From Pseudomonadota bacterium (GTDB taxonomy: Bacteria > Pseudomonadota > Alphaproteobacteria > Rhizobiales > Beijerinckiaceae), in the NCBI GenBank assembly GCA_023423995.1, contig JAFAEL010000092.1, positions 1 to 64,000 of the forward strand: a stretch of DNA of 64,000 bases, in the 5' to 3' direction. Made by a program: the position numbers and the translations under genes. Of the stretch, positions 1 to 64,000 are shown piece by piece; positions within the stretch are counted from its first letter, which is position 1, and each line of letters starts with the position of its first letter. Below the pieces are notes generated by a model. The model had not been told where the DNA came from, ran no database searches, and was given only the letters and a program-made list of their open reading frames with translations.

Positions 1-4571
<4,571 letters not shown>

Positions 4572-4951
4572 ACCGTTTCCTGCATCCGTTTGCCGAATGG
4601 CAACACACAGACCTCGGCGGCGGTCCGCCCGAATGCAAGAAAACTGCCCGGACGTTACGCTGCCTGTTCCAACTGGGCGGCCGCGTCCCGTCTCGCGCCC
4701 GCTCCCGCGGGCGTCTCGCCGGCTCTCTAGCCCGCGCGCACCCGCAATGCCCGCTTGGCACGGGCACCGATCACGTCTCGTTTTTTTGTTACGATGCGTG
4801 TCACGGGACGAAAGCCTTGGCGGCCGAAGCCGAGGTTTGGGACAGCACCGCTGTCCTAGTTTTGAACGTGACAGATTTGAAACCCGAGCACAAGCGGAAG
4901 CATTGACACTGCCGCGTCTTGCGGGGCTGCCATGCGCAACCGCTTTTCCGG
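4572..4951. other. Intergenic region upstream of gltB, no gene seen
   Basis: About 380 bases between the gltB start and the stop of the methyltransferase gene. No reading frame here has a recognisable protein, and I saw no tRNA or convincing hairpin with a T-run. It should contain the gltB promoter and leader, read on the minus strand, but I could not pick a -35/-10 pair with confidence. A T-rich patch lies at about 4780-4790. Confidence 0.6.
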
Positions 4952-5767
4952 TCAGGGTTGCTGCGACGCCGCCACGACGAGAGCCTGGATCTGGCCCTCG
5001 ATCGGCCCGTCCCCAAACCGCTCGCGGAGCGCCTCGGCCGCGTGGGCGGTCGCGACCGGCAGACCCGACGGATCCCGGGCTTCGATCTCGGCCCGGAGCG
5101 GGGTGCCCTGGCAGAATGCGACCGCCACCTCCTCGGCCGAGCCGGCCCGCGAGATGGCTGTGACCGTGCTGACCGAGATCCGCCCGAACCCCGCCTCCTG
5201 CAGATCCGCCCGGATCCGCCCGGCGTCATGGTAGCCGTGCGGAATCCTGGCCATGAAGTCGGGCGGGTTGTGCGGGAACAGCTCCGCGATCGCGGGTGCC
5301 ACGGTAGCCGGAAAGCCGTTCTCCGAGATCCTGTCCCAAGCATTGAACAGGAACAGGCCGCCCGGCCGGAGCACGCGCAGCGCCTCCCGATAGCCGCGGA
5401 TTCGGTCAGGAAAAAACATCACACCGAACTGGCAGACCACCGCGTCGAATGCGCCATCCTCGAACGGGAGCTCGAGCGCATCGGCCTGCCGCCAAGCGAT
5501 GCGGCCCTCCCAGGCGTGTGCCGAGCGCGCCTGGTGGAGCATGCCCTCGTTGAGATCGGTCGCCACGATCTCGGCATCCGGCAGCTTCGCGGCGATCGCA
5601 CGCGTGGCGGCACCCGTTCCCGCGGCCGTCTCGAGAACTTTCCGCGGGCCAGCGGCCGCGAGCCGCAACGCCAGGTCGGCTGCGAAAGGCTCGAAGAGCA
5701 TGGGGACGAGGAGACGGTCATAGGTCTCCGGGATCGCTCCCGCGAAGACCACATCGGTCGTTGCCAT
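4952..5767 (-). CDS. Class I SAM-dependent methyltransferase
   Basis: A 271-residue stand-alone methyltransferase with a Methyltransf_11/25-type Rossmann fold. Motif I ([15 protein letters not shown], about residues 44-58) binds S-adenosylmethionine. The acidic end of strand 2 (ATDLNEGM), the loop [15 protein letters not shown], and the post-strand-4 motif [16 protein letters not shown] all match the fold. The substrate cannot be told from sequence; relatives are annotated as UbiE/COQ5-like, but this protein lacks family-specific features that would support that name. The start is ATG at 5767. It is a single gene, with an 86-base gap to the beta-lactamase gene on the same strand. Confidence 0.85.
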
Positions 5768-5853
5768 CGGGGTGCTCCGGCCGGCTGCGACCCGGTGAGG
5801 CTAGCCCCCACGGCGGTTCACTCACAAGCGGTGCGGCCGTCGTAGAGCCTAAG

Positions 5854-6741
5854 CTAGCGCCACGCGGCCGCGATCTTTCGGGCTACCTCCGCGTGGGTCT
5901 CGTTGAGGCGGGCGGAGTTCGCCTTCGATCCGGTGATGTAGCAAGCGACCAGGACCGGGGTGCCGTCCGGCCGGATCGCGACGGCAACGTCGTTGGCCGT
6001 CCCGTTCTCGCCGGAACCCGTCTTGTCCCCGGCAACCCAATCCTTCGGGAACCCCGCGCGGAGCCGCGCCTTCCCGGTCTCGCTCGCCCGCATCCAGCGT
6101 AGGAGGCGCTCACGGGAGTGAGGCGCGAGCGCATCCCCGACCAGCAGCTGGCGCATCGTCTCCAGCATCGCGGAGGGCGTCGTCGTGTCCCGCGGGTCGC
6201 CCGGAGCGGCCTCGTTCAGGGCCGGCTCGATCCGGTCGAGCCGGGTCATGTCGTCACCGAGCGACCGCGCGAAGCCCGTCAGGGCCTGCGGTCCCCCGAA
6301 GCTCGCCAGGAGGAGGTTGCCGGCGGTGTTGTCGCTGATCACGACGGCGGCCTCGCACAGTTCGGCGAGCGACATTCCCTGCCCATGCGTGCGGTCCTTG
6401 GTCACCGGCGAATAGGTGACGAGATCCTCGGGGCTGAACAGGACGCGCCGCTCCAGGTCCTCGTCGCCCCGATCGACCCGCGCGAGCACGAAGGCGGCCG
6501 CCAGCATCTTGAAGGTGCTGGTCATGGGGAAGCGTTCGTCGCCGCGATAGGCAATCCTCTGCTTCGTGGCGCCATCCAGGGCCGCCACGCCGACGCGCCC
6601 TCCGAGCTTCGCCTCGAGGGCAGCGATCTCGGCGGACGGATCCCGCACCGAGGCGGCCCAGGCACAATCGAACCCACCAAGGCTGGTTGCCGCCACGGCG
6701 CTCGCCTGCAGCAGGAAGCGGCGCGTTGGGCTGGGTTGCAT
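5854..6741 (-). CDS. bla: Class A beta-lactamase, probably exported by the Tat pathway
   Basis: A serine beta-lactamase of 295 residues that hydrolyses beta-lactams in the periplasm. All class A motifs are present: S-T-F-K at 75-78 (nucleophile Ser75), S-D-N at 136-138, the omega-loop E-P-A-L-N at 172-176 with general base Glu172, and K-T-G-S-G at 240-244. The N-terminus SPTRRFLLQASA looks like a twin-arginine signal, with cleavage probable after CAWA at about residue 29. The residue just before Ser75 is Thr, so the cysteine typical of KPC-like carbapenemases is absent. It is divergent from the threonine aldolase gene (72-base gap). No LysR-type regulator is adjacent. It is probably an intrinsic chromosomal enzyme; its spectrum cannot be predicted here. 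Confidence 0.95.
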   Translation of the reverse strand: MQPSPTRRFLLQASAVAATSLGGFDCAWAASVRDPSAEIAALEAKLGGRVGVAALDGATKQRIAYRGDERFPMTSTFKMLAAAFVLARVDRGDEDLERRVLFSPEDLVTYSPVTKDRTHGQGMSLAELCEAAVVISDNTAGNLLLASFGGPQALTGFARSLGDDMTRLDRIEPALNEAAPGDPRDTTTPSAMLETMRQLLVGDALAPHSRERLLRWMRASETGKARLRAGFPKDWVAGDKTGSGENGTANDVAVAIRPDGTPVLVACYITGSKANSARLNETHAEVARKIAAAWR

Positions 6742-6813
6742 GAGGCTGTTCCCGCGAAAGAGAGCCCTGCCTTATAAGGCCGCCCTGCCCCGACCTCTAT
6801 CCAGGACGCCCCC

Positions 6814-7881
6814 GTGCCCTCTCTCAACTTCGCCAGCGACAACATCGCCGGAGCGAGCCAGCCGGTGCTCGACGCGATCGTGGCTGCCAATGCGGGGCCG
6901 ATGCCAGCCTATGGCGCCGATCCGATCACGACGGGGCTCGCCACCCGGTTCTCGGAGCTGTTCGAGCGCGAGGTCGAGGTGGTGCTGGTAGCGACGGGAA
7001 CGGCCGCCAACGCACTCGCGCTCGCCTCCGTCCTGTCTCCCTGGGGGTTGTGCCTCTGCCACGAGGAGGCGCACATCATCGACGACGAATGCGGCGCGCC
7101 GGAATTCTTCACCGCCGGCGCCAAGCTTCTCGGACTGCAGGGCAACGGCGCGAAGATCGATTCCCGCTCCGTGGCGGAGGCCGTCGACCGGCTGCCCCGG
7201 CACGAGAAGCAGATGCCGGCCGAGCTCGTCTCCATCTCGCAGGCCACGGAATGCGGCCTCGTCTACGGGCTCGACGAAATCGCCGCGCTGGGCGAGGTCG
7301 CCCATGCCCGCGGGGTCAAGCTCCACATGGACGGGGCCCGTTTCGCGAACGCGCTCGTGCGGCTCGGCTGCTCGCCTGCCGACATGACCTGGCGCTCCGG
7401 CGTGGACATCCTGTCCTTCGGCGGCACGAAGAACGGCTGCCTGGCGGCGGAGGCCGTGATCGTGTTCGATCCCGACATTGCCGGGACGCTCCGCCGCCGC
7501 CGCAAGCGGTCCGGCCACACCCTGTCAAAGGGGCGGCTTCTCGCGGCACAGTTCGACGGCTACCTCGCCGGCGGGCATTGGCTCGACAACGCCCGGCACG
7601 CCAACGCGATGGCAGAGCGTCTCGCCGTGGGGGTCAAGGCGCTGCCGGGCGTCCGGCTCGCCTGGCCGACCGAGGCGAACGAGGTGTTCGCCATCCTGCC
7701 GCGCGGCATCGACGAGGCGCTTCGGCGCGCGGGCGCCGTCTACCATCCCTGGTCCGACAGGAGCCTGCCGGCCGGCGAGGCGCTTGGGCCGGACGAGGTG
7801 CTGGTCAGGCTCGTGACGGCGTTCACCACGACGCAAGATTCCGTTGACCGGTTCCTGAACGCGGCGCGCGCGGGCGCGTAA
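6814..7881 (+). CDS. ltaE: Low-specificity threonine aldolase (beta-eliminating lyase family)
   Basis: A PLP enzyme of 355 residues that cleaves L-threonine or L-allo-threonine to glycine and acetaldehyde. The pyridoxal lysine is probably Lys206 in LSFGGTKNGCLAAEA, and HMDGARFANAL is the conserved strand carrying the aspartate that pairs with the pyridine nitrogen. The N-terminal motif NFASDNIAGASQPVLDAI is typical of the family. The start is GTG at 6814; no better in-frame ATG exists near it. The gene stands alone, divergent from the beta-lactamase gene. A small hairpin (7892-7911) follows the stop but has no T-run. The gene symbol is by family; stereospecificity is unknown. Confidence 0.9.
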   Translation: MPSLNFASDNIAGASQPVLDAIVAANAGPMPAYGADPITTGLATRFSELFEREVEVVLVATGTAANALALASVLSPWGLCLCHEEAHIIDDECGAPEFFTAGAKLLGLQGNGAKIDSRSVAEAVDRLPRHEKQMPAELVSISQATECGLVYGLDEIAALGEVAHARGVKLHMDGARFANALVRLGCSPADMTWRSGVDILSFGGTKNGCLAAEAVIVFDPDIAGTLRRRRKRSGHTLSKGRLLAAQFDGYLAGGHWLDNARHANAMAERLAVGVKALPGVRLAWPTEANEVFAILPRGIDEALRRAGAVYHPWSDRSLPAGEALGPDEVLVRLVTAFTTTQDSVDRFLNAARAGA

Positions 7882-7973
7882 CAGAATGGCAAGCTTACCG
7901 AAATGTAAGCTCCCCGCCGCAGCGACGCCCCATTCGGGCCCGACATTCGCGGCCTCGTCTGGGAAAAGGCAGA

Positions 7974-8972
7974 ATGCTTAACCTGAAGTCCATCCTCGTG
8001 GCCGGCGCTGCCATCGCCGGGCTCGCGGGGCCTGCGGCGGCGCAATGGTACGGCGGAACCTACAGCTACAACGTGCCCCCGCCGGCTTACGGCTACGGCT
8101 CGCCGGAATACCGGCGTCCGCTGCCCCGCGACCTCATCGTGGAGCGGCTGGAGGATCGCGGCTTCGATGATGTCGGCCGCCCCCGTTTCGACGGGTCGGT
8201 CTATGTCGTGGAAGCGACGGGCCGGCGCGGAGGCGCGGTCCGGCTCGAAGTCGACGCGTTCGACGGCCGGATCCTGAGGCAGACACCCCTGACGATCGCC
8301 CGCCTCGAGCCGCTTGACGACGATTTCGGTCTCGACGGCTACGCCGCCCCGCGCCGTGGCTACGCGCCGCCGGAGATGCCGGACGCCCCGCGCTACAGGG
8401 ATCTGGAGCCGCTTCCGGGCCGCCAGGCTGCGCGCCCGGCCGAGCCGACATTCGACGCACCAGCGCCCCGTGCACCGCGCCCTGCCGATCCGCGGCTCGC
8501 CCCCAATGCGCCCGCCGCAGCCGCCCGACCGACCGAGCCGCCGGAACCGCGCCGCGAAGCACGGCGCCCGACGGGGCCCGAGGCCGGCGTGCCGTCCGGC
8601 GGCGTCGAGGGCGTGAACCCCGACAGGAAGAGCGCGGCCAAGCCCGAACCGAAGCCGCGGCCTGCCGTGGCCGCGAAACCGGACGCGAACGCCGACCCGA
8701 CCGCCAAGGCCGACAAGCCGACCGAGAAGGCGGCGCCCGCAAAGCCTGCGGCGCGTACTTCGCCCGCCGCCCCGGCTCCAAACACGGTTGCGAAGCCGGC
8801 GGACAAGAAGCCCGGCAAACCCGGCCCGACGACCGCCGAAGCCGGCGAGCGCAAGGTGCGCGTCATCGAGGGCGTCACCCCGATGAACAGCGGCGGCCTG
8901 CAGAGCACGCCGGCGCCGCAGAACAACGTCGACGCCGGCCCGAAGGCCGACGGAGCGGCTCAGGCCAACTGA
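7974..8972 (+). CDS. Exported PepSY-like protein with a long Pro/Ala/Lys-rich tail
   Basis: A 332-residue protein with a clear signal peptide (MLNLKSILVAGAAIAGLAGPAAAQ, shown here only to define the cut near residue 24). Residues about 40-105 resemble a PepSY-type or YpeB-like small alpha/beta domain (DLIVERLEDRGFDDV and AVRLEVDAFDGRILRQ). The rest, about 220 residues, is low-complexity sequence rich in proline, alanine and lysine, probably disordered and lying in the periplasm or along the cell wall. The function is not known. Its last 13 bases overlap the end of the convergent HAD phosphatase gene. The start is ATG at 7974. Confidence 0.8.
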   Translation: MLNLKSILVAGAAIAGLAGPAAAQWYGGTYSYNVPPPAYGYGSPEYRRPLPRDLIVERLEDRGFDDVGRPRFDGSVYVVEATGRRGGAVRLEVDAFDGRILRQTPLTIARLEPLDDDFGLDGYAAPRRGYAPPEMPDAPRYRDLEPLPGRQAARPAEPTFDAPAPRAPRPADPRLAPNAPAAAARPTEPPEPRREARRPTGPEAGVPSGGVEGVNPDRKSAAKPEPKPRPAVAAKPDANADPTAKADKPTEKAAPAKPAARTSPAAPAPNTVAKPADKKPGKPGPTTAEAGERKVRVIEGVTPMNSGGLQSTPAPQNNVDAGPKADGAAQAN

Positions 8973-9601
8973 CGCGAGGGGTGCGGGGCGAGCAGCCCCG
9001 CAATCTCGTCCATGCTGTCGAACACGGCATCCGGCGCCTGGCCTCGGAGGGCTTCAGGCGCCGCAAAGCCCCAGGTCACGGCCCCGAAGGCCATGCCCAC
9101 CCTGCGGGCCGCCTCGGCATCCCGCACCTCGTCCCCGACATAGATCGCCTGGGAGGCAGGGATCCCGCTCAGCCTCGCCACGCGGCGGAGGTGGGCGGCC
9201 TTGCCGAAGAGCGAGGCCTCGCAGGCATAGTGCCCGATATGGGCCGCGGCCGCTCCGAGCGTCGCCCGGACGTTGGCCTCCGAATCCGAGCTCACCATCG
9301 CGAGGGCGATTCCCGCCTCGGACAGGCGCGCCAGCATGGCCTCGGCGTCCGGAAACAGGAGGATGGGCGCCCTCGCCTTCTCGGCCCGCATATGACGGGC
9401 GATGGCCGGGACCTTCCAGATCGGGACGCGCAACCGCCTCAGGATCTCGCGCGAGCCGCAACGGCGCAACTCGTCCCTCTCCGCCTCATCCGGGCGCCGG
9501 AACCGGAACCGCGTGGCTGCCTCGTCGAGGGCGGAGACGAACCACGGAAAGGTGTCGGCCAGGGTGCCGTCGAGATCGAAGATGGCGAGGCGGTAGGTCA
9601 C
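8960..9601 (-). CDS. HAD-superfamily hydrolase (phosphoglycolate phosphatase-like)
   Basis: A 213-residue haloacid dehalogenase-type phosphatase. Motif I is DLDGTLADT, with the nucleophile aspartate at about residue 9; motif II is the serine in MVSSDSEANV; motif III is the lysine in LFGKAAHLRRV; and motif IV is YVGDEVRDAEAA. A helical cap domain sits between motifs I and II, as in the Gph/PGP subfamily. The true substrate is unknown; phosphoglycolate is only the family default. The start is GTG at 9601, read because the nucleophile strand begins almost at once. The gene lies downstream of the heat shock gene on the same strand, but a strong terminator separates the two. Confidence 0.88.
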   Translation of the reverse strand: MTYRLAIFDLDGTLADTFPWFVSALDEAATRFRFRRPDEAERDELRRCGSREILRRLRVPIWKVPAIARHMRAEKARAPILLFPDAEAMLARLSEAGIALAMVSSDSEANVRATLGAAAAHIGHYACEASLFGKAAHLRRVARLSGIPASQAIYVGDEVRDAEAARRVGMAFGAVTWGFAAPEALRGQAPDAVFDSMDEIAGLLAPHPSRQLA

Positions 9602-9620
9602 GGCAGCAGGCGCACGAAAA

Positions 9621-9645
9621 AGCCCCGGAGGAGCGCTCCGGGGCT
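9621..9645 (-). terminator. Rho-independent terminator of the small heat shock gene
   Basis: A perfect 10-base-pair stem (AGCCCCGGAG with CTCCGGGGCT) and a 5-base loop, followed on the minus strand by five T residues (complement of 9616-9620). It lies 24 bases beyond the heat shock gene stop and just before the HAD gene start, so it separates the two transcription units. Confidence 0.88.
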
Positions 9646-9669
9646 CGTGAGAGAGCGAAGTGGCCGAGG

Positions 9670-10125
9670 TTACGCGGCCTTCTTGGCCTCGATGGTCTGC
9701 GGGCCACGGGCGTTGATCGCGATCTGGCGGGGCTTCTTGGCCTCCGGGATCTCGCGGACGAGCTCGACATGGAGCAGGCCGTTCTCGAGGGATGCGCCCG
9801 TTACCTGGACATAGTCGGCGAGCTGGAAGCGCCGCTCGAAGGTACGCGCCGCGATTCCCTGGTAGAGGGGCTCCGTCTTCTGCTCGACGTTGGTCTTCTT
9901 CTCGCCCCGGATCGTCAGCGCGTTCTCCTTGACCTCGATGGAGAGATCATCCTGGGAGAAGCCCGCGACCGCCACCGAGATGCGATAGGCGTTCTCGCCC
10001 GTGCGCTCGATGTTGTAGGGCGGATAGGACGGAGCCTCGCTGCCGCCGAACTGGTCGAGCATCGAGAACAGGCGGTCGAAGCCGACCGTGTTGCGGTACA
10101 GGGGTGCAAGATCGAACTGTCGCAT
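9670..10125 (-). CDS. hspA: Small heat shock protein, Hsp20/IbpA class
   Basis: An ATP-independent holdase chaperone of 151 residues that binds unfolding proteins in the cytoplasm. The N-terminus MRQFDLAPLYRNTVGFDRLF is the signature of the IbpA-like class found in enterobacteria and rhizobia. The alpha-crystallin domain spans about residues 38-130 (NAYRISVAVAGF to ENGLLHVELVREIPE). The C-terminal motif is RQIAINA, an I-x-I-type anchor. A longer in-frame opening exists upstream, but the ATG at 10125 has an excellent ribosome binding site (AAGGAGGAT) and matches the conserved start of the family. Expression is probably heat-controlled through the ROSE-type leader directly upstream. The symbol is by class only; it could equally be named ibpA or hspD. 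Confidence 0.95.
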   Translation of the reverse strand: MRQFDLAPLYRNTVGFDRLFSMLDQFGGSEAPSYPPYNIERTGENAYRISVAVAGFSQDDLSIEVKENALTIRGEKKTNVEQKTEPLYQGIAARTFERRFQLADYVQVTGASLENGLLHVELVREIPEAKKPRQIAINARGPQTIEAKKAA

Positions 10126-10206
10126 GGCATATCCTCCTTGAAGCGACATGCATCTGGGTGGTCCGCCCGCGGGCCGAACCTTTGCGCCGCCATGCTGGCC
10201 GGCGCA
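10126..10206 (-). promoter_or_regulatory. ROSE-like RNA thermometer in the heat shock gene leader
   Basis: The leader of the Hsp20 gene folds into at least three hairpins on the minus strand. The one next to the start codon contains the ROSE signature: UCGCU (complement of 10142-10146), a UCA loop, then AGGAGG (complement of 10133-10138), which is the ribosome binding site. Flanking GCAU and AUGC extend the stem close to the AUG. Upstream are two more stems: 10160-10180 (GGTTCG paired with CGGACC) and 10183-10206 (TGCGCCG paired with CGGCGCA). ROSE elements repress small heat shock genes in rhizobia at normal temperature. The U-Y-G-C-U facing A-G-G-A is the diagnostic feature. The transcription start is not determined. 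Confidence 0.85.
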
Positions 10207-10276
10207 CGCAAGAGGTGGCGATGACAACGGCTTTGTTCAAGCCCGCCTGCGTGCAGATTTTCGCGGGGAATCCGGC

Positions 10277-11332
10277 GTGAACCTCGTCGAGATCCCGGAC
10301 AACCCGGCTCCGAAAGGCGTCACGGTTCTCCCCGTCGCCACGAGGGACGGGGTGGTCCTGCGGGCCGCCTACTGGCTACCCGCCGAGCCGGCGCGCGGCA
10401 CGATCCTTCTCCTGCACGGGCGGGCCGAGTTCATCGAGAAGTACTTCGAGGTGATCGGCGAATTGCTCGCGCGGGGCTTCGCCGTCGTCACCTTCGACTG
10501 GCGTGGCCAGGGAACCTCCGGACGCTCCGTGGCGGATGCCCGGAAAGGCCACATCGCCCGCTTCTCGGATTTCCGCCACGACGTCGAGGCGGTCACGCGG
10601 GAAATCGTGGAACCTCTCCTCCCGAAGCCGGTCTTCGGCCTCGCGCATTCGATGGGCGGCTGCGTGGCACTCGCCGGAGCCGCGGAAGGCTGGCTGCCGG
10701 TCGAGCGGCTCGTCGCCACCACGCCCATGGTCGGGCTGAGCCTCGTCAAACACGCCCGCCTGGTGCGCGGGCTCGCCCGCTTCCTTGCCTGGCTCGGCCT
10801 CGGCGAACGCTTCGTTCCCGGCGGGCGAGCGGAGTCGATCTCCACCGAGCCTTTCGAAGGCAACCGTCTTTCGAACGATCCCGTCCGGTATGCGCGCAAT
10901 GCGGCCGTCGCGCGTGCACTCGGCGCGGGGGCGGTTGGGTCGCCGACCATCGCCTGGCTCGTTGCCGCCTACGAGGCCATGGCGGCGCTCCAGGAGACGG
11001 GCTATCCGGCGCGGATCACGATTCCGACGCTCATCTTCGGGGCCGGAAACGATCCCGTCTGCGCGACCCCTGCCATAGAGCTCTTCGCCCGAGGACTCGG
11101 GCCCGGATCGACCTACGTGGCAATCCCGGGCTCGCGGCACGAGATCATGATGGAGGGGGACGCGATCCGCGAGAGCTTCTGGAAGGCTTTCGACGCCTTT
11201 ATCCCGGGATCCAAGGACACCGAGCGACGGCTCGCCTCCTCAACGGAGGAGTTCGAGGACGCTGTCGTGCAGCCGCTTGTCCCCGCAGGCCACGATGGAG
11301 CCGCCTTGCGAGGCAGGGCCCCCGTCCCATGA
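10277..11332 (+). CDS. Alpha/beta hydrolase, lysophospholipase-like
   Basis: A serine hydrolase of about 351 residues of the PldB/monoacylglycerol-lipase type (Hydrolase_4). The oxyanion motif is LLLHGRAEF, and the nucleophile elbow is HSMGG. The acid is probably Asp in FGAGNDPVC and the base is His in GSRHEIMME. The frame stays open back to 10148, but that would run through the heat shock leader. GTG at 10277, preceded by GGGGA, is preferred because the conserved region begins right after it. The last 31 codons overlap the 3' end of the convergent hisN gene. That tail lies beyond the normal fold, so an old stop may have been lost. The substrate is unknown. Confidence 0.82.
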   Translation: MNLVEIPDNPAPKGVTVLPVATRDGVVLRAAYWLPAEPARGTILLLHGRAEFIEKYFEVIGELLARGFAVVTFDWRGQGTSGRSVADARKGHIARFSDFRHDVEAVTREIVEPLLPKPVFGLAHSMGGCVALAGAAEGWLPVERLVATTPMVGLSLVKHARLVRGLARFLAWLGLGERFVPGGRAESISTEPFEGNRLSNDPVRYARNAAVARALGAGAVGSPTIAWLVAAYEAMAALQETGYPARITIPTLIFGAGNDPVCATPAIELFARGLGPGSTYVAIPGSRHEIMMEGDAIRESFWKAFDAFIPGSKDTERRLASSTEEFEDAVVQPLVPAGHDGAALRGRAPVP

Positions 11333-12019
11333 CGTAACGATGCCGCCCGCACCTTCGATGATCGGGATCAGCGGCACGATATCATAGGCCTTCAGCCCCG
11401 ACTCAACGACGAGGTCGAGGTGACCTGCGGCCAGCATGCAATACGCATAGCAATCGTAGCCGTATCGGGTGAGCTTGACTGCCCGCTCCACCCGCTCGTA
11501 GCCGGGCATTGCGGCCTCGTCGAACAGGCGCGGGCTGGTGGTGGACATCACGGCGTCAGCAAGCGTGCGGCAACGCCGGGTGGCGAGCTTGCGCTCCCCG
11601 TGCGGCCCGACATAGCCGGCACTGCCGCCATCCCCGAAGAAGCGCTCACCGATGAAGGGCTGATGCATCAGGCCATACGCCGGCGCGCCATGCCGCGTCA
11701 GGCCGATGAGCGTGCCCCATAGCGGCAGGCCGGCCATGAAGGCGCGCGTGCCGTCGATCGGATCGAGCACCCAGACGAACTCGGCATCGCCTCTCTCGAC
11801 GCCGAATTCCTCGCCCACGATTCCGTGCGTCGGGAACATGGCCTTGATCATCCGGCGCATCGCCGTCTCACCGGCACGGTCCGCCTCCGTCACGGGGTCG
11901 AACACCCCGCCACGCGACTTGTCCTCGGCCGAGAGGGCGGTCCGGAAGAATGGGAGGATGGCTTGGCCGGACTTCGCGGCCAATTCGTTCACAAATCCGG
12001 CAAAATCAACTGGCCGCAT
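11240..12019 (-). CDS. hisN: Inositol-monophosphatase-family phosphatase, probably histidinol-phosphatase HisN
   Basis: A magnesium-dependent phosphatase of 259 residues. The family metal sites are clear: DPVTEAD, GEEFG, WVLDPIDGTRAF and, near the end, YDIVPLIPIIEGAGG. In this family the YDIVPLIPI form and the genome setting favour histidinol-phosphate as substrate (histidine biosynthesis), although SuhB-like or inositol phosphatase activity cannot be ruled out. The frame is open upstream to 12220, but ATG at 12019 gives the usual length. The extra upstream part would read straight through the small RNA gene on the other strand. The neighbours N-formylglutamate amidohydrolase and CpdR match the usual order in Hyphomicrobiales. 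Confidence 0.88.
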   Translation of the reverse strand: MRPVDFAGFVNELAAKSGQAILPFFRTALSAEDKSRGGVFDPVTEADRAGETAMRRMIKAMFPTHGIVGEEFGVERGDAEFVWVLDPIDGTRAFMAGLPLWGTLIGLTRHGAPAYGLMHQPFIGERFFGDGGSAGYVGPHGERKLATRRCRTLADAVMSTTSPRLFDEAAMPGYERVERAVKLTRYGYDCYAYCMLAAGHLDLVVESGLKAYDIVPLIPIIEGAGGIVTSWDGGPASQGGSIVACGDKRLHDSVLELLR

Positions 12020-12096
12020 GAAGGGTCCGATGCGCTCGAGCGGGAGGAGCCCCACCATATCCCGGTCCGTCGCCGGGAGAAATTGCGCCAGGCCTC

Positions 12097-12124
12097 TTGC
12101 AATTTGTGCAGCGCGAGATAGATT
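12097..12124 (+). promoter_or_regulatory. Predicted promoter of the alpha-r8-like small RNA
   Basis: TTGCAA (12097-12102) and TAGATT (12119-12124), separated by 16 bases, resemble a housekeeping -35/-10 pair (four of six matches each). It would start RNA near 12131, just before the first hairpin. It lies inside the unused upstream extension of the hisN frame. Confidence 0.5.
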
Positions 12125-12130
12125 GTGCAT

Positions 12131-12206
12131 CGCAGCGCTTGCGCTGCTGCCCTCTTTGGGCGTTTCCTCCCTAGACTTGGGCCGCACCACGTGTGCGGCC
12201 TTTTTT
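12131..12206 (+). ncRNA. Trans-acting small RNA of the alpha-r8/suhB (MmgR-like) family
   Basis: About 76 bases with a typical small RNA layout. Hairpin 1 is GCAGCGC/GCGCTGC (12132-12147). Hairpin 2 is GCCC-TCTTT-GGGC (12149-12161). An unpaired stretch, TTTCCTCCCTAGACTT (12163-12178), holds an anti-ribosome-binding-site sequence. An 8-base-pair terminator stem follows (12180-12187 with 12193-12200) and ends in six T residues. The alpha-r8 family (Rfam suhB; MmgR in Sinorhizobium) is known from rhizobia, where it lies between an N-formylglutamate amidohydrolase gene and a monophosphatase gene, exactly as here. The family call rests on structure, the CCUCCC motif and synteny recalled from the literature, not on a covariance search. 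Confidence 0.82.
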
Positions 12207-12263
12207 CTTTGCGCTGTCATCCGGGCTGACAGCGCTCCCGTTCATCTGACCTTCTGCTCGAAG

Positions 12264-13232
12264 CTACTCGGCCGCGATGCGGCTCGGTTCGAGGTCGCCC
12301 CTCAGGGCCAGCATAATATCCGCGAACGCGTCGCCCAGATCCTCGGAGAGCTTGGCGAAGCCGGAACTGGGCTCCAGCGTCCGCTCGTCCATGTAGAGAG
12401 CGCGGTTCACCTCGATCTGCAACGCATGGCGCCCGAGCGCCGGCGCGCCGTAATGCTCGGTGATGAAGCCGCCCGCATAGGGCTTGTTGCGAACGACGAC
12501 GTAGCCGCGGTGCCGCAAGGCCGTATCGACGAGATCCGTCAGCAGGGGGGCGCAACTCGTCCCGTACCGGTCCCCGAGGACGATATCCGCACGGGCGAAG
12601 TCTTCCCGGCTGAGACTGGATGAAGGCATCGAGTGGCAGTCGATCAGCAACACCCGCCCGAACAGCTCGACCGTGCTGGCGAGGCGGGCCCGCAACGCCC
12701 GGTGATACGGCTTGTAGAGAAGGTCGATCCGACGCAGCGCCTCCGCGACCGGAAGACGACCGCGATAGATCTCGTGGCCGTCCGCAACGATCCGCGGGAT
12801 GGTCCCGAGCCCGCCGGCCACCCGCATGGAGCGCGCGTTGGCATAGGGCGGCAGCCGCCCCTCGAACATGCGCGGATCGAGCTCGTAGGGCTCGCGGTTC
12901 ACGTCGAGATACGCCCGCGGGAAACGGGCGCTCATGAGCGGCGCGCCGAGACGCACGACGCTTCCGAATAGCCGGTCCACGAGGGCGTCCTCGGATCTCC
13001 GAAGCGCGATCGGGCTGAGCTGCGAGGCGGCCAGGAAGGAGGCCGGATAGACGTCCCCCGCATGCGGCGCGTTGAAGACGAAGGGATAGCGCTGCCGGGT
13101 CGGCTCCGCGATCAGGAAGGGCGGGGCGAACTCAGCGGATGGATCGGTTTCGCTCAAGGATGGGCCTGACGTGGGGGCGCTTCGGGCTGGACCTCGTTGG
13201 CCAATGTGGCCGGCCTGTGTCCCCGAGTCCAC
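12264..13232 (-). CDS. N-formylglutamate amidohydrolase family protein
   Basis: A zinc-dependent deformylase-type amidohydrolase (FGase family) of up to 322 residues. Conserved pieces include YPFVFNAPHAGDVYPASFL, with a metal histidine, the DVNREPYELDPRMFEG segment, LLIDCHSMPSS, and ALQIEVNRALYMDE near the end. In the classical pathway it releases formate from N-formylglutamate in histidine breakdown, but no other hut gene is in the window, so the physiological substrate is open. The start is uncertain: GTG at 13232 gives the longest form, but homology begins only near residue 35 (FLIAEPTRQRYPF). A TTG just upstream of that (LSETD) is an alternative. It is divergent from cpdR. Confidence 0.87.
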   Translation of the reverse strand: MDSGTQAGHIGQRGPARSAPTSGPSLSETDPSAEFAPPFLIAEPTRQRYPFVFNAPHAGDVYPASFLAASQLSPIALRRSEDALVDRLFGSVVRLGAPLMSARFPRAYLDVNREPYELDPRMFEGRLPPYANARSMRVAGGLGTIPRIVADGHEIYRGRLPVAEALRRIDLLYKPYHRALRARLASTVELFGRVLLIDCHSMPSSSLSREDFARADIVLGDRYGTSCAPLLTDLVDTALRHRGYVVVRNKPYAGGFITEHYGAPALGRHALQIEVNRALYMDERTLEPSSGFAKLSEDLGDAFADIMLALRGDLEPSRIAAE

Positions 13233-13290
13233 AAGGTGACATTCGCGTTGCCGCAGGTGCGCCTTCTCGCCTCGGGACAGGCGGTCTTCA

Positions 13291-13319
13291 TTGCAAATTT
13301 ACCATGCCGGTCGTCTAAG
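13291..13319 (+). promoter_or_regulatory. Predicted cpdR promoter
   Basis: TTGCAA (13291-13296), a 17-base spacer and TCTAAG (13314-13319) form a plausible sigma-70-type promoter 43 bases ahead of the cpdR start codon. This is a pattern match by eye only. Confidence 0.4.
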
Positions 13320-13361
13320 GACAGTGTAGAAGCCTTTCCGAGTTAAACGAGTTCGCCGGCG

Positions 13362-13721
13362 ATGAAGATCCTGCTCGCGGAAGACGATCACGATATGCGC
13401 CGCTTCCTGGCCAAAGCGCTGGAGAATGCGGGATTCAGAGTCTCTTCGTTCGACAACGGGCAGTCGGCCTATGATCGGCTGCGCGAAGAGCCGTTCGAGT
13501 TGCTTCTCACCGATATCGTGATGCCGGAGATGGACGGAATCGAGCTCGCGCGGCGTGCGACCGAGCTCGATCCCGACATCAAGGTGATGTTCATCACGGG
13601 CTTCGCGGCGGTTGCCCTGAACCCCGACAACAAGGCGCCGCGCGACGCCAAGATCCTGTCCAAGCCGTTCCATCTCCGCGAACTCGTCAACGAGGTCGAG
13701 AAGATGCTGGCGGCCGCCTGA
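13362..13721 (+). CDS. cpdR: Single-domain response regulator CpdR
   Basis: A stand-alone receiver domain of 119 residues. In Caulobacter and Sinorhizobium, unphosphorylated CpdR brings ClpXP to the cell pole and primes degradation of substrates such as CtrA-pathway proteins; the CckA-ChpT phosphorelay switches it off. The acidic pocket is AEDD (6-9), the phosphoacceptor is Asp51 in LLTDIVMPEMDG, and the conserved lysine is in LSKPFHLRELVNEVEKML. The segment VMFITGFAAVALNPDN is specific to CpdR rather than generic receivers. It has no output domain, as expected. The start is ATG at 13362. Confidence 0.95.
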   Translation: MKILLAEDDHDMRRFLAKALENAGFRVSSFDNGQSAYDRLREEPFELLLTDIVMPEMDGIELARRATELDPDIKVMFITGFAAVALNPDNKAPRDAKILSKPFHLRELVNEVEKMLAAA

Positions 13722-13780
13722 TCGGTACTGCGCCGCCCCGAAGCCGACGATGGCCGGGGCTGTTGGGGCGTTGCCCTGCC

Positions 13781-14941
13781 CTACCGGGATGCGAGTTGGA
13801 ACGCCGCCCCGGAAAATCCTTGCCCGATGATCCGGGCCGATCCGGAGATCAGGGACATCGCCGGCTTGGGCGGCTCGCCGACGCCGTATCCGAGGCTGGC
13901 GAATACGAAGATCGACATGTCGGCCGGCCGGACTGGAACCGCGTCCTGCACCGGCGGGCGAAGACCCGCGACGAGCACCGGCGGCAGCGGCGGAACCGCC
14001 CGCGCGGGAATGACCGTCACCTCGCGACCGGCAAGAGCGAGCGCTTCGGGCCGCGAAACCATCCCGAGGGAAGCCGAGCCGGCCCGGGCGAGCGCCGCAT
14101 AGGTCGGATGCGTGCCGCCATCGGAATAGGTGGTACGGATCGCCGCAACTCCATCCGCGATCAGGGCCTCCGCCTTCCGGCTCTCCTCGCCCAGGCGCGC
14201 CTGGGCCAGCGCCTCCCGCTCGGGGTTCCTCGAAGGGCCGAAGACATATTTGCCGCCCGCGACCGACACGGCCGGTTCCTCGCGCGTCGCCTCGAACCGG
14301 TCATAGCCCTCCTTCAGCATGCGCCAGAAACCGATATGCGGCTCCGTGCGATGGCGGGCGATGTTCTGCGCCGTCATTCGGAAGGGATAGGCCTGGAACT
14401 GGAAAGCCGCCTGGCCACCGGCGAAAGCTTCCCGGGCCAGCGCGAAGATCTCGCTGACCTGCGTGTCCGTCATGGCGTAGCAGCCCATCGACGAGCATGT
14501 GCCGTGCACCATCAGGGCTGACCCGGTCGCGCCCCGGGCGCGGTCATAGGCGTTCGGGAAGCCCGTATCGAAGGAGAGGTAGTAGGAGGAGTTCGGATTC
14601 ATCTGCCGGGGGGTCACGGAGTAGAACCCTTCAGGCGCCTGCCTGTCCCCGACCCGCATCTTGGGTCCGAGTTGGCCTGACCAGCGGCAGATCGGGAAGG
14701 TCTTGAGATGCAGGTAGCGGCCGTCGCGTCCGAGCTTCCAAACTTCGAGCTCGGATTCCTTCTTGAAGACCCGCATGAGGATAGGCGCTGAAGGCGACGT
14801 GCCCTTGGCGGCCATGAGCGCGACCGTGGCTGCCGGAATAGGCGCCAAGTGCTTGGCGGCCTGGGCGAAAGGCGCCGAACACACGAAGGCAATGGCCAGG
14901 ATCCCAGCGTAGAGGATCCCTCGCGTTCCGTTCAGCCCCAT
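13781..14941 (-). CDS. Exported L,D-transpeptidase-like (YafK/YkuD) protein
   Basis: A 386-residue exported protein with a YkuD-type catalytic domain. From the ATG at 14941 it starts with a signal peptide or membrane anchor (GILYAGILAIAFVCSAPFAQA). The catalytic pair lies in MVHGTCSSMGCYAMTD: His146 and Cys154 in this numbering. YafK-like enzymes cut or remodel cross-links between peptidoglycan and attached lipoproteins. The C-terminal 180 residues after AVSVAGGKYVFGPSRNPE have no recognisable domain. A TTG at 14986 would add 15 residues, but the ATG starts right before the signal peptide. The gene stands alone, with convergent cpdR below and the glycine-zipper gene above. Confidence 0.85.
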   Translation of the reverse strand: MGLNGTRGILYAGILAIAFVCSAPFAQAAKHLAPIPAATVALMAAKGTSPSAPILMRVFKKESELEVWKLGRDGRYLHLKTFPICRWSGQLGPKMRVGDRQAPEGFYSVTPRQMNPNSSYYLSFDTGFPNAYDRARGATGSALMVHGTCSSMGCYAMTDTQVSEIFALAREAFAGGQAAFQFQAYPFRMTAQNIARHRTEPHIGFWRMLKEGYDRFEATREEPAVSVAGGKYVFGPSRNPEREALAQARLGEESRKAEALIADGVAAIRTTYSDGGTHPTYAALARAGSASLGMVSRPEALALAGREVTVIPARAVPPLPPVLVAGLRPPVQDAVPVRPADMSIFVFASLGYGVGEPPKPAMSLISGSARIIGQGFSGAAFQLASR

Positions 14942-15083
14942 CCAGCCAGTCGCCCCGAATCGCCTCGCGGTCAGGTTAGAACCCAAGCGTTACCCGCTTG
15001 CGAAGGCCTTTCCATTGAAATGCGGCGGGAATCAGGGCTGTGCCAAGTCGAATGGGTGTTGAGCGGAACTTGCCGCAAGACGA

Positions 15084-15114
15084 GATCCCCCGCCCGACAC
15101 GCGGGCGGGGGATC
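15084..15114 (-). terminator. Probable terminator of the DUF1236 gene
   Basis: A perfect 13-base-pair stem (15084-15096 with 15102-15114) lies 12 bases after the stop of the glycine-zipper protein. On the minus strand it is followed by TCGTCTTGC, which is only moderately T-rich, so it may be a weak intrinsic terminator or an RNA-stabilising hairpin. Confidence 0.6.
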
Positions 15115-15126
15115 CCAGCACAACCG

Positions 15127-15525
15127 TTAGTCGATGATCTGGACCACGCGACGGGTGCCCGGATCCACCAGAACCGCGCGGTTGTTCACGACCGTGTAGC
15201 GGTACTCGGTGCCGAACTCGTCCGGGACCTCGTAATAGGTCACGCCCGAGGCCGGCAGGGTGGCTCCGACGCGAACCTCCTCACGATAGCTGTAGGAGGG
15301 ACGGCCCTCGCGGACGACGTACTGGCGGAAGGCGGGACGACGATCGTCCGCGATGCCGCCGGCAATCGCGCCGACCCCGGCGCCGACGGCCGCACCGACC
15401 GGCCCACCAACGACGGCGCCGGTCACCGCACCGGTCGTTGCGCCGGCCGCCGCGCCGCTCTGGGCGTGGGCTGCGATCGGCGCCAGGACCAGCGCAGCCG
15501 CGAGCAGAGTGTGACGAATTCGCAT
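15127..15525 (-). CDS. Exported glycine-zipper protein with a DUF1236-type C-terminus
   Basis: A 132-residue exported protein. The signal peptide ends near HAQ (about residue 22). It is followed by a glycine zipper of repeated small residues (AAAGATTGAVTGAVVGGPVG and onward) that may insert in or lie along a membrane. The C-terminal half (VTYYEVPDEFGTEYRYTVVNNRAVLVD) matches the short DUF1236 repeat common in Hyphomicrobiales. The function is unknown. The frame is open further upstream, but ATG at 15525 has a good ribosome binding site (CAGGAGGTT) and sits at the signal peptide. Two other glycine-zipper proteins occur near 47-48 kb. Confidence 0.88.
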   Translation of the reverse strand: MRIRHTLLAAALVLAPIAAHAQSGAAAGATTGAVTGAVVGGPVGAAVGAGVGAIAGGIADDRRPAFRQYVVREGRPSYSYREEVRVGATLPASGVTYYEVPDEFGTEYRYTVVNNRAVLVDPGTRRVVQIID

Positions 15526-15697
15526 GAAAACCTCCTGTGATGCGCTGACAATCCGGAGGATTTGGAATGGTTCCCGTTCGATCTGAAGCTGAGTCGATCC
15601 TGAACGCCTGTTCATTCGACTACACTCAAGAAGGCAGAAGATATTCGTGCGCCTGGTTACTTCGTGGCAGTAATCGCAATGGCGGACCGGCGGTCGA

Positions 15698-17518
15698 TCA
15701 ACCCAAAGGCCGCGCGACGTTGTTGAGCCACTCGCGTGTCGGCTGGTCGAGCAGCGGCGCGAGTTCATGCCGGACGCGGGCGTGATACTCGTCCAGCCAC
15801 GCGATCTCCCCTGGGGACATGAGAGCGGTATCCACGAGTCGCCGATCGATCGGAGCCAACGTCAGCGTCTCGAAGCCGAGCATTGGCCGCTCGCCCCCCG
15901 GCACTTCGCGCGGCTCCACCAGGATCAGGTTCTCGATACGGATTCCGTAGGCACCGGTCTTGTAGTAACCGGGCTCGTTGGACAGGATCATTCCCGGCTC
16001 GAGTGGCGTGTGACCTGTCTTCGCGATGCGCTGCGGCCCTTCGTGGACCGACAGGTAGGCGCCGACCCCGTGGCCGGTGCCGTGGTCGAAATCGAGCCCG
16101 ACATCCCAGAGCGGGCGCCGCGCGAAGGGGTCCAGCTGGGCGCCGGAAGAGCCCTTCGGGAAAAGCGCGGTCGCGACCGCGATGTGCCCCTTCAGCACGC
16201 GCGTAAACCGGTCCCGCATCTCGGCCGACGGCTCGCCGACCGCGACGGTGCGGGTGATGTCGGTCGTGCCCTCCTCGTACTGGGCGCCTGAATCGCACAG
16301 GTAGAGTTCGCCCGGCGCGAGGTTCCGGTCCGTGCTGCGGGTAACCCTGTAATGCACGATCGCGCCGTTCGGCCCCGAGCCCGAGATGGTCGGGAAGGAG
16401 ACATCCCGGAGGGCACCGGATTCCGCCCGAAAGGCCTCGAGGGCCTCGGCAGCCTCGATCTCCGAAACGCGGCCGCCCGGCGCCTCGCGCTCGAGCCAGT
16501 GCAGGAAGCGGGTGACAGCAGCGCCATCGCGCAGATGCGCCGTGCGGGTGCCGGCGATCTCAGCGGGATTTTTCACCGCCTTCATCAGCGTGATCGGATC
16601 GGAGCCGTTATCCGGATTGCCGCCCGCCTCGCGAAGCCGCTCGATCAGGGCGGATGCCGCCGTGCCCTGGTCGAACCGGACCGTGGCGCCGGCGGCGCCG
16701 AGCTTCTCGAGGGCCGGGCCAAGCGCGTCCGGGGACGCCAGATCGGCCAGCCCACCGAGCACGTTCCCGGTCTCGTTCGTTAGCTTGCCTGGGTCGAGGA
16801 ACAGCGTCGGCCGACCCTCGGCCGGGATGATGGCGTATCCGAGCGCCAGCGGCGTATGCGCAACGTCCCCGCCCCGCAGGTTGAAAGCCCAGGCGAGGTT
16901 GTGGGGATCGGAGACCAAGAGCGCGTCGACACGCTCCTTGTCCAGTTTCTCCCGCACCCGGGCGAGCTTCGTCGCCGCGGGCTCGCCCGCTAGCTCTGGA
17001 GAACGGACGGTAACCAGCGCCCGAGGCGCCGCGGGGCGGTCCTGCCAGACGACGTCGATCGGGTTGCTGTCGAGCGCCCGGACACACGACCCGGCCTTGG
17101 CGGCCGCCTTCGCCAGCGCCTCGACGCCCTTGGCGGTATGCAGCCAGGGATCGTAGCCGAGCACCTTTCCCTGTCCGATATTCGCCTCGATCCAGGCCTC
17201 CGCACTCGTCTCGGCGAGCGGCACGATCTCGATCAGGCTCGTATCGACCTGCGAGGCGGCCTGCAGCGTGTAGCGGCCATCGACCACCAGCGCCGCCTTG
17301 TCGGCCAGGATCACGGCCGTCCCGGCCGAGCCGGTGAAACCGGTGAGCCAGGAAAGCCGCTCGGCATTGGCCGGCACGTATTCGGATTGGTGCTCGTCCG
17401 CCCGCGGCACGACGAAGCCGTCCAGGCCACGGCGGGCGAGCTCCGCCCGCAACAGCGGGATGCGTTCCGTGCCCTGGGACGGATCGGCGAGGTCATCGAA
17501 GCTCTGGAACTGTGCCAT
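15698..17518 (-). CDS. pepP: Xaa-Pro aminopeptidase (M24B, long form)
   Basis: A metallopeptidase of 606 residues that removes an N-terminal residue preceding proline. Its length and three-domain plan match the long XPNPEP1-like form: two creatinase-like N-terminal domains, then the catalytic pita-bread domain. The metal ligands are visible in order: aspartates in YLCDSGAQYEEGTTDITR, histidine in DFDHGTGHGVGAYLSVHEGP, and glutamates in SNEPGYY and IENLILVE. The start chosen is ATG at 17518, because the longer frame reads into prmA. It is separated by one base from the prmA stop, so the two form an operon. Confidence 0.94.
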   Translation of the reverse strand: MAQFQSFDDLADPSQGTERIPLLRAELARRGLDGFVVPRADEHQSEYVPANAERLSWLTGFTGSAGTAVILADKAALVVDGRYTLQAASQVDTSLIEIVPLAETSAEAWIEANIGQGKVLGYDPWLHTAKGVEALAKAAAKAGSCVRALDSNPIDVVWQDRPAAPRALVTVRSPELAGEPAATKLARVREKLDKERVDALLVSDPHNLAWAFNLRGGDVAHTPLALGYAIIPAEGRPTLFLDPGKLTNETGNVLGGLADLASPDALGPALEKLGAAGATVRFDQGTAASALIERLREAGGNPDNGSDPITLMKAVKNPAEIAGTRTAHLRDGAAVTRFLHWLEREAPGGRVSEIEAAEALEAFRAESGALRDVSFPTISGSGPNGAIVHYRVTRSTDRNLAPGELYLCDSGAQYEEGTTDITRTVAVGEPSAEMRDRFTRVLKGHIAVATALFPKGSSGAQLDPFARRPLWDVGLDFDHGTGHGVGAYLSVHEGPQRIAKTGHTPLEPGMILSNEPGYYKTGAYGIRIENLILVEPREVPGGERPMLGFETLTLAPIDRRLVDTALMSPGEIAWLDEYHARVRHELAPLLDQPTREWLNNVARPLG

Positions 17519-17519
17519 C

Positions 17520-18449
17520 TCACCTGCCGGAGCGTCGGTGCCGCGGGGCCGCGCCGCCGCGGCGGAGGACGAGGGTCGCCCAGCCCTCGAGGACAGAGCG
17601 GGAGCGCAGGTGGATACCCTGCGCCGCATAGGCCGAGAGCACGCCCGGCACATCGCGGACGAGAAGGCCGGACAGGATCAGCGTGCCACCAGGCGCCAGC
17701 ACGCGCGCGATGGCGGGCGCGAGGCGGCGCAGCGGAGCTGCCAGGATGTTGGCGGTCACGAGGTCGAACCGGCCCGGCCGGTCGGCCATCGCATGCCGGA
17801 CGCCCGGCGCGACGTAGAGCGAGAGGTGAGGCGCGATGCCGTTCAGGCGCGCATTCTCGCGGGCCGTCCGGATCGCCTCCGGGTCGATGTCGCCCGCCAC
17901 GACGCGCGTGTGCAGCGCCTTGGCGACCGCGAAGGCGAGGATGCCCGTCCCCGTGCCGACATCCAGCATGGCGCGCGGGCGGCCGCGCTTCAGCTCCGCC
18001 GCAAGCGCCAGCAGGCAGCCGCGGGTCGTGCCGTGGTGCCCGGTGCCGAAGGCGAGCGCCGCCTCGATCTCAATCGCGAGGTCGTTCGGCTGGATGCCGG
18101 CGCGGTCATGCGACCCGTGGACCAGGAAGCGCCACGCCCGCACGGGCTTCAGGCCCTCCAGCGAGGCCTTCACCCAGTCCTTGCGGCCGAGCGTGTCGAA
18201 CGTGGCGTCATCGACGGCATCGCCGACGACCGGCCGCGCGAGCTCCCGGATCGCATCCTCGTCGGGCGGATGGGAAAAATAGGCTTCCAGCAGCCAGGTC
18301 TTCCCGTCTTCCGACTCGAAGCTCGCGACGGCCGACTCGGCCGGGTCGAAAACCTCGCCCAGAAGTTCGGTGAGCGCCTTTGCGCGGCGCTCGTCCGTGC
18401 GCAGGCGCATGAGGCGGGTCGGCTGGTGCGGGGGAAGGCCCTCGAGCAT
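17520..18449 (-). CDS. prmA: Ribosomal protein L11 methyltransferase
   Basis: Trimethylates several amino groups of ribosomal protein L11 using S-adenosylmethionine. The protein is 309 residues from the ATG at 18449. The N-terminal substrate-recruiting domain covers about residues 1-110, and the linker and fold motifs follow: EAALAFGTGHHGTT, then motif I LDVGTGTGILAFAVAK, then GDIDPEAIRTARENA, then the post-I segment DLVTANILAAPL with the NIL(A) motif characteristic of PrmA. A longer frame to 18494 exists without support. It is first in an operon with pepP and divergent from infA (about 205 bases between the starts). Confidence 0.94.
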   Translation of the reverse strand: MLEGLPPHQPTRLMRLRTDERRAKALTELLGEVFDPAESAVASFESEDGKTWLLEAYFSHPPDEDAIRELARPVVGDAVDDATFDTLGRKDWVKASLEGLKPVRAWRFLVHGSHDRAGIQPNDLAIEIEAALAFGTGHHGTTRGCLLALAAELKRGRPRAMLDVGTGTGILAFAVAKALHTRVVAGDIDPEAIRTARENARLNGIAPHLSLYVAPGVRHAMADRPGRFDLVTANILAAPLRRLAPAIARVLAPGGTLILSGLLVRDVPGVLSAYAAQGIHLRSRSVLEGWATLVLRRGGAAPRHRRSGR

Positions 18450-18654
18450 GCTCCGGCGCTTAGCACCCGGCCGCCCGGACGGCCAGACGAGCATGGCCGT
18501 CGCGCTTGCGAAATGGGGCCGGGATCACCACGTCCGTCCGATCTCGGCCGCTTTGCCGCGAATTGCGGCATAAACACGTTCCGAAATGGCGCGTTCTCGT
18601 TTAAGAGCGCAGCCTAGCGCGTCGCGGCGGACCGCAGTCAGGACAAGGTACCTT

Positions 18655-18930
18655 ATGGCGAAAGAGGAACTGATCCAGTTCGAAGGCCTCGTGCTCGAGG
18701 CGTTGCCGGATACGCGATTCCGCGTCCAGCTGGACAGCGGACACGAGATCATTGCCTATACGGCCGGCAAGATGAAGAAGAACCGGATCAAGACGCTCGC
18801 CGGCGACCGCGTGACTGTCGAGATGTCGCCATACGACCTCGAAAAGGGCCGCCTCATCTTCCGCCACAAGGACGAGCGTGGTCCTCTCGGCCCCCGTCCC
18901 GGCCAGCGTCCCCAGTTCCGCCGCCGCTGA
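18655..18930 (+). CDS. infA: Translation initiation factor IF-1
   Basis: An S1/OB-fold protein that binds the A site of the 30S subunit during initiation. The core [20 protein letters not shown] to [15 protein letters not shown] is the typical 70-residue factor. This copy is 91 residues, with a basic tail rich in Pro, Gly and Arg ([16 protein letters not shown]) beyond the usual end. The start is ATG at 18655, preceded by GGACAAGG; the frame is open upstream, but the family always starts at this MAKEE. The tail may mean this is a paralogue beside a standard 72-residue copy elsewhere, but that cannot be seen here. Confidence 0.95.
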
Positions 18931-19016
18931 GCCGATAGGTCGCGCCCGGCGCGGCCTCTCTCCATCTTCTCCGCCCTGACGAGCGCGTTCATGTCCGTTC
19001 CCGGCAGGGCGGAGTG

Positions 19017-20405
19017 ATGAACGCGCCACCCGACCAGCAAAGACCACGTCCTCGGCCCGTGCGGATCGTGCCACCGCGCGATCCGCTGCCCGCTTTCCGA
19101 TTGCTGCGCACGGTCGTCCGCAATCCGATCGAGGTGTGGCCGCAGGCCGTCTACGAGCAGCCGATCTATCGGCGGCGGCTGCTCAATCGCGACATCGTCT
19201 TCGTCATGGATCCGGAGCTCATCCGGACGGTGCTGGTCGACGAGGCGTCAAAATTCACCAAGTCGGACGCGATGCTCCGATCGCTTCAGCCTGCGCTCGG
19301 CGAAGGGTTGCTGACGGCCGACGGCGAGCGGTGGCGATGGCAGCGTCGCGCCGCGGCGCCGATCTTCCGGCACGAGCGCCTCACGGGCTTCCTCCCTGAG
19401 ATGATCGCAGCCGCGGACCGGCGGCGAGATTCGCTGCTTGCGGGCGCCAAGGCGGGCGGCACGGTCGATATCGCGCACGAGATGATGCGGACGACCTTCG
19501 ACATCATCGTCGAGACGATGCTGTCGGGGCGGGCCGGCATCGATGCCGACCGGGTTGAGCGCGGCATCACGGAATACCTCGAATCCACGAGTTGGACCGT
19601 CGCGCTTGCGCTCCTGCGCGCGCCGCGCTGGGTGCCCTACCCCGGACAGAGGCGCGCGGAGCGGGCGCGCGACTACCTGCGCGGGGAGGTGCTCCGGATC
19701 GTCGCTGAGCGACGGGCCTCGGCAGAAAAGCGGCCGGACCTGATCGGTCAGCTGCTCCAGGCGCGCGATCCGGAGACCGGGCGCGCAATGAGCGACCAGG
19801 ACCTCGCCGACAACCTCCTGACCTTCATCACGGCCGGGCACGAAACGACCGCGCTTGCGCTCACCTGGACGTTCTACCTCCTCGATCTCCATCCCGAGAT
19901 CACCGATCATGTGCTCGCCGAGATAGCGGACGTGACGGGCGGAAACGCCCTTCAGCCGGAGCATGTCGAGAACCTCGCCTATACGCGCCAGGTGCTCCAG
20001 GAGGCGATGCGGCTCTATCCGCCAGCCCCGATCATGGTGCGCGAAGCGCAAGAGGACGTGCTGGTCGGCGACGAGCGGGTTTCGGCGGGAACCTCGGTCT
20101 ACGTCCCGGTCTATGCGATCCACCGGCATGCGCGCCTTTGGGAGGATCCGGACCGCTTCGATCCCGATCGCTTCGACCCTGTCGCCGTGAAGGCGCGCCA
20201 CCGCTACGCGTACCTGCCCTTCGGCGCGGGACCGCGCATCTGCATCGGGATGAGCTTTGCATTGCTGAAGGCCGTCGCCGTCCTGGCCGTCCTGCTTCCG
20301 ACTATTCGCCTGTCCCGGACCAGCGAGAGCGGCCCCGACCTGAAGCTCCGCATCACGCTGCGTCCCGGCGGCGGACTGCCGATGCGCGTGGAGCGCCGGC
20401 CCTGA
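19017..20405 (+). CDS. Cytochrome P450
   Basis: A soluble bacterial P450 monooxygenase of 462 residues. The I-helix oxygen-binding motif is TAGHETTALALTW. The K-helix ExxR is EAMR (in QVLQEAMRLYPPAP), and the haem loop is FGAGPRICIGMSFAL with axial Cys409. The pattern and length resemble the CYP groups that hydroxylate fatty acids or terpenes, but the substrate cannot be predicted. No ferredoxin or reductase gene is adjacent, so it must use partners encoded elsewhere. The start may be GTG at 19014 or ATG at 19017; ATG is chosen. The gene lies 86 bases after infA. Confidence 0.93.
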   Translation: MNAPPDQQRPRPRPVRIVPPRDPLPAFRLLRTVVRNPIEVWPQAVYEQPIYRRRLLNRDIVFVMDPELIRTVLVDEASKFTKSDAMLRSLQPALGEGLLTADGERWRWQRRAAAPIFRHERLTGFLPEMIAAADRRRDSLLAGAKAGGTVDIAHEMMRTTFDIIVETMLSGRAGIDADRVERGITEYLESTSWTVALALLRAPRWVPYPGQRRAERARDYLRGEVLRIVAERRASAEKRPDLIGQLLQARDPETGRAMSDQDLADNLLTFITAGHETTALALTWTFYLLDLHPEITDHVLAEIADVTGGNALQPEHVENLAYTRQVLQEAMRLYPPAPIMVREAQEDVLVGDERVSAGTSVYVPVYAIHRHARLWEDPDRFDPDRFDPVAVKARHRYAYLPFGAGPRICIGMSFALLKAVAVLAVLLPTIRLSRTSESGPDLKLRITLRPGGGLPMRVERRP

Positions 20406-20430
20406 TCCCCAAGGGCCTCGCGGCCGCCCC

Positions 20431-20894
20431 TCAGTTCCGGGGCGCGATGTCGAAGTGGAGGACGTCCTCCCGGATGCCGAGCTTCGTGTAGAGCGCGATG
20501 GCCGGATCGTCCCCGTGATCCGCCTGGACGAAGACCACCCAGGCGCCCCGCTCGGCCGCGATCCCCTGCAGATGCCCGATCAGCGCAGTGGCGATCCCCT
20601 TCCGCCGGTGCGCCGAGCTCACAGCGAGGTCGTAGAGATAGATCTCGCGCCGTGCCTGTTCGAGCTTGTCGAACTCGTAGGCCACCAATCCGCCGAGTAC
20701 CGTCTCGCCTGCCGACGCGAGGAGCACGATCACGTGCTCCCTCCCGAGCAGGCCGGCAAGGTAGGCGTCGGTAGGAGGCTTGCCGTCGTAGGTCGCTGAA
20801 TCCTCGAAGGCTTCACCGAACAAGGCGTTCAGCCGGCGCGCGGCCTCAAGGTCGCCGGGGCCAAGTCGTCGGACGGTCGCTGGATCCGACGACA

Positions 20895-20895
<1 letters not shown>
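20431..20895 (-). CDS. AAC(3)-I-like GNAT acetyltransferase
   Basis: A 154-residue GNAT acetyltransferase that closely resembles the AAC(3)-I aminoglycoside 3-N-acetyltransferases. Shared hallmarks are LFGEAFEDSATY near the start, FDKLEQARREIYLYDLAV, the acetyl-CoA loop HRRKGIATALI, and the C-terminal block VQADHGDDPAIALYTKLGIRE. The family resemblance is judged from memory of AAC(3)-Ia and is unusually strong for a chromosomal GNAT. The GTG start at 20895 shares a base with the TAG stop of ligA, so it is probably translated by coupling. Whether it acetylates gentamicin or sisomicin, or has another role, is open. Confidence 0.85.
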
Positions 20896-23024
<2,129 letters not shown>

Positions 23025-24761
23025 CTAGCCGGAAAGGCCCGCACGACCAACTCGCCGCTTCTGCGGCGCTGCAGCCGAGCTCGCAGCAGCGGCCGCAGCA
23101 GCCTCGATGAGACGATGGGCGGCCGCGCGAGCCTCGTCCGTGACAGAGGCGCCTGCCAGCATGCGGGCAATCTCCTCGCGGCGATGCGTCGGGGCGAGCG
23201 CGGCGACACGCGTCGCGACCCGTTCCGTTTCGGGGACCGGCTCCTTGGCGATCAGGAAGTGGTTCGAGGCGCGTGCGGCCACCTGCGGCGCGTGCGTCAC
23301 GGCCATCACCTGCACACCCTCGGCGAGCCGCGCCAGCCGCTGGCCGATAGCATCCGAGACCGCACCGCCAACGCCGGTATCGACTTCGTCGAACACGAGC
23401 GTCGGAGCAGAGCCGCGATCCGCGAGGACCACCTTGAGCGCGAGAATGAAGCGCGAGAGCTCGCCGCCGGACGCGACCTTCATCACGGGCCCGGCGCGCG
23501 TGCCCGGATTGGTCTGCGCCCAGAACTCCACCCGGTCGTAGCCCGCCGGATCGCGCGAGGCTGGATCCGTCTCGACCTTGGTGATGAAGCGGGCACGCTC
23601 CAGCTTCAGGGGCGCGAGTTCGCGCGCGACGGCACCATCGAGCGAGGCTGCAGCCGCATGGCGGCGCTCCGACAGGCGCTCCGCCGCCGCCGTGTAGGCG
23701 CGGTCTGCCTCGGCCAGCTGCTTGCGAAGCGCCGTCAGCTGCTCCTCGCCGGCATCGATGGCCGCGAGATCGGCCGCGAAGCGATCGCGCAGGCCCGGCA
23801 GCTCATCCACCGGAACCGAGTATTTGCGCGAAGCCGCCCGCAGCTTGAACAGGCGGTCCTCCGTGCGCTCGAGTTCGCCCTGGTCGAATTCGGTCGCCCG
23901 TATCGCCTCCTCGACGGCGTCCCGCGCCTCGTCGAGCGCGAGCAGAACGGAATTGAGGGCCGCGATCGAGGGATCGAGAAGGGTGCCGAGCTGCCCGGCG
24001 CGCCGCTCGAACTTCCGCATCACGGCGGCGATCGCCGGGACGGGCGATCCATTGCCCCCGACGGTTTCGAGCGCGTCGGCGAGATCGGTCGCGATCTTCT
24101 CCGACTGCATCATCATCTGGCGGCGCTCGGTGAGGCTCTCCTCCTCGCCCGGCTGCGGATCGAGCTCGGTGAGCTCGGCATGGGCATGCGCGAGATATTC
24201 CGCCTCCCGCCTAATGGACTCGAGCTGCGCTTCCTGGGCGGCGAGATCGGCCCGGAGCTCACGGACCCGACGGGAGCTTTCCGCAACGTCGCGGGCGTCG
24301 TCCTGCAGGCCCGCATAGGCGTCCAGGATGTCGCGATGGGTGGCAGGATCGACCATGGCCCGGTCGTCGTGCTGGCCATGGATCTCGACGAGCGCCGCCC
24401 CGATCGCGCGCAGCGCCTGCACGCTCACCGGCTGGTCGTTTACGAGGGCGCGCGTGCGGCCATCCGCGAACTGGATGCGCCGCAGGATCAGGTCGCCGTC
24501 GATGTCGATATCCGCCGCCCGCGCGATCGTCCGAGCGGGATGGTCCGCCGGAACGTCGAAGACCGCCGTCACCTGGCCGCGAGCCTCGCCGTGCCGCACG
24601 AGGGAGCCGTCGCCACGCCCGCCGAGCGCGAGAGAGAAGGCATCCAGCAGGATGGATTTGCCGGCGCCCGTCTCGCCGGTGAGCACGCTGAGACCGGCCG
24701 GGAACCGGAGATCCAGCCGGTCGATCAGGACGATGTCCCGGATCAGGAGCTCCGCGAGCAT
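23025..24761 (-). CDS. recN: DNA repair protein RecN
   Basis: An SMC-like ATPase acting in double-strand break repair. It is 578 residues. Walker A is GETGAGKS at 29-36; the coiled-coil arms fill the middle; the signature SGGELSRFILALK and Walker B (TLVFDEVDTGVGG) come near the end. The C-terminal tail is rich in alanine. The start is ATG at 24761. It lies between bamD and ligA on the same strand, an arrangement usual in Hyphomicrobiales. No LexA box was searched for systematically. Confidence 0.97.
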   Translation of the reverse strand: MLAELLIRDIVLIDRLDLRFPAGLSVLTGETGAGKSILLDAFSLALGGRGDGSLVRHGEARGQVTAVFDVPADHPARTIARAADIDIDGDLILRRIQFADGRTRALVNDQPVSVQALRAIGAALVEIHGQHDDRAMVDPATHRDILDAYAGLQDDARDVAESSRRVRELRADLAAQEAQLESIRREAEYLAHAHAELTELDPQPGEEESLTERRQMMMQSEKIATDLADALETVGGNGSPVPAIAAVMRKFERRAGQLGTLLDPSIAALNSVLLALDEARDAVEEAIRATEFDQGELERTEDRLFKLRAASRKYSVPVDELPGLRDRFAADLAAIDAGEEQLTALRKQLAEADRAYTAAAERLSERRHAAAASLDGAVARELAPLKLERARFITKVETDPASRDPAGYDRVEFWAQTNPGTRAGPVMKVASGGELSRFILALKVVLADRGSAPTLVFDEVDTGVGGAVSDAIGQRLARLAEGVQVMAVTHAPQVAARASNHFLIAKEPVPETERVATRVAALAPTHRREEIARMLAGASVTDEARAAAHRLIEAAAAAAASSAAAPQKRRVGRAGLSG

Positions 24762-24822
24762 GCCGGGCGGGAGCCTAAAGCGAGAGGAACGAAAAGGGAA
24801 CCCGTCTCGGCCAAAGATTGGT

Positions 24823-24844
24823 GCGGGGCCGGTCGGGGCCCCGC
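24823..24844 (-). terminator. Possible weak terminator after bamD
   Basis: An 8-base-pair GC-rich stem (GCGGGGCC with GGCCCCGC) 12 bases after the bamD stop, followed on the minus strand by ACCAATCTTTG. The T content is low, so it may only attenuate read-through into recN. Confidence 0.4.
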
Positions 24845-24855
24845 CCAGGCGACGG

Positions 24856-25752
24856 CTACTGGCCGAGCGCCACGGTCTTCAGGCCGCGGAAGGCGCGGCT
24901 GATCCAGGACTGGCTCTCCTCGCGGGGCTCGAGGCCGCCGCTCTGCAGGAGCGCGTAGGCGTCCTTGTACCAGGGGCTGTCGGGGAAGTTGTGGCCTAGC
25001 ACGGCGGCGGCGGTCTGCGCCTCCTGCGTGATGCCGAGCGCCATATAGGCCTCGGTCAGCCGCTGGAGCGCCTCTTCCACGTGCCGGGTCGTCTGGTACT
25101 GCGCGACCACGGCGCGGAAGCGATTGATCGCGGCCGGGTAGTTGCGGCGCTCCAGGTAATAGCGCCCGACCTCCATCTCGCGGCCGGCGAGCTGGTCGCG
25201 CGCGATCTGGATGCGGTTGCGGGCATCGGAGACGTATTCGGAGTTCGGGTACTTCTGGACGAGCTCGTTCAGAGCCTCCAGGGCCTTCTCGGACCGCGCC
25301 TGGTCGCGCGTGACATCGGGGATCTGGTTGTAGTTCGACATCGCCAAGAGATACTGCGCATAGGCGGCATCCTTGGTGTTCGGATACTTGCTCAGATAGC
25401 TCCGGGACGCCGTGATCGCGTCCTCCCACTTCTGGGCCTCGTAGTTGCTGTAGGCCTCCATGATGAGGCCACGACGCGCCCACTCCGAATAGGGATAGTT
25501 CTTGCTGAGCTGCGCGAACTTCTTGGCCGCGCCCTCGTGGTCGCTGCTCTTCATGCGGCCGAGGCCGTCGTCGTAGATCTTCTCGGCGGGCACGTCCGCC
25601 ACGATCTTCATCTCGTACTTCTCGCCCTGGTCGAAGGGATTGAGCGAGGAGAGAGTATCGCAGCCGGCGAGCGTCAGGGCGCCGGCGACGACGGCGACGG
25701 CCCGAAGGGCGACGCGCGCATCACGGACCGTGACAGCGAAGTCGAGTGACAT
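24856..25752 (-). CDS. bamD: Outer membrane assembly lipoprotein BamD
   Basis: An essential lipoprotein of the BAM complex that inserts beta-barrels into the outer membrane. It is 298 residues. The lipobox is LAGC, with acylated Cys31. Five TPR-like repeats follow (for example YDDGLGRMKSSDHEGAAKKF and SEWARRGLIMEAYSNYEAQ). The N-terminal tail before the hydrophobic core is somewhat long (about 16 residues). It sits directly after lpxC on the same strand (135-base gap), linking lipid A synthesis and outer membrane assembly. Confidence 0.96.
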   Translation of the reverse strand: MSLDFAVTVRDARVALRAVAVVAGALTLAGCDTLSSLNPFDQGEKYEMKIVADVPAEKIYDDGLGRMKSSDHEGAAKKFAQLSKNYPYSEWARRGLIMEAYSNYEAQKWEDAITASRSYLSKYPNTKDAAYAQYLLAMSNYNQIPDVTRDQARSEKALEALNELVQKYPNSEYVSDARNRIQIARDQLAGREMEVGRYYLERRNYPAAINRFRAVVAQYQTTRHVEEALQRLTEAYMALGITQEAQTAAAVLGHNFPDSPWYKDAYALLQSGGLEPREESQSWISRAFRGLKTVALGQ

Positions 25753-25887
25753 GCTCGGGAAATCCTCTGGCGTTCGTACGCAACCGCGGCACTGCTCGGC
25801 GTTTACACGAACTCGGCTGCCCGCTCCAAGCCCGTGCCTCCGAAACCCGGGAGGCGCTGCTTCCGGGCCACAGCCCGTTGCGAAAGC

Positions 25888-26835
25888 CTAGTGCACGTCG
25901 GGCGCGAAAGCCGGGACGGCGACGCCGCTCCCCATCTCCGCATGCCCCGCTTCGCGTCGCGTCCCAACGTCCACGATCGCGTAATTCGCCCGATCCGAGA
26001 GGAGCTCTTTCAAGACGGCGATATTGAGGCGATGCCCGCCGCAGAACGACCTGTACGCGCCCAGGATGGGATGGCCTGCGAGGGACAGATCGCCGATGGC
26101 GTCCAGCATCTTGTGGCGGACGAACTCGTCGGCGAAGCGCAGCCCCTCGGGATTGATGATCTTGCCCTCGCCGATGGCGACGGTGTTGTCGAGCGAGGCG
26201 CCGAGGGCGAATCCCGCCTTCCAGAGCTTCTCGACGTCACCGATGAAGCCGAAGGTCCGGGCCCGGGCGATTTCCTTGCGGTAGATGGCCGGGGTGAGGT
26301 CCACGGCCTTGCGCTGGTTCCCGATCACCGGGTTGTCGAACTTGATCTCGACATCGACCTGGAAGCCGCGCGCATGCGGGCGCAGCTCGGCCCAGCCGAT
26401 GCCGAGTTCGACGCGCACCGGCCGGAGAACCTTGAGGTAGCGCCGCGGCGCTCGGCTGGGAGCGAGGCCCACGCCGTCGATCGCCTCGACGAAGGCCTGG
26501 GCGCTCCCGTCGAAGATCGGGACCTCGGGGCCGTCGATCTCGATCAGCAGGTTGTCGATGCCGAGCCCGCACAGGCAGGACATCAGGTGCTCGATGGTGG
26601 CCACCGCGCCAGCCGACCGGTCACCGACGACCGTGCAGAGCTCGGTCGCCGTCACTTCGAGGCTGCGGGCGTCGATCAGACGATCCTCGCCGCCGGGAAG
26701 GCCGGTGCGGAGAAAAACAATACCGTGGTTAGCCTGAGCGGGATGGAGGTGGAGATTGACTGGTTTGCCGGAATGAACGCCGATGCCGGAAAGCGATACC
26801 GGCGCGGCGATCGTGGCTTGTTGACTTTGCTTCAT
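25888..26835 (-). CDS. lpxC: UDP-3-O-acyl-N-acetylglucosamine deacetylase
   Basis: Catalyses the committed step of lipid A synthesis. It is 315 residues. The zinc and catalytic motifs are visible: ATIEHLMSCLCGLGIDN carries the first histidine, and RHKMLDAIGDLSLAGHP carries the second histidine, the aspartate and the catalytic histidine. A longer frame is open to 26955, but ATG at 26835 has a good ribosome binding site (GAGGTGAG) and matches the family start (a KQSQQ-T-I type N-terminus). It follows the ftsZ terminator, so it probably has its own promoter. Confidence 0.97.
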   Translation of the reverse strand: MKQSQQATIAAPVSLSGIGVHSGKPVNLHLHPAQANHGIVFLRTGLPGGEDRLIDARSLEVTATELCTVVGDRSAGAVATIEHLMSCLCGLGIDNLLIEIDGPEVPIFDGSAQAFVEAIDGVGLAPSRAPRRYLKVLRPVRVELGIGWAELRPHARGFQVDVEIKFDNPVIGNQRKAVDLTPAIYRKEIARARTFGFIGDVEKLWKAGFALGASLDNTVAIGEGKIINPEGLRFADEFVRHKMLDAIGDLSLAGHPILGAYRSFCGGHRLNIAVLKELLSDRANYAIVDVGTRREAGHAEMGSGVAVPAFAPDVH

Positions 26836-26975
26836 TCGCTCACCTCGGGCCGAATCCGAACACTGCGCGACTGGTGCCGCCGCCGTCTGGATCTCGCCCG
26901 CTGCTGATGCCCCGTTTTGGACGCCGCCCGCCTGAATGCCGGGGCGCGCTGTCACTCAACTCTCAACGTGGCGGC

Positions 26976-27003
26976 ACATTAGTTAGGGCGGGATTCAACG
27001 CAA
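26976..27003 (-). promoter_or_regulatory. Predicted lpxC promoter
   Basis: On the minus strand, TTGCGT (complement of 26998-27003), a 16-base spacer and TAATGT (complement of 26976-26981) form a plausible promoter between the ftsZ terminator and lpxC, leaving a leader of about 130 bases. Confidence 0.4.
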
Positions 27004-27044
27004 ATCACGCTTTCTTACGCTCTGTTACACACATCCGTAACGAA

Positions 27045-27072
27045 AGAGCCCCGGACCTCAGTCCGGGGCTCT
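27045..27072 (-). terminator. Rho-independent terminator of the division cluster after ftsZ
   Basis: A perfect 12-base-pair stem (AGAGCCCCGGAC with GTCCGGGGCTCT) with a 4-base loop starts 19 bases beyond the ftsZ stop. On the minus strand it is followed by TTTCGTT. This is the first strong terminator after the long run of overlapping mur and fts genes. Confidence 0.85.
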
Positions 27073-27090
27073 TGGGGTTTGGCTGGGGTC

Positions 27091-28758
27091 TCAGCTCGAC
27101 CTGCGTAGGAAGGCTGGGATCTCGAGATGGTCGTCCTCCGCCGGCCGGGGAGCCGGTGCGAGCCGGCCCTGCCGGTCGAGATTGCCCTTGGCCGGGCTAT
27201 AGGCCGGGGCCGGAGCCTGGCGCCGCGGTTGTTCCACGGGTGCCTGGCGGGGCTGCTCGGCCGCCACCGGAGCCTGCGCAACCGGGACCGGCGCTGCCGG
27301 CGTGGGCTCGTCGCGCCGGCCGAAGCCGACGGTGGCGAGGCGCTGGAGGAGCGACTTCCGCTCGTTGGCGGAAGAGTCAGCCTCGCCGCGGGCCGCGCGG
27401 AGCTGCTTCTGCGCCGGGACGGGAAGGTCCTCCACGCGGGGCATGCGGCTCGGCCGCATCGCACGCTCGGGCGCCGGCGGCACGAAGGCGCCGGGTGCCT
27501 CGAGCTCGGCCACTTCCGAATGCGCCGGCGCGGGCTCCTCATAGGCCTCGAAGCTCGCACCCTTCGGCTGCGCCGGCGTGAGCACGACATCGTCGTGCAT
27601 GACCGGTGCGGGGGCGGGCTCAGGCGCCTTCCGGGCGATCTCCGCGGCGCGGGCGACGGCCGGGGCCGTCTCGGCGGCGGGAGCCGCCGGCACCGGGGTG
27701 CTCTGGCTGGCGCGGGCGCGGGCCTCGGCCCGGAGGCGCTCGGCGACTTCCGCGATCCGCTGCTCGGTCGCCGAGATCGGGGCTTCGGCGATCGCCGGCT
27801 GGTCGATGCCCGTCGCGACGACCGACACCCGGATCGAGCCTTCGAGGCTTTCGTCGAAGGTCGCGCCCAGGATGATGTTCGCGTCCGGGTCGACCTCCTC
27901 GCGAATCCGCGTGGCGGCCTCGTCGAGCTCGTACAGGGTCATGTCGCGCCCGCCCGTGATCGAGATCAGGAGGCCCCGTGCGCCCTTCATGGACACGTCG
28001 TCGAGGAGCGGGTTGGCGATGGCGGCCTCGGCGGCGCGGTTCGCGCGCTTCTCGCCCGACGCCTCGCCGGTCCCCATCATGGCCTTGCCCATCGAGCGCA
28101 TGATCGCGCGCACGTCGGCGAAGTCGAGGTTGATGAGGCCTTCCTTGACCATGAGGTCGGTGATGCAGGCGACACCCGAATAGAGGACCTGGTCCGCCAT
28201 CGCGAAAGCGTCAGCGAAGGTGGTCTTCTCGTTCGCGACCCGGAACAGGTTCTGGTTCGGGATCACGATCAGGGTGTCGACGCATTGCTGCAGCTCGTTC
28301 ACGCCGGCCTCGGCGAGACGCATGCGGCGGTGACCCTCGAACTGGAACGGCTTCGTGACGACGCCGACCGTCAGGATGCCCATGTCGCGAGCCGCCCGGG
28401 CGATGACGGGCGCCGCCCCGGTTCCGGTGCCGCCGCCCATGCCGGCCGTGATGAAGGCCATGTGCGCGCCCGAGAGCTGGTCGCGGATCTCGTCCAGCAC
28501 CTCCTCGGCGGCCGCGCGGCCGACTTCCGGCTGCGAGCCGGCGCCGAGGCCCTGCGTGACGCCGACGCCCATCTGGATGATGCGTTCGCACCGGGACGAG
28601 GTCAGGGCCTGGGCATCGGTATTGGCGCAGACGAACTCGCAGCCCATCAGGCCGGAATCGATCATGTTGTTGACGGCGTTGCCGCCGGCACCGCCGACAC
28701 CGAACACCGTAATCCGTGGCCTGAGTTCCCGGATATCCGGGGCTTGCAGATTGATCAT
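27091..28758 (-). CDS. ftsZ: Cell division GTPase FtsZ
   Basis: A tubulin homologue that forms the Z-ring. It is 555 residues, longer than in enterobacteria because of an intrinsically disordered linker (about residues 325-540) rich in Pro and Ala, as usual in alphaproteobacteria. The GTP-binding signature GGGTGTG is at 108-114. The N-terminal conserved block [17 protein letters not shown] and synergy loop residues are normal. The C-terminal peptide [11 protein letters not shown] is the docking site for FtsA and other partners. It lies 66 bases downstream of ftsA, the widest gap in this part of the cluster, which may hold a local promoter. Confidence 0.98.
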
Positions 28759-28824
28759 GTCCTCGCCCTCTTCTGGCCTCTCTGGCCCCGTTGGTGCGCC
28801 GTGGCTTGAACCGCCGGCAGCGTG

Positions 28825-30153
28825 TCAGAAACTGTCCCGGATCCACCGCCCCAGGCGGGGCAGGTAGCCGTCGCCCGGAGGGCCGGCGAGAAAGCCGGTC
28901 CGCCGGGGCTCGAAATGCTCGACATGCGCGACCTGCGGGTAGACGAGCAGTCCCACCGCGGCCGAAAAGGCCGGCCCCCGCGCCGCCTCGGGCAATCCTT
29001 TGATGCCCAGGGGCCGCCCGATACGAACCTGTCCCTGCAGGATGCGCCGGGCGACTTCCGGAAGCCCGACGAGCTGGCTGGCGCCGCCCGTCAGGACGAC
29101 GCGCCGCCCGGCCTGCGCCGCGAACCCGGCATTCTTGAGTCGATCCCGCATGAGCTCGAGGATCTCCTCGATCCGCGGGCGAATGATGCGCACGAGCTGA
29201 GCCTTCGGAATGTGATGGGCGACCTCGCGCTCGTCGTCGTCCTCGACCTGCGGCACGGCCACCATGTCCCGCTCGTCCGAGGGCGAGGAGATCGCGGCGC
29301 CGTAGAGCGCCTTGAGGCGCTCGGCCGCCGATACGCGGGTGGTCAGGCCGCGGGCGATGTCCATGGTGACATGGTGCCCGCCCACTGCGACCGCATCCGT
29401 ATGGACCAGGTGCCCGCTGGTGAAGATCGCCGCCGATGTCGTGCCGGCCCCCATGTCGATCACGGCGCAACCCATGTCGGCCTCGTCGTCGACGAGCGCG
29501 GAGAGCGCGGATGCGTAGGGGGTCGCCACGACGGCCTCGACGCCGAGATGGCTGCGCTCCACGGCCAGCATCAGGTTGCGCGAGGCGGCCGCCTCGGCCG
29601 TCACGACATGCAGGTCGACGCCGAGATTCTCGCCGATCATGCCGGCGGGGTCGACGACGTTGCGCTGGCTGTCGAGGGAGAAGCCGGTCGGGAGGGCGTG
29701 CAGCACCGCCCTGCCCGGGCGAAGCGTATGGGCGCTCGCGGTCTCCAGGACGCGGTGGACGTCGGCTGCGCTCACCATGCCGGCGCGCACAGGCACGTTC
29801 GCCTCGAAATGGTGCGAGGCGAGCCGGCCACCCGTCAGGTTCACGATGACGGATTGGATCTCGACCTTCGCCATGCGCTCGGCCGCATGGATCGCCTGCC
29901 GGATGGACGTCTCGGCGGCTTCAAGGTCGACAACTGCGCCGCCCTTCAGCCCGAGCGAGCGCTGGTGGCCGATCCCGATCACGCGGGCAAGGTGCGTTCG
30001 GCCGCGCAAAGCCTCGCCGTTCGTCACCGGCCGGAGTTCGGCGACGAGGCAAACGATCTTGCTGGTGCCGATGTCGAGGACCGAGAGGGTCGCGCTCTTA
30101 CGCGTCGAAAGCGGCTTGAGGCGCGGCGTCAGTCCGTGGTCGCGCAGGCTCAA
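28825..30153 (-). CDS. ftsA: Cell division actin homologue FtsA
   Basis: Tethers FtsZ filaments to the membrane. It is 442 residues. The actin-fold phosphate loop is SVLDIGTSKIVCLVAEL, the second ATP motif is CAVIDMGAGTTSAAIF, and VVLTGGASQLVGL lies near the end. The C-terminal RLGRWIRDSF is the amphipathic membrane-targeting helix. The start is an uncommon TTG at 30153, whose bases overlap the ftsQ stop (TTGA); the following residues match family N-termini. Expression is probably coupled to ftsQ. Confidence 0.95.
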   Translation of the reverse strand: MSLRDHGLTPRLKPLSTRKSATLSVLDIGTSKIVCLVAELRPVTNGEALRGRTHLARVIGIGHQRSLGLKGGAVVDLEAAETSIRQAIHAAERMAKVEIQSVIVNLTGGRLASHHFEANVPVRAGMVSAADVHRVLETASAHTLRPGRAVLHALPTGFSLDSQRNVVDPAGMIGENLGVDLHVVTAEAAASRNLMLAVERSHLGVEAVVATPYASALSALVDDEADMGCAVIDMGAGTTSAAIFTSGHLVHTDAVAVGGHHVTMDIARGLTTRVSAAERLKALYGAAISSPSDERDMVAVPQVEDDDEREVAHHIPKAQLVRIIRPRIEEILELMRDRLKNAGFAAQAGRRVVLTGGASQLVGLPEVARRILQGQVRIGRPLGIKGLPEAARGPAFSAAVGLLVYPQVAHVEHFEPRRTGFLAGPPGDGYLPRLGRWIRDSF

Positions 30154-31130
30154 ATCTCGGCTCCCTTAACGCCACGCTGGGGCCGCTTCTTGTTGGCTTC
30201 GGCACGGGCGGCAGCTGCCTCCTCGGTGAGCCTGGCGACCAGCCGCCCCGGCACCCGGAGATCGAACGCCAGCACGTCCTTGTCCAGGATCCGCTCCTCG
30301 CGCTCGAGGCGCGCGAGCTGCGCGAGAGCAGCCGGGGCGCCCTCTTCCGGCAGCTTCACGTCGAGGCCGTTATCCATCTTCAGATCCCAGCGCCGCCCGG
30401 AGACGAGCATGCCGGCCCGGATCCTGGGCCGGAGGGAGCCGGCGGCGTCGAGCAGCCCGACATAGGACGCGACCCGCTTGTTCGCCTGGTCGCCCACGAC
30501 AAGCGGGAGCGAGGCGAAGCGCGCGTCGTTCATGCGGTCGATCACCATGCCGTCCGCGGAGACGACGAAGAGTTCGCCCTTGTACTGCCACAGCGCGTAG
30601 GCCTCGCGCTCGACCAGGGTGATCGCGAGTTCGTTGGGGTAGAGCTTGCGGACGACCGCGCTCTTCACGAGCGGCGTCCGCTCCAGCCGCTCCCGAATCT
30701 CCGCAGCGGACAGAAAGGGCAGCGAGAGAAGCGGGTTGATCCCGCCGATCCGCAGGACCTCGCGCTCGGTGAGCTGCGACAGGCCGGAGATGGTGATTTT
30801 CTCCAGCCCGAAGCCGGACAGGCGGGCAGCGATGTCTCGCGGCTCTCCGAGTTGCTGGCGCAGCACGTCGTATTGCCCGCTCGCGACCAGCCCGTAGGAG
30901 CCGGTCGCACCGAAGAAGAGGAGGACGAGGACCGTGCCCGTCAGCCGCGGGATGCGGCGGGCGAGCGGCACCGTCACGAAGGAACGGCGCCGGCGGCGGA
31001 ACGGAAGACGCGGGAGAAGCGAGGCGAAACGCGAGCGACGGCGCAATCCGGGATCGTGACCCGGACGTCCGGCCGCGAGGCCGGGGAACCCGGCCGTCAG
31101 CGGCTCAAGGACGCGTCCTCCACCATCCAT
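30150..31130 (-). CDS. ftsQ: Divisome protein FtsQ
   Basis: A bitopic inner membrane protein that scaffolds FtsB/FtsL and FtsI/FtsW. It is 326 residues: a basic cytoplasmic tail of about 60 residues with an RRRRRS run, one membrane segment (LTGTVLVLLFFGATGSYGLVA, about 63-83), and a POTRA domain (EKITISGLSQLTEREVLRI). The FtsQ beta domain then follows. The start ATG at 31130 lies inside the end of ddl (34-base overlap). The 3' end overlaps the ftsA start. Confidence 0.94.
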   Translation of the reverse strand: MDGGGRVLEPLTAGFPGLAAGRPGHDPGLRRRSRFASLLPRLPFRRRRRSFVTVPLARRIPRLTGTVLVLLFFGATGSYGLVASGQYDVLRQQLGEPRDIAARLSGFGLEKITISGLSQLTEREVLRIGGINPLLSLPFLSAAEIRERLERTPLVKSAVVRKLYPNELAITLVEREAYALWQYKGELFVVSADGMVIDRMNDARFASLPLVVGDQANKRVASYVGLLDAAGSLRPRIRAGMLVSGRRWDLKMDNGLDVKLPEEGAPAALAQLARLEREERILDKDVLAFDLRVPGRLVARLTEEAAAARAEANKKRPQRGVKGAEI

Positions 31131-32023
31131 TGCACAAGCTCACCGAACGAGAGACCCGCATGGGCCGCCATCTCGGGCACCAAGGACGTTGCCGTCATTC
31201 CCGGCTGGGTATTGACCTCGAGCACCACGAGCGCGCCGGTTCCGCCCGGCGTGTCGTCGTATCGAAGGTCGGCGCGGCTCACGCCGCGGCAGCCGAGTGC
31301 TTGATGCGCCGTTAAGGCCAACTGTTGAACCTGTTGGTAAATATTCGGTGAAAGTTCAGCCGGCAGGACGTGGATGGACCCCCCTTCGGCATACTTCGCA
31401 TCGTAGTCGTAGAAGAGGCCCGTGGCCGGCCGGATGTCGATCACACCGAGCGCCCGATCACCCATCACGCCGCAGGTAAGTTCCCGTCCTGCAACGAATT
31501 TTTCCACCAGGACCTCTTCCCCGAAGCTCCAGTCCTCGCGGCCGAGCTCCTGCGGCGGATGCGACCGATCCTCGCGCACGATGATGACGCCGACCGAGGA
31601 TCCCTCGTTAACGGGTTTCACAACGTAGGGTGGAGGAAGGACGTGCTCCGCGGCCGCGTCGCGACGCTTCACGACCAGCCCTTCGGGCACAGGCACGCCG
31701 GCCGCCGCCATCACGGCCTTCGCCTTCTGCTTGTCCATCGCCAAGGCCGAGGCGAGCACGCCGGAATGCGTGTAGGGGATCTGGAGGAGTTCCAGCAGGC
31801 CCTGGATCGTGCCGTCCTCGCCGTAGCGGCCGTGGAGGGCGTTGAACACGACCTCCGGCCGCACGGCCTGAAGGACCCGCGCGATATCCGGCTGAACATC
31901 GATCGGTGTGACGCGGTAGCCACGCTCCTCAAGGGCGGCGACGCAGCCCTTGCCCGTGTTGAGCGACACTTCGCGCTCGGCCGACCAGCCCCCCATCAGG
32001 ACGGCGACGTGCTTCTGGCTCAT
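31097..32023 (-). CDS. ddl: D-alanine-D-alanine ligase
   Basis: An ATP-grasp enzyme that makes the D-Ala-D-Ala dipeptide used by MurF. It is 308 residues. Visible features are HVAVLMGGWSAEREVSL at the start, FNALHGRYGEDGTIQG, ATP-binding VVKPVNEGSSVGV, and the metal and substrate motif LVVLEVNTQPGMTATSLVPEM. The ATG at 32023 overlaps the toxin stop (ATGA), so ddl translation is probably coupled to the toxin gene just upstream. Confidence 0.97.
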   Translation of the reverse strand: MSQKHVAVLMGGWSAEREVSLNTGKGCVAALEERGYRVTPIDVQPDIARVLQAVRPEVVFNALHGRYGEDGTIQGLLELLQIPYTHSGVLASALAMDKQKAKAVMAAAGVPVPEGLVVKRRDAAAEHVLPPPYVVKPVNEGSSVGVIIVREDRSHPPQELGREDWSFGEEVLVEKFVAGRELTCGVMGDRALGVIDIRPATGLFYDYDAKYAEGGSIHVLPAELSPNIYQQVQQLALTAHQALGCRGVSRADLRYDDTPGGTGALVVLEVNTQPGMTATSLVPEMAAHAGLSFGELVQWMVEDASLSR

Positions 32024-32397
32024 GGAGATTCTCTGTCGCTTGCTTGGGCCGAGATGAAGGATCTGACACGGCGGACGACCCGGCCGTGCAGGGCGGATGA
32101 AATGCTTCCGGCTTTTCGGAGGATGCGTGCAGGCTCGATGCAGGCGATCTTCGTCGTGCGAACCACGCAGGGCCGAGTCAGCCCTGCTGCAGGCAGATCC
32201 TCGACCGGGAGGTCGAAGCGCCCGGCTGCCCGCCGAGCGCTGGTGATCATCAGAACCCAGACGAGACCGGCTTCCGCAAGCTCGCGGCCAGTGATCACGA
32301 GCGCCGGCCTCCGCTTTTCCGCCAGCTTGTCCGTGAACGGGAAGGGCACCACGACGACGTCGCCCGGTTCGTAATGGTGGACGTCAGAGGTCGGCAA
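32020..32397 (-). CDS. PemK/MazF-family toxin, probably an mRNA endonuclease
   Basis: About 125 residues. The N-terminal pattern GDVVVVPFPFTDKLAEKRRPALVIT is typical of the PemK/MazF fold. The middle has VLMITSA and the segment RTTKIACIEPARI matching the conserved core around the active-site threonine or serine. MazF toxins cut single-stranded RNA and slow translation. The likely start is TTG at 32397, 14 bases before the antitoxin stop, because no ATG or GTG fits and the conserved fold starts at GDVV. Toxin and antitoxin overlap, and the toxin stop overlaps the ddl start. The toxic activity is inferred from the family. Confidence 0.85.
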   Translation of the reverse strand: MPTSDVHHYEPGDVVVVPFPFTDKLAEKRRPALVITGRELAEAGLVWVLMITSARRAAGRFDLPVEDLPAAGLTRPCVVRTTKIACIEPARILRKAGSISSALHGRVVRRVRSFISAQASDRESP

Positions 32398-32620
32398 AGG
32401 CTTCGTCGTCCTCTGGGCTGCTCCATTCCGTGAAGGTGGCGAACGGATCCTCCTGAAGCTCCGGACCCGCCTTCTCGATGCGCACGACGTCGTCTTCGAT
32501 GATGTAGCGGAGACGGTCACCGGCGGCGATCCCGAGGCGCTCGCGCACCTCGGCAGGGAGCACCGTCTGGCTCTTCACCGAGACCTTCGAAAAGGCGACT
32601 GCTCGCGACGCTCGGCCCAT
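32384..32620 (-). CDS. AbrB/MazE-type antitoxin
   Basis: A 78-residue protein with an N-terminal SpoVT/AbrB swapped-hairpin DNA-binding domain (KVSVKSQTVLPAEVRERLGI, then GDRLRYIIEDDVVRIEK). An acidic C-terminal tail (WSSPEDDEAFADL) follows, typical of antitoxins that thread into the toxin groove. Such proteins neutralise the toxin and repress their own promoter. It starts 31 bases after the murB stop (ATG at 32620), so it probably lies inside the cell-wall operon. Confidence 0.88.
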   Translation of the reverse strand: MGRASRAVAFSKVSVKSQTVLPAEVRERLGIAAGDRLRYIIEDDVVRIEKAGPELQEDPFATFTEWSSPEDDEAFADL

Positions 32621-32651
32621 GGCTGCATCTTACCGCCTTACCGTCTTACGT

Positions 32652-33647
32652 CTACTGATCCCCGACCCGCTTGATCTCCCATTCGAGCTCCACGCCCGAG
32701 GTCTCGCGCACGCGGCGGCGGACTTCCTCGCCGAGCGCCTCGATCTCGGCCGCCGTCGCCTTGCCGTGATTGATCAGGAAGTTGCAGTGGAGCTCGGAGA
32801 CCTGGGCATCGCCGATGCGGAGCCCGCGGCAGCCGGCCTGGTCCACGAGTTCCCACGCCTTCCGGCCCGGCGGGTTCTTGAAGGTCGACCCTCCCGTGCG
32901 GGTGTTCACCGGCTGCGTGGCGGAGCGCGCATCCGTGATGGCGCTCATGGCGGCGAGGATCGCGTCCGGCTCGCCCGGGCGGCCCTCGAAAAGCGCCTCC
33001 GTGAAGATGTACTCGGCGGGCGCGCCGCAATGGCGATAGCTGAACGCCATCTCGGCCTTCGAGACCACATGGGCCCTGCCCTGCCGGTCGAGCGCACGCG
33101 CCTCGGCGAGGACGTCCGCGGTCTCGCCGCCATAGGCGCCGCCATTCATGCGCAGCGCGCCCCCGATCGCGCCCGGAATGCCGCGCAGGAAGGTGAGCCC
33201 GTCGATGCCGGCCTCTGCGGCCGCGCGGGCGACCTTCACGTCCGGCGCGCCGGCGCCGGCGCAGATGCGATGGCCGGCTTCCACCGTCACCTCCGCGAAG
33301 GCCTTGCCGAGGCGGATGACGACGCCCCGGATCCCGCCGTCGCGGATCAGGAGATTCGAGCCGAGCCCGACGACGAGGACCGGGATCTCCGCCGGGCAGC
33401 CGGCCAGGAACAGGGCAAGGTCCGCCTCGTCCGCCGGCGTGAACAGCACCTCGGCCGGACCGCCGGTGCGAAACCAGGAGAGAGGAGCCGTCGGGGCCTC
33501 GGCCTGCAACATCCCGCGCAGGCCGGGGATAAGACGGGCGAGCTCGCTTGCGAGGGCAACCTCTTCTCCCCGCAAGCGGGGAGAAGTCGAGTCGCTCGCC
33601 AGAGCGACCGGATGAGGGGCAAGCATGGTGGCGCCGATGTCGCTCAT
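32652..33647 (-). CDS. murB: UDP-N-acetylenolpyruvoylglucosamine reductase MurB with repeat-encoded N-terminus
   Basis: An FAD enzyme that reduces enolpyruvyl-UDP-GlcNAc to UDP-MurNAc. It is 331 residues. The FAD region is APLSWFRTGGPAEVLF and VVGLGSNLLIRDGG; GIPGAIGGALRMNGGAYG and STFKNPPG (catalytic serine region) are intact. The first 30 or so residues are unlike MurB: residues about 10-29 (APHPVALASDSTSPRLRGEE region) are encoded by an arm of a palindromic element, and residues 1-9 come from the spacer between its arms. Family homology starts at about residue 32 (ASELARLIPGLRG). No normal start codon lies between the element and the conserved fold, apart from a Met at residue 46 that would cut into it. 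The ATG overlaps the DUF559 stop (ATGA). Confidence 0.95.
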   Translation of the reverse strand: MSDIGATMLAPHPVALASDSTSPRLRGEEVALASELARLIPGLRGMLQAEAPTAPLSWFRTGGPAEVLFTPADEADLALFLAGCPAEIPVLVVGLGSNLLIRDGGIRGVVIRLGKAFAEVTVEAGHRICAGAGAPDVKVARAAAEAGIDGLTFLRGIPGAIGGALRMNGGAYGGETADVLAEARALDRQGRAHVVSKAEMAFSYRHCGAPAEYIFTEALFEGRPGEPDAILAAMSAITDARSATQPVNTRTGGSTFKNPPGRKAWELVDQAGCRGLRIGDAQVSELHCNFLINHGKATAAEIEALGEEVRRRVRETSGVELEWEIKRVGDQ

Positions 33648-33692
33648 CGGCCCTCACCCGGACGGCCTTTCCCCGTTTGCGGGAAAAGCGGG
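33563..33692. repeat. Composite palindromic element 1, spanning the murB start and DUF559 end
   Basis: Two arms. Arm A (33563-33620) has a hairpin CTTCTCCCC-GCAAG-CGGGGAGAAG, a second hairpin TCGCTC/GAGCGA, and ends CCGGATGAGGGGC. After a 31-base spacer comes arm B (33652-33692), beginning CCCTCACCCGGACGG and ending in a CCCCG/CGGGG-type hairpin. Arm B is roughly the reverse complement of arm A, so the whole can fold as a large cruciform. The spacer holds the murB start codon and the DUF559 stop. It closely matches the elements at 34053 and 39383. The hallmark sequences resemble rhizobial intergenic mosaic or REP-type elements. Confidence 0.85.
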
Positions 33693-34039
33693 GCGCGCTC
33701 CTCAAGGGCTGCGTAGATCGTGTCGAGCACGCTCGTCATCCTGGCATTCACGTCCGAGTTCCAAAAGCGCAGAACGCGATAGCCGAGCGACGCGAGATAC
33801 GCATCCCGCAGTCGATCGTACTCGCTATCCGCGTGCTGCGACCCGTCAAGCTCGATAACAAGCTTGCGCTCCCGGCAGGCAAAATCAGCGAAGTACGGCC
33901 CGATCGGCTCCTGCCGAACGAACTTGCAGCCGGCAATCTTGCGATTGTTGAGCCGCAACCAGATTTGTCGCTCGACATCCGTCTGCTCGCGCCGAAGATT
34001 GCGAGCTCTTTGAGTCGTCTTCTGGTCGGGGCCGCGCAT
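33644..34039 (-). CDS. DUF559 (Vsr/PD-(D/E)xK-like) nuclease-family protein
   Basis: A 131-residue protein of the DUF559 family, related in fold to very-short-patch repair endonucleases. The core reads ARNLRREQTDVERQIWLRLNN, then GPYFADFACRERKLVIELDGSQH (candidate metal-binding Asp and Glu-x-Asp), then YRVLRFWNSDV. The family is thought to be nuclease-like, but its role is not established. It interrupts the usual murC-murB order. Both ends are bounded by composite palindromic elements, and its last 14 or so residues (LFPQTGKGRPGEGR) are encoded by element 1. The stop overlaps the murB start by ATGA. The start is ATG at 34039. Confidence 0.85.
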   Translation of the reverse strand: MRGPDQKTTQRARNLRREQTDVERQIWLRLNNRKIAGCKFVRQEPIGPYFADFACRERKLVIELDGSQHADSEYDRLRDAYLASLGYRVLRFWNSDVNARMTSVLDTIYAALEERAPLFPQTGKGRPGEGR

Positions 34040-34052
34040 CGGATCCGGCCAT

Positions 34053-34200
34053 CTTCTCCCCGTCTGCGGGGAGAAGTCGAGTCGCTCATCAGAGCGACCG
34101 GACGAGGGGCAGGCGCGAGAAGCGTCGCCGACCGCCCCTCACCCGGACGGCCGCTCCGCGGCCTGCTCGACCTCTCCCCGTTGCACGGGGAGAGGAGGTC
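34053..34200. repeat. Composite palindromic element 2, between murC and DUF559
   Basis: The second copy of the element family, filling almost the whole gap between the murC stop and the DUF559 start. Arm A (34053-34110) is nearly identical to arm A of element 1: CTTCTCCCC hairpin, GTCGAGTCGCTC, GAGCGACCGGA, GAGGGGC. Arm B (34134-34200) starts CCCCTCACCCGGACGGCC and ends with the CCTCTCCCC/GGGGAGAGG hairpin. It has the same orientation as element 1, so the DUF559 gene is bracketed by two direct copies. Confidence 0.85.
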
Positions 34201-34203
34201 GCG

Positions 34204-35622
34204 TCACGCCGCCGCCTGCTCGCCCAGCGCCGCGAGTTCGCCGGGGAGCGCATAGGCCCATTGCGTGATGTTACCGGCGCCGAGGCAGATCACGTAGTCG
34301 CCCGGCTTCGCATGGGCCCGGATGATGCTCGCGAGGTCTTCCGGCTTCTCGAGCGCCATCGCGTTGCGGTGCCCGCGCGACTTCAGGCCGGAGACGAGCG
34401 CGTCGCGGTCGGCCCCTGGGATCGGCAACTCGCCGGCGGCATAGACCGGCGCCACGATGACGGTGTCGGCATCGTTGAAGCAGGTGCAGAACTCGTCGAA
34501 GAGCGAGGACACGCGCGAGTAGCGGTGCGGCTGCACGACGGCGATCACGCAGCCCTCCGTCGAGGCGCGGGCGGCCCGCAGCACCGCTTTGATCTCGACC
34601 GGATGGTGGCCGTAATCGTCGAAGATCGTCACGTCGTTCCACTCGCCCGTGCGGGTGAAGCGCCGCTTCACGCCGCCGAACCCGGCGAGCGCCTTGCGGA
34701 TGTTCTCCGGCGAGACGCCGAGCTCGTGCGCGACCGCAATCGCGGCCGTCGCGTTCAGGGCGTTGTGCGTGCCGGGCATCGGCAGGACGAGATCGGCCAG
34801 CTCGAGCCGGAAACCCGGGCGTCGGTCGCGGATGAGAACCTGGAAGCGGTTCTGGCCGCCCTTCGAATCCACGTCGATGAGCCGGACGTCGGCCTGCGGG
34901 TGCTCGCCGTAGGTGATGACCCGGCGATCCTCGATGCGGCCGACGAGATCCTGCACGATCGGATGGTCGATGCACATCACGGCAAAGCCGTAGAACGGGA
35001 TGTTGTCGATCAGCGACCGGAACGCGTCCTTGATGGCATCGAAAGAGCCGAAATGGTCGAGGTGCTCCGGATCGATGTTGGTGACGATGGCCACGTCGGC
35101 CGGAAGCTTCAGGAAGGTGCCGTCCGATTCGTCGGCCTCGACCACCATCCAGTCGCCCGCGCCCATGCGGGCATTGGTACCGTAGGCGTTGATGATGCCG
35201 CCGTTGATGACGGTCGGGTCGAGCCCGCCCGCATCCAGGAGCGTGGCGACGAGCGAGGTGGTAGTCGTCTTGCCGTGCGTTCCCGCGACCGCGACGCACG
35301 ACTTGAACCGCATAAGCTCGGCCAGCATCTCGGCGCGGCGCACGACGGGCAGGCGGCGCTCGCGTGCGGCCGCGAGCTCGGGATTGTTCCGCTTGATGGC
35401 CGTCGAGACCACGACGACCTCGGCCTCGTCGACGTTCTTCGCCTCATGCCCGATGAAGGTGCGGATGCCCTTCTCGGCGAGTCGCCGGACGTTGTAATTG
35501 TCCGCGGCATCGGAGCCCTGGACCGTATAGCCGAGGTTGTGCATGACCTCGGCGATGCCGGACATGCCGATGCCGCCGATACCGATGAAATGGATGGGCC
35601 CGAGCTTCGGGGGCAATTTCAT
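34204..35622 (-). CDS. murC: UDP-N-acetylmuramate-L-alanine ligase
   Basis: Adds L-alanine to UDP-MurNAc. It is 472 residues from the ATG at 35622. The N-terminal Rossmann motif is [17 protein letters not shown], and the ATP loop is [10 protein letters not shown] (residues 113-122). The C-terminal ligase domain carries [15 protein letters not shown] and VVQPHRYSR. The start codon overlaps the murG stop (ATGA). The long open frame upstream in this phase is only a shadow of murG. Confidence 0.98.
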
Positions 35623-36743
35623 GATGACGTCTCCTGGTCGGGCACCGGGATCTTGGCCAGGGTGAGAACGACGGAGGCGAGTCGCTCCGCCGCGTCGAGA
35701 ATTCCTGCGCTCTTCGCCGCGCGAGCGGCCTGGGTCAACCCGGACGGGTCCGCGAGCCGCTCTGCAACTTCCCCGGCAAGGCGCTCCGGCGTGAAGTCCG
35801 GCTGCATGATCACGGTCGCGGCGCCGATCTCCGCCAGCGAGCGGGCATTGGCCGCCTGGTCCTGGTCGAGCGCGCCGGGCAGCGGGACGAGGATCGATGG
35901 GCGGCCGATCGCCGCGAGTTCGGCGACCGTGGATGCGCCGGAGCGCCCGATCACGAGATGCGCCGCCGCCATCCGGGCCGGCAGGTCCTTGAAGAAGGGC
36001 GCGACCTCGGCCGCGATCCCGGCCTCCCGGTAGACGCGCCGCACCTCGTCCTGGTCCTCCGGCCGCGCCTGCTGCACGACCGAGAGCCGCGCCCGGGCCT
36101 CCGCGGGAAGCGAGGCGAGCGCCGGCGGGACGATCTCGCTCATGATCCGCGCGCCCTGGCTGCCGCCGAAGGCGAGGATCCGCAGCATGCCGCCGGGTTC
36201 GGGGGCGACATAGGGCGTCGCCGCGGCCTCGAGCACCGCTGGCCGGATCGGGTTGCCGGTGTGGTAGGTCCGGCCCGCCAGGCGCTCGGGCAGGCCGTTG
36301 ACCTTCGGAAAGCCGGTCGCGATGGCGGAGACGCGACCCATGAGGAAGCGGTTTGCACGGCCGATCACGCCGTTCTGCTCGTGGATGAGCGTCGGCACGC
36401 CGCCCGTGGCGGCGGCGAAGACCGGCGGGACGGTCGGGTATCCGCCGAAGCCCACCACGCAATCCGGCTTCAGGCGCCGGATGAGCCGGAGCGCCGCGAG
36501 CACGCCGCGGGCGAGCTTGAGGGCCGCGATCCCCTTGCTGACGACCGAACCGCCGGAGGGTGTGCCCGACGGAATCTGGACCACCTCGCTCGCCGGAAAG
36601 GTTTTGGCGATCTCGGTGACGCGGCTGTCCGTCGCGAGCACCACCCTCACGCCGAGCTTGCCCAGCGCGGTGGCGAGCGACTCGGCCGGGAAGAGGTGCC
36701 CCCCGGTGCCCCCGGCGGCGATCAGGACGGTGCCGCGGCTCAT
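35619..36743 (-). CDS. murG: Lipid II-forming GlcNAc transferase
   Basis: A peripheral GT-B glycosyltransferase that adds GlcNAc to lipid I. It is 374 residues from the ATG at 36743. The N-terminal [14 protein letters not shown] loop, the [18 protein letters not shown] and [13 protein letters not shown] segments, and the C-terminal UDP-binding [37 protein letters not shown] all match. It overlaps ftsW before it and murC after it by four bases each. Confidence 0.98.
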
Positions 36744-37879
36744 GATCTCCCCGGGCCCGGCATCATGCGGTCGAGCATCTCGGAGCGCGGCCGACGCCGG
36801 GTCAGCGCCACCAGGAAGCCCATCCCGAGCGCGAGCGAGAGGAGCGACGAGCCGCCATAGGAGATGAAGGGCAGCGTCATGCCCTTGGCGGGCATGAGGT
36901 GCACGTTCACCATCATGTTGATGCAGGCCTGAAGGCCGAACATCAGGACGAGGCCGGTCGTGGCGAGCCGGCAGAACAGGTCCTCGCTGCGCCGCGCGAG
37001 CGTCAGGCCGCGCAGCACGATGAAGGCGAAGATGCAGAGGAGGCCCATGCAGGCGATGATGCCGAACTCCTCGGCCGTCACCGCGAAGATGAAGTCGGTA
37101 TGCGCGTCCGGCAGGATCCGCTTCACCGTGCCCTCGCCCGGGCCGCGGCCGAGCCAGCTTCCCTTGGCAAAGGCCTCCAGGGCGGTGTCGACCTGGAAGG
37201 TGTCGCCCGAGGACTTGTCGAGGAAGCGCTCGATGCGCTCCTGCACGTGCGGCAGCAGCTTGTAGGCCATGAACACGCCGACCAGCGCCACGCCGCCGAG
37301 CCCGAGCACCCAGAAGAAGTGCAGGCCGGCGACGAAGAAGAGGCCGAGCCACACGGCCGTGATCAGCATCGTCTGCCCGAAATCGGGCTGCAGGATCAGG
37401 GGCAGGATCGTGGCCGGCAGAAGCAGGATCGCCAGGATCGCGCCCTCGTTCCGGCGCGCGCTCTCCGAGAAGGCCCAGGCCGCCAGGACCACGAAGGCGG
37501 GCTTCACGAATTCCGAGGGCTGGATGCCGAAGGAGCCGACCGCGATCCAGCGATGCGCGCCCTTGATCTCCGGGCCGAAATTGATCGCGAGCGCACAGAG
37601 CACCACGCCCGCCGCATAGACGAACAGCGCCAGCCGCCGCACGTGCCGCAGCGACAGGAACGAGACGGCAACCAGGACCATCAAGGCCGGCGCCAGATAG
37701 AGCACCTGGCGATTGACGAAGTGGAATGTCTGCAGCCCCAGCCGTTCCGCGACCGGAGGGCCGCCTCCCATCAGGGCGACGATCCCGGCCACCATCAGGG
37801 CGGCGAGCCCCGCGAGGAGCAGCCGATCGACTGTCCAGAGCCAGTCGCCGACATAGGTGCGTTCAGCGCGCGAAGACAT
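36740..37879 (-). CDS. ftsW: Septal peptidoglycan polymerase FtsW
   Basis: A SEDS-family glycosyltransferase that polymerises lipid II at the septum with FtsI. It is 379 residues with about ten membrane segments. The SEDS motifs [33 protein letters not shown] and the C-terminal [23 protein letters not shown] are present. The start ATG at 37879 lies three bases after the murD stop. Confidence 0.97.
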
Positions 37880-37882
37880 GGA

Positions 37883-39373
37883 TCAGCCCCTCATCTCTAC
37901 GCCAGGGAGCGCGCGGACGAGTTCGCGGAAGCCGTCGCCGCGGACCTCGAAATTCGGATATTGGTCGTAGCTCGCGCAGGCGGGCGACAGCAGCACGACC
38001 GGCTCGGCTGCGCCTGAGCGGGATGCGTCCTCCGCCGCGGCGGCGACGGCATTGTCCAGTGTTCCGCAGCGCACGTACGGCACCTCGTTCCCGAGCGAGG
38101 CCGCGAACATCTCCGTCGCGTCCCCGATCAGATAGGCCTTGTCGATCTTGGTGAACAAAGGCCTAAGAGGCTCGATTCCGCCCGCCTTCGCCTTGCCGCC
38201 CAGGATCCAGTGGATCCCCGCTTCGAAGGAGAGGAGCGCCTTCTCGGTCGAATCGGCGTTGGTGGCCTTGGAATCGTTGATGAAGACGACGCGGCCGCGT
38301 CGGCCCACCTCCTCCATCCGGTGAGCAAGGCCCGGGAAGGAGGCGAGACCCGCCTCGATCTCCTCGGGCTGGAGTCCCAGCGCCTCCGCAATGGCGATCG
38401 CGGCCGCGGCATTCTGGGCGTTGTGGGCGCCGCGCAGCGCGCCGATCCCCTTCAGGTCGGCCACCTGGCTGGTGGAGGTCCCGAAGCTCGCGAAAATCTT
38501 CGAGCCCTCGAAATGGTATCCGTCGCCGGGCAGCAGATCCTGGCTGATCGTCAGGACGCGGTGTCCGGATCGGGCAAGGCTCTCGGCGATCGCGCGGCTC
38601 GGCGCGTCGTCGATCCCCACGATGGCGAGTTCCGCGCTGGCTACGAGCCGGGCCTTGATGGCGGCGTAGTTTTCCATCGTGCCGTGCCGGTCGAGATGAT
38701 CCGGCGTGATGTTCATCAGCAGGCCGACAGTCGGGCCATGGCCGACCCGCCCATCCCGGCGGAGGCCGGGATCCAGATCCAACGCCTGCCCCTGGGCCCC
38801 GGCCTCTGCCGAAGTGACCGGCGGCGGAGAACCGAAGCTCGGCGTCAGGTCGATCTGGAAGCTCGACATCTCGATCACGTGCACGCGCGACGGCGCGGGC
38901 GGTTCGAGCGACAGGATGGCGGTACCGATATTGCCGCCCATCTGCACGTCGTAGCCGGCCGTGCGCAGGACATGGGCAACGAGGGCCGTCGTCGTCGACT
39001 TGCCGTTGGTCCCCGTGATGGCGACGAACGGCGCGTCGGGAGCGATCTTCGCGCGCTCGCGGCAGAACAGCTCGATGTCGCCGATGATCTCGACGCCGGC
39101 AGCCGTGGCGAGCTCAACCGTCCAGTGTGGCTCGGGGTGAGTCAGCGGGACGCCGGGCGTCAGCACGAAGCCGGCGAAGTCCGACCAGTCCGCACTGCGC
39201 AGGTCGAAGGTCGTGAGCCCCGCCGCATGCGCCTTTTCGATGCTCTTCGGGTTGTCGTCGAAGGCGAGGACATCCGCCCCGCCCGCCTTGAGGGCGAGCG
39301 CGGTCGCGATGCCGGACCCGCCGAGGCCGAACAGGGCGAGCTTCCGCCCTTCCATGCAGGTGATGGGGGTCAT
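37883..39373 (-). CDS. murD: UDP-N-acetylmuramoylalanine-D-glutamate ligase with an in-frame repeat insertion
   Basis: Adds D-glutamate to UDP-MurNAc-L-Ala. It is 496 residues from the ATG at 39373, about 30 longer than expected. The ATP loop is [11 protein letters not shown] (119-129), [12 protein letters not shown] is at 165-176, [13 protein letters not shown] at 221-233, and [11 protein letters not shown] lies near 390. Between ...[10 protein letters not shown] and [13 protein letters not shown] is an extra segment of about 34 residues (180-213) encoded by a palindromic repeat ([20 protein letters not shown]). The reading frame is kept and both flanks are normal, so the enzyme is probably active. 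A start at ATG 39355 (MEGRK) is possible. Confidence 0.96.
38735..38836. repeat. Palindromic repeat inserted in frame within murD
   Basis: About 102 bases (34 codons) with no counterpart in normal MurD. On the plus strand one arm reads CATCCCGGCGGAGGCCGGGATCC (quoted as two parts: CATCCCGGCGGAGG then CCGGGATCC), and the other arm (about 38797-38818) is an imperfect reverse complement. Translated on the minus strand it gives the AEAG...LDPGLRRDG pattern. That is the peptide reading of a widespread alphaproteobacterial REP repeat. It is a different family from the composite elements at murB and mraY. Confidence 0.82.
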
Positions 39374-39382
39374 GGGGCGCGC

Positions 39383-39545
39383 ATCTCCTCGCCCCGCGCA
39401 GCGGGGAGAGGTCGAGCAGGCCGCGGCAGCGGCCGCCCGGGTGAGGGGCATGAGCCAGCGAGGCTCGTCGTCGTTCCCTTGCCCCTCATCCGGTCGCGCC
39501 GACGCGCGACTCGACTTCTCCCCCTCAATGACGGGGAGAAGAACA
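39383..39545. repeat. Composite palindromic element 3, between mraY and murD
   Basis: The third copy of the family. Arm A (about 39383-39452) has the CTCGCCCCG/CGGGGAGAGG hairpin, TCGAG, a GGCCGC/GCGGCC hairpin, CCGGGTGAGGGGC. Arm B (about 39481-39545) reads TTGCCCCTCATCCGG, a TCGCG/CGCGA hairpin, CTCGACTTCTCCCC and GGGGAGAAG. The two arms are inverted relative to each other. It fills most of the 193-base gap between the mraY stop and the murD start. Confidence 0.85.
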
Positions 39546-39566
39546 CGCCCGAGCTCGGCCCGCCCA

Positions 39567-40649
39567 TCACCGCAGCTTCAGGGTCGAGAGGCCGACGAGC
39601 GCGAGCAGGACGGCGATGATCCAGAAGCGGATCACGACCTGCGGCTCTGTCCAGCCGAGTTGCTCGAAATGGTGGTGGATCGGCGCCATCTTGAAGACGC
39701 GCTTGCCGGTCAGCTTGAAAGACGCGACCTGGATGATGACGGACAGCGCTTCCAGCACGAACAGGCCGCCCACGATCGCGAGCACGATCTCGTGCTTGGT
39801 CGCGACCGCGATCGTGCCCAGGAGCCCACCGAGGGCGAGCGAACCCGTGTCGCCCATGAAGACCTGCGCGGGCGGCGCGTTGAACCACAGGAAGCCGAGG
39901 CCCGAGCCGAGGAGCGCCCCGCAGAGCACCGCGAGCTCGCCCGTGCCGGGCACGAAGCGGATCTGCAGGTAGTTCGAGAAGATCGCGTTTCCGGCCAGAT
40001 AGGCCACGAAGCCGAAGCTCGCGCCCGCGATCATCACGGGCACGATCGCGAGGCCGTCGAGCCCGTCCGTCAGGTTCACGGCGTTGCCGGCGCCCACGAT
40101 GACGAGGGCCCCGAACGCGATGTAGAACCAGCCGAAGTCGATCAGCAGATCCTTCGCGAAAGGCACCGACAGCTTGTTCGCCAGGCCCGGCGTCGCAATG
40201 AAGGCGATCATCAGGCAGGCGGCGCCTGCGATCAGGAATTCGAGCAGGAGCCGGCTCTTGCCGGAAAAACCCCTGTGCGACTGCTTCGTGACCTTCAGGT
40301 AGTCGTCGTAGAACCCGATCGACCCGAAGCCGAGCGTCACGAAGACGACCACCCAGACATACAGGTTCGCCGGGTTGGCCCAGAGGAGGGTGGCGACCAG
40401 TACGCCCGCAAGGATCATCAGCCCGCCCATCGTCGGCGTGCCGCGCTTGGTCAGGTGGGATTGCGGCCCATCCTCACGGATCGGCTGCCCCTTGCCCTGG
40501 CGGATGCGCAGCACCGAGATCGCGGCCGGGCCGAGCCAGAATACGAAGAGGAGCGCCGTCGCGATGGCGCCTCCCGTGCGGAAGGTGAGATAGCGGAAGA
40601 CGTTCAGCGGCGAGAAGTAGCCGCTGAGATCCGCCAGGAAGTACAGCAT
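39567..40649 (-). CDS. mraY: Phospho-N-acetylmuramoyl-pentapeptide transferase
   Basis: Makes lipid I on the inner membrane by moving phospho-MurNAc-pentapeptide to undecaprenyl phosphate. It is 360 residues with about ten membrane helices. The motifs are [34 protein letters not shown] (the DDxxK catalytic area), [12 protein letters not shown] and [13 protein letters not shown]. The C-terminus carries [11 protein letters not shown]. The start ATG at 40649 is six bases after the murF stop. Confidence 0.98.
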
Positions 40650-40655
40650 TTGAGG

Positions 40656-42083
40656 TCAACCCCGCCCGGTCGTCGCGGCGGCCGCGGCCTGCCCGTACCG
40701 GTTTTTCAAAGCACCCACGATCTTCGAGACCTGGGTGAACTTGGACCCCTTCACCATCACGGTGTCGCCGGGGCGGACCGCTTCGAGCAGGATCGGCTCG
40801 AGCTCGGCGGCGGTCCCAGCATATCCGCCCTTCACGGCAGCCGGAAGCGCGTCCCAGAGCCCGCGCATCAGGTCCCCTGCCACGAAGACGAGATCGGCGC
40901 GCGACGAAGCCACCGGCGCCGCCAGATCCACATGCGCCTTCGGCCCGAACTCGCCGAGTTCGCCCATATCGGCCAGGACGGCGATGCGCCGTCCCTTGCT
41001 CTCGACGCTCGCGAGCGTGTCGAGCGCCGCCCGCATGGAGGCCGGATTGGCGTTGAAGCTCTCGTCGATCACCAGGAATTCGCCGGCCGGATGAGCGAGG
41101 CGGATGCGCTCGCCCCGACCAACCGGGGCAGAAAGCTCAGCGAGCCCGCCCGCAGCCTCGTTGGGGTCGAGCCCGAGGGCAGCCGTCGCGGCGAGAACTG
41201 CGAGGGAGTTCAGGGCCATGTGCCGCCCCGCGGCACCCACCCGGTACGCGGCCGTCCTGCCGAGCACATCGGCCTCGACCATGGAGGCGTCCGGGCCCGT
41301 GACGATCCGGAGCGCCCGGACATCGGCCCGCTCATGCTCGCCGAAGGAGATCACCCGGCCGGCATTGGAGGCGCCCGCATGGGCGAGGAGCCGGTCGAAA
41401 TAGGGGCTGTCCCGATTGATGACCGCGACACCGCCCGGCTCCAGCCCGCCGAAGATCTCGCCCTTGGCGTCCGCGATGCCGAGGATCGAGCGGAAATGTC
41501 CGATATGGACGGGCTCGATCGTGGTGATGACTGCCACCTCAGGCCGGACCATCCGGGTGAGCGGCGCGATCTCGCCCTCGTGGTTCATGCCGATCTCGAA
41601 CACGCCGAACCGGCTTTCGCGCGGCATGCGGGCGAGGGTCAGCGGCACGCCCCAATGGTTGTTGTAGGAAGCGACCGAGGCATGCGTCTCGCCGAAGCGG
41701 CCGAGCACGAGCCGGAGCGCTTCCTTGGTGCCCGTTTTCCCCACGGAGCCGGTGACGGCGAGGATGCGGGCCTTCGTCCGGGCCCGCGCATCGCGGCCGA
41801 GCTTTGCCATGAAGTCGAGCGGATCGGGGACGACGAGGAGCGGCCCGGCGTCCTCAGGAAGGGATGCGGCCTTCGCGTCCGCCACGATGGCGGCCGCGGC
41901 ACCTTTGGCGAGCGCCGCCTCGACGAAGTCGTGGCCGTCGCGTACGCCCGCGATCGCAACGAAGAGGTCGCCCGGCTGGAGCGTGCGCGTGTCGATGGAG
42001 ACGCCGCCGGCTACATCGAATCGGCCGACGATCCTTGCGCCGAGCCTTTCGGCGTCCTCCCTGGTCCAGAGGGGCGCGGTCAT
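40656..42083 (-). CDS. murF: UDP-N-acetylmuramoyl-tripeptide-D-alanyl-D-alanine ligase
   Basis: Adds D-Ala-D-Ala to the tripeptide precursor. It is 475 residues. The ATP loop is VTGSVGKTGTKE (110-121). The second domain has IGMNHEGEIAPLTRMV and TTIEPVHIGHF; the C-terminal domain has DESFNANPASMRAAL and VLADMGELGE. The start ATG at 42083 overlaps the murE stop (ATGA). Confidence 0.98.
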   Translation of the reverse strand: MTAPLWTREDAERLGARIVGRFDVAGGVSIDTRTLQPGDLFVAIAGVRDGHDFVEAALAKGAAAAIVADAKAASLPEDAGPLLVVPDPLDFMAKLGRDARARTKARILAVTGSVGKTGTKEALRLVLGRFGETHASVASYNNHWGVPLTLARMPRESRFGVFEIGMNHEGEIAPLTRMVRPEVAVITTIEPVHIGHFRSILGIADAKGEIFGGLEPGGVAVINRDSPYFDRLLAHAGASNAGRVISFGEHERADVRALRIVTGPDASMVEADVLGRTAAYRVGAAGRHMALNSLAVLAATAALGLDPNEAAGGLAELSAPVGRGERIRLAHPAGEFLVIDESFNANPASMRAALDTLASVESKGRRIAVLADMGELGEFGPKAHVDLAAPVASSRADLVFVAGDLMRGLWDALPAAVKGGYAGTAAELEPILLEAVRPGDTVMVKGSKFTQVSKIVGALKNRYGQAAAAATTGRG

Positions 42084-43588
42084 GATTGTCTCTCGCTGAT
42101 GGCTTGGCGGATCACCTCGTGATCCGAGAACGGCAGCGTGCGGTCGCCCACGATCTGGCCCGTTTCATGACCCTTTCCGGCAACGACCAGCACATCGCCC
42201 CGCCCGAGCCCGCGTACGGCCGTTCGGATCGCCTCACCGCGATCCCCGATCTCGCGCGCCCCGGGAGCGGCCTTCAAGATCTCGGCCCGGATCGCGGCCG
42301 GTTCCTCCGAACGCGGATTGTCATCGGTCACGATGACGATGTCGGCCTTCTCGGCCGCGATCGCCCCCATGATGGGACGCTTGCCGCGGTCTCGGTCCCC
42401 GCCGCAGCCGAACACGCAGACGAGCCGTCCCGAAGCGAAGGGCCGGAGCGCATCCAGCACGTGGGCGAGCGCCTCGGGCTTGTGGGCGTAATCGACGATG
42501 CAGAGCGCGCCGGAGACCTCCCCGACGCGCTCCATCCGGCCCGCCACGCCGGCGAGCTTTCCCATGCCGGCGATCAGGCTGGGTGCGTCCGCCTCCGGAC
42601 AGCTCGCGAGGACGAGGCCGACCGCGAGGAGCGCGTTCTCGACCTGGAAGTCACCCGGCAGGCGCAGTTCCGCCCGGACCCGGTCGGAACCGCCCGGGCC
42701 GGCATACTCGATGACGAGATCGTGGGAGAAGCCGCTGTGGCGCCACTCGGCGATGCGGAGGAAGTCGCCCTCCCGGCCGGTCGTTAGCACGCGATGTCCC
42801 CGCGCCCTGGCGGCGGCGATCACCCGGTCGGTATAAGCCCCGTCCGCGTTGATCACGGCCGGGCGGCCAGGCTCGAGCAGCGTGTCGAACAGCCGGAGCT
42901 TCGCGGCGAGGTAAGCCTCGACCGTCGGATGGTAGTCGAGATGGTCCCGGCCGAGATTGGTGAAGCCCGCAGCCGCAAGGCGCACGCCGTCCAGGCGGTG
43001 CTGGTCGAGGCCGTGCGAGGATGCCTCCATGGCCAGGTGCGTGACGCCATCCTTGGCGAGCCGGTCCAGGGTCTCGTGCAGGGTCACCGGATCGGGCGTC
43101 GTCAACGAGCCGTAGGCGAGCCCGTCGGAGGTTATCACGCCGAGCGTGCCGAGGCTGGCGCTGCGGACGCCAAGATTGTTCGCGAAGAGCTGGCGCGCGA
43201 AATCGGCAACCGAGCTCTTGCCGCTCGTGCCCGTGACGGCGACGACGGTCTCCGGCTGCGCCGGGTGGAACCGCGCGGCCGCCAGGGCCAGCGCCCGGCG
43301 CGCGTCCGGCACCCGCGCATAGGCGACGCCGACGGGCAGGTCCGCAGGCCTTTCCGCCTCCCCGACGATGGCCGTTGCGCCGCGCGCGACCGCATCCGGC
43401 ACGAAGCTCATGCCGTCGGCCTTGGTGCCCGGCACGGCAACGAAAAGCCAGCCGGGCTGGACCTTGCGGCTATCCGCCGTGAGGCCGGCAACAGGATGAT
43501 CCGCGAGCTCGGGCAAAAGAGACGACATCATGTCCATCTCGCGCGAGATCAAGGCGAGGTCATGCCGTCCCTGGAGACCATCGCTCAC
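42080..43588 (-). CDS. murE: UDP-MurNAc-tripeptide ligase, meso-diaminopimelate type
   Basis: Adds the third residue to the peptidoglycan stem peptide. It is up to 502 residues. The ATP loop is TGTSGKSS (119-126). Substrate specificity for meso-diaminopimelate is supported by the DNPRSEEP motif near residue 410. The start is a GTG at 43588 overlapping the ftsI stop (GTGA). Internal ATGs at 43534 and 43528 (MDMMSSLLPEL) are also possible and would be closer to the usual N-terminus. Confidence 0.97.
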   Translation of the reverse strand: MSDGLQGRHDLALISREMDMMSSLLPELADHPVAGLTADSRKVQPGWLFVAVPGTKADGMSFVPDAVARGATAIVGEAERPADLPVGVAYARVPDARRALALAAARFHPAQPETVVAVTGTSGKSSVADFARQLFANNLGVRSASLGTLGVITSDGLAYGSLTTPDPVTLHETLDRLAKDGVTHLAMEASSHGLDQHRLDGVRLAAAGFTNLGRDHLDYHPTVEAYLAAKLRLFDTLLEPGRPAVINADGAYTDRVIAAARARGHRVLTTGREGDFLRIAEWRHSGFSHDLVIEYAGPGGSDRVRAELRLPGDFQVENALLAVGLVLASCPEADAPSLIAGMGKLAGVAGRMERVGEVSGALCIVDYAHKPEALAHVLDALRPFASGRLVCVFGCGGDRDRGKRPIMGAIAAEKADIVIVTDDNPRSEEPAAIRAEILKAAPGAREIGDRGEAIRTAVRGLGRGDVLVVAGKGHETGQIVGDRTLPFSDHEVIRQAISERQS

Positions 43589-45378
43589 CGCTTCACGCCC
43601 CAGGCGTTCAGCTTCGCCATGAGGGGGAACGGGTTCTGCGGCGGCTCGAAGCGCGGCACGACCGGAAGCATCGGGGCGACCCGCTCCAGGATCCGCCCGC
43701 TCGTCTCGCCGGCATTCCAGGCCGCCGTCGCATAGCCATGCGTCTCGGGCGCCGCCTTCGGCTCGTCATAGACGGTCACCAGCAGATAGCGCGGCTTGTC
43801 GGCCGGGAAGGTCGACATGAAGGTCGTGAACAGCCGGTCCTTCGCATAGCGGCCGCGGACAACCTTCTCGGCCGTGCCGGTCTTGCCGCCGACGAAGTAG
43901 CCGGGCACGGCGACCTTCGAGGCCGAGCCGACGGATGCGTTCAGCCGCATGATGTAGCGCATCGCCTCGCTCGTCTCGGGCTTGATGACCCGAGGAGCGC
44001 CCTTGCGCGCGTCCTGTTCCGAGCGCTTCAGGAAGGTCGGCTTCACGAGGTAGCCGCCGTTCATCAGCGCACCGACGGCAGAGGCCGCCTGCATCGGCGT
44101 CACGGCAACGCCGTGCCCGAACGAGATCGTGATCGTGTTCAGCTCGCCCCACTTCGCTGGAACGATCGGCTGGGCGTTCTCGGGAATCTCCGTCACCAGC
44201 CGGTCGAGCTGGCCCATCTTCTTGAGAAACGCCTTGTGCCCGTCGACCCCGACGGCCAGCGCCATCTTCGCCGTGCCGATGTTGGACGAGTGCACGAAGA
44301 TCTCGGGCACCGTCAGGATGCGGTGCGTGCCGTGATAGTCGTTGATGGTGAAGCGGCCGTATTTCAGGCTGGTGCGGGCATCGAAGCTCGAATTGATCGT
44401 GGCCTTGCCCGAGTCGAGCGCCATCGCGGTGGTGAGTGCCTTGAAGGTCGAGCCCATCTCGAACACGCCGACCGCCATGCGGTTGATGCGGTCTTTCTCA
44501 AGCGCATCAACCGGGTTGTTGGGATCGAAATCCGGCAGCGACACGAGCGAGATCACCTCGCCGGTGTTGACGTCGATCAGCATGCTCGCAGCGGCCAGCG
44601 CCCGGAAGTGCTGGATGCCCTTCACGAGTTCGTCCCGCATGGCGTGCTGGACGCGCAGGTCGACCGAGAGCTGGACCGGCTTCAGGTCGGTCGCCTCGCG
44701 CGCAAAGCCTGCCCCGGCGAGATCCTGGAGGCCGCGGCTGTCGATGTACTTTTCCATGCCGGCGATGCCGACATTGTCGATCGACGCGAAGCCGATGACA
44801 TGGGCAGCCGCCGGCCCGTTCGGATAGACGCGCTTAGCCTCCGGGACGAAGCCGACGCCCGGAATGCCCAGGCGATGGACCTCGGCCTGCTGGCGCGGCG
44901 TGATCTCGCGCTTCACCCAGACGAAGCCACGCCGCTTGTTGAACTTGGCACGAAGGTCGCGCGCGTCCAGATCCGGCAGGACGGCCGTCAGCAGCTCGAC
45001 CGCCTCGTCCTTGTCGATGATGTTGCGCGGCTCGGCGAAGACCGAGACCGACCGCACGTCGGTGGCGAGCACCTCGCCGTTTCGATCGAGGATGTCGGGC
45101 CGGGCCGCCGACGTCGAGGCATCCGCGAAGCGCCGGATCCCCTCGGGCTCCTCCGGCGTGATCGCCAGCATGGCGAGACGACCCAAGATCAGGCAGAACA
45201 GCGCCATAAAGCCGAACATCACCCAGCCGACGCGGGTGGAGCTCTTGTCCAGCCGGAGCCGGAACAGCTCGTGCGCCTGGTGCGCCAGCCAGCGGGCGCG
45301 GCTGCGCTTCGGCTCGGATGCAGGCGTCGCGCCCACGTCCTCGGGCAGCGGCTCCTCGAACTCGTTGGGGTGGCTCAT
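43585..45378 (-). CDS. ftsI: Septal transpeptidase FtsI (PBP3)
   Basis: A class B penicillin-binding protein that cross-links septal peptidoglycan. It is 597 residues: a cytoplasmic tail of about 48, one membrane helix (VGWVMFGFMALFCLILGRLAML, about 50-71), a pedestal domain and a transpeptidase domain. The active-site motifs are STFK with Ser310 and Lys313, SSN in VHSSNIG, and KTG in VGGKTGTAEK. The start ATG at 45378 overlaps the ftsL stop. Confidence 0.98.
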   Translation of the reverse strand: MSHPNEFEEPLPEDVGATPASEPKRSRARWLAHQAHELFRLRLDKSSTRVGWVMFGFMALFCLILGRLAMLAITPEEPEGIRRFADASTSAARPDILDRNGEVLATDVRSVSVFAEPRNIIDKDEAVELLTAVLPDLDARDLRAKFNKRRGFVWVKREITPRQQAEVHRLGIPGVGFVPEAKRVYPNGPAAAHVIGFASIDNVGIAGMEKYIDSRGLQDLAGAGFAREATDLKPVQLSVDLRVQHAMRDELVKGIQHFRALAAASMLIDVNTGEVISLVSLPDFDPNNPVDALEKDRINRMAVGVFEMGSTFKALTTAMALDSGKATINSSFDARTSLKYGRFTINDYHGTHRILTVPEIFVHSSNIGTAKMALAVGVDGHKAFLKKMGQLDRLVTEIPENAQPIVPAKWGELNTITISFGHGVAVTPMQAASAVGALMNGGYLVKPTFLKRSEQDARKGAPRVIKPETSEAMRYIMRLNASVGSASKVAVPGYFVGGKTGTAEKVVRGRYAKDRLFTTFMSTFPADKPRYLLVTVYDEPKAAPETHGYATAAWNAGETSGRILERVAPMLPVVPRFEPPQNPFPLMAKLNAWGVKR

Positions 45379-45785
45379 CGTATCGGCGCCTTTGGCAAGC
45401 TGCCGGTGGTTGTGGGCGTGCGCGCGTCCCCGGTGCGCCGGTCCTTCGGCGTCGCGGTCGGCTCGCGGAACAGAGCTTCGAGCTTCATCCCGATCGCGTC
45501 CGATTTGGCCGGCTTCTGCGGCAGATCCGCGACCGTGCCGAGCTGGTAGATCCCGAGCGGCTGCAGGTCGAGGTTCTGATCGGCCAGTCGCTGCAGGCGG
45601 TCAGGACGGGTAAGGAGCGCCATTTCGGCCTTGGCCACCGCGATGGCATCGCGCTCGCGCTCGATCTTGCGGCGGAGCTTCACGACCTCCTCCGCGTAGT
45701 AAAGCGTGTCGTACTTGATGCTGTAGGCCCAGGCGGCGGAACCGATCAGGCCCGTGATCGCCAGGATGTGAAGAAAGCGGATCAC
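45375..45785 (-). CDS. ftsL: Cell division protein FtsL
   Basis: A small bitopic divisome protein of 136 residues. An N-terminal membrane helix ([20 protein letters not shown], about 4-23) is followed by a coiled coil ([27 protein letters not shown]), then a Pro-rich tail. Sequence conservation is low in this family, but position between rsmH and ftsI makes the call firm. The start is GTG at 45785, overlapping the rsmH stop (GTGA). Confidence 0.92.
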
Positions 45786-46789
45786 CGCGTGTTCCTCCGC
45801 GCCCGATCCGCCGCTGGGCCCTTGTTGCCCGCGCCGGGCAAAGCGGGAGTCTCCGTCCGTTCGGCGACACGCAGCTTCGCGGAACGCGCACGCGGGTTTC
45901 CGGCGGTCTCACGCTCGCCGGGCACGATCGGCCCCTTGCTGACGGCCGTGAAAGTCGGCGGCGCCTCGCTGCCCGCATCCGGCATGTGCCGCGACCCGCG
46001 AGCCGTCCGGCGCGATCTGTCCTGGATGAACTGCTTGACGATCCGGTCCTCGAGCGAATGGAAGGTCACCACCGCCAAGCGGCCGCCCGGCTTCAGGATC
46101 CGTTCCGCGGCTTCGAGAGCTTCCCGCAACTGGCCGAGTTCGTCATTCACGGCGATGCGCAGCGCCTGGAAGGTGCGGGTGGCTGGATGGATGCCGGGCT
46201 CGCCGCGGACATGCCGGGCCACGATCTCGGCGAGTTCACCCGTCGTCTCGATGCGGCCGCGACGCCGCCGCTCAACGAGCGCCCGCGCGATAGCGCGGGA
46301 ACGGCGTTCCTCTCCGAACTGGTAGATGATGTCGGCGAGTTCGCTTTCCTCGAGGTCGTTGACGAGGTCGCCTGCGCTCGGACCGGCTTGCTCCATGCGC
46401 ATGTCGAGCGGCCCGTCCGCCCGGAAAGAGAACCCGCGCTGGGCTTCGTCCAGCTGCATCGATGACACCCCGATATCGAGCACTACGCCATCGACGGAAG
46501 CTGCGCCGGTGCTCCGGGCGAGTTCGTCCAGCTCCCCGAAGCGTCCGTGACAGAGCGTCAGCCGCCCGCGTGACAGGTCGACCAGCTTCGCGCCCCCGGC
46601 GATCGCATCGGGATCCCGATCAATCGCGATCACGCGATTGCCCGGCTCTGCCGACAGAAGCGCGCGCGTGTAGCCGCCGGCCCCGAATGTGCCGTCGACA
46701 AAGGTGCCGCCCGACGAGGCATTGAGCGCCTCCAGCACCTCCGTGAGGAGGACGGGAACGTGGCGGGGATCGGCATGGGGAGACGTCAC
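45782..46789 (-). CDS. rsmH: 16S rRNA m4C1402 methyltransferase RsmH (MraW)
   Basis: Methylates N4 of C1402 in 16S rRNA. It is 335 residues from the GTG at 46789, which has an AAGGGAG-type ribosome binding site nearby. Typical features are [13 protein letters not shown], the SAM motif [37 protein letters not shown], and [16 protein letters not shown]. Motif [16 protein letters not shown] follows. The frame is open 86 codons further up, without family support. It is the first gene of the division and cell-wall cluster here. Confidence 0.96.
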
Positions 46790-47234
46790 CCCCCGACTCC
46801 TTCCCTTGCCGACGAATCTACGAGGCGCGTCGTACGACCCTGCCGCGCCACGAAACCCCGCGGGTGCGGGAAAGTACGAGAAAATGCCGGGTTCATGATC
46901 CGCAATTCGCCCGGGGCCCGCCGGGAAGTGACCGGACGAGCGCCGCGCTGCCCACGAGCCTGCCCGAAGAGCGGCGTCACACGCGGCGCCGGTCCGCCCC
47001 AATCCAGGAGCAGCCGCCCGTTCTGATGGATTCGCGTGGGATACCATGGGCCGATCAGGGCGCGAAACAGCTCGTCGTCTCGCCGAGCACCCCGCATTCA
47101 GACCCGATTAGCGTTAATGAAGGGTTTGCGGCACGCCTCGAAGGCCCCGCTAACCCTGTTGCGCGTCCACCCCGAGACTCCCGGAACTTGCGATCTGTTC
47201 GGGTTGTTACGTTGCCATAAATGGGAGTTCCACG
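46790..47234. other. Intergenic region ahead of the division cluster, no mraZ
   Basis: About 445 bases between the divergent starts of rsmH and the small glycine-zipper gene. I found no mraZ-like frame on either strand, although mraZ normally precedes rsmH. The region must hold the cluster promoter on the minus strand. A weak half-match to a CtrA-type box (TTAA, 7 bases, TTTG) lies near 47115-47130. I could not identify a convincing -35/-10 pair. Confidence 0.55.
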
Positions 47235-47522
47235 ATGAAGATGAAGACAGCTGCAGCCCTCGGCTTTCTCGCCCTTCTTGCCTCTGCGCCGGTCGCGAGC
47301 GCCCAGGGTATCATCGGCGGCGCCCGCGAGGGTGCAGCCGAGGGTAGCCGCGCGGCCGGACCGGTTGGTGGAGTCGTCGGCGGCGCAGTGGGCGCGGGCG
47401 TCGGCGGAGCCGTCGGTGGCGTTAAGGGCGTCCTAGGTATCCCGGACGAGCGGGCCCGCCGCCATACCTCCAAGCGCAAGTACTACGTGAAGAACGGCAA
47501 GCGTCACTATTACCGCCGCTGA
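47235..47522 (+). CDS. Small exported glycine-zipper protein
   Basis: 95 residues. The signal peptide ends near ASAQ (residue 24). It is followed by a glycine zipper with repeated GG/GA steps (AGPVGGVVGGAVGAGVGGAV) and a strongly basic tail with tyrosines (KRKYYVKNGKRHYYRR). It may associate with membranes or nucleic acid, but the function is unknown. The start is ATG at 47235 with GGAG nine bases ahead. It ends 18 bases from the RNase P RNA gene, which runs the other way. Confidence 0.82.
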   Translation: MKMKTAAALGFLALLASAPVASAQGIIGGAREGAAEGSRAAGPVGGVVGGAVGAGVGGAVGGVKGVLGIPDERARRHTSKRKYYVKNGKRHYYRR

Positions 47523-47539
47523 GGCGCCTGAAGGACAAG

Positions 47540-47927
<388 letters not shown>

Positions 47928-47932
47928 ATGCT

Positions 47933-47961
47933 GATCTGGTCGGACGCGCCCGCTCCGTCAA
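47933..47961 (-). promoter_or_regulatory. Predicted rnpB promoter
   Basis: On the minus strand, TTGACG (complement of 47956-47961), a 17-base spacer and CAGATC (complement of 47933-47938) are ideally placed 6-7 bases ahead of the predicted RNA start. Confidence 0.6.
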
Positions 47962-48121
47962 CCCACCCCTTCACGATCAGGCTCTCCGAGAACGTGAACC
48001 AAGATCGTATGAACTGGGGACGCGAAAGGCTCGGAGCGGAACGATTGCATGACAGCCGAGTTCGAAAAGCCGTATTGCCAAGCTCCCGCGCGAAGCGGCT
48101 AACGAAACCGAGGGATACTCA

Positions 48122-48391
48122 ATGAGGAAGATCATTCCGCTCACGCTCGCCGGGGCGATCGCCCTGTCGCTTGGCGGCTGCTACACTCCTGAAGAGCGTG
48201 CAGGCGGAGGCGCCCTGATCGGTGGCGCAACGGGCGCTGCAATCGGTGCCGCCGCCTCCGGCGGCCGGGTCGGCGGGACCCTTGCGGGCGCTGCGATCGG
48301 CGCTGCGGGCGGCGCTCTGGTGGGCGCTGCGACGGCTCCCTGCGCGCGCGGCACCTACACCGACTACTACGGCAACGTGTACTGCCGCTGA
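48122..48391 (+). CDS. Small glycine-zipper lipoprotein
   Basis: 89 residues. The lipobox is LGGC, with Cys20 as the lipidated residue. The middle is a long glycine zipper (GGALIGGATGAAIGAAASGG and onward, about 29-70). The end has CARGTYTDYYGNVYC with two cysteines. It resembles the YMGG/glycine-zipper outer membrane lipoproteins common in rhizobia. The function is unknown. The start is ATG at 48122. Confidence 0.85.
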   Translation: MRKIIPLTLAGAIALSLGGCYTPEERAGGGALIGGATGAAIGAAASGGRVGGTLAGAAIGAAGGALVGAATAPCARGTYTDYYGNVYCR

Positions 48392-48405
48392 CCAGACGAG
48401 AATCC

Positions 48406-48435
48406 GGCACCTCGGCATCTTTGCGCCGAGGTGCC
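48406..48435 (+). terminator. Hairpin after the glycine-zipper lipoprotein gene
   Basis: A perfect 11-base-pair stem (GGCACCTCGGC with GCCGAGGTGCC) with an 8-base loop starts 14 bases after the stop. It has no T-run, so it may be a weak or Rho-assisted terminator, or a stabilising 3' hairpin. It ends 22 bases before the next start codon. Confidence 0.55.
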
Positions 48436-48457
48436 GCCCTGCTATCCCCCTGGTCTT

Positions 48458-49177
48458 ATGTCGATTTGGGGGAAACTTGGCGGCGCAGGCCTAGGCTTAG
48501 CGATAGGTGGGCCGATCGGCGGCCTTCTTGGTGCATTCGCCGGGCACTATCTCGTTGACCGCGAGGGAGCCGTGTTCGGCCCGGCCCCGCGCGACGTCGT
48601 GCTGACGACCGGCCTCGTCGCCTTGTCCGCAAAGATGGCGCGCGCCGACGGCGTAGTCGCCTGCTCGGAAGTCGAAGCCTTCTCGCGCGTCGTCATCGTG
48701 CCGCAAGAGGACCGGCCCAACGTCGAGCGGCTGTTTCGCCTCGCACAAGCAACCACCGACGGTTTCCAGGCCTATGCTGCGCAGCTCGCCAAGCTGCTGG
48801 CGGATGAGCCCTGCCTCCTCGAGGACATCGTGGATGGCCTCTTCCTCATCGCGCAGGCCGATGGAGCAGTGCACGAGAAAGAGATCGGCTACCTGCGCGA
48901 AGTCTCCCGCATCTTCGGCAAGGACGACGAATGGTTCGAGGCGGTCCTCGCCAGGCATGTCGTCATGCCTGACGACCCCTATCGGGTTCTGGGGGCCAAC
49001 CGGGCAATGAGTTTCCCCGAACTTCGGCGCAAGTACCGCGAACTCGTACTGGAGCATCATCCGGACCGGGAGATCGCCCGGGGCCTGCCGCCCGAGGCGG
49101 TCCGAATCGCCAACGACCGGCTTGGCGCGATCAATGCCGCCTGGGAGCGGATCGAGCGTGAGCGAAAAGCCGCCTGA
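48458..49177 (+). CDS. TerB and J-domain protein (DjlA-like)
   Basis: 239 residues. The N-terminus has a short glycine-rich hydrophobic segment (GAGLGLAIGGPIGGLLGAFAG, about 7-27) that could anchor the protein. A TerB-like helical domain follows (LVALSAKMARADGVV and LFLIAQADGAVHEKEIGYL). A C-terminal J domain has the HPD motif in LVLEHHPDREIARG. DjlA-type proteins recruit DnaK to membranes. The start chosen is ATG at 48458, because MSIWGKLGGAG is the usual start of this family. Its 3' end overlaps the amidase gene by 20 bases. Confidence 0.88.
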   Translation: MSIWGKLGGAGLGLAIGGPIGGLLGAFAGHYLVDREGAVFGPAPRDVVLTTGLVALSAKMARADGVVACSEVEAFSRVVIVPQEDRPNVERLFRLAQATTDGFQAYAAQLAKLLADEPCLLEDIVDGLFLIAQADGAVHEKEIGYLREVSRIFGKDDEWFEAVLARHVVMPDDPYRVLGANRAMSFPELRRKYRELVLEHHPDREIARGLPPEAVRIANDRLGAINAAWERIERERKAA

Positions 49178-49925
49178 CGAGATCCCGGGCGAAATCGTCT
49201 CCCGCTTCGTGCCCTCGCCGAACCACAGCGAGCGCAGGGACGGCCGACGGCCCGATCTCCTCCTTCTCCACTATACGGGAATGCCGACCGCGGAGGCGGC
49301 CCTCGCTCGCCTCTGCGATCCCGCCGCGCAGGTTTCGGCACATTACTTGGTGCTGGAGGACGGGGCTGTCGTCCAGCTCGTCCCAGAGGACCGACGCGCA
49401 TGGCACGCCGGAGCGGCGTCTTGGGCGGGCGAGACCGACATCAACTCCTGCTCGATCGGGATCGAAATCGTAAATCCCGGTCACGAGGGAGGGCTCCCTC
49501 CCTATCCCGAGCGGCAGATTGCGTCCCTCATCGGCCTATGCCGGCCGATCATCGATCATTGGGGCATCGCGCCAGAGCGCGTGCTGGGCCATTCGGACGT
49601 GGCTCCGGACCGGAAGGAGGATCCTGGCGAGCTGTTTCCCTGGCGCAGGCTCTTCGAGGCGGGGATCGGCCACTGGGTCGAGCCGGTCGCGATCACCGAT
49701 GACGTCGTCCTCGCGCCCGATGACGCAGGTCCCAAGGTTCAGGCCCTGCAGGACGCCCTGGCCTTCTACGGCTACGGGCTGGACCCGACCGGCACCTATG
49801 ACGAGCCGACACGGCTCGTCGTCGCGGCCTTCCAGCGCCATTTCCGACCGGAACGGGTCGACGGAATCCTGGACGCCTCGACCTTTGCGACCCTGCAGGA
49901 CTTGATCGCGTCCCGCCCGGGATGA
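49158..49925 (+). CDS. N-acetylmuramoyl-L-alanine amidase with peptidoglycan-binding domain
   Basis: 255 residues. An Amidase_2 (PGRP-like zinc amidase) domain has LLLHYTGMPTAEAALARL with a metal histidine, then SAHYLVLEDGAVVQLV, and VLGHSDVAPDRKEDPGELFPW with the second histidine and the catalytic site. A PG_binding_1 domain closes the protein (KVQALQDALAFYGYGLDPTGTYDEPT). No signal peptide is evident, so it may act on muropeptides in recycling (AmiD/AmpD-like) or be exported in another way. The start is GTG at 49158 with GGGAGCGGA upstream. It is probably co-translated with the J-domain gene. Confidence 0.9.
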   Translation: MSEKPPDEIPGEIVSRFVPSPNHSERRDGRRPDLLLLHYTGMPTAEAALARLCDPAAQVSAHYLVLEDGAVVQLVPEDRRAWHAGAASWAGETDINSCSIGIEIVNPGHEGGLPPYPERQIASLIGLCRPIIDHWGIAPERVLGHSDVAPDRKEDPGELFPWRRLFEAGIGHWVEPVAITDDVVLAPDDAGPKVQALQDALAFYGYGLDPTGTYDEPTRLVVAAFQRHFRPERVDGILDASTFATLQDLIASRPG

Positions 49926-51137
49926 TCAGCGCCGGGCGAGCTTCGGCAGGGCCAACGCCAGCCGGCTGATCGCCTCTTCCACGAGGGCCGTGTCGCGAAG
50001 GAAGCAGAGCCTGAGGTGGGCCGAGCCGCCTGCCCCGAACGCCGTGCCCGGCGCGAGCCCGACATTCGCATGGTCGATGAGATCAAGGGCGAGTTTACGC
50101 GTATCGGTCACGCCATCGACGCTGAAGAATGCGTAGAACGCCCCTGGAGGGGACGGCAACTCCACGACATTCGTGGCGCGAAGCCCCTCGCACACGATGT
50201 CCCGGTTCCGGCGTGCCAGCGCGATATGCTCCTCGACGAGGCTCTCCCCCTCCTCGAGCGCAACGACGGCCGCGCGCTGCAGGAACGCCGGGACACCCGA
50301 AGTCGTGTACTGGACGAGGTTCTCGATGACCGGACCGAGTTCGGCAGGCGCTTCCAGCCAGCCTAGCCGCCAGCCCGTCATCGCCCAGTTCTTCGAGAAG
50401 GTCTGGAGGAACAGGATCCTGTCATCCTCCGCCATCACGTCGTGGAACGAAGGCGTCCTGCCCTCGCTCACCCCGGGGAGTGGATCATAGACGAAGCGCT
50501 GATAGATCTCGTCGGCAATGATCCAGAGACCATGCCGGCGCGCCAATCGGAGAATGCGCTCGAGGTCGTCGCGGGAGGCCGTCCAACCGGTCGGATTGGA
50601 GGGCGAGTTGATGACGATAGCCCGCGTCCTGGGCGTCACCGCTGCTTCGAGTCGGCCGAGATCGAGATTCCAGCCGTCCGGCCCGGGGGTCATCGGCAGG
50701 GCCACCGCGCGAGCGCCGTTCACCTCGATCGCAGCCTCGAAATTCGGCCAGGCCGGAGTCGGTACGATGACCTCGTCTCCCGTCCCTGAGACGATCCGCA
50801 TCGCCATCTGGAGGGCATGCATCCCACCGATCGTGACGTAGAAGCGCTCGGGGTCGAAAGGTCGTCCGAACAGGCGGCCCGTGTACCGGGCGATCGCCTC
50901 CCGCAACTCGGGGATGCCGCGCTGCCAGGTGTAGAAGGTCTCGCCGGCGGCGAGTGCACGCGTCGCCGCATCCGCGATGAAGGCCGGGGTCGGCCGGTGC
51001 CCCTCGCCGATCCAGAGCGGGATCAGGCCCTCCCGCCCGCGCCCGTAATTGGCGACCTCCACGATCCCGCTCTCGGGCATGCCGGAGGCCTCCGGCCGGA
51101 TTCCGGCGCGGTTCGGCATGGGTACGTGAGCGGTCAT
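49926..51137 (-). CDS. PLP-dependent aminotransferase, class I/II
   Basis: 403 residues of fold-type I. Landmarks are YTWQRGIPELREAIARYTG, the INSPSNPTGW loop, DEIYQRFVYD, and the pyridoxal lysine in FLQTFSKNWAMTGWRLGW, followed by the C-terminal arginine in HLRLCFLR. Substrates in this group range from aspartate to aromatic amino acids and cannot be assigned. The start chosen is ATG at 51137. Its stop abuts the amidase stop with no bases between, and no terminator is visible at that convergent junction. Confidence 0.88.
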   Translation of the reverse strand: MTAHVPMPNRAGIRPEASGMPESGIVEVANYGRGREGLIPLWIGEGHRPTPAFIADAATRALAAGETFYTWQRGIPELREAIARYTGRLFGRPFDPERFYVTIGGMHALQMAMRIVSGTGDEVIVPTPAWPNFEAAIEVNGARAVALPMTPGPDGWNLDLGRLEAAVTPRTRAIVINSPSNPTGWTASRDDLERILRLARRHGLWIIADEIYQRFVYDPLPGVSEGRTPSFHDVMAEDDRILFLQTFSKNWAMTGWRLGWLEAPAELGPVIENLVQYTTSGVPAFLQRAAVVALEEGESLVEEHIALARRNRDIVCEGLRATNVVELPSPPGAFYAFFSVDGVTDTRKLALDLIDHANVGLAPGTAFGAGGSAHLRLCFLRDTALVEEAISRLALALPKLARR

Positions 51138-51240
51138 CGAACAGAGAAGCCTGATTGTCGCGTGGGAAGCGCCTCTTGTAGCAGGCGCAACCGCCAAGGT
51201 TCAGCCAAAACCTCTGATCGATGCCATTCGCCGCAACGAT

Positions 51241-51672
51241 CTATCGCGGCGGCGGCACCGACTGACGTGCCGCCAGGATGTCCCGGATCTCGCCCAGCAG
51301 CTTCACATCGGCCGGCGTCTCGGGCGGCTTCTCGTCGGCGCGGAGCTTGAGCCGGTTGAGGGCGCGGATCACGAGGAACAGCACGAAGGCTATGATGATG
51401 AAGTTGATGGCCGTCGTGATGAAGTTGCCCCAGCCGAGTACGGCCCCCTGCTTCTTCGCATCGACATAGGCGGCGCCCTCCTGCACCGTGCTGGCGAGGG
51501 GGGTGTAGTAGTTCGAGAAATCGAGGCCGCCCGTGACGGCCCCGATCACGGGCATGAAGATGTCGCCGACCATCGAGTCGACGATCTTGCTGAACGCCGC
51601 TCCGATGATGACGCCGATTGCGAGATCGACGACATTGCCCCTGAGCGCGAATTTCTTGAATTCCTCGAGCAT
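51241..51672 (-). CDS. mscL: Large-conductance mechanosensitive channel
   Basis: A pentameric inner membrane channel that opens under osmotic downshock. It is 143 residues: an N-terminal amphipathic helix ([13 protein letters not shown]), TM1 ([22 protein letters not shown]), a periplasmic loop, TM2 ([19 protein letters not shown]) and a C-terminal helix. The ATG at 51672 has GGAGG five bases ahead, which is better than a GTG six bases upstream. Confidence 0.97.
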
Positions 51673-51776
51673 CGGCACCTCCGGCTGTCAGCCTGCGCGC
51701 AGCATGGCACGACTGGCCGTTGGCGTCTCCCGCTCCCGCCGGATACCATTCTCCTCTTGAGCGCCGGGTATCCGAA

Positions 51777-54700
51777 ATGATCGCCAGCTGGGCCGTCCTG
51801 ATGTCGGCCCTCCTTTATCTCTGCCTCCTGTTCGCTGTCGCACATTGGGGCGATCAGCGGGGCCGCCGCGTCATGCGGCGGCAATCGCGCACAGTCGTCT
51901 ACGCGATGGCGCTGGCCGTGTATTGCACGTCCTGGACCTTCTACGGTTCCGTAGGGCTCGCCAGCCGGAACGGGCTCAACTTCCTGGCGATCTATATCGG
52001 CCCGATACTGCTGATCTGCCTCGGTTATCCGCTCGTTTGCCGCGTCATCCGGATCGCCAAGGCGCAGAACATCACTTCGGTGGCAGACTTCGTCGCCGCC
52101 CGCTACGGCAAGAGCGAGCGGGTGGCAGCCATCGTCTGCATGATCGCCATAGTGGGCGCCCTCCCCTACATCGCCCTTCAGCTCAAGGCGGTGTCGGCCT
52201 CCCTCGAGGTCCTCCTGTCGGCGGACAAGCCGGCTACGCTCTGGCCGTCCTTCGTCGACATCGCTCTCGTCGTCGCACTCCTTCTGGCCGGCTTCTCCGT
52301 TGCCTTCGGGACCCGTCACACGGATGCGACCGAGCACCAGAACGGACTGGTTCTGGCCATCGCTGTCGAGTCCATCGTGAAGCTGGGAGCCTTCCTGCTG
52401 GTCGGCTTCTTCGTCGTGTACGGCATGTTCGGCGGCTTCACGGACATCGTCGCCCGCCTAGAGAAGTCCGGGCAGGCGCTCGACCTGCTCGGACCGACCG
52501 CGGATCCGTTCAGCTACGCGGCGATGGTGCTCATCTCGGCTTCGGCCGCGCTCCTCCTCCCGCGCCAGTTTCACATGATGGTGGTGGAGAACCGCGGGCC
52601 GGACGACATGCGGCGCGCGGTCTGGCTGTTTCCGCTCTACCTCGTCGCGATCAACATCTTCGTGGTCCCACTCGCCCTTGCGGGCATCCATCTGTTCCCG
52701 GGGCACGTCGTCGATCGGGACATGACGGTCCTGCTCCTCCCGCTGCATGGCGGCTCGGGCGCCGTGGCGCTCATCACCTTCATCGGCGGCCTCTCGGCCG
52801 CGACCGCCATGGTCATCGTCGAGACGATCGCCGTGTCCGTGATGATCGCGAACCACCTCGTGATGCCGCTCGTCCTGCGCCGGCGAGCGTTTTCGGGGGA
52901 CGCGCAACCGGGCGAAAGAGCGCTCAATCTCGGCCGTTTCGTCCTCTACGTGCGCCGTATCGCGATCGTCGCGCTGACGCTTCTCGCCTACGCCTATTAC
53001 CGGGTGGCGGCTGACGCCGAGCTTGCCTCGATCGGTCTTCTCTCGTTCGCGGCGGTGGCGCAGATCGGCCCGGCCTTCATCGGCGGACTTCTTTGGCGCA
53101 GGGCGACCGCGCAGGGCGCCACGGCCGGCCTGGTCGTCGGTATCGCGACCTGGGCCTACACGCTCCTGCTTCCAACCCTCACGAGCGACCCGAGCAGTTC
53201 CGTGCTGCTTGCGGAAGGGCCGTTCGGTCTCGCGGGCCTCCGCCCGACGGCCCTCGCGGGCATCGACATGCCCCAGCTCACCCATGGGATCGTCTGGAGC
53301 CTGGGCCTGAACGTGCTCGCCTATGTCGCTTTTTCGCTGGTCCGGCCGGCCAACGCGCTGGAGCGGCTGCAGGCTTCCGCCTTCATGGGCGAGAACCGGA
53401 TGCCCATCGCCCCGACCATGCGGCTGCTCCGCGCGAGCATCACGGTCGGCGAACTCAGCCGCGCCGTCGCCGGCTTCCTCGGCGAGGACAGGACGCAACG
53501 CTCCTTTGCGGGCTTCGCACGATCGCGGGGACTCGTTCTCGACCAGCGGGCCGAGGCCGACATCCACTTTCTTCGCTACGCCGAGCACCTGCTCGCCTCC
53601 GCGATCGGCGCGGCCTCTTCGCGCCTCGCGTTGTCGCTCGTTTTGAGGCGGGGGAACCTTTCCCCACGGGCCGCGCTCCGCCTGCTCGACGAGGCGGCGG
53701 CGGTCCTCCAGCACGACCGGGACCTCCTCCAGCACGCGATCGATCACGCCCAGCAGGGCATCACGGTTCTCGACCGCGACCTGCGTCTTCTCACCTGGAA
53801 CCACGCCTTCATCGATCTCTACGGCTTCCCGCCTGAGCTGATCCGCATCGGCGTGGGCATGGAGGAGATCATCCGCGTGAATGCCGAGCGCGGCACCTAC
53901 GGGCCCGGCAATGTGGACGACCTCGTCGCCATGCGGCTGCACAGCGTCATGCACGACGCCGGCCCGGTGCGCGTAAAGCTCTATCCGAACGGGCGATGGA
54001 TCTCGGTCCGCTCCAACCGGCTGCCGGGCGGCGGGCTCGTGAACACCTACACGGACGTGACGGACATCGTTGCCCAGGAACAGGAGCGGGAGCGCGAGAA
54101 CGAAACCCTGGAGCAGCGCGTCCAGGAGCGGACTGAGGAGTTGACCCGCCTCAACGAGGAACTGACTCGCGCCAAGCGGCTAGCCGATGAGGCGAATGCA
54201 TCGAAGACGCGCTTCCTGGCGGCCGCGAGCCACGACATCCTCCAGCCCCTCAACGCCGCGCGACTCTACGCGACCTCGCTGGCGGAGCGGACCACCGATC
54301 CCGAGGAGCGCTCGCTCGCCGACAACGTCGACGCTTCGCTCGACGCCGTGGAGGAGATCCTCACGACCCTCCTCGACATCTCCCGGCTGGATACAGGCGC
54401 GCTGCGGCCGCGATGGACGACCGTGAAACTCGACGACCTGTTCCGGCAGGTGGCGCGGGAATTCGGCCCGATAGCCGAGGCGAAGGGCGTGGAATTGCGC
54501 ATCGTCCAGACGAGCCTGTCGACTCGCTCGGACCGGCAGCTCCTCCGGCGGCTCGTTCAGAACCTCGTGTCGAATGCGGTGAAATACACGCCGGCAGGAA
54601 AGGTACTTCTCGGGGTCAGACGACACGGCTCCCAGATACGCATCGAGATCTGGGATACAGGAATTGGGATCCCGGCTTCGCAACAGAAGACGATCTTCCG

Positions 54701-55307
54701 CGAGTTCCGCCGCCTCTCGGCCGGCGCCAAAGCCGCGCGTGGGCTAGGGCTCGGCCTGTCGATCGTGGAGCGGATCGCGAAGACCCTCGGGGCCGAGATC
54801 ACGCTCAGGTCCCAGCCGGATCGCGGCTCCATGTTCGCCGTGCGGCTCCCACTCTCCCTCACGGACGGCGCCGTAGCGCCCGAGGCTCAGGCAGCGCCTC
54901 GCGGACCGCAGATCGCGCCGCTGCAACGCATGCTGGTCCTGGCGATCGACAACGAGCCGGCCGTGCTCGACGGCATGAGGACGCTCCTCAGCGGCTGGGG
55001 TTGCGAGGTGGCAGCCGCGACCTCCATCGAGGAGGCGCGGCGGCAGGTGCTCGCGCTTCACGAGACGCCGGAGATCGTGATCGCGGACTACCACCTCGAC
55101 GAGGAGGACGGGCTCGGAGCGATCGCGGCCGTGCGCGAGGAAATCGGGTTCGATCTGCCGGCCGTGCTCGTCACCGCCGATCGCTCGCCGGAACTCCGGG
55201 AGAGGGCAGCGGAAGCCGAGATCACCGTGCTGAACAAGCCGCTGAAGCCGGCCGCGCTGCGTGCCCTGCTCTCTCGCGTGCACGTCACTCGCCTCGCGGC
55301 CGAGTGA
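51777..55307 (+). CDS. Hybrid sensor histidine kinase with sodium-solute-symporter domain
   Basis: 1176 residues. About residues 1-540 form a 12-13-helix SLC5/SSS transporter-like domain (TVVYAMALAVYCTSWTFYGSVG and QNITSVADFVAARYGKS). Then comes a PAS region (ITVLDRDLRLLTWNHAFIDLYG), a coiled coil (ENETLEQRVQERTEELTRLNEELTRAK), and a HisKA domain with phosphoacceptor His819 in AAASHDILQPLNAARL. HATPase_c follows (NLVSNAVKYTPAGK and GTGIGIPASQ-type G boxes), then a C-terminal receiver with Asp1104 in VIADYHLDEEDG. The plan is that of the CrbS/NahK type, linked in other bacteria to acetate or carbon-source sensing. No partner LuxR-type regulator (CrbR) lies beside it. The start is ATG at 51777. 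Confidence 0.92.
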   Translation: MIASWAVLMSALLYLCLLFAVAHWGDQRGRRVMRRQSRTVVYAMALAVYCTSWTFYGSVGLASRNGLNFLAIYIGPILLICLGYPLVCRVIRIAKAQNITSVADFVAARYGKSERVAAIVCMIAIVGALPYIALQLKAVSASLEVLLSADKPATLWPSFVDIALVVALLLAGFSVAFGTRHTDATEHQNGLVLAIAVESIVKLGAFLLVGFFVVYGMFGGFTDIVARLEKSGQALDLLGPTADPFSYAAMVLISASAALLLPRQFHMMVVENRGPDDMRRAVWLFPLYLVAINIFVVPLALAGIHLFPGHVVDRDMTVLLLPLHGGSGAVALITFIGGLSAATAMVIVETIAVSVMIANHLVMPLVLRRRAFSGDAQPGERALNLGRFVLYVRRIAIVALTLLAYAYYRVAADAELASIGLLSFAAVAQIGPAFIGGLLWRRATAQGATAGLVVGIATWAYTLLLPTLTSDPSSSVLLAEGPFGLAGLRPTALAGIDMPQLTHGIVWSLGLNVLAYVAFSLVRPANALERLQASAFMGENRMPIAPTMRLLRASITVGELSRAVAGFLGEDRTQRSFAGFARSRGLVLDQRAEADIHFLRYAEHLLASAIGAASSRLALSLVLRRGNLSPRAALRLLDEAAAVLQHDRDLLQHAIDHAQQGITVLDRDLRLLTWNHAFIDLYGFPPELIRIGVGMEEIIRVNAERGTYGPGNVDDLVAMRLHSVMHDAGPVRVKLYPNGRWISVRSNRLPGGGLVNTYTDVTDIVAQEQERERENETLEQRVQERTEELTRLNEELTRAKRLADEANASKTRFLAAASHDILQPLNAARLYATSLAERTTDPEERSLADNVDASLDAVEEILTTLLDISRLDTGALRPRWTTVKLDDLFRQVAREFGPIAEAKGVELRIVQTSLSTRSDRQLLRRLVQNLVSNAVKYTPAGKVLLGVRRHGSQIRIEIWDTGIGIPASQQKTIFREFRRLSAGAKAARGLGLGLSIVERIAKTLGAEITLRSQPDRGSMFAVRLPLSLTDGAVAPEAQAAPRGPQIAPLQRMLVLAIDNEPAVLDGMRTLLSGWGCEVAAATSIEEARRQVLALHETPEIVIADYHLDEEDGLGAIAAVREEIGFDLPAVLVTADRSPELRERAAEAEITVLNKPLKPAALRALLSRVHVTRLAAE

Positions 55308-55310
55308 GCC

Positions 55311-55826
55311 TCAGCTCGCGCCGATCCCCGTCTCGCGCTGGAAGAACAGGAGGTCGAGCGGCGGGGCATCGCCGACGAGCCCCGTCAGCACGCAATGGGC
55401 CTGTCCGCGGTGATGCGTCTGGTGATTGAACAGGTGTGCGAGCGCCGGGCCGAGCGGCTGGACGATCTCGTCGGGCGTGGACACGCGCCGATACCGGATC
55501 ACCCCGGCGAGTGCTGCCTCGTCCAGGCTCGCGGCATAGGATTCGATCCGGCGATCCTCCGCCTCGCGCGCCTCGCGCAGCTCCGGCAACCCCTCGAGAA
55601 GAATGGCGTCGAGCCGATCCGGCGCCTCGCCCACACCCGTGAAGCGCCGCATCCACACGCGATCAGTCACGAGCAGGTGGTTCAGCGTGCCATGCAGCGA
55701 CTTGAAGAAGGCGCCGCGATCGGCCCTGTACTGCTCGTCAGGGAGTTGCGCAGCCGCGGCGTAGAGCCTGCGGTTGGCCCAGGTATTGTAAGCCGCGAAC
55801 ATCCGGACATGCGAAAGCATGTCCAT
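55311..55826 (-). CDS. DinB-family protein
   Basis: A 171-residue four-helix-bundle protein of the DinB/YfiT superfamily. The three metal-ligand histidines lie in SLHGTLNHLLVTDRVW and HLFNHQTHHRGQAHCVL. Members are metal-dependent transferases of small thiols or damage-inducible proteins of unknown role. It lies at the end of the beta-oxidation genes, four bases beyond the fadB stop, so it is probably in the same transcript. It is convergent with the sensor kinase (3-base gap). Confidence 0.87.
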   Translation of the reverse strand: MDMLSHVRMFAAYNTWANRRLYAAAAQLPDEQYRADRGAFFKSLHGTLNHLLVTDRVWMRRFTGVGEAPDRLDAILLEGLPELREAREAEDRRIESYAASLDEAALAGVIRYRRVSTPDEIVQPLGPALAHLFNHQTHHRGQAHCVLTGLVGDAPPLDLLFFQRETGIGAS

Positions 55827-55830
55827 CGCA

Positions 55831-58041
55831 CTAGGCCGCCGCCTTCTGGGCCTCGCGGCCGTAGAAGGAGCCGCCCGTCTCGGCCATGTCGAGCAGCAGC
55901 TTGTTGGGCTCGAACCGCGCGCCGTGCCTGGCTTCCAGCGAGCGCGCTAGCTCCACGAACGCCGTCGCGCCCATCCCGTCGATATAGGACAGCGCGCCGC
56001 CCGTGAAAGGCGCAAAGCCGAAGCCGAGAATGGAGCCGACATCCGCCTCGCGCGGGTCGGTGACGACGCCTTCCTCGACAGTGCGAGCAGCCTCCAAGGC
56101 CTGGGCAACCAGGAAGCGGTGCTTCAGCTCCTGCACGCTGATCGTGTCCGGGTCGCGCTTCGTCGGCTGCAGGTCGGCAAGGCCCGGCCAGAGCTTCTTC
56201 TGCCCCTGCCCCTTCGGCGGGTAGTCGTAGAAGCCCTTGCCGTTCTTTCGTCCGAGCCGCCCCTCGCGTTCGACGAGAGCGGTCAGGATCTGCTCCTGCG
56301 CCGGGTTTACGGCAGCTTCGCCGACCTGCGCCTTCGTGGCCTTCAGGATCCGAAGAGCCAGATCGACGCCGACCTCGTCGTTCAGGGAGAGCGGGCCGAC
56401 CGGCATGCCGGCCATCCTGGCCACGTTCTCGATCATGGCCGCCGGCACCCCCTCGCCGAGCATCAGGTGGCCTTCGAGGATATAGGCGCCGACACAGCGA
56501 TTGGCGAAGAACCCACGCGCGTCGTTCACGACGATCGGGGTCTTCTTGATAGCCCGGACGTAGTCGAGCGCTGCGGCGAGCGCGACATCGCCCGTCTCGC
56601 GCCCCTTGATGATCTCGACCAGCATCATCTTCTCGACCGGCGAGAAGAAATGGATGCCGATGAACTGGCCAGGACGCGACGAGGATTTCGCAAGTCCCGA
56701 GATCGGCAGCGTGGAGGTGTTCGAGGCGAAGATGCAGTCCGGGCGGATCGCCGCCTCGATCTTGCGGATGACTTCGTCCTTCACCTTCGGGTCCTCGAAC
56801 ACGGCCTCGATCACGAGGTCGCACTCGGCGAGCGCGGAATAATCCGGCGTCGCCGTGATACGCTCGAGCAGCGCGTCGCGGTCGGCGGACTTCGCCCGCC
56901 CCTTGTTGATCTGGTCCGTGACGAGCTTGTGCGAATAGGCCTTGCCCTTGTCGGCCGCTTCCTGGTCGCGGTCGACAAGCACGACCTTCATGCCGGCATT
57001 GGCCGTCACGTAGGCGATGCCCGCCCCCATGAAGCCGGCCCCGACGACGCCCACGGTGCGCAAAGCCGATTTCGGGACAGCCGCAGGACGTCTGGCACCC
57101 TTCTCCAGTTCGCCCTTGGACAGGAACAGCGTGCGGATCATGGCCGCCGCCTCCTTCGACCGAAGGATATTGGCGAAGTACCGGCTCTCGACCTTGAGGG
57201 CGAGATCCATCGGAAGCTGCAGCCCCTCGTAGACGGACTTCAGTATGGCCTTGGCGGCCGGGTAGTTGTCGTGCGTCTCGCGACGGTAGATCGCGTTGGC
57301 CGGCGGCCAGATCATCATCCCGGCCGGGGAATACACCTTGCCCGACGGCGCCTTGAATTTCGGCAGGTCCCAAGGCGCGACGGCCGAGCCGCCTGCCTTG
57401 ATCCAGGCCTTCGCCTTCTCGACGATCTCGGCCCGGGGCGCCACCTCGTGCGCGAGCCCCATGTTCTTCGCCATCAGGGGCCGAAGCTGGTCGCCGCGGA
57501 AGAGCAGTTGGAGCGCGTCGCCGGTCTGCATGAGGCGCGCGATACGCTGCGTTCCACCCGCGCCCGGGAACAGCCCCACCTTGATCTCCGGCAGGCCGAC
57601 GCGGGTCGCGTCGTCATTGCCGAGAACGCGGTAATGGCAGGCAAGGGCAAGCTCGAAGGCACCGCCCAGGCAGGTGCCGGCGACGGCCGCCGCGAAGGGC
57701 TTTCCGCAGGTCTCGAGCCGGCGGTAGAGCAGCGAGAGCTTGCGCGATTCCTCGAAGAAGAAGCGCATCGCCTCGTCCGGGCCCTTCTCCCCGGCCAGGC
57801 GCGCATATTCGGAGCCCAGCCCCTGGAGCATGGTGAGATCGGCGCCGCCCGAGAAGGTTTCCTTCCCGGAGGCGATCACGCAGCCCTTGATCGCCGCATC
57901 CGACGCAACCGTCTCCACGATGGCGGACAGGTCTTCCATGACCGCCGGCGTGATGACGTTCATCGATCGCCCGGCCATGTCCCAGGTCGCCAGCGCGATG
58001 CCGTCGGCATCGACCTCGAAGCGGAAGTTCTGGAGGTTCAT
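55831..58041 (-). CDS. fadB: Fatty acid oxidation multifunctional enzyme (enoyl-CoA hydratase / 3-hydroxyacyl-CoA dehydrogenase)
   Basis: 736 residues. The N-terminal crotonase part has KPFAAAVAGTCLGGAFELAL and PEIKVGLFPGAGGTQR (with the catalytic glutamates). The middle NAD-binding part has VGVVGAGFMGAGIAYVTANA; HFFSPVEKMMLVEII and the C-terminal dehydrogenase domains follow. It hydrates enoyl-CoA and oxidises hydroxyacyl-CoA. The start is ATG at 58041, three codons into the longer frame, with GAGAG upstream. It follows the thiolase gene by 12 bases and works with it in the last steps of each cycle. Confidence 0.95.
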   Translation of the reverse strand: MNLQNFRFEVDADGIALATWDMAGRSMNVITPAVMEDLSAIVETVASDAAIKGCVIASGKETFSGGADLTMLQGLGSEYARLAGEKGPDEAMRFFFEESRKLSLLYRRLETCGKPFAAAVAGTCLGGAFELALACHYRVLGNDDATRVGLPEIKVGLFPGAGGTQRIARLMQTGDALQLLFRGDQLRPLMAKNMGLAHEVAPRAEIVEKAKAWIKAGGSAVAPWDLPKFKAPSGKVYSPAGMMIWPPANAIYRRETHDNYPAAKAILKSVYEGLQLPMDLALKVESRYFANILRSKEAAAMIRTLFLSKGELEKGARRPAAVPKSALRTVGVVGAGFMGAGIAYVTANAGMKVVLVDRDQEAADKGKAYSHKLVTDQINKGRAKSADRDALLERITATPDYSALAECDLVIEAVFEDPKVKDEVIRKIEAAIRPDCIFASNTSTLPISGLAKSSSRPGQFIGIHFFSPVEKMMLVEIIKGRETGDVALAAALDYVRAIKKTPIVVNDARGFFANRCVGAYILEGHLMLGEGVPAAMIENVARMAGMPVGPLSLNDEVGVDLALRILKATKAQVGEAAVNPAQEQILTALVEREGRLGRKNGKGFYDYPPKGQGQKKLWPGLADLQPTKRDPDTISVQELKHRFLVAQALEAARTVEEGVVTDPREADVGSILGFGFAPFTGGALSYIDGMGATAFVELARSLEARHGARFEPNKLLLDMAETGGSFYGREAQKAAA

Positions 58042-58053
58042 GGGCACCATCTC

Positions 58054-59262
<1,209 letters not shown>

Positions 59263-59333
59263 CGTGCCTCCGCTGCCGCCTGATCGCCGCCCGGCTCCAT
59301 CGCGGCGCTTCGCCTATATAGGTTCGGCCCCGC

Positions 59334-61127
59334 CTAGAACATCTCGGCGGGCATCGCCATCATCGCTTCGGACCCGGCCTTGATCCGGCGGCCGAGCGCT
59401 CCGGCCTCCGGCATCATCCGCTCCATGAAGAAGCGACCCGTCACGAGCTTCGCATCCAAGCGGGCCGAAGCGGCGCCGTCTTCGGCCTTCTTCGCCAGTG
59501 CGGCCTTGGCCATCTTCGCCCACATGTAGCCGAGCGCCACGAGGCCCATGAGGTGCAGGTACTCGGTGGCGCCGGCGCCGGCATTGTCCGGCTTCGCCAT
59601 CGCGTTCTGCATGAACCACATGGTGGCGCCCTGCAGCTGCTCGAGCCCCTTCAGGAGCGGCTCCACATAGGGCTTCATCGCGTCGTCCGCGGTGCTCTCG
59701 CGGCAGAACGCCTCGACCTCGCCCATGAACGCCATGAGGGCCCGCCCGCCGTCCTTCGGGAGCTTGCGGCCGACCAGGTCCATGGCCTGGATGCCGTTCG
59801 CGCCCTCGTAGATCATGGCGATGCGGGCATCGCGCACGAACTGCTCCATGCCCCATTCGGCGATATAGCCGTGGCCGCCGAGCACCTGCTGCGCCCGCAC
59901 GGCGTTCTCGAAGCCGAGATCGGTGAGCACGCCCTTCACCACCGGGGTGAGGAGCCCGAGCCGGTCGTCGGCCGCCTGGCGCTCGGCCGCGTCTTCGGAC
60001 CGGTGCGCCACGTCCGAGCTCAGCGCCGCCCAGAGCGCGAGCGCCCGACCGGCCTCGTTGAAGGCGCGGATCATCATCAGGTTCCGGCGCACGTCCGGAT
60101 GCACGATGATCGGATCGGCCGGCTTGTCCGGCGAGGCCGCTCCGGTCAGCGCCCGACCCTGCAAGCGCTCCTTCGCGTAGGCAGCGGCGTTCTGGTAGGC
60201 GACCTCGGATTGCGCGAGCCCCTGCACGCCAACCGCGAGACGGGCCTCGTTCATCATCACGAACATGGCGTTGAGCCCGCGGTTCTCCTGGCCGACGAGC
60301 CAACCCTTAGCGCCGTCATAGTTCATGACGCAGGTGGCGTTGCCGTGGATGCCCATCTTGTGCTCGAGCGAGCCGCAGGACACTCCGTTGCGCTCCCCGA
60401 GCGAGCCATCCTCGCCGACCAGGAACTTCGGGACGACGAACAGGGAGATGCCCTTCGTGCCGGCCGGCGCGCCCTCGATGCGGGCAAGTACCAGGTGGAC
60501 GATGTTCTCCGCCAGGTCGTGCTCGCCGGCCGAGATGAAGATCTTCGTGCCGGTGATCGCATAGGAGCCGTCGCCGTTCGGAACCGCCTTGGTCTTCAGA
60601 AGGCCGAGGTCGGTGCCGCAATGGGGCTCGGTGAGGTTCATGGTGCCCGTCCAGGCACCCTCGACCATCTTCGGGAGGTACCGTGTCTTCTGCTCGGCCG
60701 AACCATGCACCAGCAGGGCCGCGATCGCGCCCTGGGTCAGGCCCGGGTACATGCCAAAGGCGAGGTTGGCGGAAGATATGAACTCCTGCATCACGGTATT
60801 GAGGGTGTGCGGCAGGCCCTGGCCGCCGAACTCGGCCGGAACCGAAAGGCCCATCCAACCGCCCTCGGAATAGGCCCTGTAGGCCTCCTTGAAACCCTTC
60901 GGGGTGGTTACGGACCCGTCGGCGTTGCGCGTGCAGCCTTCCTGATCTCCAGAGAGATTCAGGGGCGCGACCACCTCCTCGCAGAGCTTCGCGGCTTCCT
61001 GGAGGATCGCCTCGATCACGTCGGGGGTGGCGTCCGCAAAGCCCGCTAGATTGTTGTAGCGATCGATCCGGAGCACGTCTTCGAGGATGAACCTGACGTC
61101 CTCGATGGGCGCCTTGTAGCTTGGCAT
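59334..61127 (-). CDS. Acyl-CoA dehydrogenase, long form
   Basis: An FAD enzyme of 597 residues that forms trans-2-enoyl-CoA. The length and the C-terminal extension match the subfamily that includes DmdC-like and other large bacterial acyl-CoA dehydrogenases. Landmarks are MNLTEPHCGTDLG, YAITGTKIFISAGEHDL, and QVLGGHGYIAEWGMEQFVRDARIAMIYEG, the last holding the probable catalytic base glutamate. GANGIQAMDLVGRKL follows. The chain-length preference is unknown. The start is ATG at 61127; a longer frame to 61184 lacks support. First gene of the beta-oxidation operon. Confidence 0.94.
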   Translation of the reverse strand: MPSYKAPIEDVRFILEDVLRIDRYNNLAGFADATPDVIEAILQEAAKLCEEVVAPLNLSGDQEGCTRNADGSVTTPKGFKEAYRAYSEGGWMGLSVPAEFGGQGLPHTLNTVMQEFISSANLAFGMYPGLTQGAIAALLVHGSAEQKTRYLPKMVEGAWTGTMNLTEPHCGTDLGLLKTKAVPNGDGSYAITGTKIFISAGEHDLAENIVHLVLARIEGAPAGTKGISLFVVPKFLVGEDGSLGERNGVSCGSLEHKMGIHGNATCVMNYDGAKGWLVGQENRGLNAMFVMMNEARLAVGVQGLAQSEVAYQNAAAYAKERLQGRALTGAASPDKPADPIIVHPDVRRNLMMIRAFNEAGRALALWAALSSDVAHRSEDAAERQAADDRLGLLTPVVKGVLTDLGFENAVRAQQVLGGHGYIAEWGMEQFVRDARIAMIYEGANGIQAMDLVGRKLPKDGGRALMAFMGEVEAFCRESTADDAMKPYVEPLLKGLEQLQGATMWFMQNAMAKPDNAGAGATEYLHLMGLVALGYMWAKMAKAALAKKAEDGAASARLDAKLVTGRFFMERMMPEAGALGRRIKAGSEAMMAMPAEMF

Positions 61128-61390
61128 GCGCGCGCTTCCGATCCCGTTCCTTCTGAGGCTGCAGCAGAGATACCGAAAAGGCACGCGCGCACAAGTATCT
61201 ACGGCGGTTCGGTAAGGATTCGTCCCAGGCCCTTAACGGCCTGTTTACCTTGATCGGAAATGTTGGATTTGCGACGCGGTCCGTCCATCAATCGTACACG
61301 AAGGCGGACACGGCGTTTTGTTGGCGTGGTGGTCCGCCCCGTGGGGGATGGCGGGTCGCGCGTACTGCCCCCTCGCGGCATGAGCGATCG
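61128..61390. promoter_or_regulatory. Divergent intergenic region with a possible CtrA-type box
   Basis: 263 bases between the divergent starts of the acyl-CoA dehydrogenase and the PodJ-like gene. TTAA at 61233-61236, seven bases, then TTTA at 61244-61247 approximates the alphaproteobacterial CtrA box (TTAA-N7-TTAA). That would fit a polarity gene controlled by the cell cycle. This is a weak motif match by eye. Confidence 0.35.
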
Positions 61391-64000
61391 ATGAGACAGA
61401 ACGTCCCTTTGCGGAAGCCGGGGTCTACGGACGCGACCACTGACAAGGCCGGCCAAAGCATCGACGAGTGGCTGGACGCCGCGATCGCCGAGCAGTCGCG
61501 CCGCTCCGCGGAAAAGGGTTCTGGCGAGCGCGGGGGCACTTCGCAGGACGCCTCCGCGATCACAAAAGCGGAGCCTGAGGCACGGACGGGAGCCGAACCC
61601 CACCCGACACCCCCGTCCGCACGGTCGAGCGCCGCACTGAAATCGATGACATCCTGGATCGAGCGGGCACAGGAGGAACTCTCCGGACCGACCCTCGCCC
61701 CAGCGTTGCCCTCGACCTCCCGGCAAGCAAGCGCTCCTGCGCAACACTCGGCACCGTACGACGCCCTCAGCGCAGTCGAGCGGCTGAGTTCCGACACGCC
61801 GACTTCCGAGGCGCAGGCCGCTCAGGAGGAGGCTTTCCGCAACCTGGAGAACCGGATTCGCGAGATTGCGGAGCGCCTCGAGGCGCCTCCGCAGAAAGCT
61901 CGCAAGATTGCGCCTGGGCGGCTTGAGGACGCTGTAGCCGAGATCCGTGCACGGCAGGCCGCGCTCGATGAATCTGCAGCAGCGACCGCGACCTTCGAAG
62001 CGGTAGTCGAAGCGCCGGAGTTCCTGCCCCCCCCACCGGCTATGCCCGCGCCTTCCTCGGCTCCCCGTACGGAGCCCATCCATGAAGCTTCCACCGCTGC
62101 TCGCGCTGTGGAGACACCGGCGAGGGAGATCCAGCCCGCCGCGGCCCCTCTGGATACCCCGGCGCTTGCCGGGCTCCGGCGGGACCTCGACAGGGTCCAG
62201 AGTTCGCTGGCGGGTCTCGCGACGCGAGCAGACCTGGGCTCGATCGAGCGCTCGGTCACCATGCTGGCGGGTGAGATCGCGGAAGCTCGGGCCGAAGGCC
62301 GGAACCTGACCCCCGTCGAGGCACAGATCGAGGCGCTGCACGACGAGGTCAGGCGGCTTGCGGGACCAGCACCGGTCGCGGCAGACGGGATGGCGAAGCT
62401 CGCCAGAGACGTCGACATCGTTTCTCACAAGCTCGACATCGTGGCGGCGAGCGGCATTGATCCGGCAGCCGTCGACAGCCTCGCCCGCGAAGTCGCCGAC
62501 GTAAAAAGAATGCTCGGTGGCCTGGCGGTGCCGAGCGACATTGGGGCCCTCAACGACCAGCTCAACGAGATGAAGCTGGAACTGGCCCGCTTCGGTAGCC
62601 GGCAAATCGACGCCGAGGACTTCTCCTCCCTCCGGGTCGCGGTCGAGGAGATGCGGGACGTGCTCTCGGCCGGGCTGGACACCGGCACGCCCGCCGTCTC
62701 GTCCGAGCAACTTCAACGGGCCACGCGCGACGAGCTCCAGCCGATCGCGTCCATGCTCGTGATGCTGATCGAGAAGATCGAGCGTCTCGAGCGCAACTCG
62801 GGCGATCCCGAGGCGCTCGACCAGATCGAACGGCAGATCGCCGGACTGTCATCTGCGATCAGTTCCACGCGCTCGGCCGATCCGGCTCTCTCCGAACTCA
62901 GCCGCGCGATGCAGGATCTCATGCATGAGATCACGAGCTGGCGCAGGGGCACGATCGAGCTCGCCGAAGAGGCAGCCCGCAATGCAGTCGCCATGACGCT
63001 TCACGCCATGCGGGGCGAGTTCGTCCCCGCGGAGCGGCAGAACGTCTCCCGCGCTGCTGAACATGGCGCGGCGGAGTCCGCATCGACCATAACCGGTCAG
63101 GATCGGCCGACCCGCGGCAGCGAAGCAGTCGCGGATCGCTCGCCCCCGATGCTGGGGGAGCTTCGGGCCGACCCGCCACAGCCGACCCGCGAGGCTAGCG
63201 AGGCGTCACTCCGGCGACTCAACGAGGCCCTAGCCCTTGCCCCCGGATTTACCGAGGCGGACCGCCCTCTTCCACGCGCAACGGACAGCGAGGTTCTGCT
63301 CGAGCCGGGTGCAGGCCGACCCCATGGCGCCCTTCCGGCGGAGCCCGAGCAGGAAAGCCCGGCCGATCAGCGCGACATCAAGGCTAGCTTCATCGCGGCG
63401 GCTCGGCGGGCCGCACAGGCGGCAGCGGCCGATAGTGACAGAGAAGCCGGGCGACCCGAGCGTCCGAACGTGGCGCCGATCCGCGACGGCGAAGGGTCTG
63501 CAGGCGTTCGCGCCATGCTCGATCGGCTGCGGCGCCCGCTTCTCGTCAGTGCAGCGGCGCTGGTCTTCGCGATCGGCGCGTACCGGCTCGTTTCCGACCT
63601 GACGGACCAGCCCCCCGAACTTGCGGCCATCAACGCGCCCAGCAGCTCGACCATCGCGGCGGTCCCACAGCCATCCAGCCCACCTGCCGCGGAGCTTCCC
63701 GAGCCGACGACCACCGCAGCTCTCAAGAGCCCCGCCGAAGAGAACGCACCCTCGTCGGCCCAGGCTGCCACGAGCGCATCCGGGCCCGCGTCCGGCGGCG
63801 GTCGGACAGAGGCCGATACCCCATCTCTGACCAGCATGGCGCCTCCTGCAAGCGAGGCAGGCTATCCGAAGCAAAGCGCCCAGTTGTCACCCGGCGCTTC
63901 GCCTGCCGCGCCTCCGCCAAAGGCGCCCGCCCAGGCACAGATCCCGGAAGCGACCGCCGCCGCTCTGCCGCCGACGCTTCGGCAGGCGGCGCTGAATGGC
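61391..64000 (+). CDS. PodJ-like polar localisation protein, N-terminal part
   Basis: 870 residues are visible before the window ends without a stop. The N-terminal motif SIDEWLDAAIAEQSRR is seen in PodJ-like proteins of Hyphomicrobiales. A coiled-coil-rich region follows (about 150-560, with many Leu/Glu/Arg heptads such as EEAFRNLENRIREIAERLE and LDQIERQIAGL). A single membrane helix lies at about 717-738 (LLVSAAALVFAIGAYRLVSDL). After it comes a Pro/Ala/Ser-rich periplasmic linker; Sel1 repeats and a peptidoglycan-binding domain would be expected beyond the edge. Related proteins set cell polarity. The start is ATG at 61391, and the annotation rests on architecture. Confidence 0.8.
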   Translation, partial: MRQNVPLRKPGSTDATTDKAGQSIDEWLDAAIAEQSRRSAEKGSGERGGTSQDASAITKAEPEARTGAEPHPTPPSARSSAALKSMTSWIERAQEELSGPTLAPALPSTSRQASAPAQHSAPYDALSAVERLSSDTPTSEAQAAQEEAFRNLENRIREIAERLEAPPQKARKIAPGRLEDAVAEIRARQAALDESAAATATFEAVVEAPEFLPPPPAMPAPSSAPRTEPIHEASTAARAVETPAREIQPAAAPLDTPALAGLRRDLDRVQSSLAGLATRADLGSIERSVTMLAGEIAEARAEGRNLTPVEAQIEALHDEVRRLAGPAPVAADGMAKLARDVDIVSHKLDIVAASGIDPAAVDSLAREVADVKRMLGGLAVPSDIGALNDQLNEMKLELARFGSRQIDAEDFSSLRVAVEEMRDVLSAGLDTGTPAVSSEQLQRATRDELQPIASMLVMLIEKIERLERNSGDPEALDQIERQIAGLSSAISSTRSADPALSELSRAMQDLMHEITSWRRGTIELAEEAARNAVAMTLHAMRGEFVPAERQNVSRAAEHGAAESASTITGQDRPTRGSEAVADRSPPMLGELRADPPQPTREASEASLRRLNEALALAPGFTEADRPLPRATDSEVLLEPGAGRPHGALPAEPEQESPADQRDIKASFIAAARRAAQAAAADSDREAGRPERPNVAPIRDGEGSAGVRAMLDRLRRPLLVSAAALVFAIGAYRLVSDLTDQPPELAAINAPSSSTIAAVPQPSSPPAAELPEPTTTAALKSPAEENAPSSAQAATSASGPASGGGRTEADTPSLTSMAPPASEAGYPKQSAQLSPGASPAAPPPKAPAQAQIPEATAAALPPTLRQAALNG

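Follow-up and report, generated by a model that had tools for sequence, protein, structure and literature searches.

The locus described here raises the question of why a nuclease-like gene should stand between two copies of one palindrome inside a cell-wall operon, and whether gene and palindromes form a single unit. The stretch of DNA that was analysed, called the window throughout, is 64,000 nucleotides long and comes from a bacterium of the Beijerinckiaceae. A sequence-only reading of it had claimed that a DUF559 gene breaks the murC-murB junction and is bracketed by two direct copies of a composite palindrome, each with two inverted arms, one copy occupying the gap upstream of the gene and the other encoding the C-terminus of its product. 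The features concerned are the following.

33644..34039, minus strand: DUF559 (PF04480) nuclease-like gene, 131 aa, between murC and murB and in the operon direction (Pfam PF04480, E 5e-39)
33563..33689, no strand: composite palindromic element 1, two inverted arms (single-stranded DNA folding z -4.6)
33563..33586, no strand: main hairpin of element 1, CTTCTCCCCG..CGGGGAGAAG
33609..33662, no strand: facing pair of box motifs of element 1, with the intervening spacer
34053..34195, no strand: composite palindromic element 2, the whole murC-DUF559 gap (single-stranded DNA folding z -8.5)
34053..34076, no strand: main hairpin of element 2, gene-proximal arm
34171..34195, no strand: main hairpin of element 2, murC-proximal arm, CCTCTCCCCG..CGGGGAGAGG
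32652..33647, minus strand: MurB ORF, its start overlapping the DUF559 stop
about 39387..39541, no strand: third composite element of the same family, gene-less, at the mraY-murD junction

This description was borne out in each respect. Elements 1 and 2 are direct copies spaced 485-490 bp apart (89% identity over 63 nt and 81% over 37 nt), and when folded as single-stranded DNA neither was equalled by any of its 200 shuffles. Arms in the window consist of a GC-rich main hairpin of the CTTCTCCCCG or CCTCTCCCCG type, a linker which often makes a second hairpin, and a CCCTCAYCC-type box; element 2 is thus laid out as two outer hairpins, two linker hairpins and two facing boxes able to pair. The sequence CTTCTCCCC occurs seven times in the window, against 0.91 occurrences expected. 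By coordinates, element 1 codes for residues 117-131 of the DUF559 protein, its last 15, and supplies codons 1-28 of the MurB ORF; the stop of the one gene and the start of the other overlap as ATGA at 33644-33647. Given this overlap and the 28 element codons, the essential cell-wall gene murB may be translationally coupled to the insert. The N-terminus of the MurD ORF was apparently drawn from the gene-less element at 39387-39541. Elsewhere the window holds an mmgR-type sRNA (Rfam suhB family) at 12142-12216 and a bacterial RNase P RNA at 47538-47925.

The sequence-only reading had also proposed a comparison with genomes whose murC-murB junction is uninterrupted. Matches to murB were found in 149 of 150 genomes, and 30 loci were fetched, 28 of them readable. 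In 24 of these 28 the aligned ends of murC and murB lay 47-109 bp apart, so that the junction is uninterrupted in most of the loci read; the remaining four contained a gene-less composite element (one locus, L232) or other DNA (three loci). A genome outside those 30 loci (G039, locus L123) had a DUF559 gene plus one element at the same junction. From the 24 short gaps, L232 and G039 the junction is therefore known empty, with an element only, and with gene and elements.

To compare DUF559 genes with other genes, as the sequence-only reading had suggested, 208 domain hits were reduced by 14 duplicates and nine edge loci to 185, of which the 162 that cover more than 80% of the domain form the full-length set. 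The first 80 loci were picked by similarity to the window protein, and a count of the core motif CTT?CTCCCC used 73 of these 80 (those over 6 kb, with at least one locus, L075, off-centre). It gave 153 occurrences in the 250-bp upstream bin and 142 in two downstream bins; the remaining 250-bp bins, to a distance of 5 kb, had 0-10 each. We also used a motif-free measure across the gene, in which the upstream flank was locally aligned to the reverse complement of the downstream flank and a score of at least 30 was counted as an inverted match. Such a match was found at 118 of the 162 full-length loci vs 8 of 349 control ORFs (mechanical ORFs of 90-700 codons from the same loci), and at 6 of 362 controls with 350-bp flanks. 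Any palindrome with a score of at least 40 was found at 146/162 DUF559 loci vs 57/349 controls, and because so many controls reach that score the across-gene measure is the cleaner one. Enrichment beside DUF559 genes over other genes is thus very strong.

The 162 loci represent 85 gene contexts, 75 of which had a palindrome scoring at least 40 next to the gene. An evenly drawn Pseudomonadota subset, taken by itself, gave an inverted match across the gene at 39/58 loci and any palindrome at 49/58, in 50 contexts. Among the 44 full-length genes without arms matching across the gene, 34 had a one-sided palindrome and ten had neither. Distant PF04480 domains within very long frames (ten loci: L191-L198, L200 and L201) showed no inverted match across the domain. 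Outside Pseudomonadota, where loci were hand-chosen from 45 plasmid records, matching arms were seen at all four Deinococcus loci and at two of the three cyanobacterial loci opened; the Synechocystis and Thermoactinomyces DUF559 genes had no matching arms at the loci opened. E. coli ycjD has an arm on its downstream side only, partly decayed in K-12 relative to strain STN0717-11, and a 41-bp piece of this arm is found again in another strain, between ypfG and tkt. The gonococcal gene encoding the 3hrl protein has repeats on both sides.

The arms were also examined as folded structures. The regular expression used to find them fixes the inner six main-stem pairs, so that the outer pairs alone test complementarity; these outer pairs fell into three co-varying forms, with 66, 39 and 8 of the 123 distinct arms, and in 115 arms the main stem was complementary throughout. 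Linkers of at least 11 nt (54 arms) formed stems of 4.1 bp vs 2.5 bp in shuffles. A script for polarity recognised no arm at 77 of the 162 loci; of the arms that it did recognise, 66 of 70 on the upstream side and 60 of 65 on the downstream side had the box pointing toward the gene. Arm order relative to the gene differs between lineages.

DUF559 loci without the window motif can bear different arms of like design, and we therefore asked how arm sharing varies with the similarity of the proteins. The comparison took in 12,452 pairs of loci, all from different contexts, although the pairs are not mutually independent. Arms were shared by 0.4% of pairs with protein identity below 0.3, 9% at 0.3-0.4, 12% at 0.4-0.5, 23% at 0.5-0.6, 50% at 0.6-0.7 and 99.5% above 0.7, while background DNA 800-1050 bp away from the same pairs stayed flat at 0.1-0.5%. 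Below 40% identity, arms were shared by 9% of 57 same-genome paralogue pairs vs 8% of 4815 different-genome pairs; above 60%, same-genome pairs shared arms in 83% of 12 cases. For 50 of 64 genes the arms were nearer to those of the best foreign relative than to those of own-genome paralogues (less near for 12, equal for 2). Comparing the flanks by k-mer Jaccard index lacked the sensitivity for this purpose (rho 0.26 for flank vs 0.27 for background). The rise of arm sharing with protein identity is our strongest single result: judged by these comparisons, the repeat is evidently a property of the nuclease lineage and not of the genome. The sequence-only reading had counted elements varying independently of the gene as evidence against it, and they do not vary so, arm sharing climbing with protein identity over the whole range.

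Chance hitchhiking in repeat-rich genomes, or common ancestry of the loci, would be a simpler source of such an association, and one context was indeed common to 29 of the 162 loci and another to 14. We regard it as barely credible, since the co-variation test was limited to different-context pairs, other ORFs of the same loci were seldom flanked, and the background flanks were flat.

Evidence for movement came from blocks that recur at unrelated places. In R. johnstonii 3841, a 612-bp block of 89% nucleotide identity recurs at two DUF559 loci whose domains are 97% identical; it starts at a main hairpin and has unrelated flanks on both sides. In one Methylocapsa genome, blocks of 570-609 bp are common to three loci, again with unrelated flanks. 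The Methylocapsa L180 unit has extra 18-bp inverted ends outside its arms, and a 289-bp gene-less copy has ends like those of L180 (one mismatch each in 16 bp) and arms 94% and 85% identical to its arms. Same-genome DUF559 pairs at least 80% identical numbered 6 of 147.

Single junctions also differ between close relatives. At one junction in the S. americanum genus (30 genomes, 33 matched), 11 genomes had DUF559 with hairpins, two an element or remnant, and 17 were empty, the empty junctions being 22-58 bp long; filled and empty sister genomes exist. On the 30-tip tree parsimony gave seven changes, where random labels averaged 9.2 and 83 of 1000 shuffles were as low. The sequence-only reading would have been weakened by an insertion fixed in all relatives; these seven inferred changes indicate that it is not fixed. 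In Deinococcus, the hpa operon is unbroken in D. deserti and carries inverted DUF559 units at differing junctions in NW-56 vs D. proteolyticus. The claim that element, gene and element make up a small mobile unit is thus supported by the recurring blocks with unrelated flanks and by a junction found filled, solo and empty.

No target-site duplication was detected among 17 solo elements of one genome, 126 of 500 permutations scoring as high. Just outside the mobile unit in one Methylocapsa genome lie halves of a palindrome (GTCATGGCCG..), both at L310 and one each at L306, L312 and L101; by a strict pattern the intact GTCATGGCCG.. palindrome is present at two places in that genome. These halves suggest insertion into hairpin loops.

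Two further candidates for empty sites were rejected. E. coli strains without ycjD were not clean empty sites, the strains opened holding RND and TetR efflux genes there instead; in GN05476, an MFS-RND-TetR efflux set lies between sapF and fabI, the position of ycjD in K-12. The ycjD query was covered to at least 80% in 3330 of 5426 genomes. The S. meliloti pSymB strains showed an internal deletion between hairpins rather than an empty site: in KH46 compared with 1021 (L266 vs L245), 50 bp between the two hairpins of the element are missing and the ends are joined at the repeated stem.

We then turned to copies away from the gene, in samples of 150 Pseudomonadota genomes and 121 genomes of one order. 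Stand-alone DUF559 genes were counted by hand (31/150 and 49/121), omitting hits with E >1e-9, mostly very long frames; the exact- and relaxed-pattern counts below include arms beside DUF559 and some nested matches. The exact arm pattern was found in ten of the 150 genomes, all ten belonging to the 31 that carry a stand-alone DUF559 gene (p 4e-8), and a second arm pattern gave 137, 103, 75, 56 and 3 matches in five genomes and none in the other 145, all five carrying DUF559 (p 0.0003); these p-values overstate the case because the genomes, like the pairs of the lineage test and the genomes of the one-order sample, are related. Each of the ten exact-pattern genomes had at least one match distant from a DUF559 gene, and in two of them (G012 and G102) the sole DUF559 match is broken. 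Locus L139 of G102 holds a frame-broken DUF559 gene between two arms, apparently a decayed unit. Within the one order, at least three relaxed matches were found in 25 of the 121 genomes, 24 of them with DUF559, and at least seven in 17 genomes, 16 of them with DUF559. The exception, G161, had 17 relaxed matches (some nested) and gave no DUF559 match even at E 10, a negative which by itself shows little; six more of the 72 DUF559-free genomes had one match each. G161 may reflect DUF559 loss, an incomplete assembly or a true counter-example. Dispersed copies can take the form of doublets: in G054, 17 complete inverted doublets (120-175 bp) were seen in 20 stretches fetched for holding an arm, and plus-then-minus arm pairs about 90 bp apart occur among the places listed for G134, G066 and G062.

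These dispersed copies bear on the possibility that DUF559 is a passenger, hitchhiking between host repeats that another transposase moves. Arms without the gene far outnumber gene units, one Methylocapsa unit has the 18-bp inverted ends beyond its arms, and PF01797, the RAYT-type domain and the only transposase family surveyed, is present in three of the ten exact-pattern genomes (G012, G046 and G122). We nevertheless think this unlikely: PF01797 was not found in the other seven of the ten or in any of the five second-pattern genomes, copies are nearly restricted to DUF559-bearing genomes, arm type tracks the DUF559 lineage and not the genome, and only 8 of the 349 control ORFs are flanked in this way.

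The DUF559 protein has nuclease-like features. Six residues are invariant in 42 DUF559 sequences (E23, D52, E63, D65, H69 and D75), a set which we take to be of the EDxHD type, the motif name for this nuclease fold class. Pfam found only DUF559 in the window protein, plus MTES_1575 below cut-off, and thus no known transposase domain; PADLOC hits were to parts of large proteins. A structure model with pLDDT 79, which replaced a poor single-sequence model (pLDDT 63), matched 3hrl (E 2e-8) and the homing endonuclease I-Bth0305I (PDB 3r3p; E 0.001-0.002, target-normalised TM 0.73-0.74), and weakly Vsr (1vsr, E 0.06). Several Toxoplasma mitoribosomal proteins ranked between 3hrl and Vsr in this search, and matches to cholera-toxin B (E 0.6-0.9) were dismissed as noise.

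The likeness to I-Bth0305I would suit a free-standing homing endonuclease which cleaves unoccupied junctions and enters them when the break is repaired by copying, with the palindromes as by-products or a target signal. So would the re-occupation of regions, as at murC-murB in the window and G039, at two junctions of the Deinococcus hpa operon and at one junction within a genus. Spread over 85 contexts, shared blocks at unrelated sites, and tens to more than 100 gene-less matches are unlike homing behaviour, and we judge this explanation improbable. The weak likeness to Vsr raises another, that DUF559 is a Vsr-type mismatch-repair enzyme that serves solitary cytosine methylases, the role proposed for VsrA of Caulobacter, with the palindromes as terminators. 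According to the available excerpts of PMC12907096, VsrA has a DUF559 domain and is required for the SOS response in cells without a cytosine methylase. Against the NCBIfam model of the Vsr family (TIGR00632), the window protein scored 16.6 bits, under the cut-off of 97.85, and such a role would leave the co-variation, the dispersed copies and the moving units unexplained, which makes it highly improbable in our estimation.

In our best reading, the locus would belong to a REPIN/RAYT-like mobile system driven by an unrelated nuclease. We consider it probable that the DUF559 gene and its adjoining arms form one mobile system, in which DUF559 would be the cognate Vsr/EDxHD-fold nuclease nicking folded arms of its own family. 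Mobility and arm-nuclease co-specificity are apparent from the comparison of genomes, which showed units at unrelated sites, presumptive gain and loss at one site, gene-less relatives, and arms tracking the protein lineage. Gene-bearing units would move as arm-gene-arm, and gene-less copies would be their non-autonomous relatives. The folded form of its own family's hairpin-plus-box arm would be what DUF559 recognises and nicks, and nicking would help DNA bounded by arms to be transferred or copied into gene junctions, with gene units and gene-less copies alike as substrates. Binding and cleavage of hairpins by DUF559, the order of strand events and action without a partner are what we infer. 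The variable arm order and the lack of a detected target-site duplication do not point to any one insertion chemistry. The sequence-only reading had suggested that DUF559 may mobilise or process the repeats: enrichment, co-variation and the non-fixed insertion have strengthened this, while binding and cutting by DUF559 itself stay, as before, at the level of a proposal.

A wider claim, which we hold to be evenly balanced, is that DUF559 would define a new class of transposable element in bacteria: a Vsr-fold nuclease that acts on hairpins would be its sole enzyme, and fresh copies would insert into the loops of other palindromes. The orphan GC-rich palindromic repeats of Rhizobiales, the E. 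coli ycjD-type repeat, the repeat next to the gonococcal 3hrl gene and the cyanobacterial CCCCCTAAATCCCCC repeats would then be miniature derivatives. The DUF559 family, whose function is unknown, is widespread; it includes ycjD of E. coli K-12, and the structure of one member has been solved (3hrl). Some dispersed bacterial palindromes have no known mobilising enzyme. CGTC repeats, another sequence type, are said to have none in the available excerpts of Di Nocera et al. (PMC3733652). If DUF559 does move its own arms, a role could be assigned to one function-unknown family, and laboratory strains could be used to test where many intergenic repeats come from; an alternative reading would also be offered for the DNA damage response linked to the DUF559 protein VsrA in Caulobacter. 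The open-licence literature, in the excerpts available, yielded no link between DUF559 and palindromic repeats, so priority is not certain.

Among known systems, classical insertion sequences resemble these units in the terminal inverted repeats around the gene, here seen as the inverted match across it, and insertion sequences with MITEs in the discrete unit and the gene-less relative with similar ends and arms; DUF559 differs from them in having no known transposase domain, and no target-site duplication was detected in the 17 solo elements of one genome. EDxHD/Vsr-fold homing endonucleases such as I-Bth0305I (3r3p) share the fold and the placing of the gene at variable sites, but DUF559 genes are here not in introns or inteins, and have palindromic arms and gene-less relatives. 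RIME and Brucella Bru-RS are composite palindromic intergenic repeats of Rhizobiales, which resemble the DUF559 arms in description. RIMEs are annotated in S. meliloti, according to the available part of PMC2573895. E. coli YcjD and the N. gonorrhoeae 3hrl protein are encoded by DUF559 genes adjoining arms of such a kind.

RAYT transposases are thought to spread REPIN copies into gene junctions. From the available excerpts of PMC3116915 and PMC8266576, the REPIN-RAYT system, or REPtron, is alike in three respects: a nuclease gene bordered by cognate palindromes, inverted palindrome doublets dispersed between genes, and co-evolution of enzyme and palindrome, the closest enzymes being in different genomes. 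It differs in that RAYT (TnpAREP) is an HUH/Y1 enzyme (PF01797), where DUF559 has a Vsr-like fold, and in that RAYTs are described as single-copy, with a gene that is not itself mobile, where some genomes have at least two near-identical DUF559 units and share blocks between unrelated sites. The RAYT analogy of the sequence-only reading thus holds for the organisation and fails for the enzyme family; as the defining HUH enzyme is absent, the DUF559 system is not a member of the REPtrons, though it appears to work like one. Should DUF559 prove to move its own arms, the problem that RAYT transposases solve would have been solved a second time, by an unrelated enzyme family.
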